This document shows, piece after piece, positions 1 through 50,375 of a stretch of 50,375 nucleotides of DNA. The stretch lies in the NCBI GenBank assembly GCA_029858255.1, contig JAOUFJ010000018.1, positions 1 to 50,375 of the forward strand, in the 5' to 3' direction. Below the pieces are notes generated by a model. That model saw nothing but the letters and a program-made list of their open reading frames with translations. It did not search any database and was not told the origin of the DNA. Position 1 is the first letter of the stretch; each line of letters begins with the position of its first letter. The translations under genes were made by a program, and so were the position numbers. Source of the stretch: a candidate division WOR-3 bacterium. Its GTDB lineage: Bacteria > Hydrothermota > Tepidihabitantia > SM23-42.

Positions 1-30
1 CAATAGGTCTGTAAGGTTAGAATACGACGG

Positions 31-62
31 AAAAACGGCGGGTATGACCCGCCGTTTTTTTT
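31..62 (+). terminator. Rho-independent terminator
   Basis: A 13-bp perfect stem (31-43 with 47-59) around a 3-nt loop is followed by a T run. It ends a transcript entering from outside the window; the flanking A/T tracts would also let it work on the minus strand. Confidence 0.85.
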
Positions 63-97
63 GCCCTAAAAAACAAAATTGCTGGGCGAGATTGGTG

Positions 98-125
98 TTG
101 ACATCTGAACGGCTTATTGTATATT
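98..125 (+). promoter_or_regulatory. Sigma-70 type promoter of the outer-membrane protein gene
   Basis: TTGACA (98-103), 16-bp spacer, TATATT (120-125). The predicted start near 132 leaves a leader of about 44 nt containing the AAGGAGG ribosome site at 164-170. Confidence 0.75.
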
Positions 126-175
126 TACAGGTAGCTGATCTGCCATAGCCATGAGTATATTGTAAGGAGGTAGAT

Positions 176-757
176 ATGTGTAGAAACTGTGTTTGTATGA
201 TGTTGTTGATACTACTCGTTTTGGGCCTCACCATGAAAGGATTCGGGTTCGATGGCAAGAGAGGAGGGTTCATCATAGGGGGAGGCGTAGGTGCTGGCAT
301 CACATCCTACACTGGGACGGTCGAATATCTCGGTATGCAGATAACCTCTGATCGTGAGACAAAATTCTCTGGAGTGACGAACTTTCTGATTGGCGGTGGT
401 GTAAGTAAAAACCTATTGCTCTACTATACAAACAAGGTTTCCTGGTTCTCAACTGATGAGGTGATAACCATTTTCGGGCTCAGTGGATTAGGCATAACCT
501 ACTATTTCGATCCAAAGGCTCCCAGTCCATTGCTAAAAGGTGGGTTAGGATTCTCGTCCTTTATGGCTCCGTTTGAAGACTATGAGGATTACTGGGGTTT
601 TGGCTTCTCCCTCGGCGCTGGTTACGAATTCAGTCCACATTGGAGTGTCGAAGCAGATATTATTATGGGTTGGCCATCCTATGACAACCCATTTGGTGCA
701 TCACTTACTTTGAATACTTTTGCTGTACAGATTGGTATCCATGGAGTAGCGTACTAG
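176..757 (+). CDS. Outer-membrane beta-barrel protein (unassigned family)
   Basis: This 193-aa protein has a hydrophobic N-terminal signal (about residues 8-24) that includes unusual early cysteines. Alternating aromatic/polar strands rich in Gly, Tyr and Phe follow, and the chain ends in an aromatic residue (Tyr). This is the pattern of small 8-stranded barrels of the OmpW/OmpX type. The start is set by a strong AAGGAGG about 5 nt upstream of ATG 176 and by a consensus promoter at 98-125. It is monocistronic, with no gene on either side in the same transcript. The substrate or function cannot be read from the sequence; it could be structural or a small-molecule channel. The barrel call is inferred from composition and strand pattern. 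Confidence 0.65.
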   Translation: MCRNCVCMMLLILLVLGLTMKGFGFDGKRGGFIIGGGVGAGITSYTGTVEYLGMQITSDRETKFSGVTNFLIGGGVSKNLLLYYTNKVSWFSTDEVITIFGLSGLGITYYFDPKAPSPLLKGGLGFSSFMAPFEDYEDYWGFGFSLGAGYEFSPHWSVEADIIMGWPSYDNPFGASLTLNTFAVQIGIHGVAY

Positions 758-1083
758 ATGTACGCCCGCTGTGGCAGATTGGCTACACCTAGCTCAAAAT
801 ACCTGATCTAACCTCTCGAGTAAGGCTGTTAATATTCTTGGCAGCCGCATCGAGAACCAACAATGTAGCGGCACATCTGGTTTTAATAACAGGGTTCGTT
901 CTTCAGAAACCTGAGCACCGCGTAACTTTAAGACTATCCTTATAATCTATCCCGCACCTTTCGGGCCATAACAAGGCTTTGATAGACACCGTTCTATTTG
1001 TGCTTATTTAATGTGTGGCTACATGCCTATCGCTGTAATCATATTTTATATCGGTGTAATCTATTGCCGCTGTAAGCGGCAAA
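758..1083. other. Non-coding stretch between outer-membrane protein and tRNA-Ser
   Basis: No credible gene is seen in these 326 bases. They hold one copy (815-871) of a degenerate 57-60 bp element that recurs at 1236-1294 on the other side of tRNA-Ser. Confidence 0.5.
815..871 (+). repeat. Copy 1 of a degenerate direct repeat flanking tRNA-Ser
   Basis: It aligns by eye at roughly 70 percent with 1236-1294. Both copies share TCGAGTAAG near the left end, CGCATCGAGAAC near the right and an internal CTG...CAG inverted repeat. Confidence 0.5.
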
Positions 1084-1168
1084 CGGAGAGAGAGGGATTT
1101 GAACCCCCGACCCCTTGCGGGATACGCGATTTCGAGTCGCGCGCCTTCGTCCACTCGGCCATCTCTCC
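1084..1168 (-). tRNA. tRNA-Ser (anticodon CGA)
   Basis: On the minus strand the gene starts GGAGAGATGGCCGAGTGG, the class II tRNA-Ser signature. The 7-bp acceptor pairs with TCTCTCC before 1084. The anticodon arm is CGCGA-CTCGAAA-TCGCG with CGA complementary to 1132-1134, followed by a long variable arm, a GGTTCAAATCC-type T arm and discriminator G. CCA is not encoded. Confidence 0.96.
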
Positions 1169-1235
1169 TGACAGATCGTCTGATGTTTTACGGTTACGAT
1201 GCCCGTTGAACTAACCGAAAAACGCAACATTATTG

Positions 1236-1294
1236 TTCGAGTAAGTCTGCAAATCCTTCTATTGCAGACGCATCGAGAACTAATAATTTACCGG
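1236..1294 (+). repeat. Copy 2 of the degenerate direct repeat flanking tRNA-Ser
   Basis: Partner of 815-871. It contains the hairpin CTGCAA...TTGCAG. Confidence 0.5.
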
Positions 1295-1326
1295 CGTTCC
1301 GTGCTGCCGGTCTGTCATTCCCGGGT

Positions 1327-1815
1327 TTAGCCGGGGAATCCAGAAGACTTCTGATTGCCTTTTTCTTTCTTCCGTTTTTTTTCAAAGAAACTCTTCATCA
1401 AAGAGGCGGCTTGTGAACCAAGCACTCCTTGAGTTATTTCGACACGGTGGTTTAGTTTCGGTTCATTCACAATGTTGAAAACAGAACCGCACCCGCCGAA
1501 TTTCTCATCCCGGACGCCGAATATTATACGCTTCACGCGTGCCAATACAAGTGCGCCGGCACACATTATGCAGGGTTCCACGGTTGTGAACATTTCGACG
1601 TCATTGAGGCGCCATGAACTCAGCGCATTTGCCGCAGCGGTAATTGCGAGGATCTCGGCATGGGCGGTTGGGTCTTTGAGACCCTCGGTTTGATTATGCC
1701 CGCGGCCGATTATTTGATTCTTGTAGACCGCGACCGCGCCGATGGGCACTTCATCTCTCTCAAAGGCTTTTTGCGCTTCCCTGAGCGCCTCTTTCATGAA
1801 ATAATCGTCGTTCAT
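1327..1815 (-). CDS. tadA: tRNA-specific adenosine deaminase TadA
   Basis: TadA converts A34 of tRNA-Arg(ACG) to inosine so that CGU/CGC/CGA codons can be read. This 162-aa protein has the cytidine/adenosine deaminase zinc site: HAE at residues 52-54 (H52 ligand, E54 proton shuttle) and PCIMC at 81-85 (C82 and C85 ligands). Its substrate gene, tRNA-Arg(ACG), lies about 325 bp upstream on the same strand, and tRNA-Ser(CGA) lies downstream. The last residues (about 153-162, ending SSGFPG) and the stop codon fall inside a CATTCCCGG...CCGGGGAATCC repeat, so the tail may be an addition to a core of about 150 residues. The ATG at 1815 directly abuts another dispersed repeat, and only a weak AGG precedes it. 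Confidence 0.95.
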   Translation of the reverse strand: MNDDYFMKEALREAQKAFERDEVPIGAVAVYKNQIIGRGHNQTEGLKDPTAHAEILAITAAANALSSWRLNDVEMFTTVEPCIMCAGALVLARVKRIIFGVRDEKFGGCGSVFNIVNEPKLNHRVEITQGVLGSQAASLMKSFFEKKRKKEKGNQKSSGFPG

Positions 1816-1833
1816 ACCTCGCTTCGCTCGTAT

Positions 1834-1862
1834 GAGATTGCTTCGCTTGCGCTCGCAATGAC
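1834..1862 (-). repeat. Dispersed GTCATTGCGA-type palindromic repeat
   Basis: GAGATTGCTTCG...CGCAATGAC, a short inverted version of the family seen at 1873-2061, 8891-8938 and 19511-19682. It sits just upstream of the tadA start. Confidence 0.7.
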
Positions 1863-1872
1863 GTGAGACGGT

Positions 1873-1913
1873 CTGTTATTGCGAACCCCGCGCAAACGGG
1901 GCGTGGCAATCTC
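1873..1913 (+). repeat. Dispersed GTCATTGCGA-type palindromic repeat
   Basis: CTGTTATTGCGAACCCCG... ending GGCAATCTC. The ends ATTGC/GCAAT and the inner ACCCCG/CGGGG are complementary, so it can fold into a hairpin. Confidence 0.75.
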
Positions 1914-1924
1914 CACCTTCACGT

Positions 1925-1960
1925 CTGTCATTGCGCGGAGGGTAGCGACGAAGCAATCTA
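1925..1960 (+). repeat. Dispersed GTCATTGCGA-type palindromic repeat
   Basis: CTGTCATTGCGCGGAG... ending GACGAAGCAATCTA. The ends pair as ATTGC/GCAAT. Confidence 0.75.
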
Positions 1961-2021
1961 AATAATGACACCCCGTTCTTCGCTGCGCTCGAACGAGGGT
2001 CTTAAATTACGCAATATCATT

Positions 2022-2061
2022 CTGTCATTGCGAACCCCGCAGAGCGGGGTGTGGCAATCTC
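2022..2061 (+). repeat. Dispersed GTCATTGCGA-type palindromic repeat
   Basis: Near-identical to the copy at 1873-1913 (CTGTCATTGCGAACCCCG... GGGGTGTGGCAATCTC). A further imperfect palindrome lies at about 2100-2137, just beyond the 3' end of tRNA-Arg. Confidence 0.75.
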
Positions 2062-2140
2062 AGACAAGAATTGGATCCCTTCGCCGAAGCTCAGGACTCT
2101 CAGTTCTGCAGCTACATCAAAGATGTAGGCAGAATTGGAG

Positions 2141-2214
2141 CGCGCCCGAGGCGAGTTGAACGCCTAACCTGCGGATCCGTAGTCCGCCGCTCTGTCCAAT
2201 TGAGCTACGGGCGC
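2141..2214 (-). tRNA. tRNA-Arg (anticodon ACG)
   Basis: The minus strand begins GCGCCCGTAGCTCAATTGGA and has a full cloverleaf: 7-bp acceptor GCGCCCG/CGGGCGC, anticodon loop CTACGGA (anticodon ACG), T loop TTCAACT and discriminator G. CCA is not encoded. A34 of this tRNA is the substrate of TadA encoded next door. Confidence 0.96.
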
Positions 2215-2242
2215 AACATATTTCTCAACACTTTGCGGCACA

Positions 2243-2470
2243 CTAACCGCTTGAGAATTTCGAATGTGCGGTATCTGTGCAGTCCGTATGAGCATTATAT
2301 CCTGCAGAATCCAGCTTGTCAACCGCATCCCTCAAGCTCTTGTTTGAAAGGTGACTGTATCGCATTGTCGCCTTGATATCTCTGTGCTCCAGTAGTTCCT
2401 GCACAGTCCGAATATCGACTCCGGTCATTATTAATTCAGCCAGCTTCTTGGAAGTACTAATAGTGCAGGA
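2243..2470 (-). pseudogene. C-terminal remnant of a tyrosine recombinase (integrase)
   Basis: The translated frame contains GVDIRTVQELLEHRDIKATM followed by RYSHLS. That is the C-terminal half of the phage-integrase fold, with the second active-site His (LLxH) and the nucleophile Tyr (MRYSHL). The frame stays open upstream to about 2470 but runs straight into the MFS gene, so the catalytic Arg and the HxxR box are absent. Only about 60-75 residues of some 300 remain. It lies immediately 5' of tRNA-Arg(ACG) in the same orientation. tRNA genes are common integration sites, so I read it as the scar of a decayed integrated element. It is almost certainly non-functional. Confidence 0.75.
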
Positions 2471-2477
2471 CAGTATA

Positions 2478-3695
2478 TCAATCCCGCAACTGAGATTCTT
2501 TTAACCTGGTACACAGTATTATGCATACTATGGTCAATCCTGTGAGCATAAGCAAAGAGGCGGTCATGCTGCCGGTCCCGGGCGCTTTCAACATGTCCAT
2601 GCCAAAAATGAAAACGATGCCAGAAATCTGTCCCATGACAAGGAGTAGATTATTGGATGTACCTTCCGGAGCTGGATAGGTTATTTCTGCACCATACTGG
2701 AAACCAATTGGACCAGCGCTTAGTAGAAAGAAACCAAAAACAAAACCCGAGCAGAGCAAAAGCGCGTAACTGGTGAAAAAAGTCATGCCAACAAGTCCCG
2801 GCGTCAACCCTATCAATGACACAAGAATAAAGGTTCTTCTCTTACGATACTTATCAGAGAAGAGTGGCATGACTATGGCACCCAAAATGCCGCCTATCAG
2901 CATCAGTCCACCTAACATCCCGGCCTGGGAAATTGAGAAGCCTCGTGGCCTCACGATGTTCTCTATCCACGTGGAGACGCTGTTGAATATACCGAGGCCT
3001 ATGAAGAAAATAATCAGCAATAAGATAAAATCCTTCTGCCTGAGCATTTTCTTGAGGCCATCGAGCATCAATACTCTCTCTTCATGCCCCCGCGGGCACG
3101 GCGCGGTTGGAGGCTTTTCCCTTGCAAAGGCTGCAAACGTAATTGCCGCGGCTACTGATACTATACCGTATATGACAAGCATGCCTTGTATGCCGTATTT
3201 CATGGCAAGATAGGGAGTCAGGATCATTGCCGCGAGAATGCCGATGTATAGTGCCAGAGTCCCCAATCCTGCGGCAGTGGCCCTTTCGTTGATCGGGAAC
3301 CATCGGGCAGCAACTTTGGTGATAGAACCAATTATGAAGGGTTGGCCTATGGCAATTCCGATCTGTGACGCGAAAACTACCCAGTAGTATGAGGCGAATA
3401 TTCCGCGTGTCAAGGCGAAAACCGCGGTCAATAGCGCTCCTATACCTACTGCGACGCGAAATCCATATGTGTCTATTACCCAGGCGGCAGGTAATACAAC
3501 CAGTATATACACCACCATGAAGCACATAGATAACAGGCCAACTGACAGATCCGACGTATTGAAGAACTGTGCTGCTTTTCCAGTGATAGGAGCAAAGGTT
3601 ATCCAGAGTAACTGGGTCATACCGGCAATAAACATGAAAACCAAGAGCACAAACCACCGGTAGCTGTATAGTTTCATACTTCTTTCAACCAACAT
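2478..3695 (-). CDS. Major facilitator superfamily transporter
   Basis: This 405-aa protein has about 12 predicted membrane helices in two six-helix halves, separated by a charged cytoplasmic loop (around residues 195-225). The MFS motif A region appears as DTYGFR after helix 2 and SDKYRKRR after helix 8, which is characteristic of MFS antiporters/uniporters. The start at 3695 is supported by GGGAGGTG a few bases upstream. The substrate cannot be assigned. It resembles the FLVCR/putative-nutrient type of single-gene MFS carriers. The exported hydrolase gene lies 46 bp upstream on the same strand, so co-transcription is likely. Confidence 0.85.
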   Translation of the reverse strand: MLVERSMKLYSYRWFVLLVFMFIAGMTQLLWITFAPITGKAAQFFNTSDLSVGLLSMCFMVVYILVVLPAAWVIDTYGFRVAVGIGALLTAVFALTRGIFASYYWVVFASQIGIAIGQPFIIGSITKVAARWFPINERATAAGLGTLALYIGILAAMILTPYLAMKYGIQGMLVIYGIVSVAAAITFAAFAREKPPTAPCPRGHEERVLMLDGLKKMLRQKDFILLLIIFFIGLGIFNSVSTWIENIVRPRGFSISQAGMLGGLMLIGGILGAIVMPLFSDKYRKRRTFILVSLIGLTPGLVGMTFFTSYALLLCSGFVFGFFLLSAGPIGFQYGAEITYPAPEGTSNNLLLVMGQISGIVFIFGMDMLKAPGTGSMTASLLMLTGLTIVCIILCTRLKESQLRD

Positions 3696-3741
3696 CTCTC
3701 ACCTCCCAACGTTTTTACACCATACCCAAAACAAATGGTAT

Positions 3742-4401
3742 CTATTCCATGCTCGTTTTGTTCAGCAACCACTGGCATGCATCAAGAAGCTCTTTCTGGT
3801 TTGGCGGCATATGTTCTCCCGGGGTGATTACAAGGGTGTCATTCAGATCTGCATATCCGAATTGAATATGCATCGCTCGATTGTCATCCAGATTCCAGTC
3901 ATTTTCGCGGGAGATTAGATATATGCATTTGCCTGCAAGTCCTTTGCTTTCAGCATAATCTAATGCACCTTTATGGGCGCAGACCGCAACGACACCACGG
4001 AAGTTTTGTCTATGTAAGAACAAAGACAACAGCGCTTGCACACCCATTCCTGAAAAACCATATATGAAAACCCGGGATAAATCCACATTGAAGTTGCATA
4101 CGAGTTTTTCGTACGTCTTCATTATATCCTGATCATTCAAATGGCCTGCCCGATGATTTCTGCTTTCGTGACAGGTTGCCACTATCATCTTCAGGCTATC
4201 GGCAACAAAGATGATTGAATCCAAATCCTCGGCAGTTGTTCCCGTGCAACTCAGCACGAGCAGGGCTGGATAGTAATCTGAGGTATTTGAATTAACGGAC
4301 ACGTAAAAACAATCGGAATCAGCATCGCATATAATATGATCACCTGCAGCAAAAGTAATGATGACCACCAGTGAAATGGAAAAATGAATAACTTTCTTCA
4401 T
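3742..4401 (-). CDS. Exported alpha/beta-hydrolase-fold protein
   Basis: 219 aa with an N-terminal signal peptide (about residues 1-20). A nucleophile-elbow motif GFSGMG lies at 115-120 (Ser117 the likely nucleophile), an acidic stretch SRENDWN around 164-170 and a His at 197 in GEHMPP. Order and spacing fit an alpha/beta hydrolase related to PHB-depolymerase-like or dienelactone-hydrolase-like enzymes. The substrate is unknown; a periplasmic esterase or peptidase is possible. It is preceded by a very good promoter at 4417-4444 whose predicted start lies only about 9 nt before the ATG, with no Shine-Dalgarno. It heads a likely two-gene unit with the MFS carrier. Confidence 0.7.
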   Translation of the reverse strand: MKKVIHFSISLVVIITFAAGDHIICDADSDCFYVSVNSNTSDYYPALLVLSCTGTTAEDLDSIIFVADSLKMIVATCHESRNHRAGHLNDQDIMKTYEKLVCNFNVDLSRVFIYGFSGMGVQALLSLFLHRQNFRGVVAVCAHKGALDYAESKGLAGKCIYLISRENDWNLDDNRAMHIQFGYADLNDTLVITPGEHMPPNQKELLDACQWLLNKTSME

Positions 4402-4416
4402 TGTCCGATTATGTGT

Positions 4417-4444
4417 ATCATAACGAATGACAGTCTGTTGTCAA
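4417..4444 (-). promoter_or_regulatory. Sigma-70 type promoter of the exported hydrolase gene
   Basis: On the minus strand TTGACA (4444-4439), 16-bp spacer, TATGAT (4422-4417). The predicted start is near 4410, giving a leader of about 9 nt. Confidence 0.75.
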
Positions 4445-4593
4445 CATTCGGTTACTACCGCACAAGATGCGCGTCTCGCGCGAGAATAGTGCGGTCCGTA
4501 TTGATCAAACCTATGACTGTGGTTGGAACGATTAAAATTTCATTGAACTCGAAAGAAATTCATTTTACTTGAATGCCCTCCTCGTATGGTGGT

Positions 4594-4630
4594 GGGGAGT
4601 GACAGAAGTTGTCACTCCCCCTTTTGTTTT
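4594..4630 (+). terminator. Orphan rho-independent terminator
   Basis: An 11-bp perfect stem (4594-4604 with 4610-4620) with loop GAAGT is followed by CTTTTGTTTT. It points rightward although no rightward gene lies upstream of it; the neighbouring genes diverge here. Confidence 0.75.
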
Positions 4631-4663
4631 CACGACCACGTTCTCTGGAATCACACCGGTATC

Positions 4664-4691
4664 TTGACATAACCCTAATATAGAATAGACT
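4664..4691 (+). promoter_or_regulatory. Probable promoter of the lipoprotein-birA-coaX-tsaE operon
   Basis: TTGACA (4664-4669), 16-bp spacer, TAGACT (4686-4691). AAGGAGG follows at 4698-4704. The -10 match is moderate. Confidence 0.5.
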
Positions 4692-4708
4692 TGTATTAAG
4701 GAGGAAAG

Positions 4709-5218
4709 ATGAAAATTTTCTATGCACTATTGGCTATTATTGCCATCGTTGGCTGCGGAAACAATGCGTCTGTTGAATTCGGCATGAACGATGAGGCGCT
4801 CTTTGACGGCGTGGCGGGTGACCTCCGCATGAGAGTTACGCAAATTGAGGCTGCCGTTGCTGGTGAATACACGATAGTATGGGAGGGCACCGAGTACGTG
4901 CAGGTTGAGCTTCAGACGTCGGATTTCGCGTCCATTACCAACGGCTATGTTGATGTTGAACCGGGAACATATTCCAGAGTCCGTATCACATTGGATTCAC
5001 TGGTACATGTTCAGCAGACGGCAACGGTATCCGTGGTTGATTCCGCTTTTTCATTCATCGCCGAGGCATTTACACCGATCGTTATTAGCGAAGGCGATGA
5101 ACTCGAGTTGGTTATAGTGATAAATGCGGAAACCTGGTTTAACGAAAATACAGGGGCGATTATAGAAAACCATTATCCATTTGAGGGTGCTGCGCTCCGA
5201 GTTTTCTACGGAAATTAG
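4709..5218 (+). CDS. Lipoprotein, DUF4382-like
   Basis: 169 aa. The N-terminal signal ends in a lipobox, IVGC, with Cys16 as the lipidation site, so the mature protein is membrane-anchored. The body is beta-rich, with a segment reading EPGTYSRVRITLDS (about 90-104) followed by ValThr-rich strands. This is typical of the DUF4382 group of beta-sandwich lipoproteins; that family call is from pattern only. It has a strong AAGGAGG site. Its TAG stop overlaps the GTG start of birA by one base, so it opens the operon, though nothing suggests a functional tie to biotin or CoA metabolism. Confidence 0.65.
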   Translation: MKIFYALLAIIAIVGCGNNASVEFGMNDEALFDGVAGDLRMRVTQIEAAVAGEYTIVWEGTEYVQVELQTSDFASITNGYVDVEPGTYSRVRITLDSLVHVQQTATVSVVDSAFSFIAEAFTPIVISEGDELELVIVINAETWFNENTGAIIENHYPFEGAALRVFYGN

Positions 5219-5913
5219 TGATTGAACAAATCATTAGATTTGGCAAAGTTGTATCTACTCAGGACAAAGCGAAGGAGCTTATTGGAGAAGGACGTCCGGT
5301 AGCAGTAACCGCTTTGTCACAGGAAAAAGGCAGGGGCAGGCAAGGGAGAAATTGGTATTCTCCTGAGGGAGGGCTTTACGTTTCGCTGTTGCTCTTCCCG
5401 AAGGCTCGGGTGACATCAATTCCTTTGCTTGCTTCACTGACTATCATCAGAACCCTTGAGCATTACGGGCTTTCGAATTTGTCGATCCACTGGCCGAATG
5501 ATGTTCTGTTGAAGAACCATAAGATTTGCGGTGTTGTTTGCGAACGTTATCAGGATGCGGTTATTTGCGGCGTGGGATTGAACGTCAATATTGAGAAGTT
5601 CATACCGCGACTGAGTGGTGCGACAAGTCTGAGAATCGAGACCGGTCAAGCATTCGATATTGATGAAGTCCTTGAGGTTTTTCTCGCTAAGTTCAATGAT
5701 CTATACGAAGAATTGCAGTTGAAAGGATTGAAGGTAAAAGAGGTACTTAATTACATATCGGGGCTTGGCGAATCGGTCGAGGTCATGACCGCCAAGGGCG
5801 TGGTACAAGGTACTGTCTGTGATATTGATGATGACTGGGCTCTACTCTTAAGGGATGAGTCGGGCATCATCAAAAAATATTACTACGGCGATGTCAGACG
5901 TCTACAATGGTAG
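5218..5913 (+). CDS. birA: Biotin--[biotin carboxyl carrier protein] ligase
   Basis: BirA attaches biotin to the carrier domain of biotin-dependent carboxylases through biotinyl-5'-AMP. The 231-aa protein has the biotinyl-AMP loop GRGRQGR (38-44), WPND (92-95), the HKICGVV segment with the active-site Lys near 102 and GVGLNVN (118-124), then the small C-terminal domain. The N-terminal DNA-binding HTH of E. coli BirA is absent, so this is a class I ligase without repressor function. Translation starts at GTG 5218, overlapping the lipoprotein stop (TAGTG). It overlaps coaX by 7 nt, the widespread birA-coaX pairing. Confidence 0.95.
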   Translation: MIEQIIRFGKVVSTQDKAKELIGEGRPVAVTALSQEKGRGRQGRNWYSPEGGLYVSLLLFPKARVTSIPLLASLTIIRTLEHYGLSNLSIHWPNDVLLKNHKICGVVCERYQDAVICGVGLNVNIEKFIPRLSGATSLRIETGQAFDIDEVLEVFLAKFNDLYEELQLKGLKVKEVLNYISGLGESVEVMTAKGVVQGTVCDIDDDWALLLRDESGIIKKYYYGDVRRLQW

Positions 5914-6641
5914 TTGTTTTTGACATCGGCAACACGAATATTCACGTCGGCGTTTACAGGGGCAAAACCCTTGGTCGCCACTTAGTTTTCCCGACTAAGA
6001 GCAGACTGCCAAATGCAAAGATCAAGAGAATATTGACTGACAAGAAACTAAGGGGTGCTGCCATTGCTTCGGTCGTGCCCAGTGTAACAAAGCAGATCGT
6101 CAATCTATGCACAAAGTATGGCGTGTCAGTTGTAGTTGTTTCTTCAAAGATCGACTGTGGCATCACTTATGCGTATCGCGACCCGTCGACACTGGGTGCA
6201 GACCGGATTGCCGCCGTTACTGGCGCTCTGGCTCGCTTCCGGCGTGATGCGATCGTAGTGGATGCAGGGACAGCGATCACAATAGATGTAGTTCTGAGTG
6301 GAGGAGAATATCTTGGTGGGGTGATATTGCCTGGCATGCATATGCTCTCAGAAATCATGCACATAAGAACCGCACAGCTGCCTGAGGTTGTTGTTAGGAA
6401 ACCGAGAAACCTTGCAGGCAGGAGCACTGAGGAATGTATCCAGTCGGGCATTTTCAACGGAACCATGATGATGGTTGGCGGTTTTATCAAAGAACTGAAG
6501 AAACAGTATGGCAGTGACTTCTTTTGTGTGTCAACCGGCGGTTCGGGCGCGCTATTAGCCAGGCACATTAAGGATATCCAGAAGTATGATGCCGACCTCG
6601 GCATGTACGGCGCTCTGGCAATATATTATCGATATGCCTAG
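5907..6641 (+). CDS. coaX: Type III pantothenate kinase
   Basis: CoaX phosphorylates pantothenate, the first committed step of CoA synthesis. The 244-aa protein carries the ASKHA phosphate-1 motif DIGNTN (6-11), GADR (97-100) with the pantothenate-binding region and DAGTA (119-123) as phosphate-2, in the spacing typical of the type III family. The length matches the family (about 250). The ATG lies inside the end of birA, and its own end overlaps tsaE by 8 nt, which indicates translational coupling. Confidence 0.96.
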   Translation: MVVVFDIGNTNIHVGVYRGKTLGRHLVFPTKSRLPNAKIKRILTDKKLRGAAIASVVPSVTKQIVNLCTKYGVSVVVVSSKIDCGITYAYRDPSTLGADRIAAVTGALARFRRDAIVVDAGTAITIDVVLSGGEYLGGVILPGMHMLSEIMHIRTAQLPEVVVRKPRNLAGRSTEECIQSGIFNGTMMMVGGFIKELKKQYGSDFFCVSTGGSGALLARHIKDIQKYDADLGMYGALAIYYRYA

Positions 6642-7065
6642 GACTAAGAAAATAAGCAAGTTCTTGAGTGAAACCCCAGACGAAACCCGGAATGTAGCAC
6701 GGGAACTCGCCCGGTCGCTAAAGCCTGGTGACGTTCTATACCTGTACGGAGAACTTGGCAGCGGTAAGACGGTTTTTGTCAAAGGTTTGTGTGAGTCGTT
6801 AGGTGTGAATGATGATGTGACGAGTCCAAGTTTTGTCATTGCCACTGAATATCACGGGAAGTATGTGATAGCGCATGTTGATCTTTACCGGCTGGACGGA
6901 AACGCAGTGACCGATCTGCCTATCGAAGAATATATTCTCGAGAAAGGTATTACCGTGATCGAATGGGCAGATCGTATCAGACGAGTGGCACAGGGAATTA
7001 TCGTGAAAATGAGTATTTTGAACCACCATAAGAGAACGATTGAAATTGAAGATCTTAGGGATTGA
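6634..7065 (+). CDS. tsaE: tRNA t6A synthesis ATPase TsaE
   Basis: TsaE is the ATPase that works with TsaB and TsaD to place N6-threonylcarbamoyl on A37 of ANN-decoding tRNAs. From the chosen ATG at 6634 the protein is 143 aa. It has Walker A GELGSGKT (39-46), the TSPSF motif (63-67), DLYRL (83-87) and VIEW (108-111). A longer frame from 6586 would add residues inside coaX and is less likely. It overlaps coaX by 8 nt and tsaB by 26 nt. The tRNA-Asn(GUU) split by an intron just downstream is itself one of the ANN-decoding tRNAs modified by this system. Confidence 0.95.
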   Translation: MPRTKKISKFLSETPDETRNVARELARSLKPGDVLYLYGELGSGKTVFVKGLCESLGVNDDVTSPSFVIATEYHGKYVIAHVDLYRLDGNAVTDLPIEEYILEKGITVIEWADRIRRVAQGIIVKMSILNHHKRTIEIEDLRD

Positions 7066-7723
7066 AACATCGTCTCCAATATTCTCGTTATGTCTGAATG
7101 AGGATGAAGAGACGCTTCGGGAGTTCAGCAAGCGGCGTGAAATAGATGGCTATGGAGATGCAGAAATATTCAAGGCAGCGAAAGACATTCTCGATTCGGT
7201 TGGGGGCGAAAACATCGGTGCTATCGCAGTGAGCATCGGTCCCGGTATGTTCACTTCATTGCGTGTCGGCTTGAGCCTGGCAAAGGGTATTGCACTCGTC
7301 AACAATACGCCGCTGGCTGCGATCAATACATTGGATATAATCGGTGTACAACCTTCGCTGCCAAACTTGCGGATGACGGCTGTGGTGAATGCTTACCGCG
7401 GTGAGGTATATGCAGCATTCTATGACAGTGGTAAGCGAGTTAGTGATTATCTTCTTGTGACCCCCCAAAAACTATTAGAAATGGTCGGGGAACAAGCAAT
7501 CATTATCGGTCCTGGAGTGGATGCTGTTGCCGGGGCTGGACCGGTCCGTTCTGATATCGAACTCAGAAGGGACGAAAAATACCTGCCCACTGCTAAAGGG
7601 GTAGTCTCGCTGGCGCTGCCCCGCATACGGAAAAGCGATTTCGACGATATCCATTTTCTCGAGCCATATTATATTAAGAAGACCGATGCCGAAAGAAATT
7701 ATGCTAAGGATAATGCGCTTTGA
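7040..7723 (+). CDS. tsaB: tRNA t6A synthesis protein TsaB
   Basis: TsaB is the inactive TsaD paralogue that scaffolds the t6A complex. This 227-aa protein starts LKILGIETSS and has the conserved GPGMFTSLRVG (67-77); the length is normal for the family. The start is TTG 7040 (a second TTG lies 6 nt later), inside the end of tsaE. It overlaps rimI by 38 nt. tsaE-tsaB-rimI is a common cluster; tsaD is not in this window. Confidence 0.93.
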   Translation: MKLKILGIETSSPIFSLCLNEDEETLREFSKRREIDGYGDAEIFKAAKDILDSVGGENIGAIAVSIGPGMFTSLRVGLSLAKGIALVNNTPLAAINTLDIIGVQPSLPNLRMTAVVNAYRGEVYAAFYDSGKRVSDYLLVTPQKLLEMVGEQAIIIGPGVDAVAGAGPVRSDIELRRDEKYLPTAKGVVSLALPRIRKSDFDDIHFLEPYYIKKTDAERNYAKDNAL

Positions 7724-8132
7724 CGATCTGGATGGCGTGGTCGAGATCGAAAGGCGCGTGTTTCCAAATCCGTGGCCGCGTTATTTCTTTGAAAAGGACC
7801 TGGAGTCAGGAAACGCCGTTGCCCTTGTCGTTGAAGATAGCGGTAAGGTGGTCGGCTACGCGCTCGGTGCATGTATTGATGTCGCACTGCACATATCAAA
7901 TATCGCAGTAGATACAGATTTTCAACGGCAGGGATTGGGCAGCAAAATGCTTCGCGAGATGGAGAACGTGGCGGTGGAGCGAGGTTGTGGTTATGCTTAC
8001 CTCGAGGTGAGAACCACCAATGTCGCGGCGATAAATATGTACAAGAGCAAAGGTTATGATATTTTGTATACAAGAAAGAGATATTATTTAGATGGCAACG
8101 ATGCATATGTAATGCATAAGGAGTTAAAATGA
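7686..8132 (+). CDS. rimI: GNAT N-acetyltransferase RimI-like
   Basis: RimI acetylates the N-terminal alanine of ribosomal protein S18. The 148-aa protein has the GNAT fold: the acetyl-CoA pyrophosphate loop QRQGLGSKM around 80-88, the NVAAINMYKSKGY helix around 111-123 and a Tyr-rich C terminus. The clustered position after tsaB is typical of RimI rather than of other GNATs. ATG 7686 gives a 38-nt overlap with tsaB; ATG 7701 is an alternative. Its stop shares ATGA with the next gene. Confidence 0.88.
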   Translation: MPKEIMLRIMRFDDLDGVVEIERRVFPNPWPRYFFEKDLESGNAVALVVEDSGKVVGYALGACIDVALHISNIAVDTDFQRQGLGSKMLREMENVAVERGCGYAYLEVRTTNVAAINMYKSKGYDILYTRKRYYLDGNDAYVMHKELK

Positions 8133-8650
8133 ACCTATTTTTGGCAATGATCGTATTCTGCGGTCTTGATGTGTATTTTTTGAAGGATTCTCCCGACCTG
8201 CTCGTAAGGATGATCCCTGAGCATGGAGTCGAACAGCTGACCTTGAAATACAGCTTCAGTGGAGATATGTGGGGCTCAATGGTTGTTCAAAAACAGGGAC
8301 AGTTCTTCGACGCCAAGATCAGAACACCGCTTGATGCCAGAATAGTCGGGCTCTACGTAGTGTACGACGATGGTAAGGTCGATGACAAAGAAGGGCAGTT
8401 ATACCTCTACGAATTGAGCATATACCCGCGGATGCTCATGCCCTTTTCAGTCGCCGACCTTGAGGTGGTCATCGCGCAAGCAGACAAGAAGATTGCATCG
8501 AAGACGCACGTCGACGAGGCTATCACATTGCTCGGTTATGTTGATGGTATACTGAGTGTGCTGCCGGTCGTGCCCGACTCACCCGGCGAGACACGCAAGA
8601 ACATGCTGCAGGAAGAAGTGAATAGGTTGAAGGTTTTGGTCGGGAGGTAG
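8129..8650 (+). CDS. Exported protein of unknown function
   Basis: 173 aa with a short hydrophobic N terminus (1-13) compatible with a signal peptide. A beta-rich domain (about 15-115) follows, in which strands such as LTLKYSFSGDMWGSM and RIVGLYVVYDDGK suggest a beta-sandwich. The C terminus is helical and charged (about 125-173). I recognise no family. It is joined to rimI by an ATGA overlap and closes the operon that begins at 4709. The convergent tRNA-Asn 3' exon begins 13 bp later. Confidence 0.7.
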   Translation: MNLFLAMIVFCGLDVYFLKDSPDLLVRMIPEHGVEQLTLKYSFSGDMWGSMVVQKQGQFFDAKIRTPLDARIVGLYVVYDDGKVDDKEGQLYLYELSIYPRMLMPFSVADLEVVIAQADKKIASKTHVDEAITLLGYVDGILSVLPVVPDSPGETRKNMLQEEVNRLKVLVGR

Positions 8651-8890
8651 AAATAAGTTGAACTCCTCGGGCAGGACTCGAACCTGCAACCCTCCGGTTA
8701 CATTGACCTCCAACTTTCATTGGAGAATGGACTATCTCATTTCCGTTACTGTACAATTACAGTAAGACGGAATCGGGCGCTTCCCAGTCGCATCAAGCGA
8801 AAGGTACTTCCTCACGGAATAGTCTCTGCACCTGCTCCACATGATCCTTAGAAATGTGGAGATTGGCTCAGGGTTACCATATCCGAATTT

Positions 8891-8938
8891 GAAATTGCCG
8901 CGTCGTCCCTCGATGCACTCGGGACTCTTCGCAATGAC
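8891..8938 (-). repeat. Dispersed palindromic repeat inserted in intron P5
   Basis: On the minus strand it reads GTCATTGCGAAGAGTCCCGA, then an inner loop, then GGGACGACGCGGCAATTTC. It is the same family as the repeats at 1834-2061 and 19511-19682. It lies exactly where the P5 helix of the intron is closed, between the CCTAAG and TATGG strands. Because it is palindromic it would simply lengthen that stem. Confidence 0.8.
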
Positions 8939-8949
8939 AAAAAAGTGAC

Positions 8950-9297
8950 TTAGGTTTCCCTGAATTCACCCGATTTTTCAACCGCGATTTCTCGCGGAAG
9001 CTGCATGAACCCGGCATGAACCTCACGATGACAATTGGCGCAAAGCATAACGCACTTGTCGAGTTCGACCTTCACTCTTTCCCAACTGCGCGTATACCCC
9101 TTCTGCGATATTCCGAAGTCTTTATTACCATTGGTTCTGTGGTGAAATTCCAGTGCGTCTGGGCAACGGTCATATCCGCAGATTTCGCAGCGGCCGCCTT
9201 TGTAAGAGATTGCTTTTCTTCGCGTATTCTTCCTTTTCCGGCGGACGGCCTCTATCATGTATTTTCTTCTATCCGAATAGCGCCTTATGTCACGCAT
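8950..9297 (-). CDS. HNH homing endonuclease encoded in the group I intron
   Basis: 115 aa. The N terminus is very basic (about 1-35). An HNH zinc-type nuclease follows: C37/C40 (RCEICGYD), LEFHH with H52-H53, then LCANCHREVH with C86, C89, H90 and H94. The four cysteines bind a structural zinc; the His pair and the later His/Asn form the metal site. Such enzymes cut intron-less alleles so that the intron is copied in. The ORF begins 24 nt into the intron with AAGGA about 10 nt upstream of ATG 9297. It runs through the guide sequence, P2, P3 and P4 to a TAA at 8952-8950 in P5, so the protein's last 18 residues or so are encoded by the ribozyme core. Confidence 0.92.
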   Translation of the reverse strand: MRDIRRYSDRRKYMIEAVRRKRKNTRRKAISYKGGRCEICGYDRCPDALEFHHRTNGNKDFGISQKGYTRSWERVKVELDKCVMLCANCHREVHAGFMQLPREIAVEKSGEFRET

Positions 9298-9433
9298 ATG
9301 TTCACAATCCTTGTTTTCATTACAGCCGGATGCTCTACCATTGAGCTACCGAGGATTAGTCTAATTATACGAATATTGATGCTTTTGTCAATCCGTTGAA
9401 CGCAAGGCATGGCGAAACTATCGTGTTTTTCTG

Positions 9434-9940
9434 CTATATCTCGATACTTTCCGGATCGTTGTCCGAGTGGATGACGCGCCACTCATTCTCTTCCCGGTCA
9501 AAATCTGCAATTTCATCGAGCGGCAGTTTCAGGTATTTGCCTTCGGCGGTCGCAGCGATTTCACCATCACTCAATATCAATTCACCGGTCCCTTCGAAGA
9601 AGCGGCTGCCTTCTTTTGTTATCCGGCCGATGACGGTGATCTCACCATCGAGCGGCATCGGTTTCTTGAAACGGGTCTTTATCTCGATCGTGACACCCCA
9701 CACTTCCTCGTCGTGATGCATTAGGATGGCCCGGCCGATCGTCTCGTCGAGGATCGCCGCGGCAATACCGCCGTGCAGACGGTTTGGATAACTCTGGTGT
9801 TCTTCACATGGCTTGAATACTGCGATCAATTCCTTCGTCTCAGTTTCATAGAAGAATGTTTTGAGTCCCAACGGGTTCTTCATACCACATACCAGACACA
9901 TTTTTGAATTCGGTTGTTTACCGGTTATTTTATATTTCAT
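9434..9940 (-). CDS. PaaI-like hotdog-fold acyl-CoA thioesterase
   Basis: From ATG 9940 (preceded by GAGAGGATG) the protein is 168 aa. It has an N-terminal MCLVCGMKNPLGL (CxxC, likely a small metal site). The hotdog segment RLHGGIAAAILDETIGRA follows (about 55-72), in which HGG and the Asp/Glu helix are the PaaI-type catalytic region, and then the long strands of the hotdog sheet. Many bacterial PaaI proteins share this CxVCG-NPxGL start. It probably hydrolyses an acyl-CoA; the substrate is unknown. A longer frame to 10009 overlaps the promoter and is not favoured. Confidence 0.88.
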   Translation of the reverse strand: MKYKITGKQPNSKMCLVCGMKNPLGLKTFFYETETKELIAVFKPCEEHQSYPNRLHGGIAAAILDETIGRAILMHHDEEVWGVTIEIKTRFKKPMPLDGEITVIGRITKEGSRFFEGTGELILSDGEIAATAEGKYLKLPLDEIADFDREENEWRVIHSDNDPESIEI

Positions 9941-9959
9941 GTCATCCTCTCTGTCTATT

Positions 9960-9987
9960 ATAATACAATGAAATGAGGGCACGTCAA
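9960..9987 (-). promoter_or_regulatory. Promoter of the thioesterase gene
   Basis: Minus strand TTGACG (9987-9982), 16-bp spacer, TATTAT (9965-9960). The predicted start is near 9953, just ahead of the ribosome site. Confidence 0.65.
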
Positions 9988-10027
9988 GTTTTCGGTTGCG
10001 TCGGTGCATTACTGTAGCTGATGATTA

Positions 10028-10055
10028 TTGATTTTTTCGAACCTGGTATTATAAT
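10028..10055 (+). promoter_or_regulatory. Promoter of the QueG-like gene
   Basis: TTGATT (10028-10033), 16-bp spacer, TATAAT (10050-10055). The predicted start near 10062 coincides with the TTG codon and lies 9 nt before ATG 10071. Confidence 0.7.
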
Positions 10056-10061
10056 ATCGCG

Positions 10062-10766
10062 TTGGATGCTATGAAAATACGTGAGACAGTGAACAAATAT
10101 CTGCGTAAGGGGCATGACCATGTTATTGGTTATGCCGACTTGAGGAATCTTTTAACCGGGAAATATACACAATACGGCTATGGCATTGTTTTTGGACGCA
10201 GATTGGATGATTCGGTAATCGATTCGATCGAAACAGGCCCGAATGTAGATTATTACAATTTATATCAAGCAGTGAATGTTGAACTCGCCGAAATTGCCAG
10301 GAGTGTAGCGGCGGAACTCTGTGACAACGGTGTCGAGGCCGTAAGTATTGCGCCGACCTTGACGGCTTCAGACCGGAACGAACACTTCGACCGGACCTTG
10401 AGTTTGGATTTTTCGCACAAAATGGTGGCTACCCGAGCGGGCCTGGGCTGGATCGGCAAGAGCGGTTTGCTTATTACTTATGATTACGGCCCCAGGGTGA
10501 GGTTGGTCAGTGTGCTCCTCGATTATCCGGTCGATTGCTGCCGCGAGCCAGTATTGAAGAGCGAATGTCAAGATTGTGATCTTTGCGTGCAAAATTGCCC
10601 GGCAAATGCTCTTTCTGGCAAAGAATGGGATATAACGACAAGAAGGGAAGAGTTCTTCGATGCCTTCGCATGCCGGGAAAAGTGCCGTGAATTAGGTGAT
10701 TATATTGGGAAGGGTATTCGTCTCTGCGGGATTTGTGTTTCAGTTTGCCCTGTTGGCAAGCGCTGA
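10062..10766 (+). CDS. Epoxyqueuosine-reductase-like protein with two 4Fe-4S clusters
   Basis: 234 aa. The central segment KMVATRAGLGWIGKSGLLI (120-138) and the paired ferredoxin motifs CQDCDLCVQNCP (169-180) and LCGICVSVCP (221-230) are those of QueG, which reduces epoxyqueuosine to queuosine in tRNA. Extra cysteines at 204 and 208 lie between the motifs. True QueG is usually 300-380 aa with a B12 domain and often HEAT repeats. This short version matches the family of QueG-like Fe-S proteins whose substrate is unknown, so the family is clear but the activity is not. The start is TTG 10062 or ATG 10071; neither has a ribosome site, fitting a leaderless transcript. Confidence 0.8.
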   Translation: MDAMKIRETVNKYLRKGHDHVIGYADLRNLLTGKYTQYGYGIVFGRRLDDSVIDSIETGPNVDYYNLYQAVNVELAEIARSVAAELCDNGVEAVSIAPTLTASDRNEHFDRTLSLDFSHKMVATRAGLGWIGKSGLLITYDYGPRVRLVSVLLDYPVDCCREPVLKSECQDCDLCVQNCPANALSGKEWDITTRREEFFDAFACREKCRELGDYIGKGIRLCGICVSVCPVGKR

Positions 10767-10833
10767 TTTCCTGGGGTTCGTGAGTTTGTGTTTTTGAGTA
10801 GACTTAAACCTTTAAAGCCGTCTGGCCGCAAAC

Positions 10834-10862
10834 TTGACAAGGAGATACAACTCAATTATACT
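10834..10862 (+). promoter_or_regulatory. Promoter of the aldehyde dehydrogenase-hom gene cluster
   Basis: TTGACA (10834-10839), 17-bp spacer, TATACT (10857-10862). The leader is about 88 nt; AAGGAGG stands before ATG 10957. Confidence 0.75.
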
Positions 10863-10956
10863 ATCACGTTGCAGGTCAATCAGAACAATACAGATTCTAT
10901 TTTGGGATGTTAGAGAGATATAGATATCCATAAAAAAACAAGCAAGGAGGATTCAT

Positions 10957-12369
10957 ATGAAGATGTTAATCGGTGGAGAATGGGTCGATAAAGACAAGAA
11001 AATTCCAGTTTACAGGCCGTACGATGGTAAGGTCATCGACCATGTACCCGCCGGGACAAAGGAAGATGTACGAAAGGCCATTGAGTCAGCAGTAGAAGGA
11101 TTCCAGGTAAGCAAGAAGATGCCGGTACACAAGAGGATGGAGATATTGTGGGGAGTCGTTGATTACCTCAGGGAGAACTTCGATGATTTTGCGAAGACCA
11201 TCGCGTCGGAAGGCAGCAAAACAATACGCGAGGCACGCAAAGAAACGGCCCGCTGCATAAACACTATAAGCATATCGGCCGAGGAGGCCCGCCGAACCCT
11301 TGGCGAGACAATACCTTTTGACAGTTTCCCGGGTGGGGAGAACCGCGTAGGATATTACTACAGGTTTCCCATCGGTGTGATCGTTGCGATCACCCCTTTT
11401 AACGACCCGCTGAATCTGGTTGCCCATAAACTTGGTCCATCCATAGCAGCAGGAAATTCCGTGGTCCTGAAGCCGGCAACCGACACTCCATTGTCTGCAT
11501 TGAAACTGGGCGAAGCGTTTGTTGCGGCGGGTTTACCACCAAAGGTACTAAATATTGTGACCGGACGCGGGTCAGAGATCGGTGACGTGCTTGTTTCACA
11601 CCCGGCAGTGCGCATGATCACCCTGACCGGCGGTGTTGATGCAGGATCGGAAATTCTCAAGATCTCCGGCTTAAAGAAAATTTCGATGGAGCTCGGTTCG
11701 AATTGTCCGGTGATCGTTTGCGAAGATGCGGATATGTCCAAGGCGGTTGACCTTTCTGTTTCCGGGGCATTCTGGGCGGTTGGCCAGAATTGTATCGGCG
11801 TTCAGAGAATGTTCATTCATGAGAAGATCTTTAATGATTATGTCAGCAAGTTCGTTGAGATGACGAAGAAGATGAAGGTCGGTGATCAGCTGGATGAATC
11901 TACGGACATGGGAGCGATGATCAACGAGCGTGAAGCGAAACGCGTCGAGGAGTGGGTGAACGATGCCGTGAAACAGGGCGGTAAGATCCTGACCGGCGGT
12001 AAGAGAAATGGTAATTTCTATGATCCCACTGTCATGGTCGACGTGCCGGAAAACGCCAAGCTTGCTGTTGAGGAAGTCTTCGGCCCGGTCGTTCTGATGT
12101 ATAAATACAATGATTTGGATGATGCGATAAAACGTGCGAATAGCGTGAATTACGGTCTGCATGCGGCAGTCTTCACGCAGGATATTAACAAGGCGTTCAA
12201 GGCTGTATACGAGTTGGACTTTGGCAGCGTGATCGTGAATGATTCAACCGATTATCGCCTCGATCAGATGCCCTTCGGCGGAGTCAAGAACAGTGGACTA
12301 GGTCGCGAAGGGATCAAATTCTCATTGCTTGAGCAAACCGAACCGAAGGTCGTCTGTTTCAATCTGTAG
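10957..12369 (+). CDS. NAD(P)-dependent aldehyde dehydrogenase
   Basis: 470 aa, full length for the ALDH superfamily. It oxidises an aldehyde to the acid with a Cys nucleophile. The catalytic residues are in place: N149 (TPFND), K172 (LKPA), E245 (MELGSN) and C279 (GQNC), with the C-terminal dimerisation strand intact. The sequence resembles the lactaldehyde/succinate-semialdehyde/non-phosphorylating glyceraldehyde-3-phosphate dehydrogenase branch, so the substrate is uncertain. It opens a cluster with a DapA-family aldolase, thrB and hom, suggesting an aldehyde or semialdehyde linked to aspartate-family metabolism. Confidence 0.92.
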   Translation: MKMLIGGEWVDKDKKIPVYRPYDGKVIDHVPAGTKEDVRKAIESAVEGFQVSKKMPVHKRMEILWGVVDYLRENFDDFAKTIASEGSKTIREARKETARCINTISISAEEARRTLGETIPFDSFPGGENRVGYYYRFPIGVIVAITPFNDPLNLVAHKLGPSIAAGNSVVLKPATDTPLSALKLGEAFVAAGLPPKVLNIVTGRGSEIGDVLVSHPAVRMITLTGGVDAGSEILKISGLKKISMELGSNCPVIVCEDADMSKAVDLSVSGAFWAVGQNCIGVQRMFIHEKIFNDYVSKFVEMTKKMKVGDQLDESTDMGAMINEREAKRVEEWVNDAVKQGGKILTGGKRNGNFYDPTVMVDVPENAKLAVEEVFGPVVLMYKYNDLDDAIKRANSVNYGLHAAVFTQDINKAFKAVYELDFGSVIVNDSTDYRLDQMPFGGVKNSGLGREGIKFSLLEQTEPKVVCFNL

Positions 12370-12478
12370 CGGGACAACTGTATTAGGAAATACCGGCGGT
12401 AGCCATTTGCCAACGAACATTATACGAAGCGTTACCGTGTGGTATTGAGATGAACAAAGTGAACGAAAGGAGTTGAGC

Positions 12479-13357
12479 ATGCTGCAAGGTGCCTATACAC
12501 TTCTCGTAACTCCATTCAACCAGGATATGAGTTTGGATGAAAATGGCCTGAGAGTTTTGGTAAAGAGGCAGGTCGAGGCCGGCGTGCATGGTATCGCGCC
12601 GTTGGGTGTGACCGGTGAGAATTCGCTGATGTCGGATAGGGAGATCGCACGGGTGGTTGAGGTTGTTGTTGATGAGGTGAATGGAAAATGTCCGGTAATC
12701 CCTGACACCTGCACGAGCAGTATAGAAGCGACGCTGGAAAGGATAAAGATCTTTGAAAAGATCGGTTGTGGTTATGTGTCGGTTTTTGTACCCTATCTTG
12801 TTCTGCCTAAAGAGGACGGCATCATACGGTTCTACGAGCAGGTTGCTGATTCTTCAAAGGTTCCGATCCTGATACACAATTCACCCGGGCGTGTTGTTGT
12901 AAACCTTTCTCCTGAAGGTACCGCACGGCTGGCACGACACCCCAATATCATTGGTATCAAAGAGGGGGTAAAACTCCTTGATCATCTGGCTAAGATCGTC
13001 TACCTGACGAGAGACGAGGATTTCAGTGTTTTCACGGGTAAAGATACGACATTGTACCCCTTGATGTGCTTTGGTGGACATGGCAATTTTGCGGTCGCCG
13101 GAAATGTCATACCGGAAGTCATGAGAGATATCTACGAACATTGCGAGCGGGGTGAGAGGAACAAAGCCCAGGAACTTCACTACAAGTACTTCAGCGTTTT
13201 CGAAATATTGAGGGCCGAGGCAAATCCTATTGCGGTCAAGGAAGCATTGAACCTGATGGGATTACCAGGAGGTAAGTTGCGCTTGCCGCTGACAGAACTC
13301 AGCGCGTCGAAGAAGGAAAAGCTGGTAAAAATACTGAAAGAGAAGGGGTTGGTTTGA
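12479..13357 (+). CDS. DapA/NanA-family aldolase (Schiff-base lyase)
   Basis: 292 aa (beta/alpha)8-barrel. The Schiff-base lysine is K161 in IIGIKEG, and the length and numbering match DapA residue for residue. Two active-site positions differ from true dihydrodipicolinate synthase. The GTTGE motif is GVTGE (42-46, first Thr to Val), and the catalytic Tyr of YNVPxR is His133 in HNSPGR. Y106 (VPY) is kept. This argues for a pyruvate-type aldolase with another substrate, although a divergent DHDPS cannot be excluded. ATG 12479 is chosen because GAAAGGAG ends 6 nt before it. Its stop overlaps the TTG start of thrB by 4 nt. Confidence 0.85.
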   Translation: MLQGAYTLLVTPFNQDMSLDENGLRVLVKRQVEAGVHGIAPLGVTGENSLMSDREIARVVEVVVDEVNGKCPVIPDTCTSSIEATLERIKIFEKIGCGYVSVFVPYLVLPKEDGIIRFYEQVADSSKVPILIHNSPGRVVVNLSPEGTARLARHPNIIGIKEGVKLLDHLAKIVYLTRDEDFSVFTGKDTTLYPLMCFGGHGNFAVAGNVIPEVMRDIYEHCERGERNKAQELHYKYFSVFEILRAEANPIAVKEALNLMGLPGGKLRLPLTELSASKKEKLVKILKEKGLV

Positions 13358-14277
13358 AGGCAATAACCGTTCGTGCGCCCAGCACGATTGCGAATCTTGG
13401 TCCGGGTTTTGATATCTTTGCTATGGCTCTGGAACATCCGTATATCGAACTAACCATGCAGTTGACCGATACAAATTCGGTTGCCTTTAAGCTTGACGGG
13501 TGTCGTGAGGACATTCCGGGAGAGCCCGAAAAGAATTGCGCCGGGTTGGCGGTTATTGAATTGCTTAAGAGAATAGACAGCAAAACGGGCGTGCTCATCG
13601 AGCCGCGGCAGACGATCAGCGTTGGCGCGGGCTTGGGGTCATCCGGTGCATGTGCGTCTGCATCGGTTTACGCATTGAACAAGCTTCTCCAACTAAATCT
13701 CCATAGTAATCAAATGATCGAAATCGCCAGTCAGGGAGAGGTTGCGTCTGGCAGCGTAGCCCATGCTGATAATGTTGCGGGTGCAATGCTGGGTGGATTT
13801 GTGATCGTCAAGAATTACAACCCGATCGATGTCATAAGGATAGATGTACCAGAGGTGCCGATAGTGATAGGTGTGATGAGGAAAACACAGCGTACCACAA
13901 GAACCTATATCCCGAAGAGCATGGATCTCACTCTGGTCAAGGAACAGCTGTCTTTGTGTTCACTCGTTGTTCACGCCATCATGAAGGGGGATATTGAGGA
14001 ACTGGGTAAAGCGATCAACAATGACCATATTTCTGAGCCGGTTCGCTCGCAGTCGATCCCCGGATACAAAGGTATTAAGAAGAAGTTGCTCGAAAACGGT
14101 GCTTTCGGCTGTAATGTGAGTGGAGGCGGGTTGTCGATATTTGCCATCTGTGAACAGAGGCGGACCAAGGATATTGCTGATATAATGAAGAAGGCGTTTG
14201 CACATGAGAACATTGACAGTGAGATAATCGTCACCAGAGCAAGTAATGATGGAATAAGGGAAGTCGCCAGTGAATAG
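13354..14277 (+). CDS. thrB: Homoserine kinase (GHMP kinase)
   Basis: It phosphorylates homoserine for threonine synthesis. The 307-aa protein has the N-terminal PSTIANLGPGFD motif (9-20) and the ATP-binding GAGLGSSGA (91-99), with a glycine-rich GGGLSIFA near the C terminus. The length is normal. The start is TTG 13354, overlapping the aldolase stop. Homoserine dehydrogenase follows 66 bp later. Threonine synthase is not in the window. Confidence 0.93.
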   Translation: MKAITVRAPSTIANLGPGFDIFAMALEHPYIELTMQLTDTNSVAFKLDGCREDIPGEPEKNCAGLAVIELLKRIDSKTGVLIEPRQTISVGAGLGSSGACASASVYALNKLLQLNLHSNQMIEIASQGEVASGSVAHADNVAGAMLGGFVIVKNYNPIDVIRIDVPEVPIVIGVMRKTQRTTRTYIPKSMDLTLVKEQLSLCSLVVHAIMKGDIEELGKAINNDHISEPVRSQSIPGYKGIKKKLLENGAFGCNVSGGGLSIFAICEQRRTKDIADIMKKAFAHENIDSEIIVTRASNDGIREVASE

Positions 14278-14343
14278 CACGGGTTTGGCTTCTTTGAAGG
14301 CAAGAAATAAATCGCGGAGGGTCTTTCAATGCAAGGAGGAAAA

Positions 14344-15378
14344 ATGAGTTATAATCTGGCATTCATAGGTTTCGGGGTCGTCGGGCAGGGGCTTGCACAG
14401 CTGCTCGATGAGAAACGGGACTATCTTAAAGACAGTTTCGGATTGGAGTACAAGGTAACGGCTATTTCTGACCCGGTCAAAGGGTCGGTCTATCAGGAGG
14501 GAGGTCTCGATCTGAAAAAGATCTTGGCTCAGGTCGACAAAGAAGGTAACATAAATGGATATGACCAGGGTGTCAAAGGTTGGGACAGTCTGAAAACGAT
14601 CAACGACACCAATGCGGATGTGATCGTTGAGGTGAGTCCAACAAATATTGAAAATGGAGAACCGGGTATTTCTCATATACGTGCTGCCCTCGGGGAAAAG
14701 AAAAATGTTATTACCACCAACAAAGGGCCTGTAGCACTATTTTATAGGGAACTTTCCCAACTTGCGAAGAAAAATGGGGTGGTATTGAAGTTTGAAGGGA
14801 CAGTACTGAGCGGAACGCCGGCCATCAATCTATCGCTCGAAGCACTTGCCGGTGCTGATGTACGCGAGATCAAGGGCATAATGAACGGCACGACTAACTA
14901 CATGTTAACCAAGATGGCCGAGGGGCAGAGTTATGAAGAGGTTCTCAAGGAGGCGCAGAGGCTCGGTTATGCAGAGACAAAACCCGATGCAGATGTCAAG
15001 GGATGGGATGCACAGGCGAAAATTGTCATTCTCGCAAATGTAGTAATGGGTGGTATGCTGACCCCCGGGGATGTTCCAACTGAAGGAATAACTCAAATAA
15101 CTCTCGATGATATCGAAAACGCGCGTAAGGATGGCAAGAAATACAAGTTGATCGGTCACGCGTGGAAAGAGGGCGGCAAGGTGATGGCCAGGGTTTCACC
15201 TCAATTGGTCGGTGCCGAGGATTTTCTGTATCATGTAAACGGGGTGATCAATGCGTTGACCTTTGATACCGATGTGTTGGGCAAGGTGACGGTTGTCGGC
15301 CCTGGCGCGGGCAAGAAGGAAACCGGTTTCTCGCTGCTCGTTGATTTTCTTAATATGCACTGTACTCGCGCTAAATGA
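14344..15378 (+). CDS. hom: Homoserine dehydrogenase
   Basis: It reduces aspartate semialdehyde to homoserine. From ATG 14344 the protein is 344 aa, with the NAD(P)-binding GFGVVGQG (9-16), TTNKGPVAL (about 122-130) and the substrate-binding region GTVLSGTPAINLSLEAL and IKGIMNGTTNY. There is no C-terminal ACT domain, so feedback control by threonine through ACT is not expected. The start is fixed by AAGGAGG at 14333-14339; an ATG at 14329 lies upstream of that site and is not favoured. Confidence 0.94.
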   Translation: MSYNLAFIGFGVVGQGLAQLLDEKRDYLKDSFGLEYKVTAISDPVKGSVYQEGGLDLKKILAQVDKEGNINGYDQGVKGWDSLKTINDTNADVIVEVSPTNIENGEPGISHIRAALGEKKNVITTNKGPVALFYRELSQLAKKNGVVLKFEGTVLSGTPAINLSLEALAGADVREIKGIMNGTTNYMLTKMAEGQSYEEVLKEAQRLGYAETKPDADVKGWDAQAKIVILANVVMGGMLTPGDVPTEGITQITLDDIENARKDGKKYKLIGHAWKEGGKVMARVSPQLVGAEDFLYHVNGVINALTFDTDVLGKVTVVGPGAGKKETGFSLLVDFLNMHCTRAK

Positions 15379-15399
15379 TACACGGTGATTTCGCCGTGG

Positions 15400-15428
15400 T
15401 TGACATGATGTCGGGTTTGCTGTAGAGT
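15400..15428 (+). promoter_or_regulatory. Promoter of the NSS symporter gene
   Basis: TTGACA (15400-15405), 17-bp spacer, TAGAGT (15423-15428). A 7-bp hairpin without a T run stands just before it (15381-15398). Confidence 0.65.
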
Positions 15429-15450
15429 GACATTGTAAGAGGGAGGTAAA

Positions 15451-16941
15451 ATGAATGAGGGAAGGGAGAGGTGGACTTCTAGAACCAGCTTCATAATCGC
15501 TTCGATCGGTGCCGCAATAGGTCTTGGCAATGTCTGGCGTTTTCCATACATGTGCTATGAGAACGGGGGCGGGGCATTCCTTATCCCATATTTTGTAGCG
15601 TTGTTTACGGCGGGTATTCCTTTGATGATCGTGGAGTACGGTTTGGGGAGAAAGATGCAGGCTGGCGCGCCGACAGCATTTGCAGGTGTTCGCAAGGGAA
15701 CGGAATGGATTGGCTGGTTGGCATTGATGGTGGTCATGCTGATATTCTTGTTCTATCCGGTCATCATGGCATGGTGTGTCGATTATGTAGTCTATGCTTT
15801 TAATCTGAGCTGGGGGACAGATGCGAAGGTTTTCTTCGAACAGGATTTTCTGCAATTGAGCGGCAGCCCCGGGATCCTGGGTGGCATCAGGTGGCCGATC
15901 GTGATCGGTCTCGCGGTTGTGTGGTTGGCGATATATCTCAGTCTGTTCAAAGGCCTTAAGGCTTTGAGCAAAATAGTATTCTATACAGTGATCACTCCGT
16001 GGGTGATACTGGTGATCATGGTCATAAGGGGTCTGACACTACCTGGAGCGATAGAGGGTTTGAAATTCTATCTTACACCCAATTTTGCAGCACTCTTGAA
16101 TCCCCGGGTCTGGCTGGCCGCTTATGGGCAGATATTCTTCACCCTTTCACTGGCCATGGGGACGATGATCGTTTATTCCAGCTATCTTCCGAAAAAGAGC
16201 GACATCACCAACAATTCGTTCATGGTTTCTCTGGCGAATTGCGGCACGAGTTTCTTTGCGGGGTTCGCGGTATTTTCAATATTGGGTTATTTGGCGCAGG
16301 CGATGGGAGTAAGCGTGCCGCAGGTGACACAATCGGGTTTTGGCCTTGCGTTCATAACTTATCCAACTGCGATAAGATTGCTACCTTTTATCCCTGCGTT
16401 CTTTGGAATCCTCTTTTTCCTTTTGTTGCTCACTCTTGGTATCGATTCCGCATTTTCGCAGATCGAACCCTTTGTTGCTGGGTTCACCGACAAATGGCAT
16501 TTTAACAAGAAATTGGTTCTGCCGGTTGTCTGCGTATGCGGATTCCTAATCGGTATCATATTCACGACGAGGGGCGGTTACTACTGGCTCGATATCATTG
16601 ACTATTTCGCGAGTTCTTATGGCCTGACGTTCGTCGGACTTCTTGAGTGCATTGTCATAGGCTATATCTACAAGGCGCATAAAATGCGTGAGTACGTCAA
16701 TGAAGTATCTGATTTCAAGATCGGTAAATGGTGGGATGTCTGTATCAAGATCATCACGCCGGTCATTCTTGGTATTTCTTTGATTCTGAACATAATAGCG
16801 CTTGTCCGGAAAGGCTATGGAGGCTATCCTACATGGGCAACGGCCGTAGGTGTCTTAATAACACTTGGCATTATTGTGATTTCCTTCGTGTTGATGTCGA
16901 TCAAAGCCAAGGCAGTACACGAAGAAGGTGCGGAGGATTGA
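15451..16941 (+). CDS. Neurotransmitter:sodium symporter (NSS/SNF) family transporter
   Basis: 496 aa with about 12 membrane helices in the LeuT fold. The first helix reads IGAAIGLGNVWRFPYMCYEN, whose unwound GLGNVWRFPY segment binds Na+ and substrate, followed by NGGGAFLIPY. Bacterial members import amino acids with Na+. A GGGAGGTAAA ribosome site precedes ATG 15451. The next gene encodes a 38-aa MetS-type small subunit, which marks this as the methionine/alanine-importer type with an accessory subunit. The following hydrolase and porin suggest a dedicated uptake route. Confidence 0.93.
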   Translation: MNEGRERWTSRTSFIIASIGAAIGLGNVWRFPYMCYENGGGAFLIPYFVALFTAGIPLMIVEYGLGRKMQAGAPTAFAGVRKGTEWIGWLALMVVMLIFLFYPVIMAWCVDYVVYAFNLSWGTDAKVFFEQDFLQLSGSPGILGGIRWPIVIGLAVVWLAIYLSLFKGLKALSKIVFYTVITPWVILVIMVIRGLTLPGAIEGLKFYLTPNFAALLNPRVWLAAYGQIFFTLSLAMGTMIVYSSYLPKKSDITNNSFMVSLANCGTSFFAGFAVFSILGYLAQAMGVSVPQVTQSGFGLAFITYPTAIRLLPFIPAFFGILFFLLLLTLGIDSAFSQIEPFVAGFTDKWHFNKKLVLPVVCVCGFLIGIIFTTRGGYYWLDIIDYFASSYGLTFVGLLECIVIGYIYKAHKMREYVNEVSDFKIGKWWDVCIKIITPVILGISLILNIIALVRKGYGGYPTWATAVGVLITLGIIVISFVLMSIKAKAVHEEGAED

Positions 16942-16966
16942 GGCGATCCGGGCTGAGATAAAGCCC

Positions 16967-16994
16967 TTGACTTGTGATGAATCTCTGATATAAT
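16967..16994 (+). promoter_or_regulatory. Promoter of the small subunit-cyclase-porin unit
   Basis: TTGACT (16967-16972), 16-bp spacer, TATAAT (16989-16994). The predicted start near 17001 leaves room for the GGGAGGAG ribosome site before ATG 17021. Confidence 0.8.
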
Positions 16995-17020
16995 TGCTAG
17001 ACTATGGATGGGAGGAGTCT

Positions 17021-17137
17021 ATGCCAGTATCGGCGATAATCATGCTGGTCCTCGGCTGTACTATCCTTTACGGGGGGCTGGTTTACTGCATTTCACGATC
17101 TATCAAGAAGAAAGAAAATACGGAAGGAGGTGGTTAG
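17021..17137 (+). CDS. MetS-type NSS transporter small subunit (38 aa)
   Basis: A 38-codon gene starting MPVSAIIMLVLGCTILYGGL with one membrane helix (about 3-24), then a basic stretch SRSIKKKE. This matches the MetS family of tiny partners of NSS amino-acid importers, which share a polar start, an MxxLG..xLxGG helix and a short basic tail. The strong GGGAGGAG site and the consensus promoter at 16967-16994 support expression separate from, but next to, the symporter gene. It is too short for routine gene callers. Function is inferred from family resemblance and neighbourhood. Confidence 0.82.
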   Translation: MPVSAIIMLVLGCTILYGGLVYCISRSIKKKENTEGGG

Positions 17138-17179
17138 AAAAACTTGACAGGTGTTTTGTCGTAGATGAGGAGGTGACGG

Positions 17180-18115
17180 ATGAAGCGGAGAATATCGATT
17201 GTATTGCTGGGAGTAATAACATTAATGGTTCTTAGCAATCTGCAGGCGGAAGACATGGACATGTGGGGGATGTACGAGAAGTACTTCAAGAAATGTAAAT
17301 ATATTGACCTTACGCACGCATTTCACCCCACGCAACCGGTTTGGCCGGGCTTTGGTCATGCGAGATTCGAGGCAACTGAAGCAGGTGCAGATCTCGGTGA
17401 TTACGCCTCTATGGGTGATGTTTTCACATATAAGGATCACGGTTTCGTCGCCACATCTTATTGGATTCCTACTGACCAGTACGGAACACAATTGGATCCG
17501 CCGGCGCACTGGGATGAATACGGGGCAACGATAAGTGATCTTCCAGCGACTTACTGCATAAGACCGCTGGTTGTGATCAACATCGCTGACAAGGTGGCAA
17601 AGAACCCAGGATATCACCTCGGTATGGATGACATCAAAGCCTGGGAGAAGAAATATGGTAAGATCCCCGAGGGCTCGGTTGTAATGGTGCGATCTGATTG
17701 GTATAAGGGATGGCAGACGAATGAAAAGTTCAACGCGAAACCATTCCCTGGTGTCGGTCTTGAAGCAATCAAGTTCTTACAAAATGAACGTAAGATCTTG
17801 TTTCACGGCCATGAAGCTCTGGACACCGATACTACGCCGAACCTCGAGGGTGAATACTGGTTGATGCACAATCACTTTTGTCAGGCTGAGGGTGTCGCGA
17901 ATCTTGATAAAGTACCTGAAAAAGGTGCGCTAATTGCGATCGGTTATTCCAAACCGCTGGGTGGCACTGGTGGGTATGCCCGTTATATTGCCATCTGCCC
18001 GCCCGACTGGAAATACGGTGTTTCCGTTGATGAAGCACCGGGTGCACCTTTGCCCAAACAACCATACCCTCTGATGAGGGATGAGAATGGTGTAATGAAA
18101 CCAACCAAACCTTAA
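17180..18115 (+). CDS. Exported cyclase-family (kynurenine-formamidase-like) hydrolase
   Basis: 311 aa with a signal peptide (1-23). The family motif appears as DQYGTQLDPPAHW (99-111): D106 and H110 are kept, but the His of the usual GTHxD is Gln104, a variant of the HxGTHxDxPxH metal motif. The downstream HGHEALDTD (about 213-221) and NHFCQAEGVANLD fit the second half of the site. Members hydrolyse amides such as N-formylkynurenine or other cyclic and amide substrates. Export to the periplasm is unusual for a kynurenine formamidase. The GAGGAGGTG site is strong. Its place between an amino-acid symporter subunit and a porin suggests it releases the transported solute. Confidence 0.82.
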   Translation: MKRRISIVLLGVITLMVLSNLQAEDMDMWGMYEKYFKKCKYIDLTHAFHPTQPVWPGFGHARFEATEAGADLGDYASMGDVFTYKDHGFVATSYWIPTDQYGTQLDPPAHWDEYGATISDLPATYCIRPLVVINIADKVAKNPGYHLGMDDIKAWEKKYGKIPEGSVVMVRSDWYKGWQTNEKFNAKPFPGVGLEAIKFLQNERKILFHGHEALDTDTTPNLEGEYWLMHNHFCQAEGVANLDKVPEKGALIAIGYSKPLGGTGGYARYIAICPPDWKYGVSVDEAPGAPLPKQPYPLMRDENGVMKPTKP

Positions 18116-18131
18116 AAACTAAGGAGGAAAG

Positions 18132-19451
18132 ATGCATAGTAAGGTATTATGTGTAATGTTGGCCATTTTTGTAGGATCGCTGGCGTTCGCGGGAAAGCCA
18201 GAGATTACAAACAATGGCACGTTCTATATCTACAGCTTTTTCTGGCAGAATGCGGATTTTGACACTGCTACATCTGATGGCGATCAATTCTTCTATATGC
18301 ATGCTGATGTCGGAATCATGGCTGACTTTGGTTCCGGGGTCACGAGTCAGGTGACGGTCGGCGGCTGGGGTACATTTGGCAAGCACCCCATAACCGGTGA
18401 GGGCGAGGAATGTCCATCGCCTGGTCAGGATGTCGCAGTACGCGAAGCATACATTGATCTTGCAAAACTGTTCGACAGCCCGCTGAATTTCCGGGCTGGC
18501 AAAATGCACGTTCTGCAGGGTGAACAGGTCTTTGACGGCGGCGAAGATGGCGTGATGGGTGCCAAGTTCTACGGCAGCACCGAGATGGTCGATTATGACC
18601 TGGCCTGGTATCGCCTTGAAGAGAACGGTGGTTGCTGGTATGCCGGTGCTGTTAGCGAAGTGCCGGATGACCTTGATCTATTCGGTGCCTGGATAACGGG
18701 TAAGTTCCTGGAAGGTGCGTTCAGGGTTGCACCGTACTGGTTCTGGAGAACGACATCTGCCGAGATGGAAGGTGTGATGATGGACGACAACCCGATGTGG
18801 CTCGGTGGCAGGGTAGATATCGGACCGATCGCTGGATTGACCGTCAATGGTGAATTCACGATGATGATGGGAGATAACCAGATCGATTATGAGGATACCC
18901 TTTTTACTGACATGACCGTTAATTACAAAGGCATGCATGCCCTGGGCAGAGTGTCGTATGCTCCTCCAACACTGCCGATCTCAATCGGTGGTGCTTATGT
19001 CATGCTGAGCGGCGATGAACTCGATACGCTCGGTTTGCCGGATGACGAGAACCAGGCGTACGAATCCCCGATCTGGGGTCCGTACACCTTCGGATTCTAC
19101 AAATGGTGGCCGGGATTTGGTCCAGCACACACGATGACGACCGCATACGGCTTTTCGCTTGTTGCGCCGTTTGACCAGATGTCGACTAACATCAATGTCA
19201 TAAACGCGAACCTCGGTTTCCATCAGGGGCCGTTCATGCTGAGAGGTGATTTCTTCATGTATTCAAAGAACTGGGTACCTGATGGTGATGAGAGTGACAT
19301 GGGCATGGAATTCGCCTTGCTCACCACCTACACCTACAGGAAGACGATCACGCTCGGCGCCACAGCAGGTTACTGGATGCCAGGTGATTATTTTGGGACT
19401 GACCTTGACCCGATGATTGGTGGTCATCTCTTTACTTATATCACCTTCTAG
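18132..19451 (+). CDS. Outer-membrane porin-like beta-barrel protein
   Basis: 439 aa with a signal peptide cleaved after LAFA (about residue 20). A long series of amphipathic strands follows, rich in Gly, Tyr, Trp, Asp and Met, and the chain ends in Phe, the usual barrel-assembly signal. Size and pattern fit a 14-18-stranded porin of the alginate-export/OprB-like type. The loops are acidic. AAGGAGGAAAG precedes ATG 18132, 16 bp after the cyclase. A strong terminator follows. It likely brings the hydrolase substrate across the outer membrane. Confidence 0.8.
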   Translation: MHSKVLCVMLAIFVGSLAFAGKPEITNNGTFYIYSFFWQNADFDTATSDGDQFFYMHADVGIMADFGSGVTSQVTVGGWGTFGKHPITGEGEECPSPGQDVAVREAYIDLAKLFDSPLNFRAGKMHVLQGEQVFDGGEDGVMGAKFYGSTEMVDYDLAWYRLEENGGCWYAGAVSEVPDDLDLFGAWITGKFLEGAFRVAPYWFWRTTSAEMEGVMMDDNPMWLGGRVDIGPIAGLTVNGEFTMMMGDNQIDYEDTLFTDMTVNYKGMHALGRVSYAPPTLPISIGGAYVMLSGDELDTLGLPDDENQAYESPIWGPYTFGFYKWWPGFGPAHTMTTAYGFSLVAPFDQMSTNINVINANLGFHQGPFMLRGDFFMYSKNWVPDGDESDMGMEFALLTTYTYRKTITLGATAGYWMPGDYFGTDLDPMIGGHLFTYITF

Positions 19452-19469
19452 TACCTCCTTTTTTCATCA

Positions 19470-19498
19470 GGGGCAGGATCTTCCTGCCCCTTTTTTTT
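19470..19498 (+). terminator. Rho-independent terminator after the porin gene
   Basis: A 9-bp GC-rich stem (19470-19478 with 19482-19490), 3-nt loop and eight T residues. Confidence 0.93.
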
Positions 19499-19510
19499 GC
19501 GCCGTGCTAA

Positions 19511-19548
19511 GTCATTGCGAGTCCGGTCAAGGCAGACGTGGTAATCTC
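19511..19548 (+). repeat. Dispersed GTCATTGCGA-type palindromic repeat
   Basis: GTCATTGCGAGTCCGG... ending GTGGTAATCTC; a diverged copy. Confidence 0.7.
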
Positions 19549-19572
19549 GGGTATGTCTATTGACATCAGCAT

Positions 19573-19621
19573 GAGATTGCTTCGTCGTCGTTCGACAAAC
19601 TCACGACTTCCTCGCAATGAC
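19573..19621 (-). repeat. Dispersed GTCATTGCGA-type palindromic repeat (inverted)
   Basis: Reads GAGATTGCTTCGTCG... CTCGCAATGAC on the plus strand, so it is oriented opposite to its two neighbours. Confidence 0.75.
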
Positions 19622-19639
19622 AGCGAGTAGTAGTTGGAT

Positions 19640-19682
19640 GTCATTGCGAGGAATCCGCCGTAGGTGGATGACGAAGCAATCT
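19640..19682 (+). repeat. Dispersed GTCATTGCGA-type palindromic repeat
   Basis: GTCATTGCGAGGAATCCG... GACGAAGCAATCT. Three copies in alternating orientation fill the 330-bp gap between the porin terminator and the next operon. Confidence 0.75.
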
Positions 19683-19737
19683 AACTTCATCTCTATATCG
19701 ATGTATCAGGGCATCAGCGATCTATGCACGCGATAAA

Positions 19738-19765
19738 TTGACACGGTTGATAATTTGTATACAAT
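19738..19765 (+). promoter_or_regulatory. Promoter of the ACHS-tail/radical SAM operon
   Basis: TTGACA (19738-19743), 16-bp spacer, TACAAT (19760-19765). AAAGGAGG at 19771-19778 and ATG 19783 follow closely. Confidence 0.65.
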
Positions 19766-19782
19766 GGAGAAAAGGAGGTATA

Positions 19783-20172
19783 ATGAATTTACCGTATGGT
19801 GAAATAAAGGGGAATATTCTGATCATGAAATTCTCGACTGCAGATTTCTCGATAGCTTCGGTGATGAATGCCATCAAGATCCATATTGATGTGATCGAGA
19901 ATATGGATGTGGTATTCTTGGGTGCGCAGACCGAGATCGTTGCAGGTCCAACGCCGGTTTTTCTACCCGTGCCCGTGGTGGCTCAATTCGAATATACGGC
20001 AAAGGGGTCGGCAAAGGATATCCTCCAGAAAGTATATAAAATTGTCTGGCAGGGCATTGTCGCCTCGTTCCCGGATGAGTCATGCTGGTCTGAGGCAAAA
20101 GAGGCATATGCTGCATTCATTGCGGCTCAGTCCGACCTTTTGAGAGCAAGGGTGGAAGCTTCAAAAGAATAG
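19783..20172 (+). CDS. Conserved-looking protein of unknown function (129 aa)
   Basis: No family recognised. The first half alternates short strands (ILIMKFSTADFSIASVM, IENMDVVFLGAQ). The middle is a Pro/Val-rich stretch (VAGPTPVFLPVPVVAQF, about 53-69), and the C terminus is helical and ends in charged residues. There is no signal peptide and no strong membrane helix. The start is fixed by AAAGGAGG before ATG 19783. It is the first gene after a good promoter and lies 46 bp before the ACHS-tail gene, so it probably belongs to the same operon and could be an accessory or regulatory part of that system. Confidence 0.7.
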   Translation: MNLPYGEIKGNILIMKFSTADFSIASVMNAIKIHIDVIENMDVVFLGAQTEIVAGPTPVFLPVPVVAQFEYTAKGSAKDILQKVYKIVWQGIVASFPDESCWSEAKEAYAAFIAAQSDLLRARVEASKE

Positions 20173-20218
20173 CAGGTACAAGAAGAGTCAATACCTCGTG
20201 TTCCGCAATTAGACGATA

Positions 20219-21730
20219 ATGTTCAACCTGTTTCTGATTGCACTGATCTCACTGACGGCTGATCTGCGTTGGGTAGAGGTCGATCTTTCACTATGGCAGG
20301 ACGGTCGGGCTGATTTCGTGTACAAGGTACGATACAACGTGCTCTCAGGCTCCATGCACGGCTTCTACCTCCAGGGCATCTCGGTCGTACCATATTTCAA
20401 CTTCGATGATTCATACGCGCTCGATGATTATGGCAGGCGCTATCCGCTCGAAATAAAGGACATGGGTGACAAATATGACGTGCTATTGGCACGAGGCGAA
20501 TCCTTTGGCCCCGGTGAGATAACCTATATCATACACTTTGGCGGGGACCTGGCGAAGAGCGACAATCTGGCAACTACACTGAGCGAATATGGTGAATTGG
20601 TAGTACTGCACTGGTCGCCGCCCCAGTGGGATGAGCCACTTGAACACTATACGGTCTACGTCTATTACCCGATAACCGTACCTGGTCAGGAGGTGGATCC
20701 TGATGACTACGGCTTCAGAACCGAAAGGTTCATGAATGAACAGTATTTGTTGTCCTATTTCGGACAGCCGTATGGAGGTGAGCATTTCTTTGCTGTGCGC
20801 ATACACAAGAACAACATAGACGCGCGCGAAAAAATGATGATCCAGCAATATGTGCCTGCCACTTATTTCAAGACCGATCGTTTTGGTCAGATCGAGATAG
20901 AGACTGAGAGAGAAAAGCAATTTTCATTTCCGTATGAATTGCTGTATATGGTTCTATACGTCATACCTTATCTTTTCTACTCTAATCGTAAGGCGCGTAA
21001 CATGAAAGGCGCCTACAGTGACGTGGCCAGTCTGCAGTGGCTAAGAAGTGACTGGGTCCCACCAAAGATCGAGGTTGCCACGTTCAGGAAATCGGGCAAG
21101 GTGGCAAAACTAGACCTGATCGAATCCGCATTTCTTCTGGACTATTCTGTTAACAAGATACTGACGATATTGTCGACTCAGTTAACCGAAAATGGGATTA
21201 TCGGCATATCATCGAGGGACCCTTTGAGAATAGAGGTGCTCAAACGACCTACAGGATTACGCTATTACGAAGCGGCCTTCCTCGACGCCGTGAAAACAGA
21301 CGGGTCAATGGATGAAAGCGGCTTAAAAGCACTGATGGGACAGGTGGTAGAGAATGTTTCGGCCAAAGCGTGGGATTGCGACCTGGATGCGACGAAATCG
21401 TACTACACAGAGAAAATCGGCGCACCATCAACCGAAGAGCCGATCGACGCTGAATATGATAAGAGGGATTATTATGACTACTTGATGGGACGCGAGTTTT
21501 CAAGACGTAGATTCTACGATCAAACCGAACAGGGATTTGTTGTGTACGGTGATCCGGTCAGGAGCTATTCGGCCTTTGTTCGATCAGATGCCTGCCACAG
21601 TGCATGTTACGTGCACACGGCTTGTCATGATGCTTGTCATTCGGCATGTCATTCGGCCTGCCATTCGGCTTGTCACTCGGCATGTCATTCGGCCTGCCAC
21701 TCGGCGTGTGTGAGCGGAGGAGCACACTAG
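20219..21730 (+). CDS. Membrane-anchored DUF2207-like protein with Cys/His (ACHS) repeat tail
   Basis: 503 aa. Layout: signal-like N terminus (1-14), a beta-rich extracytoplasmic domain (about 16-235, resembling DUF2207), one membrane segment (about 238-255), then a helical domain that should be cytoplasmic (about 260-440). The tail (458-503) consists of ACHS-type tetrapeptides: ACHS, a variant ACYVHT, ACHD, six perfect ACHS, then ACVSGGAH. It has ten Cys (459, 463, 469, 473, 477, 481, 485, 489, 493, 497) and as many His. The 12-bp DNA units vary at synonymous positions (GCA/GCC/GCT, TGT/TGC, CAT/CAC), so the peptide is what is conserved. A radical SAM/SPASM maturase is encoded two genes downstream, making the tail its likely substrate. 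The chemistry is unknown. Confidence 0.85.
   Translation: MFNLFLIALISLTADLRWVEVDLSLWQDGRADFVYKVRYNVLSGSMHGFYLQGISVVPYFNFDDSYALDDYGRRYPLEIKDMGDKYDVLLARGESFGPGEITYIIHFGGDLAKSDNLATTLSEYGELVVLHWSPPQWDEPLEHYTVYVYYPITVPGQEVDPDDYGFRTERFMNEQYLLSYFGQPYGGEHFFAVRIHKNNIDAREKMMIQQYVPATYFKTDRFGQIEIETEREKQFSFPYELLYMVLYVIPYLFYSNRKARNMKGAYSDVASLQWLRSDWVPPKIEVATFRKSGKVAKLDLIESAFLLDYSVNKILTILSTQLTENGIIGISSRDPLRIEVLKRPTGLRYYEAAFLDAVKTDGSMDESGLKALMGQVVENVSAKAWDCDLDATKSYYTEKIGAPSTEEPIDAEYDKRDYYDYLMGREFSRRRFYDQTEQGFVVYGDPVRSYSAFVRSDACHSACYVHTACHDACHSACHSACHSACHSACHSACHSACVSGGAH
21620..21715 (+). repeat. In-frame 12-bp tandem repeats encoding ACHx
   Basis: Eight consecutive 12-bp units (ACHD, six ACHS, ACVS) inside the gene's 3' end. 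Serine is TCG in all six ACHS units, while the Ala, Cys and His codons drift. Confidence 0.9.
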
Positions 21731-21798
21731 TGGACGAATATCTAAAGCTGGAAATGCCTAAACATCTAAAATCACAAATTCCTAAATACCTAGAATGA
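21730..21798 (+). CDS. Possible 22-aa coupled small ORF
   Basis: It starts at GTG 21730, which overlaps the ACHS-gene stop (TAGTG), and ends in TGA 21796-21798, which overlaps the radical SAM ATG (ATGA). The peptide reads MDEYLKLEMPKHLKSQIPKY followed by LE. Its MPKHL/IPKYL pattern recurs at the maturase N terminus (KIPKVL). It may be a translational coupler or small partner. Alternatively it may be a by-product of a simple CCTAAA-type DNA repeat in the gap, or of a frameshift that cut an ancestral longer maturase N terminus. No independent ribosome site is seen. Confidence 0.35.
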   Translation: MDEYLKLEMPKHLKSQIPKYLE

Positions 21799-23183
21799 AC
21801 AAATTCTTAAAAATGAAAATACCTAAAGTCCTAAATGGAAAGAAAGTCATCTGGGAAAAAGATGATTATGGGGTGGATGGTCTGCCTCGTAACTCTATGC
21901 AGGAGTTTGACTTGCGCTGGGTTGATGAGTTTATCCGAAAGATCAAACCATATGTTTACGTGCGTGAGATCGACCGGCTCTTGATCCTCATTCCCAATCA
22001 GGCATACGGGTTGAACGAAACGGGTGTAATGATAATGAAACATCTACTTGGTGGCCACACCACTGACGCACTTCTGCAAAAACTGGGCGATGACCCGTTC
22101 AAACGCAGAGATGTGCATCATTTTTTCTGTGATCTCAGGGCGATAGTGAGTGGTTGTTTGCGAGATAATGAACGGCGTATTGCCATTGACTATCATGAGT
22201 TCACTGGTGACATCAATAGATATCCGGTCCTTTCAGAAATCGCGGTGACCTACCGGTGCAATCTTAATTGTGAATTCTGTTATGTGGGCGATCATCCGCA
22301 GAGGGAGTTGAACACCAATGATTTGAAGAAAATCATTTTCAAAATCTACCGTGAAGCAATGATCCCGTCAGTGAGCTTCACGGGCGGTGAACCATTACTG
22401 CGTGAGGATATTGTGTCATTGGTATCATACGCCTCGCAGCTCGGAGTTTGGACGAACATCATTACCAACGGTACGCTGCTTGATAGGGATGTTGTGGTTG
22501 CGCTCAAGAAGGCTGGATTGTCGAGCGTTCAAGTCAGTATTGAGGGGTCCAATTCGGACGTACATGATTATATAACCGGCAAGAGGGGTGCCTTCGATTC
22601 TACAATTTCAGGCATCAGATTACTTAAAGAGGTCGGAATTCCGGTCCATACAAATACTACGCTATCGAAGAACAACATCGCACATGCGCTTGAGATAGTC
22701 AACCTCGCCAGGCGTCTGCGACTGAGCAGGCTGTCAATGAATCTGTTGATCCCTTGCGGCCGTGCTGCCGGTAAAAAGGAAATCTGGATGTCCTATTCGA
22801 AAATAGGTGATCATATTCTCCGGGTGAAGCGTTATGCCGAGGAACACAATATAAAATTCCTCTGGTATTCACCAGTGCCGTTGTGCATCTTCAATCCTAT
22901 TGCGCACGGTCTGGGTAATAAGGCATGTGCGGCGATAACCGGATTGCTTAGTATCGACCCGGCGGGCAATATCATCCCTTGCTCGTCGTGGCGTGAACCG
23001 GTGGGCTCGTTGCTGCGCCATAGTTTCAGTGATCTATGGCAGTCGGAGAAACTCCACTGCTACAAGCACATGGAATACGCCCCGGATGAGTGCCGTCGAT
23101 GCGCGCATTTTAATGAATGTAAGGGGGCGTGTCCTTTGTACTGGCAGGCCGTTGGGAAAGGGGAGATAATTGGGCGACCCTAA
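21795..23183 (+). CDS. PqqD-like/radical SAM/SPASM peptide maturase
   Basis: 462 aa. An N-terminal PqqD-like precursor-binding domain (about 58-125, with AYGLNETGVMIMKHLLGG) is followed by the radical SAM core with CNLNCEFC (C155, C159, C162) and FTGGEPLL (195-202). A SPASM domain for auxiliary Fe-S clusters holds C378, C396, C422 and the block C433-x2-C436-x5-C442-x3-C446. This is the architecture of PqqE/AnSME/sactipeptide enzymes that modify Cys or other side chains of ribosomal peptides. Directly upstream is the protein with the ACHS tail, its likely target. The exact start is uncertain because the first 12 codons lie in a low-complexity repeat. It overlaps the next gene by 14 nt. Confidence 0.92.
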   Translation: MNKFLKMKIPKVLNGKKVIWEKDDYGVDGLPRNSMQEFDLRWVDEFIRKIKPYVYVREIDRLLILIPNQAYGLNETGVMIMKHLLGGHTTDALLQKLGDDPFKRRDVHHFFCDLRAIVSGCLRDNERRIAIDYHEFTGDINRYPVLSEIAVTYRCNLNCEFCYVGDHPQRELNTNDLKKIIFKIYREAMIPSVSFTGGEPLLREDIVSLVSYASQLGVWTNIITNGTLLDRDVVVALKKAGLSSVQVSIEGSNSDVHDYITGKRGAFDSTISGIRLLKEVGIPVHTNTTLSKNNIAHALEIVNLARRLRLSRLSMNLLIPCGRAAGKKEIWMSYSKIGDHILRVKRYAEEHNIKFLWYSPVPLCIFNPIAHGLGNKACAAITGLLSIDPAGNIIPCSSWREPVGSLLRHSFSDLWQSEKLHCYKHMEYAPDECRRCAHFNECKGACPLYWQAVGKGEIIGRP

Positions 23184-24093
23184 AGTATATCTTATATTCG
23201 ACAAGATAAGTCCGCACCTTCGCGTCGTGGTTTCGGCAGTGCTCATTGCTGCCGGATTCCTGATACAGCTCAGCACGCATAACATCCTGGCAGGAATACC
23301 CTTCATCATCTTCTGCGCTTTGTTAAATATCGTTAAGAGTATTTCAATCAAGAAAGCGGTGCCTGAAAAAACCGAATGGCAGGAGGTCACTACGCGAAAG
23401 ATCGATGAAGTCATCGAACACTGCCGCAAGATAAAGAAATTCAGAAGTGGCAATCTTGGATGTTTGCTTGGCTTTGTTATTATCCTTGTGTTCTTCGGAG
23501 GATTCCTGTTCCCGATCCTGGAGGAAATATCAATTCCTTTCCCTCTGCTCGCGACAATAGTCAACGCGTTCGTTCTATTCATCGGGCTTGGGTTGAGCGG
23601 GCGGAAAAGTGCTTGGATGCCTCGAGCTCTGGATACTAAGGTTGATATCGTCAAAGGCATAATCGAGTCGCCTCTCGTAAAGAACGATCCGGGCATTCGA
23701 GCAGTTCCCTATCTTGAGATCGGGCACGCCCAGCAGGGGACTTTTCCACACGATACGAGGGTTCTTATCAAGTTCATAGATGCACCCGATGATTTCATTG
23801 GTGTGCAGGGGCAGATTTCGATCAACACCGTGAAATCCCGCGAGTATCCATATTTCTACGTTGTGCTGATCGCACGTCCTGATTTCGGATTGCTGGAGAA
23901 ATTCAGATCATTGAAGATCGTGCTGAACAACATGACAGTTGAAGAGAAAAAAACTACGGAAGTCGACGTGATCGTGCTCAGGCAGACCACGACAAAGACT
24001 TCCGGGTACCATACAGACCAGAAGATGCAGGAATATATACTCACCAGCGGCATTAAGGCCGCCAAGAAATTGTTGTCACCCTCCAAGATCTAG
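23170..24093 (+). CDS. Membrane protein of unknown function in the ACHS operon
   Basis: 307 aa. There are two hydrophobic hairpins (about 18-58 and 96-142) separated by a charged loop, giving about four membrane helices. A soluble beta-rich C-terminal domain (about 160-300) has conserved-looking YLEIGHAQQG and HDTRVLIKF segments. No family recognised. The start is TTG 23170, 11 nt before the maturase stop, with GGGGAG immediately upstream, so it is translationally coupled. It could be a membrane partner, exporter or user of the modified tail protein. Confidence 0.75.
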   Translation: MGDPKVYLIFDKISPHLRVVVSAVLIAAGFLIQLSTHNILAGIPFIIFCALLNIVKSISIKKAVPEKTEWQEVTTRKIDEVIEHCRKIKKFRSGNLGCLLGFVIILVFFGGFLFPILEEISIPFPLLATIVNAFVLFIGLGLSGRKSAWMPRALDTKVDIVKGIIESPLVKNDPGIRAVPYLEIGHAQQGTFPHDTRVLIKFIDAPDDFIGVQGQISINTVKSREYPYFYVVLIARPDFGLLEKFRSLKIVLNNMTVEEKKTTEVDVIVLRQTTTKTSGYHTDQKMQEYILTSGIKAAKKLLSPSKI

Positions 24094-24170
24094 CCAATAT
24101 TTACGTAACACCGCCACCTGTCAAAAAATTATTAGATTGCACGGATGACAATTTTCGTCTGATCTTCGAG

Positions 24171-25487
24171 TTAGGTTTTGTTTTTCGTGAGCAGGCGTTT
24201 GATCTTTTTATACAGGGCAATTCGTGGTTTGGGATAATACCAGGTGTAGAACAGATTGTTGTGATAGAGAGGGTCGGTGTTCTCATCAAATCCGGTTTTT
24301 TCGTATTCGGCAGTATACGGGATGGGTGAGAATTCACAGAGATGAGGATTAACCCCGAGGTCATGACATAATTTGATGGAATCGATGACTTCTTCATGAC
24401 CCTGGTCGGGCATACCGTAAAGCACATAGGTTTGTATTTGAGCCGGCGCAAAACCTGCCCTCGTCAGTATTCGGACAGAATTCATGAATTCTTCGGTGTT
24501 CACCTTGCCGCCGGTCTGTTGTTGAACAGCGGGATTGGTCGTCTCCAGGCTGAGATAAATGGTCTGGAAATTCGCCTTGGACATTAGCCCGGCGATATCC
24601 TGCGTGATGTATCTGCAGTGCAGACCGTTCGATGCGTGGAGGTTGAGGTCGTATTTCTTCTCGATGATCTTCTTGAGCAGTTCCGGAAATGATTTGTTGT
24701 ACAGCAATGCATCGTCGAAAAAGGCGATGTCATTTGTTTTTCCTGCAAAACGAGAAAGTTGCTCGAGAATTTCGGTATTCGGTGTCACAGCGAACACGGG
24801 GCACAATACTCGGGTTGCACAATATGTACATTTGAATGGGCATCCACGTGAAGTCAGAACGACCCCATAGTTGAGCTTATCATACAGCGAGAAATCCGGT
24901 ATTATTCCTAATGCGTTGTTATCGTTGTTTTGAGAGTACCCGAGTTTCCGGAGCAGATTGGGCAAATTCGCTTCTGCCATACCGGTGACTACTATGTCCG
25001 CTCCGGAATACTTCAGGGCATGGGCTTCACAGAGGGTGGCGTAAATACCACCAAGAATAATTTTCGCTCCTTTGAACTTTTCTCTGAGGGTTCTTATTGC
25101 CTCGAACGCACCAGGATACCAGTAGGTCATAGTCGAAGAGACAAAAATGATATCGGGTCTTTCTATTCGCTCGATTGTGTCCGTAAAGATACAAAGAGGC
25201 AGGCCATATCTTTTGTAAAGACGGGGAACTTTCCGGTATAATGCAGGTTTATCGACCACCTCAAAATGGTATTTGCCGCGTCCGAACCGGTCAGTTTTTG
25301 TGCCCGTGCTGTAATACGGGCTGCTGCGGTCCATGCAATCTATCAGTGTGATGTCGAAACCGGATTTCCGGAGCAATCGGGCGACGATCAGAAGGCCGAG
25401 AGGTTTGTTCCAGAAATCAAATGCCTTGAAGTCATAAACCCAAGGATTGATCAACAATGCCCTGGGTCGGCACCCTGCGTGTTTCAT
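24171..25487 (-). CDS. B12-binding-domain radical SAM protein
   Basis: From ATG 25487 the protein is 438 aa. An N-terminal cobalamin-binding-like Rossmann domain (ALLINPW... KPLGLLIVARLLRKSG... LIDCMD) precedes the radical SAM motif CPFKCTYC and a TIM barrel containing LSLETTNPA. The pattern fits the BchE/MiaB-like Elp3 superfamily of B12-dependent radical SAM enzymes. The usual DxHxxG B12 ligand motif is not evident, so cobalamin may not be bound. The substrate is unknown. A longer frame from 25568 overlaps the glycerate kinase gene; ATG 25487 sits 14 nt after that gene's stop. It converges on the ACHS operon with a gap of 77 bp. Confidence 0.8.
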   Translation of the reverse strand: MKHAGCRPRALLINPWVYDFKAFDFWNKPLGLLIVARLLRKSGFDITLIDCMDRSSPYYSTGTKTDRFGRGKYHFEVVDKPALYRKVPRLYKRYGLPLCIFTDTIERIERPDIIFVSSTMTYWYPGAFEAIRTLREKFKGAKIILGGIYATLCEAHALKYSGADIVVTGMAEANLPNLLRKLGYSQNNDNNALGIIPDFSLYDKLNYGVVLTSRGCPFKCTYCATRVLCPVFAVTPNTEILEQLSRFAGKTNDIAFFDDALLYNKSFPELLKKIIEKKYDLNLHASNGLHCRYITQDIAGLMSKANFQTIYLSLETTNPAVQQQTGGKVNTEEFMNSVRILTRAGFAPAQIQTYVLYGMPDQGHEEVIDSIKLCHDLGVNPHLCEFSPIPYTAEYEKTGFDENTDPLYHNNLFYTWYYPKPRIALYKKIKRLLTKNKT

Positions 25488-25501
25488 GTCACTAAGTTCT
25501 T

Positions 25502-26848
25502 TCAGTGCAGCAGCACGATTTGAATATCCATGACATTTGTTTTTGTCGATCCTGTTATCAAAAGGCAACCCGTTGCTTGTAAGAATGTGTGCGCATCGTA
25601 GTTGGCAAGCGATTGTTCGATATCAAGTCTCATCGCTCTGGTGCGTTCATATGTATGACTGTCAACTATGGCACCGGCCGCATCGGTGTTGCCATCGATA
25701 CCGTCGGTGCCCGCGCTGAGTACCTGAACATCTCTGAATCCTTTGATGAGAGGAACTAGAGATAGACAAAAATCCTGGTTTCGACCGCCAATATCAGTAC
25801 CCTGTACCATTGTAGTCATCTCACCTCCCGAGATGATACATATAGGTACGGTGATAGGGATTCTTTTGAAGTCTTCGATCATTGCGGCGAAAACCTTTGC
25901 CACATATCGTGTATCACCGCTGATCCGAGAAGAAAGGATAAAAGGTTCATAGCCTTTCTGTCTGGCCAGCTTTGCGATCGCCTGCAGTGCTGTGATATTG
26001 TTCCCGATGATGAAATTTCTTTTGTTCCGGAAAAGTGGGTCGCCAGGTTTTGGTGTTTCGGGTATTTCGCCGCGGCAGCCCCCTTCAAGACGGGTGAGTA
26101 TATTCGGCGGTGTAGTTTGTAAGAGCCGGTATTTGCGGAGGATATCACATGCTGCGCAGAACGTTGAAGGATCTGGTGCTGCCGGACCAGAGGCAATCGC
26201 GTGCGGTGGATCTCCAATCACATCGGAAATGATCAGTGCGGCTGTTTTTGCAGGATGGACAAATCTTGCCAGCTGTCCGCCTTTAACAAGCGACAGGTGT
26301 TTGCGTATTGTGTTAATTTCATCGATGTTCGCACCGCTTCTAAGAAGAGTTTCATTCATTTTTCTGAGATCATCTATGGTTATCCCCGCGGCGGGTAAGG
26401 TGAAGAGAGCCGAGCCGCCGCCCGACACGAGCAGAATAACAAGGTCGTCTTTTGTCGTATCTCCCATCATCTCCGTAATTCGCTGCGCTCCGTTTATGCC
26501 TCTGGTGTCTGGTATGGGATGCCCTGCTTCGGTGACATCTATCCGCTTCAGTTTCGAACCAATTCCATAGGGAGTTATGACTACACCTTTGGTAATCCGA
26601 TCCAGCAAAATTTGTTCGATGGCCTGGGCCATGGGCAGGGCTGCTTTGCCAAACCCTGCGATCAGGATGCGTTTGAATCTTGTAAGATCATAACATTCCT
26701 GGTTACGCAGATGATCTGTAATCGTGAGCAATTCTTTGGTTATGCTGATGCTCCGTCGCGTAATTTCGTACGGGTCTACAGCATCGACTCCGGCAAGAAA
26801 GAGTTCTATTATATCCGAGCGGTCTCTGGTCAATGGTCTTTCCATCAT
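25502..26848 (-). CDS. Glycerate 2-kinase (GckA/TtuD type)
   Basis: It phosphorylates D-glycerate to 2-phosphoglycerate. The 448-aa protein has the N-terminal DUF4147 domain (AGFGKAALPMAQAIE, LVSGGGSALF, KHLSLVKGGQLARF) and the C-terminal MOFRL domain (GGEMTT, GGRNQDFCLS, SAGTDGIDG-NTDAAGA). The length is normal. The neighbouring upstream gene on the same strand encodes an SHMT-like enzyme, linking serine/glycine and glycerate metabolism. No clear ribosome site precedes ATG 26848; the next ATG is one codon on. Confidence 0.95.
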   Translation of the reverse strand: MMERPLTRDRSDIIELFLAGVDAVDPYEITRRSISITKELLTITDHLRNQECYDLTRFKRILIAGFGKAALPMAQAIEQILLDRITKGVVITPYGIGSKLKRIDVTEAGHPIPDTRGINGAQRITEMMGDTTKDDLVILLVSGGGSALFTLPAAGITIDDLRKMNETLLRSGANIDEINTIRKHLSLVKGGQLARFVHPAKTAALIISDVIGDPPHAIASGPAAPDPSTFCAACDILRKYRLLQTTPPNILTRLEGGCRGEIPETPKPGDPLFRNKRNFIIGNNITALQAIAKLARQKGYEPFILSSRISGDTRYVAKVFAAMIEDFKRIPITVPICIISGGEMTTMVQGTDIGGRNQDFCLSLVPLIKGFRDVQVLSAGTDGIDGNTDAAGAIVDSHTYERTRAMRLDIEQSLANYDAHTFLQATGCLLITGSTKTNVMDIQIVLLH

Positions 26849-26969
26849 TTCAATGCAACTTGCGGGATGCGCTGTGGTGATGTATTCGCAGATGCGGCAA
26901 CGCCATAGTATTGGAGGGTTGTAGTCGTAGGAATTCTACGCAACCGGTTTTCTTGAAAGCGAGTTTGTA

Positions 26970-28412
26970 TTACTTCCGTAGCAATGATTCGAGGTTTGTT
27001 ACTACCGAATTGAAAAATTCTTCATTCGGAAAGATGCTCGAGAAGATGCGTGCAACGAATGGCGCAGTTTTCTCCAAAGAAAGGCAATAATGCATCGTCA
27101 GAAAATTCTTTCTGAATTCGGCGATTTTGCCTCTGGTATCAACGTTTCTGATTATCACATCGGCAACGTACCCGGCGAGGGTTCTGAAATCTTCTTCGGT
27201 CATGCCGTATCGTGTCATTTCCTGAACACCCATCCTGATGCCGCTTGCCTCGAGAAAGGTCTCATCATCAGGCAGTGCCTGGTAGTTCGCTACGATGTTA
27301 TTCTGCTCAAGCCTTTGGGCGAGTTCGTTGCCAGTGCCGTACTTGCTCACTCTGATCACGACCTGATGGGTGTCTGTGAACCCGTCCTTTTCATCACCTT
27401 CAACGTCGATACCTGCATCCTTGAGCGCAGCTGCAAAAGCACGCGCGTTCTTGCGGATCTGAGTTTGGTAATCATGTTTGAAAGTATTCATTTCGTAGGT
27501 TGCCATAAGAAGGGCAACCAGTGTGCCGAGATGGTGATTGCTCGTTGATCCCGGAAAAGCACGGCCCTTGATATCGATCCATAAATGCGAGATCGGGCTT
27601 TCTTTAGTGATCGTCGATGCTACTATTCCACGCTGTGGGCCGAAGAAAGTTTTATGCGTGCTGCCCGTGACGACATCGGCACCTTCCTCGAAAGGCTCCT
27701 GTAATACACCGTAGAGACCCAACACGTGTGCCATATCATACATGATGACAGGTCGCGGTTGCCAGCTGCTGATGATATCGTGCACGAACGCCACTGGCTC
27801 TTTGTGGAGGAACATGCTTTTCCCGAAAACGATGAGTTCTGGCTTGTTTTGTTCAAGTAGCTCAGCCAGTTTTCCCGTGTCCGCTTTATAAAGACAATCC
27901 TCTCTGACCGGGAAATTAATCACATTCTCCTTGCCCGTTTTCGGGTCTTCTTCTACATAATTGAAGAGCGCGCCCATGGGTTGTGAACTGAGATGACCTC
28001 CTTTTGTCAATGCATTGTTCATTACGAGTCTCATTTTTCGGAATGGCTCTCCCTCTTTACGGTCCCGGTTGATGAACTTTACCATTGCCTTGAACACGAC
28101 CTCATTCGCCATCTGACCGCTGACCGGTCTCAGTTCGATGCGCGGACACCCGAAATATGCAGCCATTTCGGTGTGCAATTCCTCTTCGACGTCCCTGATA
28201 AAATCAATGCCCTGATAGAAATATACTTCCTTACCCTTCATTGTGCGGTGCTCAGCATATCTTCCGGAAGGGTCTGAGATCTCGCAAAACTTTACCAGAG
28301 GACTGGGTGTAGTTTCCGATGGAATGAGATTCACGCACTCTCCCTGGCGCCACTGATTGTTACTTTCAATTCTTTTGACCAAATGCTCAATTTTCTTCGT
28401 GAGTTCTTGCAT
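26970..28412 (-). CDS. Serine hydroxymethyltransferase-like PLP enzyme
   Basis: 480 aa. The PLP lysine is K254 in GSTHKTFFGPQRG. DMAHVLGL (226-233) supplies the Asp and His around PLP, and NLIPSETTPS (28-37) replaces the usual LIASEN. These define an SHMT-fold enzyme, which would convert serine and tetrahydrofolate to glycine and methylene-tetrahydrofolate. It is longer than ordinary GlyA (about 415-430 aa), with additions such as the C-terminal helix block (about 425-480), and quite diverged, so a related aldolase activity is possible. ATG 28412 is favoured by GGAGGT four nt upstream. It is transcribed from the promoter at 28548-28576. Confidence 0.87.
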   Translation of the reverse strand: MQELTKKIEHLVKRIESNNQWRQGECVNLIPSETTPSPLVKFCEISDPSGRYAEHRTMKGKEVYFYQGIDFIRDVEEELHTEMAAYFGCPRIELRPVSGQMANEVVFKAMVKFINRDRKEGEPFRKMRLVMNNALTKGGHLSSQPMGALFNYVEEDPKTGKENVINFPVREDCLYKADTGKLAELLEQNKPELIVFGKSMFLHKEPVAFVHDIISSWQPRPVIMYDMAHVLGLYGVLQEPFEEGADVVTGSTHKTFFGPQRGIVASTITKESPISHLWIDIKGRAFPGSTSNHHLGTLVALLMATYEMNTFKHDYQTQIRKNARAFAAALKDAGIDVEGDEKDGFTDTHQVVIRVSKYGTGNELAQRLEQNNIVANYQALPDDETFLEASGIRMGVQEMTRYGMTEEDFRTLAGYVADVIIRNVDTRGKIAEFRKNFLTMHYCLSLEKTAPFVARIFSSIFPNEEFFNSVVTNLESLLRK

Positions 28413-28547
28413 TGCTACCTCCAATCCTATGCACGGCATAAAGGCCGTGCATTGATGCAGACGGATGAAAACGGATGCAACCGGATGGATGTAGAACGAT
28501 ATACCGTCTGCCCATCAGTCTGAATCCGCCGTATTCCGCCTTCCTCA

Positions 28548-28576
28548 ATAATATTCCTATGAATATTATATGTCAA
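28548..28576 (-). promoter_or_regulatory. Promoter of the SHMT-like/glycerate kinase genes
   Basis: Minus strand TTGACA (28576-28571), 17-bp spacer, TATTAT (28553-28548). It is back-to-back with the purA promoter, the two -35 boxes being 14 bp apart. The leader is about 130 nt. Confidence 0.78.
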
Positions 28577-28590
28577 GGGTTGGACTATTA

Positions 28591-28618
28591 TTGACTTTTA
28601 CGGCTAATTGGGTAGAAT
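28591..28618 (+). promoter_or_regulatory. Promoter of purA (predicted leaderless)
   Basis: TTGACT (28591-28596), 16-bp spacer, TAGAAT (28613-28618). The -10 box ends 9 nt before ATG 28628, so the mRNA should begin within about 3 nt of the start codon. Confidence 0.72.
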
Positions 28619-28627
28619 TGACTGAAT

Positions 28628-29875
28628 ATGAACCTTGCGATAGTGGGTCTTCAATGGGGAGATGAAGGTAAAGGTAAGATCGTAGATTATCTTGCCCGGA
28701 GTTTCGATATCAATGCCCGTTTTCAGGGCGGCTCTAATGCCGGTCATACGGTGCGTTATGAAGGAGAGAAGGTGATATTTCACCAGGTTCCCTGCGGCGT
28801 GTTGAATAGAAACACCACAGGTGTTATTGGCGGAGGGTGCGTGCTTGACCCCAAAATTCTCCTCGAAGAAATAGGCAATCTCACCAAATACGATCCCGCG
28901 ATCAGAGAGCGTATTAAGATATCGAAATTCTGTCATCTTATTATGCCTTATCACATCTTGATCGATGAAATACGGGAAGGGACGAAACAAGCCATCGGTA
29001 CAACGAAGAAAGGGATTGGCGTTGCGTATGAAGACAAATATGGTCGGACCGGGCTGCGAGTAGGCGACCTGTACAATATTGAATCTTTTGAGAAGAAATT
29101 ATGCCTTAATATTTCAAGGAAGAATTTAGTGTTGATGGATGTTTATCATGCCGAACCTCTTTCCGATAGCGAAATTTTCGATCTTTATATGAAATACGCA
29201 GACGAGTTAAAACCGATGGTTGCGGATGATACGAGAATAGTAAGCCAGGCGATGAACGCTGGAAAGAATGTTTTGTTTGAAGGCGCACAGGGTGCTATGC
29301 TTGATGTAGATTATGGTACTTATCCGTATGTGACATCATCACATACTGTGGCGAGTAGTGTGGGTATTGGCCTTGGTATTCCTCCTTACAGTGTGGAGAG
29401 TGTTGTGGGAGTGGCTAAAGCATATACGACCAGAGTGGGTCAGGGACCGTTCCCCACTGAAGACAGCGGAGAGTTAGGTAGCCTGCTTCGTGAATCAGGC
29501 GCCGAATTCGGCTCGACAACTGGCAGACCGAGACGGTGTGGCCCTTTTGATGCTGCGGTCGTCAGATATGCTGCACGTATCAGCGGCGTAAAGGAGATGA
29601 TCCTGACGAAGTTGGATGTTTTGGCCGGTTTCGATAAGATAAGAGTCGCCATAGGGTACGAGAACAGTGATGAATTGGATCCCTTCGCTACCGAACTTTT
29701 GGTGCCAAGGTATATTGAAGTACCGGGCTTCAAAGAGGACATTTCAGGTGTACGTTCACCTGATGATCTGCCGTCTAATGTTCTGAATTATATACATGTG
29801 ATTGAAGAAAACACTGGCATAAGAGTGAGCCATATATCATTAGGTCCTGAGCGTGATGCTATTGTAGAGATGTGA
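28628..29875 (+). CDS. purA: Adenylosuccinate synthetase
   Basis: PurA joins IMP and aspartate using GTP in AMP synthesis. The 415-aa protein has the P-loop-like GDEGKGK (11-17, catalytic Asp), the IMP-binding GGSNAGHT (34-41), GTTKKGIGVAYEDK (about 124-137) and the GTP/aspartate region GSTTGRPRRCGPFD (about 297-310). The length is normal. There is no Shine-Dalgarno; the promoter position predicts a leaderless transcript. Confidence 0.97.
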   Translation: MNLAIVGLQWGDEGKGKIVDYLARSFDINARFQGGSNAGHTVRYEGEKVIFHQVPCGVLNRNTTGVIGGGCVLDPKILLEEIGNLTKYDPAIRERIKISKFCHLIMPYHILIDEIREGTKQAIGTTKKGIGVAYEDKYGRTGLRVGDLYNIESFEKKLCLNISRKNLVLMDVYHAEPLSDSEIFDLYMKYADELKPMVADDTRIVSQAMNAGKNVLFEGAQGAMLDVDYGTYPYVTSSHTVASSVGIGLGIPPYSVESVVGVAKAYTTRVGQGPFPTEDSGELGSLLRESGAEFGSTTGRPRRCGPFDAAVVRYAARISGVKEMILTKLDVLAGFDKIRVAIGYENSDELDPFATELLVPRYIEVPGFKEDISGVRSPDDLPSNVLNYIHVIEENTGIRVSHISLGPERDAIVEM

Positions 29876-29973
29876 TTTTACTTTAACGTTCCGATTTCAT
29901 CGCGACAAATCCACGCAGGTCAATGCCATAAATACTTTCTGGCGTTCACGTCCGTGCATTTTTTATTTTCCTC

Positions 29974-30001
29974 TTGATTTTTTTAGATATATATATATAT
30001 T
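29974..30001 (+). promoter_or_regulatory. Promoter of alr (predicted leaderless)
   Basis: TTGATT (29974-29979), 16-bp spacer, TATATT (29996-30001) within an AT-repeat tract. The predicted start is at about 30008-30009, at the ATG itself. The run of alternating TA makes the exact -10 uncertain. Confidence 0.55.
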
Positions 30002-30008
30002 TATGTTA

Positions 30009-31184
30009 ATGAACGCGTGTGGAGGACGAGTCTGGGCAGAAATTTCGCTTGATCGGCTCACAAACAACTATAGAATTGTAAGAAAATCAACGGGTAGAGC
30101 AAGGATAATGGCTGCCATAAAGGCTGATGCTTACGGCCACGGTGCGATCGAGGTTGCGCGTGTGCTTGAATCAGAAGGCATATATATGTTCGGTGTGGCC
30201 GGTGTCGAAGAAGGGATTGAACTGAGGGATGCTGGAATAAAGACAAAAATACTCATTTTGAGCCCCATTCTGTACGACCAGATCGATACGGTTTTGGATC
30301 ATGACATTATCCCAACGGTTTCAGAACTCGGTTTCTTCAAAGTTCTCGATGAGAAATTGAAGGAACGTAGGACTCCGGGGCTTGTGCATGTGGAGGTTGA
30401 TACCGGTATGACCAGAACTGGATTTCCTGTCGATGAGGCGGAAAATGCTCTGGCAATTATCCATGCTTCTCCCCGGGTCAAAATAGATGGCATATTCTCA
30501 CACTTCCCTCTTGCCGACGCGGATGGCGCCTTCACCCAGGAGCAGCTCGACCGGTTCAATGACCTCGTAGGCGCAATGAAACCCCGTGGCATTGATGTTG
30601 GTTCGGTCCATATCGCCAATTCTTCAGGTATTTTCAAATGGCCTCAATCTCACTACGATCTCGTTCGTCCAGGGATTGCCTTGTATGGTTTGAGGTCTTC
30701 TCCCAATATTGCGTATGAGGGTGACTTCAGCCCCGTGATGAAACTGAAATCACGAGTCGTGAATGTTCGTGTTGTTGAAACTGGCACGCCGATCAGTTAC
30801 GGGCACACGTACAGAACAAAGCGGCGAAGTACAATTGCCACGGTGAGTGTTGGCTACGGTGATGGGTACCCGCGTCTTCTTTCAAACAAGGGTGAGGTTC
30901 TTATCCGTTCAAAGAGAGCATCGATTGTCGGTACCGTTTGTATGGATCTGATAATGGTAGATGTAACCGATCTACCAGGTGTCGTAGTCGGTGACATCGT
31001 GACTCTGTTCGGCGAAGACGGGGATCAAGAGATTACGGTGGAGGAATGCGCGGCAAAAGCAGAAACGATCGTGTACGAAATAACCTCTGGTATCGGGCCA
31101 AGGGTTGCGAGGGTGTTCAAAATGAACGATCAGGTGGTCAAGATCAGAACACTTCTTGGAAGGTGGGGGAATGGTGGATGTTAA
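30009..31184 (+). CDS. alr: Alanine racemase
   Basis: It interconverts L- and D-alanine for peptidoglycan. From ATG 30009 the protein is 391 aa. The PLP lysine is in IKADAYGHG (K38), and the second catalytic Tyr lies in the C-terminal domain segment SYGHTYRTKRRSTIA, followed by VSVGYGDGYPR. An ATG at 30003 is in frame but would lie upstream of the predicted transcription start. No ribosome site is present, in line with a leaderless message. Confidence 0.95.
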   Translation: MNACGGRVWAEISLDRLTNNYRIVRKSTGRARIMAAIKADAYGHGAIEVARVLESEGIYMFGVAGVEEGIELRDAGIKTKILILSPILYDQIDTVLDHDIIPTVSELGFFKVLDEKLKERRTPGLVHVEVDTGMTRTGFPVDEAENALAIIHASPRVKIDGIFSHFPLADADGAFTQEQLDRFNDLVGAMKPRGIDVGSVHIANSSGIFKWPQSHYDLVRPGIALYGLRSSPNIAYEGDFSPVMKLKSRVVNVRVVETGTPISYGHTYRTKRRSTIATVSVGYGDGYPRLLSNKGEVLIRSKRASIVGTVCMDLIMVDVTDLPGVVVGDIVTLFGEDGDQEITVEECAAKAETIVYEITSGIGPRVARVFKMNDQVVKIRTLLGRWGNGGC

Positions 31185-31199
31185 GAAGCGGACAATAAT

Positions 31200-31233
31200 C
31201 TGCAGCCATCAGGTTGGCCGGCCGCAGTTTTTT
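31200..31233 (+). terminator. Rho-independent terminator after alr
   Basis: CTGC/GCAG and GCC/GGC stems interrupted by one mismatch (31200-31207 with 31220-31227), followed by six T residues. Confidence 0.7.
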
Positions 31234-31304
31234 GTTAACGACGCATTTCATATTGAAAAGTTTGTGTCCCGCATCATTTTATCAGAAAGAATAAGGAGGA
31301 AGGC

Positions 31305-32315
31305 ATGAAAAAATTGTTGATACTGCTGGTATTCGTCTCGGTGTTTGCACAGGAAGGAACTCATACGGTCAAAGATGGTGATACACTCTGGGACATAGCG
31401 GGTTTCTATTATCAAAATCCTTTTCTGTGGCCATATATCTGGCGTGCGAATTTGACGAAGATTGCCGACCCGCACTGGATCTATCCAGAGCAGCTTTTTG
31501 TCATACCGCCTTCGCCTGAAGAGGCAATATCAGAAGTGCCTGAGGAAGTACCGGTTTATGTGCCTGAGGAGGAAGTGACAATACTGCCGAAGGAGGAACC
31601 GATGACCGAAGTCTTTTCGGTTATTGAGCCGGAAAGAAGGGTGTTCAGTGAGGAAATGATCCATCGTGCCGGCTTCATACTCGATCAGGATATGCCTTAT
31701 TGGGGCAAAATTGTTGGTACCGAGCAGACTTACGAAAAGGCGATTTCTGCGTATAGAATTGTCTACATCGATCGTGCTGACAATGTGAATGTTGGCGATG
31801 AACTAACGATCTATCGTCCGGGCAAGGAAATATCGCATCCGAAGACGGGTAAGAGATTAGGAAAGGAAATCATAGTATTGGGCAAAGCTGTTGTAGAAGA
31901 AATTGGAGATGAAGGCTCAAGATGTAAGGTCATGGCCTCCTACGACATCATCAAGAAAGGCGACTTTGTTACTCCGTATGAACCTATCCTGGCGCCGGAG
32001 AAGGTTGAATTGATACCGACGGAAAAGGATATCGAGGGTTATGTCGTGGAAGTCAAGACCAGTCAAAAATTGACGCCACCTCATGTTTTTGCGTATATCG
32101 ATCAGGGAGAAATTGCTGGTATTGCTGTGGGTGATGTCTTTGATGTCTACCAGGAGCGAGTGGTTGCTGGGAAAAAGATGCCGGATTTCGATATTGGTAA
32201 AATACAGGTAGTTAGTGTATTCAGCGAGGCTTCAATCGGATTGATACTGACAAAAAGGGAGCTTCATGCGATAAGAAGAGGAGAAAAATGCCGACTCGCG
32301 TCGGAGGCCAGGTAA
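31305..32315 (+). CDS. Exported LysM-domain protein
   Basis: 336 aa. Signal peptide 1-16 (ends VFAQ), then a LysM peptidoglycan-binding domain (about 18-68: [14 protein letters not shown]... [11 protein letters not shown]). A Pro/Glu-rich linker (about 70-110) is followed by a C-terminal beta-rich region with two similar halves (about 125-215 and 230-330, each with a V(N/A)VGD motif). This looks like a cell-envelope protein binding peptidoglycan in the periplasm. GGAGG precedes ATG 31305. It heads a six-gene block of structural and regulatory proteins and overlaps the next gene by 28 nt. Confidence 0.88.
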
Positions 32316-32776
32316 AAGAGAAAGATGTACTGAGTCAAGTATATCTGTTCCGTGAATTAACTCCTGGTGAGATGGAAAGGGTGCTGTCGATCTCTAAAGA
32401 GAAAAAGGTTAAGAAAAATGAGTTCATCTTCAGAGAGGGGGACATCGGGGATGCCTTCTATCTCATCGTGACTGGTAGCGTACGGATATCGACGCTGGTC
32501 CCGGGTGTAGGTGAAGAGGCGCTGACTATACTCAGAGAAGGTGAATATTTCGGTGAGATGGCGCTCATTGATGATGCGCCGCGTTCGGCATCGGCAATTG
32601 CCAACGACGATACTATGCTTCTATGTATAGGCAAAGATGATTTCCGGAAATTGCTAGAACGCCAGACCGATATCGCTTACAAGCTGCTCTGGGTTTTCAC
32701 GAAGACACTCTCGGCACGTTTGAGAAAGACTGATGAGCAACTGAAGAGCATCTTTTCCATAGCCAAGACTTTTTAA
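32288..32776 (+). CDS. Cyclic-nucleotide-binding domain protein
   Basis: 162 aa, essentially a single cNMP-binding domain. The phosphate-binding cassette reads [16 protein letters not shown] (88-103) with the Glu and Arg (R99) that hold the cyclic nucleotide phosphate. The last 35 residues form a helix and there is no HTH, so it is a sensor module rather than a CRP-type regulator. The start at 32288 has GAGGAG seven nt upstream and lies inside the LysM gene. The partner is unknown; the next genes encode a small membrane protein and TPR scaffolds. Confidence 0.9.
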
Positions 32777-32824
32777 TAGTACGAAATTGTAGTTTTCGGT
32801 GTTGGAAGGTTTTTGGGAGGATGA

Positions 32825-33148
32825 ATGGGTAGGATACTGATTGCGGTCTTAGGATTATCCTTGATCATAGAAAGGGTGACTGAAAAGATACTCCATTTGG
32901 TGCCTGCTCGAAAGAAGAAACTATTTGCCTGGTTGACCAGCACGGCTTTGGGGTTATTGATAAGTTTTGTATTTCGCTTCGGCCTCATGAAGGAATTGGG
33001 TTTGACCGGGAGTTCGGAAATCGCCAGCTGGCTCGATCATCTTGTTACAGGCATTCTGCTGGCAGCTGGTAGTGAGCCAATTCATTCGCTTGTAGATGTG
33101 CTTGCCGCTAAGAAGGAAGAATTGCAGAAAAGGGTGAAGAGTGTTTGA
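32825..33148 (+). CDS. Small membrane protein
   Basis: 107 aa. The first hydrophobic segment is about 2-18 and the second about 33-52. A weaker third segment (about 66-84, LDHLVTGILLAAGSEPIHSL) is followed by a charged helical tail (90-107). The GSEPIHSLVD segment recalls small phage-holin-like membrane proteins, but I do not assign it. GGGAGG precedes ATG 32825. It overlaps the giant TPR gene by 8 nt. Confidence 0.7.
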   Translation: MGRILIAVLGLSLIIERVTEKILHLVPARKKKLFAWLTSTALGLLISFVFRFGLMKELGLTGSSEIASWLDHLVTGILLAAGSEPIHSLVDVLAAKKEELQKRVKSV

Positions 33149-36100
33149 TATATTCAGCGTGAAGGACCCTCAGAAAGCCCTGCAAAAAGCACATGACTAC
33201 ATCCGCGAAGATAGGAAAGAGGCGGCGATCAAAGTACTCGAAGAGAACCTGACAGATGATGCAGAATCGTTTGATCTCTTCCAGGAACTTGCACGTCTTT
33301 ATTATGATGCTGAAGAACGTGGGCGTGCAGTAGAGTTATTACGCAGAGTTCAGAGAATAGTACCATCGAGGGCGGACGAAGTAATTGCTCAATTATCCGA
33401 TTTATTCTACCACCATACTTCAATTGATGCTGGAGATTTTCTCGTTCAACTTTACAACTCGCAGCAAAGGTATGAAGAGATAAGCAAGATTCTACTGGCC
33501 CTGAGCGAGCACGATAGAAATCTTCTGGTTAAAAAATATGAAAAGGCAAAACAGAGCATTGAGAATAAGGACGTCGTATTGAAACACGATTTTGATAATA
33601 TGATCATTCTTTCTTCGCTGAAGTTCTTTCTGGGTGCAAGTGAGGAAGGTGTTGCCGTTATGGAACCGCTCATGGTCATGGATCTTTTCAAGAAACCTTT
33701 GCTGAGCTGGGCGCGTGTTATTGCAAGAGAGCGATACGGTGATTCTTTTGCCGTGCTGCTGCTTCTTAAAGTACAGTTGGCGAACGACGATTATGAAGGG
33801 GCGTTGGCGCAGGCCCAGCGGATATTTGATAAATTCCCGGATGCTTCTGATCTGCTCATTGAGATCCTGTCGGCGGTAAAGCCACCGCCAGCCGTTCAAC
33901 CAGCATATACGCAAATGCTTACCGACCTGTACATAACCCAGGGCGATTTGGATACTTCTATTGAACAGTTACAGCAGGTGCTCGAAGAAGAAACGAAGGA
34001 TGTGGACACGGTCATCAAGGATTTGAGGAAATTGGAGGTGGTTAATCCGAAGAACTTGAAGATTCTCTACACTCTTGCCGATGCTTATCTGCGTGCAAAG
34101 AGAATTCCCCTGGCGGTTAGCGAACTCAACAAAATATTCGAAATTGATGAAGGGCAGTACGAAGAGGTTCTCAAGCGGTATCAACAAGCATTTGAACAGA
34201 AGCAGAACGATCCATATGTGATCCAGGGACTTGTCAATCTGTACCTTAAGCACGATGACGTTGCAGCTGCCGTCGGTGTCATTGAATCGGTGTATGCAGT
34301 GGATCCGGGTTTGTTGAATGAATATATTCCAAATCTCAATGCGATTTTAGAAAAGGATGTGGAAAACGTAAAAGCGCTTTATCTGCTCGGTCAGTGCTAT
34401 GCGCGGAAAGGAGATCGGGAGAGCGCTTTGCTCCTCTTTCACAGATTGATGGACAGAGGAAAGTACGAATATGTCAACGAGGCGGCTACCGAAATCAGCG
34501 AAACTCATCCGCAGGATGTTGAGTATGTTAACTTGCGTGCAACGAGTCTTGTTATGCTTGACAGACCGGAAGAGGCAATGAGAGTGCTCATGGATTTTCT
34601 CGAGATCGAACCGGACCAGCTTGTTCGTTTGTTTCCTTCATTTGACCTGATTGTAAACAGGAAACCGGAACTCTTTGTCAGTATCGAACCTCTGTACAAA
34701 AAATACAGGAAGGTAGATACGTTCGTGGCGGAGCTGGCCATGGCACGGGCATATGCGTACACCGGTCAATACAGGAAATCTGTCAGTGGTTTTGAGAGAT
34801 GCTTCAAGATTCAGGAAGAAAAAGATGTGACGAAACGAGCCCTTATCGAGGTGATAAAAGAAAGACCGAACGCGGTTCCGCTATTACTCGCCGCGGCGCG
34901 TCTGTTTATCAGTGAAGGCGAGATGGAAATCGCCACCCAATTTTTCAAGACGGCACAATCGGTTGACCCGCAGGCCTTTTTTGAAATCATCAACGAATTC
35001 TACGATGCCATCAAGTCTTTTCCCAAAGATAGGGAAGCCCGGACATTGTTGGTTGAAACATTCTTTGACCGCGGAATGTGGGATAAGGTGATAGAAGAAT
35101 CACGTCGCGCGGTTGAGGTTTTTGATAAGGATGCGCATTATTTCAATCTCAAGCTTGGTCAAGCGCTGGTTGAAGTGGGGCAATTGAGTGATGCCGTGAG
35201 ACCTTTGATGATTTCTTTGGATGGTGATGAGGATTATTCGTCCGAAGTCATTGAGTTCCTGGATAGAATACTGAAAACCGACAAGAGCAATGTGCCGGCC
35301 CATTTTGCACGGGGGCGTGCACTGAGCAAAGCTGGACGCATCGATGAAGCGGTCGAAGAGTATCTGCTCACGGCAAAGATTCTTCCCACAAGATCTGGGC
35401 ATGTACTTGCCGAGTTGAAGACGCTCGCATCAAGGGTCATGGCTCATCCAAAGATCATGTTCGCTCTCGGTATGATAGAACTGAGTTTACAGAAAAACAA
35501 TGATGCGGTAGACGATCTTATGAAAGCTGCTGAGCTAGAGTCGTCGTTCGTGCGCAAAGTCATTCCTCTTCTTGAACGTCTGCATAAGGACGAATCAAGT
35601 CCGCTGCTCAGCTTCTCGCTGGCCAAATTGTACTACGTGACCGGCCTCAAGAGTTCAGCAATTGAATTTTTCATGGAGGCTCACGAACATGACAAGAAGT
35701 ATCGGGAGCCGGTGATCGCCGAGATGAAGAAAATTTGTGCCGATAATCCGCAGGACATAGAGGCTCGTAAGAAGTTGGCGGAGATTTATTTCAGTTATCA
35801 TAATTGGGAAGATACGCTCACATTATTTGACGAGATATATGAATTGGACAAAAAGGAAAGCGATTGGCTGAAAAGTTACGTCGGCCGGATCATTCCGGCA
35901 GATTTCCAGTCACCTCCTGCTTATTACTTTCTTGCACGTATTTTTATTGATGAAGGCGAGAATGCAAAGGGTGTCGAGGTTTATAGAAAATTGGTCCAGA
36001 TGGTGCCAACCGAAACAGTCAATGTCATGAGTACGCTGAGCGGGTACAAAGAGAAGGCAGCCGACGTATTACTTTATCTGGGTGACCTGTATATTGATAG

Positions 36101-36869
36101 TGGGTATGCCAAGGAGTCCATCGAAGTTCTTGACGAACTTCTTTCCGAAGAATCTTCATATGTCGAGCAGGTTGCCAATCGGTTAGAGAGATTGATTGAG
36201 AAATACCCTGGTGTCGGCGATGCGCATATATTACTGGGTAGAGCGTATGCCTATCAGAACAACTATGAGAGCTCAATAAGATCTTTCGAGAAAGCAATGC
36301 AGTTGATGCCGGATCGCGATGATGTTGTGCTTAAATTTGGGCAGTTGCTGCACGAAGCAGGGGAGGCAGAACGGGCGATCAAGATTTACTCTGAGCTTCT
36401 TACAAGGACGAGAGATCGGAAGTCGGTCTATCGTATGATCAAGAAAGCGCGCGAAGATTACTACAGAGAAAGGATAGCCACATTGCAGGGTGGGGACGAC
36501 AACAAGAGGTTGGAGAGGGCTCATCTGTACCTCTTGATGAATAAAACTGAGGATGCGGAACGCGAGCTCAATTTTGAGGCGGGCGACGAAGCGGTATCCA
36601 AACGTCATGCTGTGTTGAGAGCACGACTCTTTTTGAGGAAGAAGCGCCCGATGGACGCACTCGAGATCGTACAGATGTTGCCGCTCGACAAAGAAACCGC
36701 TGAGACATATGCGGATGTTTATGAGGCGATGGGCTCGTTCGGTGCCGCGGCTCTTGCGCTGAAGCAATCTGGTATTGATGGCATGGAACAGCGCATAAGC
36801 AGTTTTGAGAAACTTGCACAAGCCAAGAGGGCAACAAAGGGCAAGTATTTTGTCGAAGGGAGGACCTGA
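33141..36869 (+). CDS. Giant tetratricopeptide-repeat protein (1242 aa)
   Basis: Almost the whole length is made of TPR-like helical hairpins, recognisable by units such as LYYDAEERGRAVELLRR, LADAYLRAKRIPLAVSELNK, LGRAYAYQNNYESSIRSFEK and FGQLLHEAGEAERAIKIYSE. There is no signal peptide or membrane segment, so it should be a cytoplasmic scaffold. The C-terminal 130 residues lose regular spacing. The start is GTG 33141, overlapping the upstream gene's stop. The stop overlaps the ATG of the next gene by one base. TPR proteins mediate protein assembly; partners are unknown, but the coiled-coil/TPR protein next door is an obvious candidate. Confidence 0.9.
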   Translation: MFDIFSVKDPQKALQKAHDYIREDRKEAAIKVLEENLTDDAESFDLFQELARLYYDAEERGRAVELLRRVQRIVPSRADEVIAQLSDLFYHHTSIDAGDFLVQLYNSQQRYEEISKILLALSEHDRNLLVKKYEKAKQSIENKDVVLKHDFDNMIILSSLKFFLGASEEGVAVMEPLMVMDLFKKPLLSWARVIARERYGDSFAVLLLLKVQLANDDYEGALAQAQRIFDKFPDASDLLIEILSAVKPPPAVQPAYTQMLTDLYITQGDLDTSIEQLQQVLEEETKDVDTVIKDLRKLEVVNPKNLKILYTLADAYLRAKRIPLAVSELNKIFEIDEGQYEEVLKRYQQAFEQKQNDPYVIQGLVNLYLKHDDVAAAVGVIESVYAVDPGLLNEYIPNLNAILEKDVENVKALYLLGQCYARKGDRESALLLFHRLMDRGKYEYVNEAATEISETHPQDVEYVNLRATSLVMLDRPEEAMRVLMDFLEIEPDQLVRLFPSFDLIVNRKPELFVSIEPLYKKYRKVDTFVAELAMARAYAYTGQYRKSVSGFERCFKIQEEKDVTKRALIEVIKERPNAVPLLLAAARLFISEGEMEIATQFFKTAQSVDPQAFFEIINEFYDAIKSFPKDREARTLLVETFFDRGMWDKVIEESRRAVEVFDKDAHYFNLKLGQALVEVGQLSDAVRPLMISLDGDEDYSSEVIEFLDRILKTDKSNVPAHFARGRALSKAGRIDEAVEEYLLTAKILPTRSGHVLAELKTLASRVMAHPKIMFALGMIELSLQKNNDAVDDLMKAAELESSFVRKVIPLLERLHKDESSPLLSFSLAKLYYVTGLKSSAIEFFMEAHEHDKKYREPVIAEMKKICADNPQDIEARKKLAEIYFSYHNWEDTLTLFDEIYELDKKESDWLKSYVGRIIPADFQSPPAYYFLARIFIDEGENAKGVEVYRKLVQMVPTETVNVMSTLSGYKEKAADVLLYLGDLYIDSGYAKESIEVLDELLSEESSYVEQVANRLERLIEKYPGVGDAHILLGRAYAYQNNYESSIRSFEKAMQLMPDRDDVVLKFGQLLHEAGEAERAIKIYSELLTRTRDRKSVYRMIKKAREDYYRERIATLQGGDDNKRLERAHLYLLMNKTEDAERELNFEAGDEAVSKRHAVLRARLFLRKKRPMDALEIVQMLPLDKETAETYADVYEAMGSFGAAALALKQSGIDGMEQRISSFEKLAQAKRATKGKYFVEGRT

Positions 36870-38674
36870 TGAAGTGCCCCTTTCTGATCAAGAGAAGGGA
36901 CGTGTATGATGACAGTGGTAAAAAGGTCGACGAGGAGGTGGAACTGCTTGCATGTTTGAAAAATGAATGCATGGTATATGATAGCGCAACGAAACTCTGC
37001 TCGCTACTTTCGTCGAACATGAAAACCGGCGTGCTTATCGATGATTATAAGAAAGGCGTAAAGGAATTGAGGGACGAAATGTCCCGCGGTACCGATGCGC
37101 TGGGTGAAGGTGTATCTGCCGCAGGGGTCAAGTTGCAGGATGAGATTGCCAGCCGTCTGGACGTTCAGAAGAAACAAATCGAAGTCATGATACTGGGCTT
37201 CGATAAGTTGCAGGAAGCCTTCAGCACAAAATTTGAGGAATTGAACGGTGGTCTCCAGAACTTTGGCAGCACAGTTGCAGATAAGATCACGGCGCTTGGC
37301 GAGGTCCTTGAGAAACAGGCCGACGGCCTGAAGGCGACCGTATTGTCACTGCAGGAAAAGGTAGCAGAATTCAGTGCTAGCAACATGCGTGTTTCCGATA
37401 CGCTACTTACAGGAATAAACGGCGTGGGCGGTCGTATAGGCGAAGAGCTGTCGGGCCTCAAGACACAGAATGCTGAAATGATTGATGCGGCGGTCAAAGG
37501 TCTGGTCGCGAAATTCGAAGATTTGTATCGGGTTCTGTCCTCGATGTCTGAGTCGACCGGTACGCAAAGTCAATCCCTGATCGATAGAATAACAAGTATT
37601 GATGAAGTGATGAAAACGGTGGTAAATGAATTGCGTTTCGACATATCGTCAACTGCTGACCGGTTCAGGGACGAGATGAGTGGTTATCTCGATGGTGTGA
37701 AGAGTGAAATCGTCAACATGAAGACGGGGCAGGCAGCATCACTGGACAGCATACGCGGCGATTTTACGGATGTACGTGATCTTTTCACCAAAGCAGCATC
37801 GAATCTCGAATCCATGACGGCGATGATGGATAATCTTAACAACAACTATCTCCAGTCCCTGGGTAAGATCGCTGCGCTGGCTGAAGGTATGAGAACGGGT
37901 GTCGCGGAGGTCGGGGAGTCGATGGCACAGTCAATGAAGGGCGTGACAAGCGAAGCGAGCGATCGGCTCAGCGCGGTCGGCAAACAGTACGAGAAGACCT
38001 TTGATGCTGTAGAGAAATTCGCCGAAAAATTCGAGGATTTGAACAATCGCGTTATTGAAATGACTTCTTTGATCACTCGTGAATTCACCGAATCACTGGA
38101 CCGGCAGACGAAGTTATCTGAATACACGAAAGACATCCTTGAAAATATCCAGAGCTTCTTGCAGAAAGAAGCGGACAGATTTGAGAAAGAACAGGAACTC
38201 AGCAGGAAGAAGACCGCACTTGATCATTTCGACCGGGCAACCCTTTACTTCTATCGTGGTAATTACGAATTAGCATTGAACGAAATAGACCGGGCGTTAG
38301 AGATCGACAATACCGCCGAGTATTTCAATCTCAAGGGTTTGATCCTCGCCGAGTTAGGCAAGTACGAGGATTCAAAAGACGCTTACCTCCATGCGATTGA
38401 GCTGGAGCCTGAATTTTCTGAATTGCATAACAACTTGGGATTGTTGTATTTGAGGATGAAAAACGTCAACGAAGCCGTTCTGTCGTTCGAGGAATCGGTG
38501 AAAAAGAATGTGAACAATGCAATGGCATATGTGAATCTGGGTAGGGCGTTGATCGAATTAGAGAAATTTGAGGAAGCGTTGAAGGCATACAACAAAGCCC
38601 TCCAGATCGATCCTTCTAACCAGGAAGCAAGGGAAGCAGTCAAGCTCTACAAAGAAGGCAAGATCGAGGCGTGA
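36869..38674 (+). CDS. Coiled-coil and TPR protein with N-terminal Cys4 motif
   Basis: 601 aa. The N terminus has four cysteines (C3, C29, C34, C44; CPFL, CLKNEC, KLC) that could hold zinc or an Fe-S cluster. Residues about 55-440 form long amphipathic helices with heptad-like repeats resembling methyl-accepting or apolipoprotein-like coiled coils. Residues about 447-590 are three to four canonical TPRs (ALNEIDRALEIDN, LKGLILAELGKYEDSKDAYL, LEKFEEALKAYNKALQID). No membrane helix. Its ATG shares a base with the previous stop. It is probably a cytoplasmic structural or signalling scaffold. Confidence 0.85.
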   Translation: MKCPFLIKRRDVYDDSGKKVDEEVELLACLKNECMVYDSATKLCSLLSSNMKTGVLIDDYKKGVKELRDEMSRGTDALGEGVSAAGVKLQDEIASRLDVQKKQIEVMILGFDKLQEAFSTKFEELNGGLQNFGSTVADKITALGEVLEKQADGLKATVLSLQEKVAEFSASNMRVSDTLLTGINGVGGRIGEELSGLKTQNAEMIDAAVKGLVAKFEDLYRVLSSMSESTGTQSQSLIDRITSIDEVMKTVVNELRFDISSTADRFRDEMSGYLDGVKSEIVNMKTGQAASLDSIRGDFTDVRDLFTKAASNLESMTAMMDNLNNNYLQSLGKIAALAEGMRTGVAEVGESMAQSMKGVTSEASDRLSAVGKQYEKTFDAVEKFAEKFEDLNNRVIEMTSLITREFTESLDRQTKLSEYTKDILENIQSFLQKEADRFEKEQELSRKKTALDHFDRATLYFYRGNYELALNEIDRALEIDNTAEYFNLKGLILAELGKYEDSKDAYLHAIELEPEFSELHNNLGLLYLRMKNVNEAVLSFEESVKKNVNNAMAYVNLGRALIELEKFEEALKAYNKALQIDPSNQEAREAVKLYKEGKIEA

Positions 38675-38691
38675 GGGGATAAGGTAATTTT

Positions 38692-39078
38692 ATGGATATA
38701 ATTGAGAAATTGAGAAAGGAGAAAAAGGTAAGGTCGGTATTCGAGGTTATCTTCAAGAGTAAGGAAGCGCAAACCGCCCCCGAAGAAAAACTTGCTGATA
38801 TTGAAGTGAGGGAACTCAACCCTGCTTCACCGGCAGGTGCTGTGGATGATGAACCGGCGCGCGACGATGATGTTGAAGAGGGGGAGAGGCCAGTACGGGA
38901 GTTCAGAACCGAGGGCATGCATGAATTCGATATGGAAAGCCTCAGTGCTTCGGGAGAGGGTGCACTGCGGGTCGAGTATAAGGCCAAGGTCAGCAAATTG
39001 ATCGACGAACGAAGGGTCGACGAGGCGATCGAAGTTCTAAAAGAGCTGAAGTCGAAACTGGACAGTATCGAAAAGTAG
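38692..39078 (+). CDS. Small acidic protein of unknown function
   Basis: 128 aa. The basic N-terminal helix (MDIIEKLRKEKKVRSVFEVI) is followed by an acidic, probably disordered middle (about 28-75, Asp/Glu/Pro/Ala rich) and a C-terminal helical hairpin (about 95-128, KLIDERRVDEAIEVLKELK) that looks like half of a TPR or a TPR-capping helix. It is the last gene of the block; a terminator follows. No family recognised. Confidence 0.65.
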   Translation: MDIIEKLRKEKKVRSVFEVIFKSKEAQTAPEEKLADIEVRELNPASPAGAVDDEPARDDDVEEGERPVREFRTEGMHEFDMESLSASGEGALRVEYKAKVSKLIDERRVDEAIEVLKELKSKLDSIEK

Positions 39079-39113
39079 CCTGACTCGTTGTGGTTTGAGT
39101 GAAATTGTCAGAA

Positions 39114-39149
39114 ACGCCGACTGGTGATTTGAATCGGCGTCTTTCTCTT
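39114..39149 (+). terminator. Probable rho-independent terminator
   Basis: A 7-bp stem ACGCCGA/TCGGCGT (39114-39120 with 39134-39140), 13-nt loop, and a C/T-rich tail CTTTCTCTT. Confidence 0.6.
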
Positions 39150-39192
39150 GGACATCACACAGTATCTTCCAAATTGGATTCCGTGGATTTTC

Positions 39193-40401
39193 TTACAGCT
39201 TGTTGTTGAATTGCTTTTTGAATAGAGAGAAACCGATAGCGGCCAAAAAAGCAAGACCGCAGATAATGGCCCACATCTCCAGAGAACGTCCGGTGAATGT
39301 GTCGATCAGAATACCGCCGACGAGTGGTGCAACAGCCCAGCCTAGAGACTGCGCAAGATTGAAAAATCCAAGGTATCTGCCGGTGTGAGCATCTTTGGCG
39401 ATTATTGAGGCGTAGCTGAGGCTTGTGGGTGTCACGACCATTTCGCCGATCGTTATTACTACGACTGCCAGTATGAGAAGGTTCATGCCGGCAGCGAACC
39501 CGACCACAAGATATCCGATCCCGTATATGACCGAGCCGACCCACAATCCTGACAGTTCTTTCTTTGGCGGTATTAGATTGGTGACCAGATACTGAAAAAA
39601 CACGACAAGGAGGCCGTTGATAGAAAATAGTATGCTGAGTTGCGGTTTTGTGATACCGATGCTGTTGACGCTGTAAACTGAAAGCGGATAGACGAGCTGG
39701 CCCCAGACCATGAAGATTACCGTGCAGATTATCGTGAATTTAAGGAATCGCTGGTCAGCGGTAACAGACAATATTTCCCTGAGCCCAACAGGCCGTGACT
39801 TGCTCTTAGCCGCCGCATGCAGTGATTCTTTACTGAACCTTATCAGCAAGACCGCGCCAACTAACATGCAGGCAGACGTGAAATAGAAGAGAACAGAATA
39901 ATCAATAGTCACCAACAGTCCGCCAAGTATCAACCCGAGTGCCCAACCGAAATTGCCGCCTATTCTTAACAGCCCATAGGCAGTCGTCCTCTTATCGACT
40001 CCGGTGAGGTCTGCGACATATGACTGTGAGGCCGGTATGAAGAATGAGCCGAAAGCATTGTTCGCGACCAGAAGTGATGTGATGATCAAAATATTCGCGC
40101 GCCGGGCAATGAAAAAACCCATGATCGCGAAGATGACGAAGCGCCATAGCAGCGAGCGGACCATTACCCATTTTCTGCCGCGCCGATCACTCAATTCTCC
40201 ACCGTAAATACCCAGTACCGCACCGGTGACCGTGGCAAGCATCAAGATTATGCCGACGACCGTCATTTTTATGCCGAGTTCATTGTGCATGTACAGACTG
40301 AAGAATGGCATCGAGACCGAGAAACCGACCGCGGTAACGATACGGGCGAAGAATATGACCCAGATGTCGCGCGGGTAACCGCGCGGTATTAGATTCAGCA
40401 T
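39193..40401 (-). CDS. Major facilitator superfamily transporter (drug-efflux-like)
   Basis: 402 aa, about 12 helices. Motif A is clear as GGELSDRRGRKWVMV (about 65-79) between helices 2 and 3, and a related loop follows helix 8. The sequence resembles 12-TM multidrug/sugar efflux MFS proteins. The substrate is unknown. ATG 40401 has no obvious ribosome site. It lies downstream of ppdK but behind its terminator, so it probably has its own promoter, which I could not place. Confidence 0.85.
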   Translation of the reverse strand: MLNLIPRGYPRDIWVIFFARIVTAVGFSVSMPFFSLYMHNELGIKMTVVGIILMLATVTGAVLGIYGGELSDRRGRKWVMVRSLLWRFVIFAIMGFFIARRANILIITSLLVANNAFGSFFIPASQSYVADLTGVDKRTTAYGLLRIGGNFGWALGLILGGLLVTIDYSVLFYFTSACMLVGAVLLIRFSKESLHAAAKSKSRPVGLREILSVTADQRFLKFTIICTVIFMVWGQLVYPLSVYSVNSIGITKPQLSILFSINGLLVVFFQYLVTNLIPPKKELSGLWVGSVIYGIGYLVVGFAAGMNLLILAVVVITIGEMVVTPTSLSYASIIAKDAHTGRYLGFFNLAQSLGWAVAPLVGGILIDTFTGRSLEMWAIICGLAFLAAIGFSLFKKQFNNKL

Positions 40402-40481
40402 CTGCTTGACTCACTGCTGTTGTTCATTTATGGCGAAAGTGTTTTGACGAAACGATTGTGCTTCCGGATGGTTCGAAGAAA

Positions 40482-40520
40482 TAAGGGGCCAGCATTTCGG
40501 TTCATGTTGACGCTGGCCCC
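40482..40520 (-). terminator. Rho-independent terminator after ppdK
   Basis: A 9-bp GC-rich stem (40520-40512 with 40493-40485), then TTATTTCTT on the minus strand. Confidence 0.85.
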
Positions 40521-40532
40521 ACTAATATCACT

Positions 40533-43304
40533 CTACTTCTTCTTTGCTTTGGGTTTTGATTTTTTTACTGCTTTTCTATTTGTTTTGTAAAGTAAGGTTG
40601 CGTGAGCAGCAGCAAGACGTGCGATCGGAACTCGGAATGGCGAGCAGGACACATAATTCATGGACACCCGGTGACAGAAGTGTACCGAGCGTGGATCACC
40701 CCCGTGCTCACCGCATATTCCTATTTCCAGATTAGGGTTTGTCGCGCGTCCCCGCTCTATGCCGATCCTGATCAGCTCGCCGATACCCGATTGATCAATG
40801 CTCTGGAAAGGATCTTCGGGGAGGATTCCTTTCTTTATGTATTCTGCCAGGAAGCCTCCGATATCGTCACGTGAAAAACCGAAACCCATCTGGGTTAGAT
40901 CATTGGTGCCGTAGGAGAAAAATTCGACGGGTTCTGCTATCTTGTCGGCAACGATGCATGCCCTCGGGATCTCGATCATTGTTCCATACATGTGTTTTAT
41001 TTTCTTGAGACCGTACTTTGCGAGGATTTCCTTATATATTGTATCGACGATCTGCTTCTGATCCTCGAGTTCCTTTGCCTCGGCGACGACCGGCACCATG
41101 ATTTCGGGATAGGGGTCCTTCCCTTCTTTTATCAGCTCCGCTGCCGCTTCAAAGATCGCTCTTACCTGCATGCTCGTGATCTCTGGATAAGTAACTCCAA
41201 GCCTTACACCGCGATGACCCATCATCGGGTTTGATTCGTGCAGAGCGTCAGCGCGCTGCATGAGTTCTTCCAGAGATATATTCAAATCCTTTGCTAGTTG
41301 TTCAAGCTTACTCTTTTCCCGCGGCACAAATTCGTGGAGTGGAGGGTCAAGCAGCCGCATGACAACTGGCAGGCCGTTCATTGCTTCGAGTACGTCTTTT
41401 ATGTCCTTTTTCACATAGGGGTAGAGTTCTTCGAGCGCCTTTCTTCGTTCTTCCGGAGTTTTGGAGACGATCATCTTACGTAGTCTAAAGAGCGGTTCCT
41501 CAGAACCTTTACCGTAAAACATGTGCTCGGTGCGCATGAGTCCGATACCCTGGGCGCCGAAATTTCTTGCCCTGTGCGCATCATCAGGGGTATCTGCATT
41601 TGCCCGGACGCCGAGCGTACGAATCGAATCACAGACTTTGAGAAATTGCTGCAATAGTACATTCTCTTCGGCCGCTGCTATCATCGGAAGTTGTCCATCA
41701 TAGACATTACCCCTGGTGCCGTTGAGGGTTATCCATTCACCTTCATGAAGGGTCTTTCCCGCCACAGAAATTTCCTTCTTTTCGTGGTTGATTTGCAGGT
41801 CGCTACAGCCTACTATGCAGCACTTGCCCCAACCGCGGGCTACAAGCGCGGCGTGCGATGTCATGCCACCTCTTGCCGTGAGTATTGCCTGCGCTGCTCT
41901 CATGCCTTCCACATCCTCGGGGTTCGTCTCCTCGCGCACAAGAATCACTTGCTTGCCTGCTTTTGTCCATTCCACGGCAGCATTGGATGAAAAGACGATC
42001 TGCCCGGTTGCTCCGCCGGGTCCTGCTGGAAGACCTCTGGCAATTGGTTTCTTGGCTAACTCTGCCTGGGGATCAACCATTGGATGCAGTAGCTCGTCGA
42101 GCTGGTCGGGCGTAACACGCATCACGGCTTCTTCCTTCGTTACGAGCTTTTCCTTGAGCATGTCCATTGCCATCTTGACCGCGGCGGGTCCATTTCTTTT
42201 TCCGACCCTTGTCTGGAGCATGTAGAGTTTGTCGTTCTCGATTGTGAATTCAATATCCTGCATGTCTTTATAGTGACGCTCGAGACGTTTTTGATAGCTG
42301 TACAGTTCTCTGTAGATGGTGGGCATAGCTTTCTCCAGGGTAACGAGCTTTTTGTTGTGGTCGGACTTGGAATACTCATTTATCGGCGCCGGAGTGCGGA
42401 TGCCGGCGACGACGTCCTCACCCTGCGCGTTGATCAGGTATTCACCGTAGAATTTGTTCTCACCGTTGCCTGGATTTCTTGTAAACCCGACGCCCGTGGC
42501 AGAATCTTTACCCATGTTACCAAAGACCATTGCCTGCACATTGACGGCAGTTCCCCACTCATTGGGAATACCTTCAATGCGCCGGTAGCTGACAGCCCTT
42601 TTGCCGTTCCACGAAGCGAAGACGGCTTCTATACCGCCCCAGAGTTGCTTGTTATGATCGTCCGGGAAATCGCTCTCGAGAGTTTGCTTGATCTTCCTCT
42701 TGAATCTGGCGCAAAGTTCTTTCAAGTCTTCAGCGTTGAGATCGAGGTCATTACGATAATTCTTTTCTTTTTTCATATTATCCATGACCTTTTCCAGCTG
42801 TCGGCGGATTCCCGACTCTTCATTTTTAGGTTCGACACCCGCACCTTTTTCCATGACTACGTCCGAGTACATCATGATGAGCCTGCGGTACGCGTCGTAA
42901 ACAAAACGTTCGTCGCCACTCTGTTTGATCAATCCGGGGATTGTCTTTTCGGTTAGTCCGATGTTCAATACTGTTTCCATCATACCAGGCATTGAGCGAC
43001 GCGCGCCGGATCTTACTGAAACGAGAAGCGGGTTGCCGGCATCGCCGAATTTTCGATCCATGATCTTCTCGACGTTGCGTATTGACTTCCTGACTTCTTC
43101 CTTCAATTTCTTCGGCAGCGCGCGTTTATGTTCGTAGTAGTAATTACAGACCTCGGTCGTTATCGTGAACCCGGGCGGCACGGGAATACCGAGATTGGTC
43201 ATTTCCGCGAGATTTGCGCCTTTACCGCCAAGCAGGTTTTTCATTTTGGCGTTGCCCGTGGCCTTCTTGCCACCAAATTCATAAACAAGTTTTTTTGACA
43301 TCAT
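40533..43304 (-). CDS. ppdK: Pyruvate, phosphate dikinase
   Basis: It interconverts pyruvate + ATP + Pi with PEP + AMP + PPi. The 923-aa protein has an N-terminal ATP-grasp domain (GGKGANLAEM, 26-35; VRSGARRSMPGMMETVLNIG, about 97-116) and the central phosphohistidine domain GGMTSHAALVARGWG (479-493, His484). The C-terminal PEP/pyruvate barrel has LRTEH-type and CGEHGGDP motifs. It ends in a Lys-rich tail (KKSKPKAKKK). The length is normal. Two tandem ATGs (43304, 43301) follow AAGGAG. The cyclic-DPG-synthase-like GTPase lies 46 bp upstream, so the two are likely co-transcribed. Confidence 0.97.
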   Translation of the reverse strand: MMSKKLVYEFGGKKATGNAKMKNLLGGKGANLAEMTNLGIPVPPGFTITTEVCNYYYEHKRALPKKLKEEVRKSIRNVEKIMDRKFGDAGNPLLVSVRSGARRSMPGMMETVLNIGLTEKTIPGLIKQSGDERFVYDAYRRLIMMYSDVVMEKGAGVEPKNEESGIRRQLEKVMDNMKKEKNYRNDLDLNAEDLKELCARFKRKIKQTLESDFPDDHNKQLWGGIEAVFASWNGKRAVSYRRIEGIPNEWGTAVNVQAMVFGNMGKDSATGVGFTRNPGNGENKFYGEYLINAQGEDVVAGIRTPAPINEYSKSDHNKKLVTLEKAMPTIYRELYSYQKRLERHYKDMQDIEFTIENDKLYMLQTRVGKRNGPAAVKMAMDMLKEKLVTKEEAVMRVTPDQLDELLHPMVDPQAELAKKPIARGLPAGPGGATGQIVFSSNAAVEWTKAGKQVILVREETNPEDVEGMRAAQAILTARGGMTSHAALVARGWGKCCIVGCSDLQINHEKKEISVAGKTLHEGEWITLNGTRGNVYDGQLPMIAAAEENVLLQQFLKVCDSIRTLGVRANADTPDDAHRARNFGAQGIGLMRTEHMFYGKGSEEPLFRLRKMIVSKTPEERRKALEELYPYVKKDIKDVLEAMNGLPVVMRLLDPPLHEFVPREKSKLEQLAKDLNISLEELMQRADALHESNPMMGHRGVRLGVTYPEITSMQVRAIFEAAAELIKEGKDPYPEIMVPVVAEAKELEDQKQIVDTIYKEILAKYGLKKIKHMYGTMIEIPRACIVADKIAEPVEFFSYGTNDLTQMGFGFSRDDIGGFLAEYIKKGILPEDPFQSIDQSGIGELIRIGIERGRATNPNLEIGICGEHGGDPRSVHFCHRVSMNYVSCSPFRVPIARLAAAHATLLYKTNRKAVKKSKPKAKKK

Positions 43305-43350
43305 TGCTCCTTTCGTTAGTTTTTCCTGCAGTTAGGGAATGACAATACTG

Positions 43351-44664
43351 CTAGATCTTAAGGTATTTCTTCAGGATGTTATCCAAGCTCGGTCCAGACC
43401 TTTCCTCTAACTCGTAATCGATCTTTGCGACAGGTTTGTTGAGTTTCGTAAATTTTCTTAAATCCACCGGAGTTGCCATGACAATGGAATCGGCAGGTGT
43501 ATTGTTGATACTTGCTTCAAGTTCTTTTATCTGTTTCTTACCGTAACCAAGGGCTGGTATCAGAGCCCCGATCTGCGGGTATTTCACGTAAGCCTCTTTT
43601 ATCGAACCGATGGCATAGGGCTTCGGGTCGACAATCTTGCCAGCATTGTATTTTTTCGCGGCAACGATACCTGCTCCAAAGGACATACCCCCGTGGGTCA
43701 AGGTTGGTCCATCTTCGATAACCACGACCGCTTTGCCCTTCACTAGTTCTGGCCTGTCGACTGAAGTGGGTGACGCCGCTTCAAGGACAACTGCCTGGGG
43801 GTTCAGTTTCTTTATGTTTTCCTTGAGCAGTTCAATACTCGAACGGGGCGCAGTATCGACCTTGTTTATCAAGACCACATCGGCCATTCTCACGTTCGTC
43901 TCGCCTGGATGATATGTCATCTCATCTCCGGTCCTGAAAGGATCCACGACGACGATGTGAAGGTCTGATCTATAGAATGACAGATCATTGTTGCCTCCGT
44001 CCCAGACAATGATATCGCTGATCTTCTCGGCTTGTTTCAATATCAGGCCATAATCGACACCGGCGAACACAGTATTCCCTCTGAGAATATGCGGTTCGTA
44101 CTCTTCCCGTTCTTCGATTGTGCATTTGTGCTTGTCCAGATCTTCGAGCGTAGAGAATTTCTGCACGATCTGTTCTTTGAGGTCTCCGTAGGGCATGGGA
44201 TGTCGTATTACTGAAGTCTTCAAGCCGCGATTGTGTAGTATTTCACAGACTCGGCGCGTGGTCTGGCTTTTGCCTGATCCGGTTCTTGCTGCGCAGATCG
44301 ACACGACCTTCCGTTTTGATGTAATCATAGAAGATTTGGGCCCGAGTAGCCAGAAATCCGCACCGGCCGCTATCACTTCGGATGCTCTATGCATGACATA
44401 GTTGTGGGAAATATCCGAATAGGCGAAAACAACTACGTCGATCTTGTGTTTTGATATCATCTGCGCAATTTTTTTCTCGGGTTCAATGGGTATACCTCGA
44501 GGATATCCCTTACCCGCCAATACTCTGGGATACAATCTGTCTGCAATATTGGGTATTTGAGTTGCGGTAAAACAAATCACCCTAAAATCGGGATTATTTC
44601 TGAAATAGACATTGAAATTATGGAAATCTCTTCCTGCTGCACCCATAATAATGACACGCCGCAT
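43351..44664 (-). CDS. GTPase related to cyclic 2,3-diphosphoglycerate synthase
   Basis: 437 aa. An N-terminal Rossmann-like half (RVIIMGAAGRDFHNFNVYFR, 3-22) is followed by a P-loop domain with ARTGSGKSQT (126-135), WDGGNNDLSFY and INKVD (G4-like). This matches the family that includes archaeal cyclic 2,3-diphosphoglycerate synthase; most bacterial members have no proven activity. GGAGG precedes ATG 44664, and the promoter at 44689-44717 is near consensus. Pairing with ppdK suggests a role near phosphoglycerate/PEP metabolism. Confidence 0.85.
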   Translation of the reverse strand: MRRVIIMGAAGRDFHNFNVYFRNNPDFRVICFTATQIPNIADRLYPRVLAGKGYPRGIPIEPEKKIAQMISKHKIDVVVFAYSDISHNYVMHRASEVIAAGADFWLLGPKSSMITSKRKVVSICAARTGSGKSQTTRRVCEILHNRGLKTSVIRHPMPYGDLKEQIVQKFSTLEDLDKHKCTIEEREEYEPHILRGNTVFAGVDYGLILKQAEKISDIIVWDGGNNDLSFYRSDLHIVVVDPFRTGDEMTYHPGETNVRMADVVLINKVDTAPRSSIELLKENIKKLNPQAVVLEAASPTSVDRPELVKGKAVVVIEDGPTLTHGGMSFGAGIVAAKKYNAGKIVDPKPYAIGSIKEAYVKYPQIGALIPALGYGKKQIKELEASINNTPADSIVMATPVDLRKFTKLNKPVAKIDYELEERSGPSLDNILKKYLKI

Positions 44665-44688
44665 AAATAAGTCCTCCTTTCGACCCTA

Positions 44689-44717
44689 ATTATACCCTAA
44701 AATCGGACAAAAGTCAA
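44689..44717 (-). promoter_or_regulatory. Promoter of the GTPase-ppdK operon
   Basis: Minus strand TTGACT (44717-44712), 17-bp spacer, TATAAT (44694-44689). Confidence 0.83.
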
Positions 44718-44854
44718 TATTTTGACGGCTGTTCAAGAGGTCCAGTAGAATTGCAGTTCAATAACGAAGCATATTGATTTCTCTTACCTGATGGTGAATA
44801 GCTCTGCAATTTCGATGGTTTTGGGCCTCTCGGCCGGAAAATCCCTTTTTTTCC

Positions 44855-44882
44855 TTGACTTTTTTACTAATATATACATAAT
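44855..44882 (+). promoter_or_regulatory. Promoter of the HD-glyQ-glyS-aspS operon (predicted leaderless)
   Basis: TTGACT (44855-44860), 16-bp spacer, CATAAT (44877-44882). The predicted start at about 44889-44890 abuts ATG 44891. Other AT-rich -10 choices exist nearby. Confidence 0.55.
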
Positions 44883-44890
44883 ATTTATCT

Positions 44891-45436
44891 ATGATGCGAA
44901 AAGAGGCTTATGAACTGCTTGTGCAGAGGCTCAAGAATAAGAATCTGTTCAAACATTGCCTTGCAGTTGAGGCTTGCCTGAGGAAGTTAGCACAACGGTT
45001 CGGTGAAGATGAGGAATCATGGGGTATTGCTGGATTGCTCCATGACATCGATTACGAGGAAACTGAAGGTGATCCCGCTCGCCACGGCTTAGAGGGCGCG
45101 ATGTTCCTCCAGAGCCTGGGGATTGATGAGGTTATAGTCCGTGCGGTGAAAGCACATTCCGGGCACCTCGGGCCCTCTTCAAAATTAGACTGGGCTTTAT
45201 TCAGCGCAGATCCACTGACCGGATTGATTGTCGCAGGTGCACTCATGCATCCTGAGAAGAAATTGAGTGCACTGGACGTGGATTTCGTGCTGCGGCGGTT
45301 CAAGGAAAAGCGATTTGCTGCCGGCGCGAACAGGGAACAAATAACCGCCTGCAAGAATGTGGGGCTGGAACTGGAGCAATTTGTCCAAATATGCCTTGAA
45401 AGTATGCAGGGCATTGCCGAAGACCTTGGTCTATGA
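44891..45436 (+). CDS. HD-domain metal-dependent phosphohydrolase
   Basis: 181 aa. Metal ligands are H22 (FKHCLAVE), H51-D52 (GLLHDIDYE), H65 (ARHG) and an Asp late in the domain (LFSADPLTG), the HD superfamily pattern; the length is that of small stand-alone HD proteins. The substrate may be a nucleotide or oligonucleotide but is unknown. It has no ribosome site and probably a leaderless message. Its stop overlaps the glyQ start (ATGA). Confidence 0.9.
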
Positions 45437-46311
45437 AGAAACTTCACACTTTCGAGAATGTGATCATAAACCTGAAGCAGTTCTGGCAAAAGCAGGGATG
45501 TCTGTTATTCGAGCCCTATAACTCAGAAGTCGGCGCAGGCACGTTCAACCCGGCTACATTCTTGAGAATTCTGGACAACGACCCCTGGAATGTTTGTTAC
45601 CTTGAGATATCAAAAAGACCTCGCGACGGAAGGTATGCGAAGAACCCGCTGCGTTTTCAGCAGTTCTATCAGTGCCAGGTGATCATGAAGCCAGCGCCGG
45701 ACGACATTCAGCAGATCTATCTTCAATCACTCGAGCACCTCGGGCTAAAATTGAGGGAGCATGAAATCCGATTTGTGGAAGACGATTGGGAATCACCGAC
45801 ATTGGGGGCTTGGGGTTTGGGTTGGGAGGTCTGGCTGGATGGACTCGAGGTAACTCAATTTACTTATTTCCAGCAAGCCGGTGGAGTTGACTTGCAGGTC
45901 ATACCGGTTGAGATTACTTATGGTCTCGAGAGAATAACGATGATCTTGCAGGACGTCCCTTCGGTTTTCGATGTCAAATGGAACAATACGTTGACATGGG
46001 GTTATGTCTACCGTCAGAACGAAATAGAGTATTCCAAATACAACTTCGAATCGGCGCCGGCTGACATCCTTGCTTCGCTTTTTGTTACCTATGAAAAAGA
46101 GGCGAACAGGTTGTTTGAAGAGGGGTTGGTATATCCAGGATATGACCACACGATAAAGTGTTCTCATCTATTCAACATGTTAGAGGCACGCGGCGCGATC
46201 AGCATTTCGGAACGGGCAAAGTATATCGGCCGCGTCAGGGCACTCGCCAATAAAGCTGCTGCACTATATCTGAGTAAGAATAATGAGCAAGCGAACGTTT
46301 CAAATGATTGA
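45433..46311 (+). CDS. glyQ: Glycyl-tRNA synthetase alpha subunit
   Basis: The alpha subunit of the bacterial alpha2beta2 GlyRS binds glycine and ATP. The 292-aa protein has the canonical start [20 protein letters not shown], the class II motif 2 region ([19 protein letters not shown]) and motif 3 ([12 protein letters not shown]). The length is normal. It is coupled to the HD gene by ATGA and overlaps glyS by 8 nt. Confidence 0.97.
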
Positions 46312-48355
46312 TTTCCTTCTGGAAATCGGGTTTGAAGAATTCCCGCCGCACTTTCTGAAACCGGCGGCCGAGAGTCTTGCTGAACAGATCGAGATACTGC
46401 TCAAGCAGAAGAAGATCTTCTACCGATCGATCCGCACAATATACACGCCACGCCGGATGGGTACGCTGGTGCTTGGTTTGAGTCGGCGACAGAAGCCGCA
46501 GGTAATTGAGATACCAGGTCCACCCAAGCGTTTTGCCTATGATGCGAAGGGTAAAGCGACTGAAAAACTAATTGGTTTCATGAAAGCGAACAGTCTAAAA
46601 TCCAATGAGATCATAAGCAAGCGGACGAAGAAAGGCGATTATGTCTACGGCAGGAAGGAAATCGCGGGAGCTTCGACCGAGAATATTCTCCGGAATAGTG
46701 TACCGCCCATAATATCCAATCTTGAATTTCCGAAGACCATGGTATGGAATGACAAACGGGTTCGTTTTCCCCGCCCAATACGGTGGCTTGTTGCGCTCCT
46801 CGACCGCAAACCGTTGCGATTTGAATATGCCGGCGTTCAGGCGAATCGTTATTCATGGCCGAATCAGCACTTTTCATTCAAGCCCATACGGCTCGAAAAA
46901 CCTCGGGAATACATGAATTTTCTGCGGCACGGCGGTGTCATCGTGGATCCGAACGAGAGGAAAAAGATCATACTGACGAGAATAAAACAAGCAGCCGAAA
47001 AAGTGAAGGGCAAGCCGGTCCACAGCAGCGAGATGATCGAAGAAATAAACTGCACAACCGAGTATCCCGAAGTTGTCACGGGCGAATTTGACGCGCGGTA
47101 CCTCGATCTTCCCGAAGAAGTTCTGATGACAGTACTTCGTGCTCACGGAAATGTTATCTGGATTCGTGATACCAATAAGTATGTGTATGTATTCAGTGCC
47201 AAGAAGAAGGCGCTGCAGAATGTCAAGGTCGGTTACGAGAGAGTGATGGAGTCACGTTTGTACGATGCCCTTTTCTTCTACCAGAATGACATGAAGGTTG
47301 GTTTGCAGAGTATGCTTAAACAGACAAAAGATATGATGTGGTTACAGGGTCTGGGTACACTGTACGATAAATCTCTCCGTCTCCAGCATTTTTCAGAAGA
47401 GTACAAATCAATTCCTGCCGTTGATATCGAAACATTGAAACGCGCGGCAATGTTGTGCAAGGCTGATCTGCTTTCCGAGATGGTAAGGGAAAAAGAATTC
47501 ACATCGTTGCAAGGTATAATGGGTGGCCACTATGCTAGATCAGGAGGTGAAAGTGCAGAGGTGGCGAACGCGATCAGCGAACATTACCTTCCAAGGTTTG
47601 TGGGTGATAGATTGCCGAAGACTCTGAGCGGAGCACTGCTCTCAATTGCCGACAAGCTCGATAACGTGGTTGGAGCATTCTTGAGCGGCAATCGGCCAAG
47701 TGGCTCAAATGATCCGTTGGCGGTCAGAAGGAATGGATATGCTGTGATCCAGCTCGTTGATGCGTTTGAAATCCATCTGGACCTTTCCGGTTTGATTGCC
47801 GGTATGCTCAGGGTGTATAATAAAAAGATCGAAGATGGAGTTCTGCCGGAATTTTTTATCGAGAGATTGACGCGTTATCTGCAGGATAAGGGCTACCGGT
47901 ACGACGAGATTAAAGCCGTGCTGGCGATATGGAATGGGGACGTTGCTGACGCTAAGAAGCGTTGCGAAGCGCTCAAATCATTCAGGGACAGTCCCGAGTT
48001 CGTGAAGCTGGTGATAGGCCAGAAAAGGGTGAGAAACATATTGAAGAATGTTAAAGCAGCAATGACTGTCGACGCTGAATTCGTCAATGAGCCGGCGGAA
48101 AAAGCACTCTTGCGGATGGGTGAGAAGGTCAGACCAGATTTGGATGCTATGATCGAAAGTAAGAACTATTCTGAATTACTGAAATTGCTTCTCGAGATGA
48201 GACCGGTGATCGACAAATTTTTTGATGATGTTCTGGTCATGTGTGAAGACAGGAAACTGAGAGAGAATCGTCTGGCCCTCGTCAGCACGATCAACGAGTT
48301 ATTTCTGAAATTTGCCGATTTTTCGCAGATCGTTATTGAGGGTGAAAAAACGTAG
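46304..48355 (+). CDS. glyS: Glycyl-tRNA synthetase beta subunit
   Basis: The beta subunit recognises tRNA-Gly. From ATG 46304 the protein is 683 aa. It begins with the family's [16 protein letters not shown] and has TPRRMGTLV (about 48-56), [20 protein letters not shown] and the HD-like and anticodon-binding C-terminal domains ([29 protein letters not shown]). An in-frame ATG at 46283 would add seven atypical residues; neither has a ribosome site. The TAG stop is followed after 9 nt by the apparent ATC start of aspS in the same reading frame. Confidence 0.96.
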
Positions 48356-48364
48356 AGGTTAACG

Positions 48365-50056
48365 ATCAAGAAAATATTCAATAATCAAGTCCGGAGAGAA
48401 AAGATAGGTGAAGAGATCACGGTTTACGGTTGGGTAGACCGCATAAGGAATCTCGGCGGCATGATCTTCGTAGACCTGAGGGACCGGACCGGCGTGCTGC
48501 AGCTGGTGATCGATCCGACCGTTACCGGCGTAAAGGAACTCGGTCTGCAGGATTGTATTTACGCGGCAGGAGATGTAAAAGAACGTCCAGCCGATCAAAA
48601 GAATCCTAAAATGGTAACTGGCGAGGTTGAGTTGATTGTGAACAAGCTGGAAATACTGAACAAATCCAAGGTTCCGCCTTTTGTCGTTGAAAGTGAAGTG
48701 AAGGCTAATGAGGAATTGCGCTTGCGTTACCGGTATCTCGATTTGCGAAGAGCCCCGATGCAACGTAACATTGTTTTCCGGCACAATATAATTACGGCGA
48801 TGCGCGAATATTTGAATAGGAACTATTTCATTGAAATAGAAACTCCGATCCTGACCAGGAGCATGCCCGAGGGAGCAAGGGATTACCTTGTTCCGTCAAG
48901 GTTATACCCTGAGAAATTTTACGCGCTCGCCCAGTCTCCGCAGATGTACAAACAGCTACTGATGGTTGCCGGTTTTGAGCGATACTACCAGATCGCCCGC
49001 TGTATGCGTGATGAGGATCCGAGACATGACCGCCAGCCGGAACACACACAGATCGACATTGAGATGTCTTTTGTCGACGAGGATGATGTCTTTGCTGTTG
49101 CCGAGGGAATGTTCAGCCATATTTTCAAGGTTGTTATGGGGCAGGATCTTAAAATACCTTTCGAACGGATGACATACGCGAGTGCGATGGAGCGATATGG
49201 CAGTGATAAACCAGACCTGCGCTTTGGCATGGAGATTGTCGACCTGCGCGATATATTCAAGGGTGTTGAATTCGCGCCGTTTGATAGAAAAGATGAGATC
49301 CGCGGTTTGGTTGTCGGACCGGGGAGTAAGATATCACGCAAGAAGCTCGATGCGATGAACGGGAGCGCGAAGACGGCCGGTCTCGGTGGCGTATTCTGGT
49401 CGAAGATTGACGACACGTGCACCGGCAGTATTGGCAAAGTGATCGATGGGAAGATCATCGAGAAAATGCGGCTGGAGAAAGGAAATCTATTGATCGTGGC
49501 GGCAGGTGATGGACGGATATTCAAATTTCTTGGTCGGCTGAGAACCGAACTCGCTGCAGAACTCGGTCTAGGTGGAACCGGTTTCAGATTTTTGTGGGTG
49601 ACGGATTTTCCGATCTTTGAGCGTGACGAGAAGACAGGGGATTTCGTTGCCAGTCATCACATATTCACACAGCCCAGACCCGGTGATATACAATTTCTTG
49701 ACTCTGACCCTTTGCGCGTGCACGGCCGGTTGTATGATCTGGTCTGCAATGGCAACGAGCTTGCCTCGGGCAGCATAAGGAATCATGACCGCAGGTTACA
49801 GGAAAAGTTGTTTGCCATCGCTGGTATGGATGCTGCAAAATACACTATGCTGCTCGATGCACTTGAATACGGTGCACCACCGCACGGAGGTATTGCACCC
49901 GGTATTGACCGCATTGTCATGGTTCTTGGAGGATTGACTTCGCTAAGGGATGTCATTGCCTTCCCCAAAACAACGACCGCTCAGGGATTGCTCGAGAACA
50001 TACCTGACTCAGTTACGCCGGAGCAATTAAAAGACCTCCACTTGAAATTCGAATAA
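48365..50056 (+). CDS. aspS: Aspartyl-tRNA synthetase with apparent ATC start
   Basis: 563 aa from ATC 48365. The N-terminal OB-fold (VYGWVDRIRNLGGMIFVDLR and DRTGVLQLV) binds the anticodon. Class II motifs follow: FIEIETPILTRSMPEGARDY, SPQMYKQLLMVAGFERYYQI, CMRDEDPRHDRQPEHTQIDI, a GAD insertion domain and motif 3 GIAPGIDRIVM. There is no ATG, GTG or TTG in frame between the glyS stop and ATG 48461, yet that later ATG would delete half the OB-fold. TAGAGGT ends 5-6 nt before ATC 48365, and the peptide from there (KKIFNNQVRREKIGEEITVYG) has the normal family layout, so ATC initiation is the best reading. A base change or error at the start codon is the alternative. The length is slightly short for bacterial AspRS (about 590). 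Confidence 0.93.
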   Translation: MKKIFNNQVRREKIGEEITVYGWVDRIRNLGGMIFVDLRDRTGVLQLVIDPTVTGVKELGLQDCIYAAGDVKERPADQKNPKMVTGEVELIVNKLEILNKSKVPPFVVESEVKANEELRLRYRYLDLRRAPMQRNIVFRHNIITAMREYLNRNYFIEIETPILTRSMPEGARDYLVPSRLYPEKFYALAQSPQMYKQLLMVAGFERYYQIARCMRDEDPRHDRQPEHTQIDIEMSFVDEDDVFAVAEGMFSHIFKVVMGQDLKIPFERMTYASAMERYGSDKPDLRFGMEIVDLRDIFKGVEFAPFDRKDEIRGLVVGPGSKISRKKLDAMNGSAKTAGLGGVFWSKIDDTCTGSIGKVIDGKIIEKMRLEKGNLLIVAAGDGRIFKFLGRLRTELAAELGLGGTGFRFLWVTDFPIFERDEKTGDFVASHHIFTQPRPGDIQFLDSDPLRVHGRLYDLVCNGNELASGSIRNHDRRLQEKLFAIAGMDAAKYTMLLDALEYGAPPHGGIAPGIDRIVMVLGGLTSLRDVIAFPKTTTAQGLLENIPDSVTPEQLKDLHLKFE

Positions 50057-50064
50057 ACATAGAA

Positions 50065-50158
50065 CGTTACGTTCGTTATTCCCGCTAATATCGTTAGTTC
50101 CGTTAATATCGCTATTTTCGCTAATCTCGCTAATACCGTTACTTCCGTTAATACCGTT
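50065..50158 (+). repeat. Tandem repeat of 9-bp units
   Basis: About ten head-to-tail units of the form CG(T/C)TAxTxC/T, e.g. CGTTAATAT, CGCTAATCT, CGTTACTTC, many alternating in pairs (18-bp period). It lies directly after aspS and is non-coding as far as I can see. Confidence 0.85.
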
Positions 50159-50375
50159 CCATAGGCTTCGCTGTTCTAGGGGAGTCGAGAACCCGATCGA
50201 AGCCTGTTAATGCCGGCATCGATTGCTTCGATAATTTTAATTTTGGCATTTGATATTGTTCCCTACGGGAATTCTCACAAATAGCATCAAATCGGAGATT
50301 TGAGTATTTACGGAATTAGAATTTCGTGCTTCGGATTTAGGATTTGGCCAATGGGTTTCGCAACCGTTCAACGTC
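50159..50375. other. Non-coding, repeat-rich end of the window
   Basis: No gene is seen. The stretch contains inverted CATCGATTGCTTCGATAAT-type sequence and, near 50320-50350, a low-complexity run built from GAATT/GGATTT/TTCG words. No terminator for aspS is obvious. Confidence 0.45.

Follow-up and report, generated by a model that had tools for sequence, protein, structure and literature searches.

What does a radical SAM enzyme do beside the gene of a membrane-anchored protein that ends in a repeat of cysteines and histidines? The question is raised by a 50,375-nucleotide stretch (the window) from a candidate division WOR-3 genome of 2.7 Mb. Our answer, which we consider probable, is that a four-gene cassette is present here in which the Cys/His tail of a DUF2207-like protein anchored in the membrane is modified on the cytoplasmic side by a radical SAM/SPASM enzyme bearing a RiPP recognition element (RRE). 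Judging from the sequences, the tail is most likely the substrate of this maturase, and the product is most likely a modified protein tail and not a free RiPP. The cassette spans positions 19783-24093 of the window and has the following features:

19783..20172, + strand: 'up', first gene of the cassette; 129 aa, without signal peptide, no known family
20219..21730, + strand: tail protein, 503 aa; signal-like N-terminus, DUF2207-like beta-sandwich ectodomain, one membrane helix, inner domain, Cys/His repeat tail
20933..21025, + strand: helix aa 239-269 with the membrane segment; hydropathy peak at aa 235-253, positive residues after it; predicted topology
21584..21727, + strand: repeat tail, aa 456-503, SDACHSACYVHTACHDACHSACHSACHSACHSACHSACHSACVSGGAH; 10 Cys, 10 His
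21795..23183, + strand: maturase (RRE, radical SAM, SPASM), 462 aa; PF04055 9e-29, PF13186 4e-8, PqqD 0.002
21960..22154, + strand: RRE/PqqD-like region, about aa 56-120 (PqqD profile, relatives, TfuB1 match)
22257..22280, + strand: radical SAM motif C155-x3-C159-x2-C162 (CNLNCEFC), invariant in 25/25
22884..23132, + strand: SPASM cysteines C364 to C446 (PF13186, alignment)
23170..24093, + strand: 'dn', 307-aa membrane protein; hydrophobic N-terminal half, conserved C-terminal domain (RQxTTKTSGYHT)

The tail protein and the maturase lie exactly where the initial annotation had placed them, on the same strand and with the maturase 64 nt after the tail gene, but the unit comprises four genes and not two, 'up' and 'dn' having been missed. 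The former ends 46 nt ahead of the tail gene, and the latter starts with TTG in a 14-nt overlap with the end of the maturase gene. Across phyla 'up' is 45-92% identical; its model is alpha/beta (mean pLDDT 89), and a fold search against the PDB gave only an ACT/S6-type resemblance, with none under E=0.001. For 'dn', profile searches of NCBIfam and Pfam gave no family match, and PDB sequence-profile searches with 'up', 'dn' and the tail protein gave no significant match. Just downstream of the cassette there is a B12-binding radical SAM protein (window 24171-25568, - strand), kept only by close relatives.

The tail protein had been described as DUF2207-like. The window protein is a borderline case, with 24.2 bits against the Pfam gathering cut-off of 24.4, but 12 of 27 relatives match DUF2207 (PF09972; E<=0.01, best 1.3e-7). 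In the structure model, a beta-rich ectodomain (pLDDT >90) is followed by one long helix (aa 239-269) and then by an inner helical domain; the tail itself was modelled as a low-confidence helix, which we discarded as evidence. The single membrane helix of the model, the signal-like N-terminus and the positive residues past the helix suggest that the tail is on the cytoplasmic side. A fold search places the modelled ectodomain near ribophorin I and the N-domain of M1 aminopeptidases, a likeness at the level of fold only, with query TM-scores (0.24-0.30) that are low partly because the query takes in the other domains of the protein. DUF2207 proteins likewise have a large outer N-terminus, a membrane segment and an inner C-terminus with a low-complexity tail, and in Streptococcus mutans one of them affects stress tolerance and biofilm (PMC10457818). 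Their tails are described as Gly/Ser-rich (PMC10457818), whereas the tail here is Cys/His-rich and has a dedicated maturase; according to these inner Gly/Ser-rich C-termini and the S. mutans case, the Cys tail may occupy the place of the usual DUF2207 low-complexity stretch.

Three domains had been read in the maturase. The precursor-binding domain is supported as an RRE by the family, since 13 of 25 relatives match PqqD (E<=0.05, best 2e-5) and the N-terminal profile matches the solved protein TfuB1 (6jx3; E=5e-5), which we take to be a RiPP recognition element, although the window protein alone stays under the PqqD cut-off of Pfam (18.8 against 23.4 bits). The radical SAM site is confirmed by the PF04055 match and the invariant CX3CX2C motif. 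The canonical SPASM pattern has eight Cys, as in the anaerobic sulfatase-maturating enzyme, and the full set claimed for the maturase was nearly right: seven are conserved (C364, C378, C396, C433, C436, C442 and C446; one of 22 class A rows lacks C364, and none lacks any of the other six), but the last canonical one is absent. PF13186 is above its cut-off in the window maturase and is matched by 25/25 members.

According to the initial annotation, its reading would be refuted if homologues of the tail protein were regularly found with no radical SAM gene close by. This is not what we observed, with few exceptions. A scan of 84,980 species' genomes, queried with the exact tail peptides SDACHSAC and YVHTACHD and for that reason biased to the canonical tail, yielded 34 confirmed loci in about eight phyla: WOR-3/Stahlbacteria, Hydrothermus, Fischerbacteria, Armatimonadota, Sumerlaeota, Aminicenantes/Acidobacteria, Planctomycetota together with a bin labelled Kuenenia, and Riflebacteria/Ozemobacter. 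In 32/32 loci with any downstream sequence, the tail gene is followed by the maturase or by as much of its beginning as a gap or contig end leaves; 'up' precedes the tail gene in 25/29 class A loci with at least 1.5 kb upstream, and 'dn' is downstream in 28/34, with the sequence of the remaining six interrupted by gaps or contig ends. Gene order is kept throughout these about eight phyla, and a neighbourhood comparison found no genes beyond the cassette that are common to loci across phyla.

The pair also co-occurs at the level of genomes. Among 61 relatives, 24 have both tail and maturase, none has the tail only, 36 have neither and a single one has the maturase only, at a contig edge where the sequence begins inside the maturase. 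Among 201 sampled genomes from the phylum of G148 (Armatimonadota group), with cut-offs of E 1e-60 for the maturase and E 1e-3 for the tail, 38 contain both, six the tail only, one the maturase only (G665) and 156 neither; Fisher's test gives p=2e-33, which overstates the evidence because related genomes are not independent. The six genomes with a tail and no maturase at E 1e-60 (G634, G715, G716, G751, G759 and G796) count against our best explanation; at least one of these tails is on a short contig, and weak tail matches such as that of G715 are counted against pairing by these cut-offs. In G727 tail and maturase are on different contigs, and the 9 kb on each side of the tail are free of a maturase.

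Several other matches were set aside. In two single-contig genomes (G003 and G007; L021, L040, L096 and L097) the cassette is cut at N runs and the halves are far apart, a split that we rejected as real unlinking and ascribe to scaffolding, with N runs and overlapping contig ends in G003 and an N run inside the maturase in G007. The G059 match (L094) is a minisatellite read in frame and not a gene, and the viral-contig matches to the CHS pattern (L185-L187) contain no ORF with in-frame ACHSACHS. The CACA tail was not found in the viral contigs searched, and a tail search of plasmids gave no match.

A second kind of tail allowed a comparison between enzyme and presumed target. Class B has the same overall layout, a tail reading CACACACAGCACACAGGGR or near variants, which contains no His, and its own RRE/rSAM/SPASM enzyme; three aligned class B maturases are 29-31% identical to that of the window. 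It occurs in the phylum of the window, in that of G148 and in 19/199 sampled genomes of the phylum of G150. The maturase tree separates 43 class A-type rows from 22 class B rows by a supported branch, which is long and comes from quick searches with SH-aLRT support only. The maturase clades follow tail class and not host phylum, each class being present in three phyla, and the tail-protein body, with the tail removed, splits in the same way in an equally quick tree, so the pair has co-evolved as one; co-evolution by itself is no proof of direct contact. By profile, neither 'up' nor 'dn' accompanies class B in Armatimonadota or in the window's own phylum, yet these loci keep tail and maturase.

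The class B loci (L044, L089-L093, L108-L126, L151-L152 and L157-L163) mostly adjoin an RRE/rSAM/SPASM gene, and in the window's phylum a small membrane protein of another family comes first. Some class B tails adjoin a second maturase-like protein without CX3CX2C, located between the tail and the intact radical SAM genes, which is possibly a substrate-binding partner:

L165:7739-9058: second maturase-like protein without CX3CX2C
L168:10150-11454: the same
L169:10859-12142: the same
L170:3240-4559: the same
L177:9958-11232: the same

Near-invariant linkage, co-occurrence in genomes and the class-split maturase tree strongly support in silico the claim of the initial annotation that the tail is the target of the maturase; its overall reading, which extended to thioether links, metal sites or other Cys/His modifications, is supported in part. 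Beyond the anatomy, linkage, co-occurrence and clade match observed here, the mechanism that we propose is as follows. The RRE would dock the tail protein, 5'-deoxyadenosyl radical chemistry started by the radical SAM cluster would proceed along the repeat, and the SPASM clusters would support the Cys chemistry, most likely joining Cys by thioether bonds to the backbone carbons of nearby Ala, Ser or His. Once cross-linked, the tail would remain attached to its protein as a stiff rod of Cys and His and, in a redox or metal role that we infer by analogy, could bind metal or handle electrons at the inner membrane face, whereas 'up' and 'dn' may act as chaperone, partner or anchor. Unlike the short precursor of a RiPP, which has a cleavable leader, the target is, in all complete relatives, the end of a membrane protein (503 aa). 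That neither a cleavage site nor a separate leader peptide was identified for the tail protein counts against our best explanation. Thioethers are favoured because the two tail classes share Cys as their reactive residue, and by analogy with known RiPPs, in which RRE-bearing radical SAM/SPASM enzymes make Cys thioethers and tolerate Ala in the acceptor position (PMC8188230).

The tail could also be the substrate and yet carry something other than thioethers, such as a metal site built by radical chemistry, epimerised residues, or C-C or C-N bonds that cross-link it through His. The links known to be made by SPASM enzymes are of many kinds, and in class A the His are conserved as strictly as the Cys; nevertheless, a His-based reaction would not be shared by the His-free tails of class B, and Cys is the reactive residue in both classes, so that we regard this alternative as unlikely, if the best of the others. 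Slightly less credit is due to an unmodified array for metal binding or storage, with the radical SAM enzyme acting on a small molecule or on other proteins of the cassette. Metal would bind to a run of ten Cys and nine or ten His even if none were modified, and 'up' and 'dn' are likewise conserved beside the enzyme, but the maturase clade tracks tail class, some class B loci dispense with 'up' and 'dn' and keep the tail and the maturase, the RRE suggests a peptide substrate, and a plain metal buffer would tolerate more change in length and order than the canonical tail shows.

This constancy is found in the peptide and not in the DNA. The 503-aa protein ends in SDACHSACYVHTACHDACHS...ACVSGGAH, and the count of ten Cys and ten His in an ACHS-type tail, made in the initial annotation, is exact for aa 456-503. 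In an alignment of 27 full-length sequences the tail is gap-free, with the ten Cys and nine His invariant and the copy number constant; invariant columns make up 36/48 of the tail and 25/455 elsewhere (p ~ 2e-28), and any two sequences are on average 96% identical in the tail against 41% in the rest of the protein. A repeat whose residues and copy number are fixed to this degree across about eight phyla must have an exact structure. No two of 33 tail DNAs are identical, and between genomes with an identical tail peptide codon positions 1+2 of the whole tail agree at 0.97 and the third at 0.43, in line with the earlier observation that the 12-bp units are kept in peptide and not at synonymous sites. 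Third-position identity is 0.47 between ACHS units within one gene and 0.42 for the corresponding unit between genomes, so recent repeat expansion does not explain their sameness; these sequences indicate that purifying selection acts on the tail peptide while synonymous sites are free. Neutral tandem-repeat DNA translated by accident, as the 12-bp unit might suggest, has practically no chance and was rejected, since differing DNAs encode near-identical peptides, third positions agree just 43% and copy number is unchanged among the aligned rows.

Profiles of the tail protein, run against the phyla to which G148 (Armatimonadota), G150 (an Aminicenantes locus) and G152 (Planctomycetota) belong, revealed CHS tails with fewer or more units, having 8 to 13 Cys (for example ATVCHSACHS... 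and VTVCHDACHSACHD...). Copy number is thus fixed in the canonical group and variable outside it, where length and sequence both change; this counts against our best explanation in so far as the family at large can do without one exact length. The long CHS tails with 13 Cys (L172:10345-11998; similar ORFs in L171) have as neighbours a zinc-ribbon-bearing Band-7/SPFH protein and a 191-aa protein that belongs to no known family.

That radical SAM enzymes can have Cys repeats as targets is already known. The Syntroph_Cxxx family (TIGR04117), a named radical SAM target, also has Cys at every fourth residue of its C-terminus, but its model has 98 positions, in contrast to a 503-aa membrane protein here, and it scores 14.5 bits with the window protein and 13.7 with that of L074 against a cut-off of 50; the CXXX repeat maturase and associated families (TIGR04115 and TIGR04116) are not among the best 25 of 96 families for the maturase, which is far below every curated cut-off among those 25. 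Sactipeptide and ranthipeptide maturases (AlbA, SkfB, StsB, PapB, RumMC2) share the RRE, radical SAM and SPASM parts and a Cys-rich substrate, but act on a short leader-bearing precursor and not, as presumed here, on the tail of a large membrane protein. The His-Xaa-Ser system (HxsA/B/C/D) also places a radical SAM gene next to a repeat tail that contains His and Ser; the repeating unit of the present tail is Ala-Cys-His-Ser, and the maturase reaches 92 bits with the HxsC4 model against a cut-off of 500. QhpD is similar in that radical SAM/SPASM cross-links are retained in the working quinohemoprotein amine dehydrogenase, and differs in target protein, location and sequence pattern.

No model in NCBIfam, Pfam or PADLOC names the tail/maturase pair; PADLOC (anti-phage defence) returned viperin models only, through the radical SAM core of the maturase, with no match for the other three proteins. 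In open-licence papers, where absence is weak evidence, we found nothing joining DUF2207 with radical SAM enzymes, no mention of TIGR04115-04117, and general work only on radical SAM enzymes with Cys-rich targets. As far as these tools show, the novelty lies in the target: a tail of constant sequence on a membrane protein, probably on the cytoplasmic side, which comes in two classes and is spread over several phyla. If the maturase modifies the tail, this would be a widespread protein-embedded modification with two tail classes and no curated family; the correspondence of enzyme clade to tail class would provide a direct test of radical SAM substrate choice, and the cassette a first handle on the role of DUF2207-type membrane proteins. 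More tentatively, and with the odds against it, the CHS and CACA tails could be two classes of a genetically encoded protein cofactor matured by radical SAM enzymes, that is, cross-linked Cys-rich rods at the inner face of the membrane for redox or metal chemistry, spread over several phyla and without counterpart among known RiPPs or protein-derived cofactors.

Finally, the region at 21730-21840 of the window, covering the gap between tail gene and maturase and the start of the latter, contains degenerate repeats of type CCTAAAnnnCTAAA, and the maturase N-terminus at these repeats differs strongly among relatives. Automatic start calls for the maturase will go wrong at L066-L069 and L061, where the frames extend back into the tail gene in another frame and give spurious leaders (e.g. 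LPFCLSFCL).
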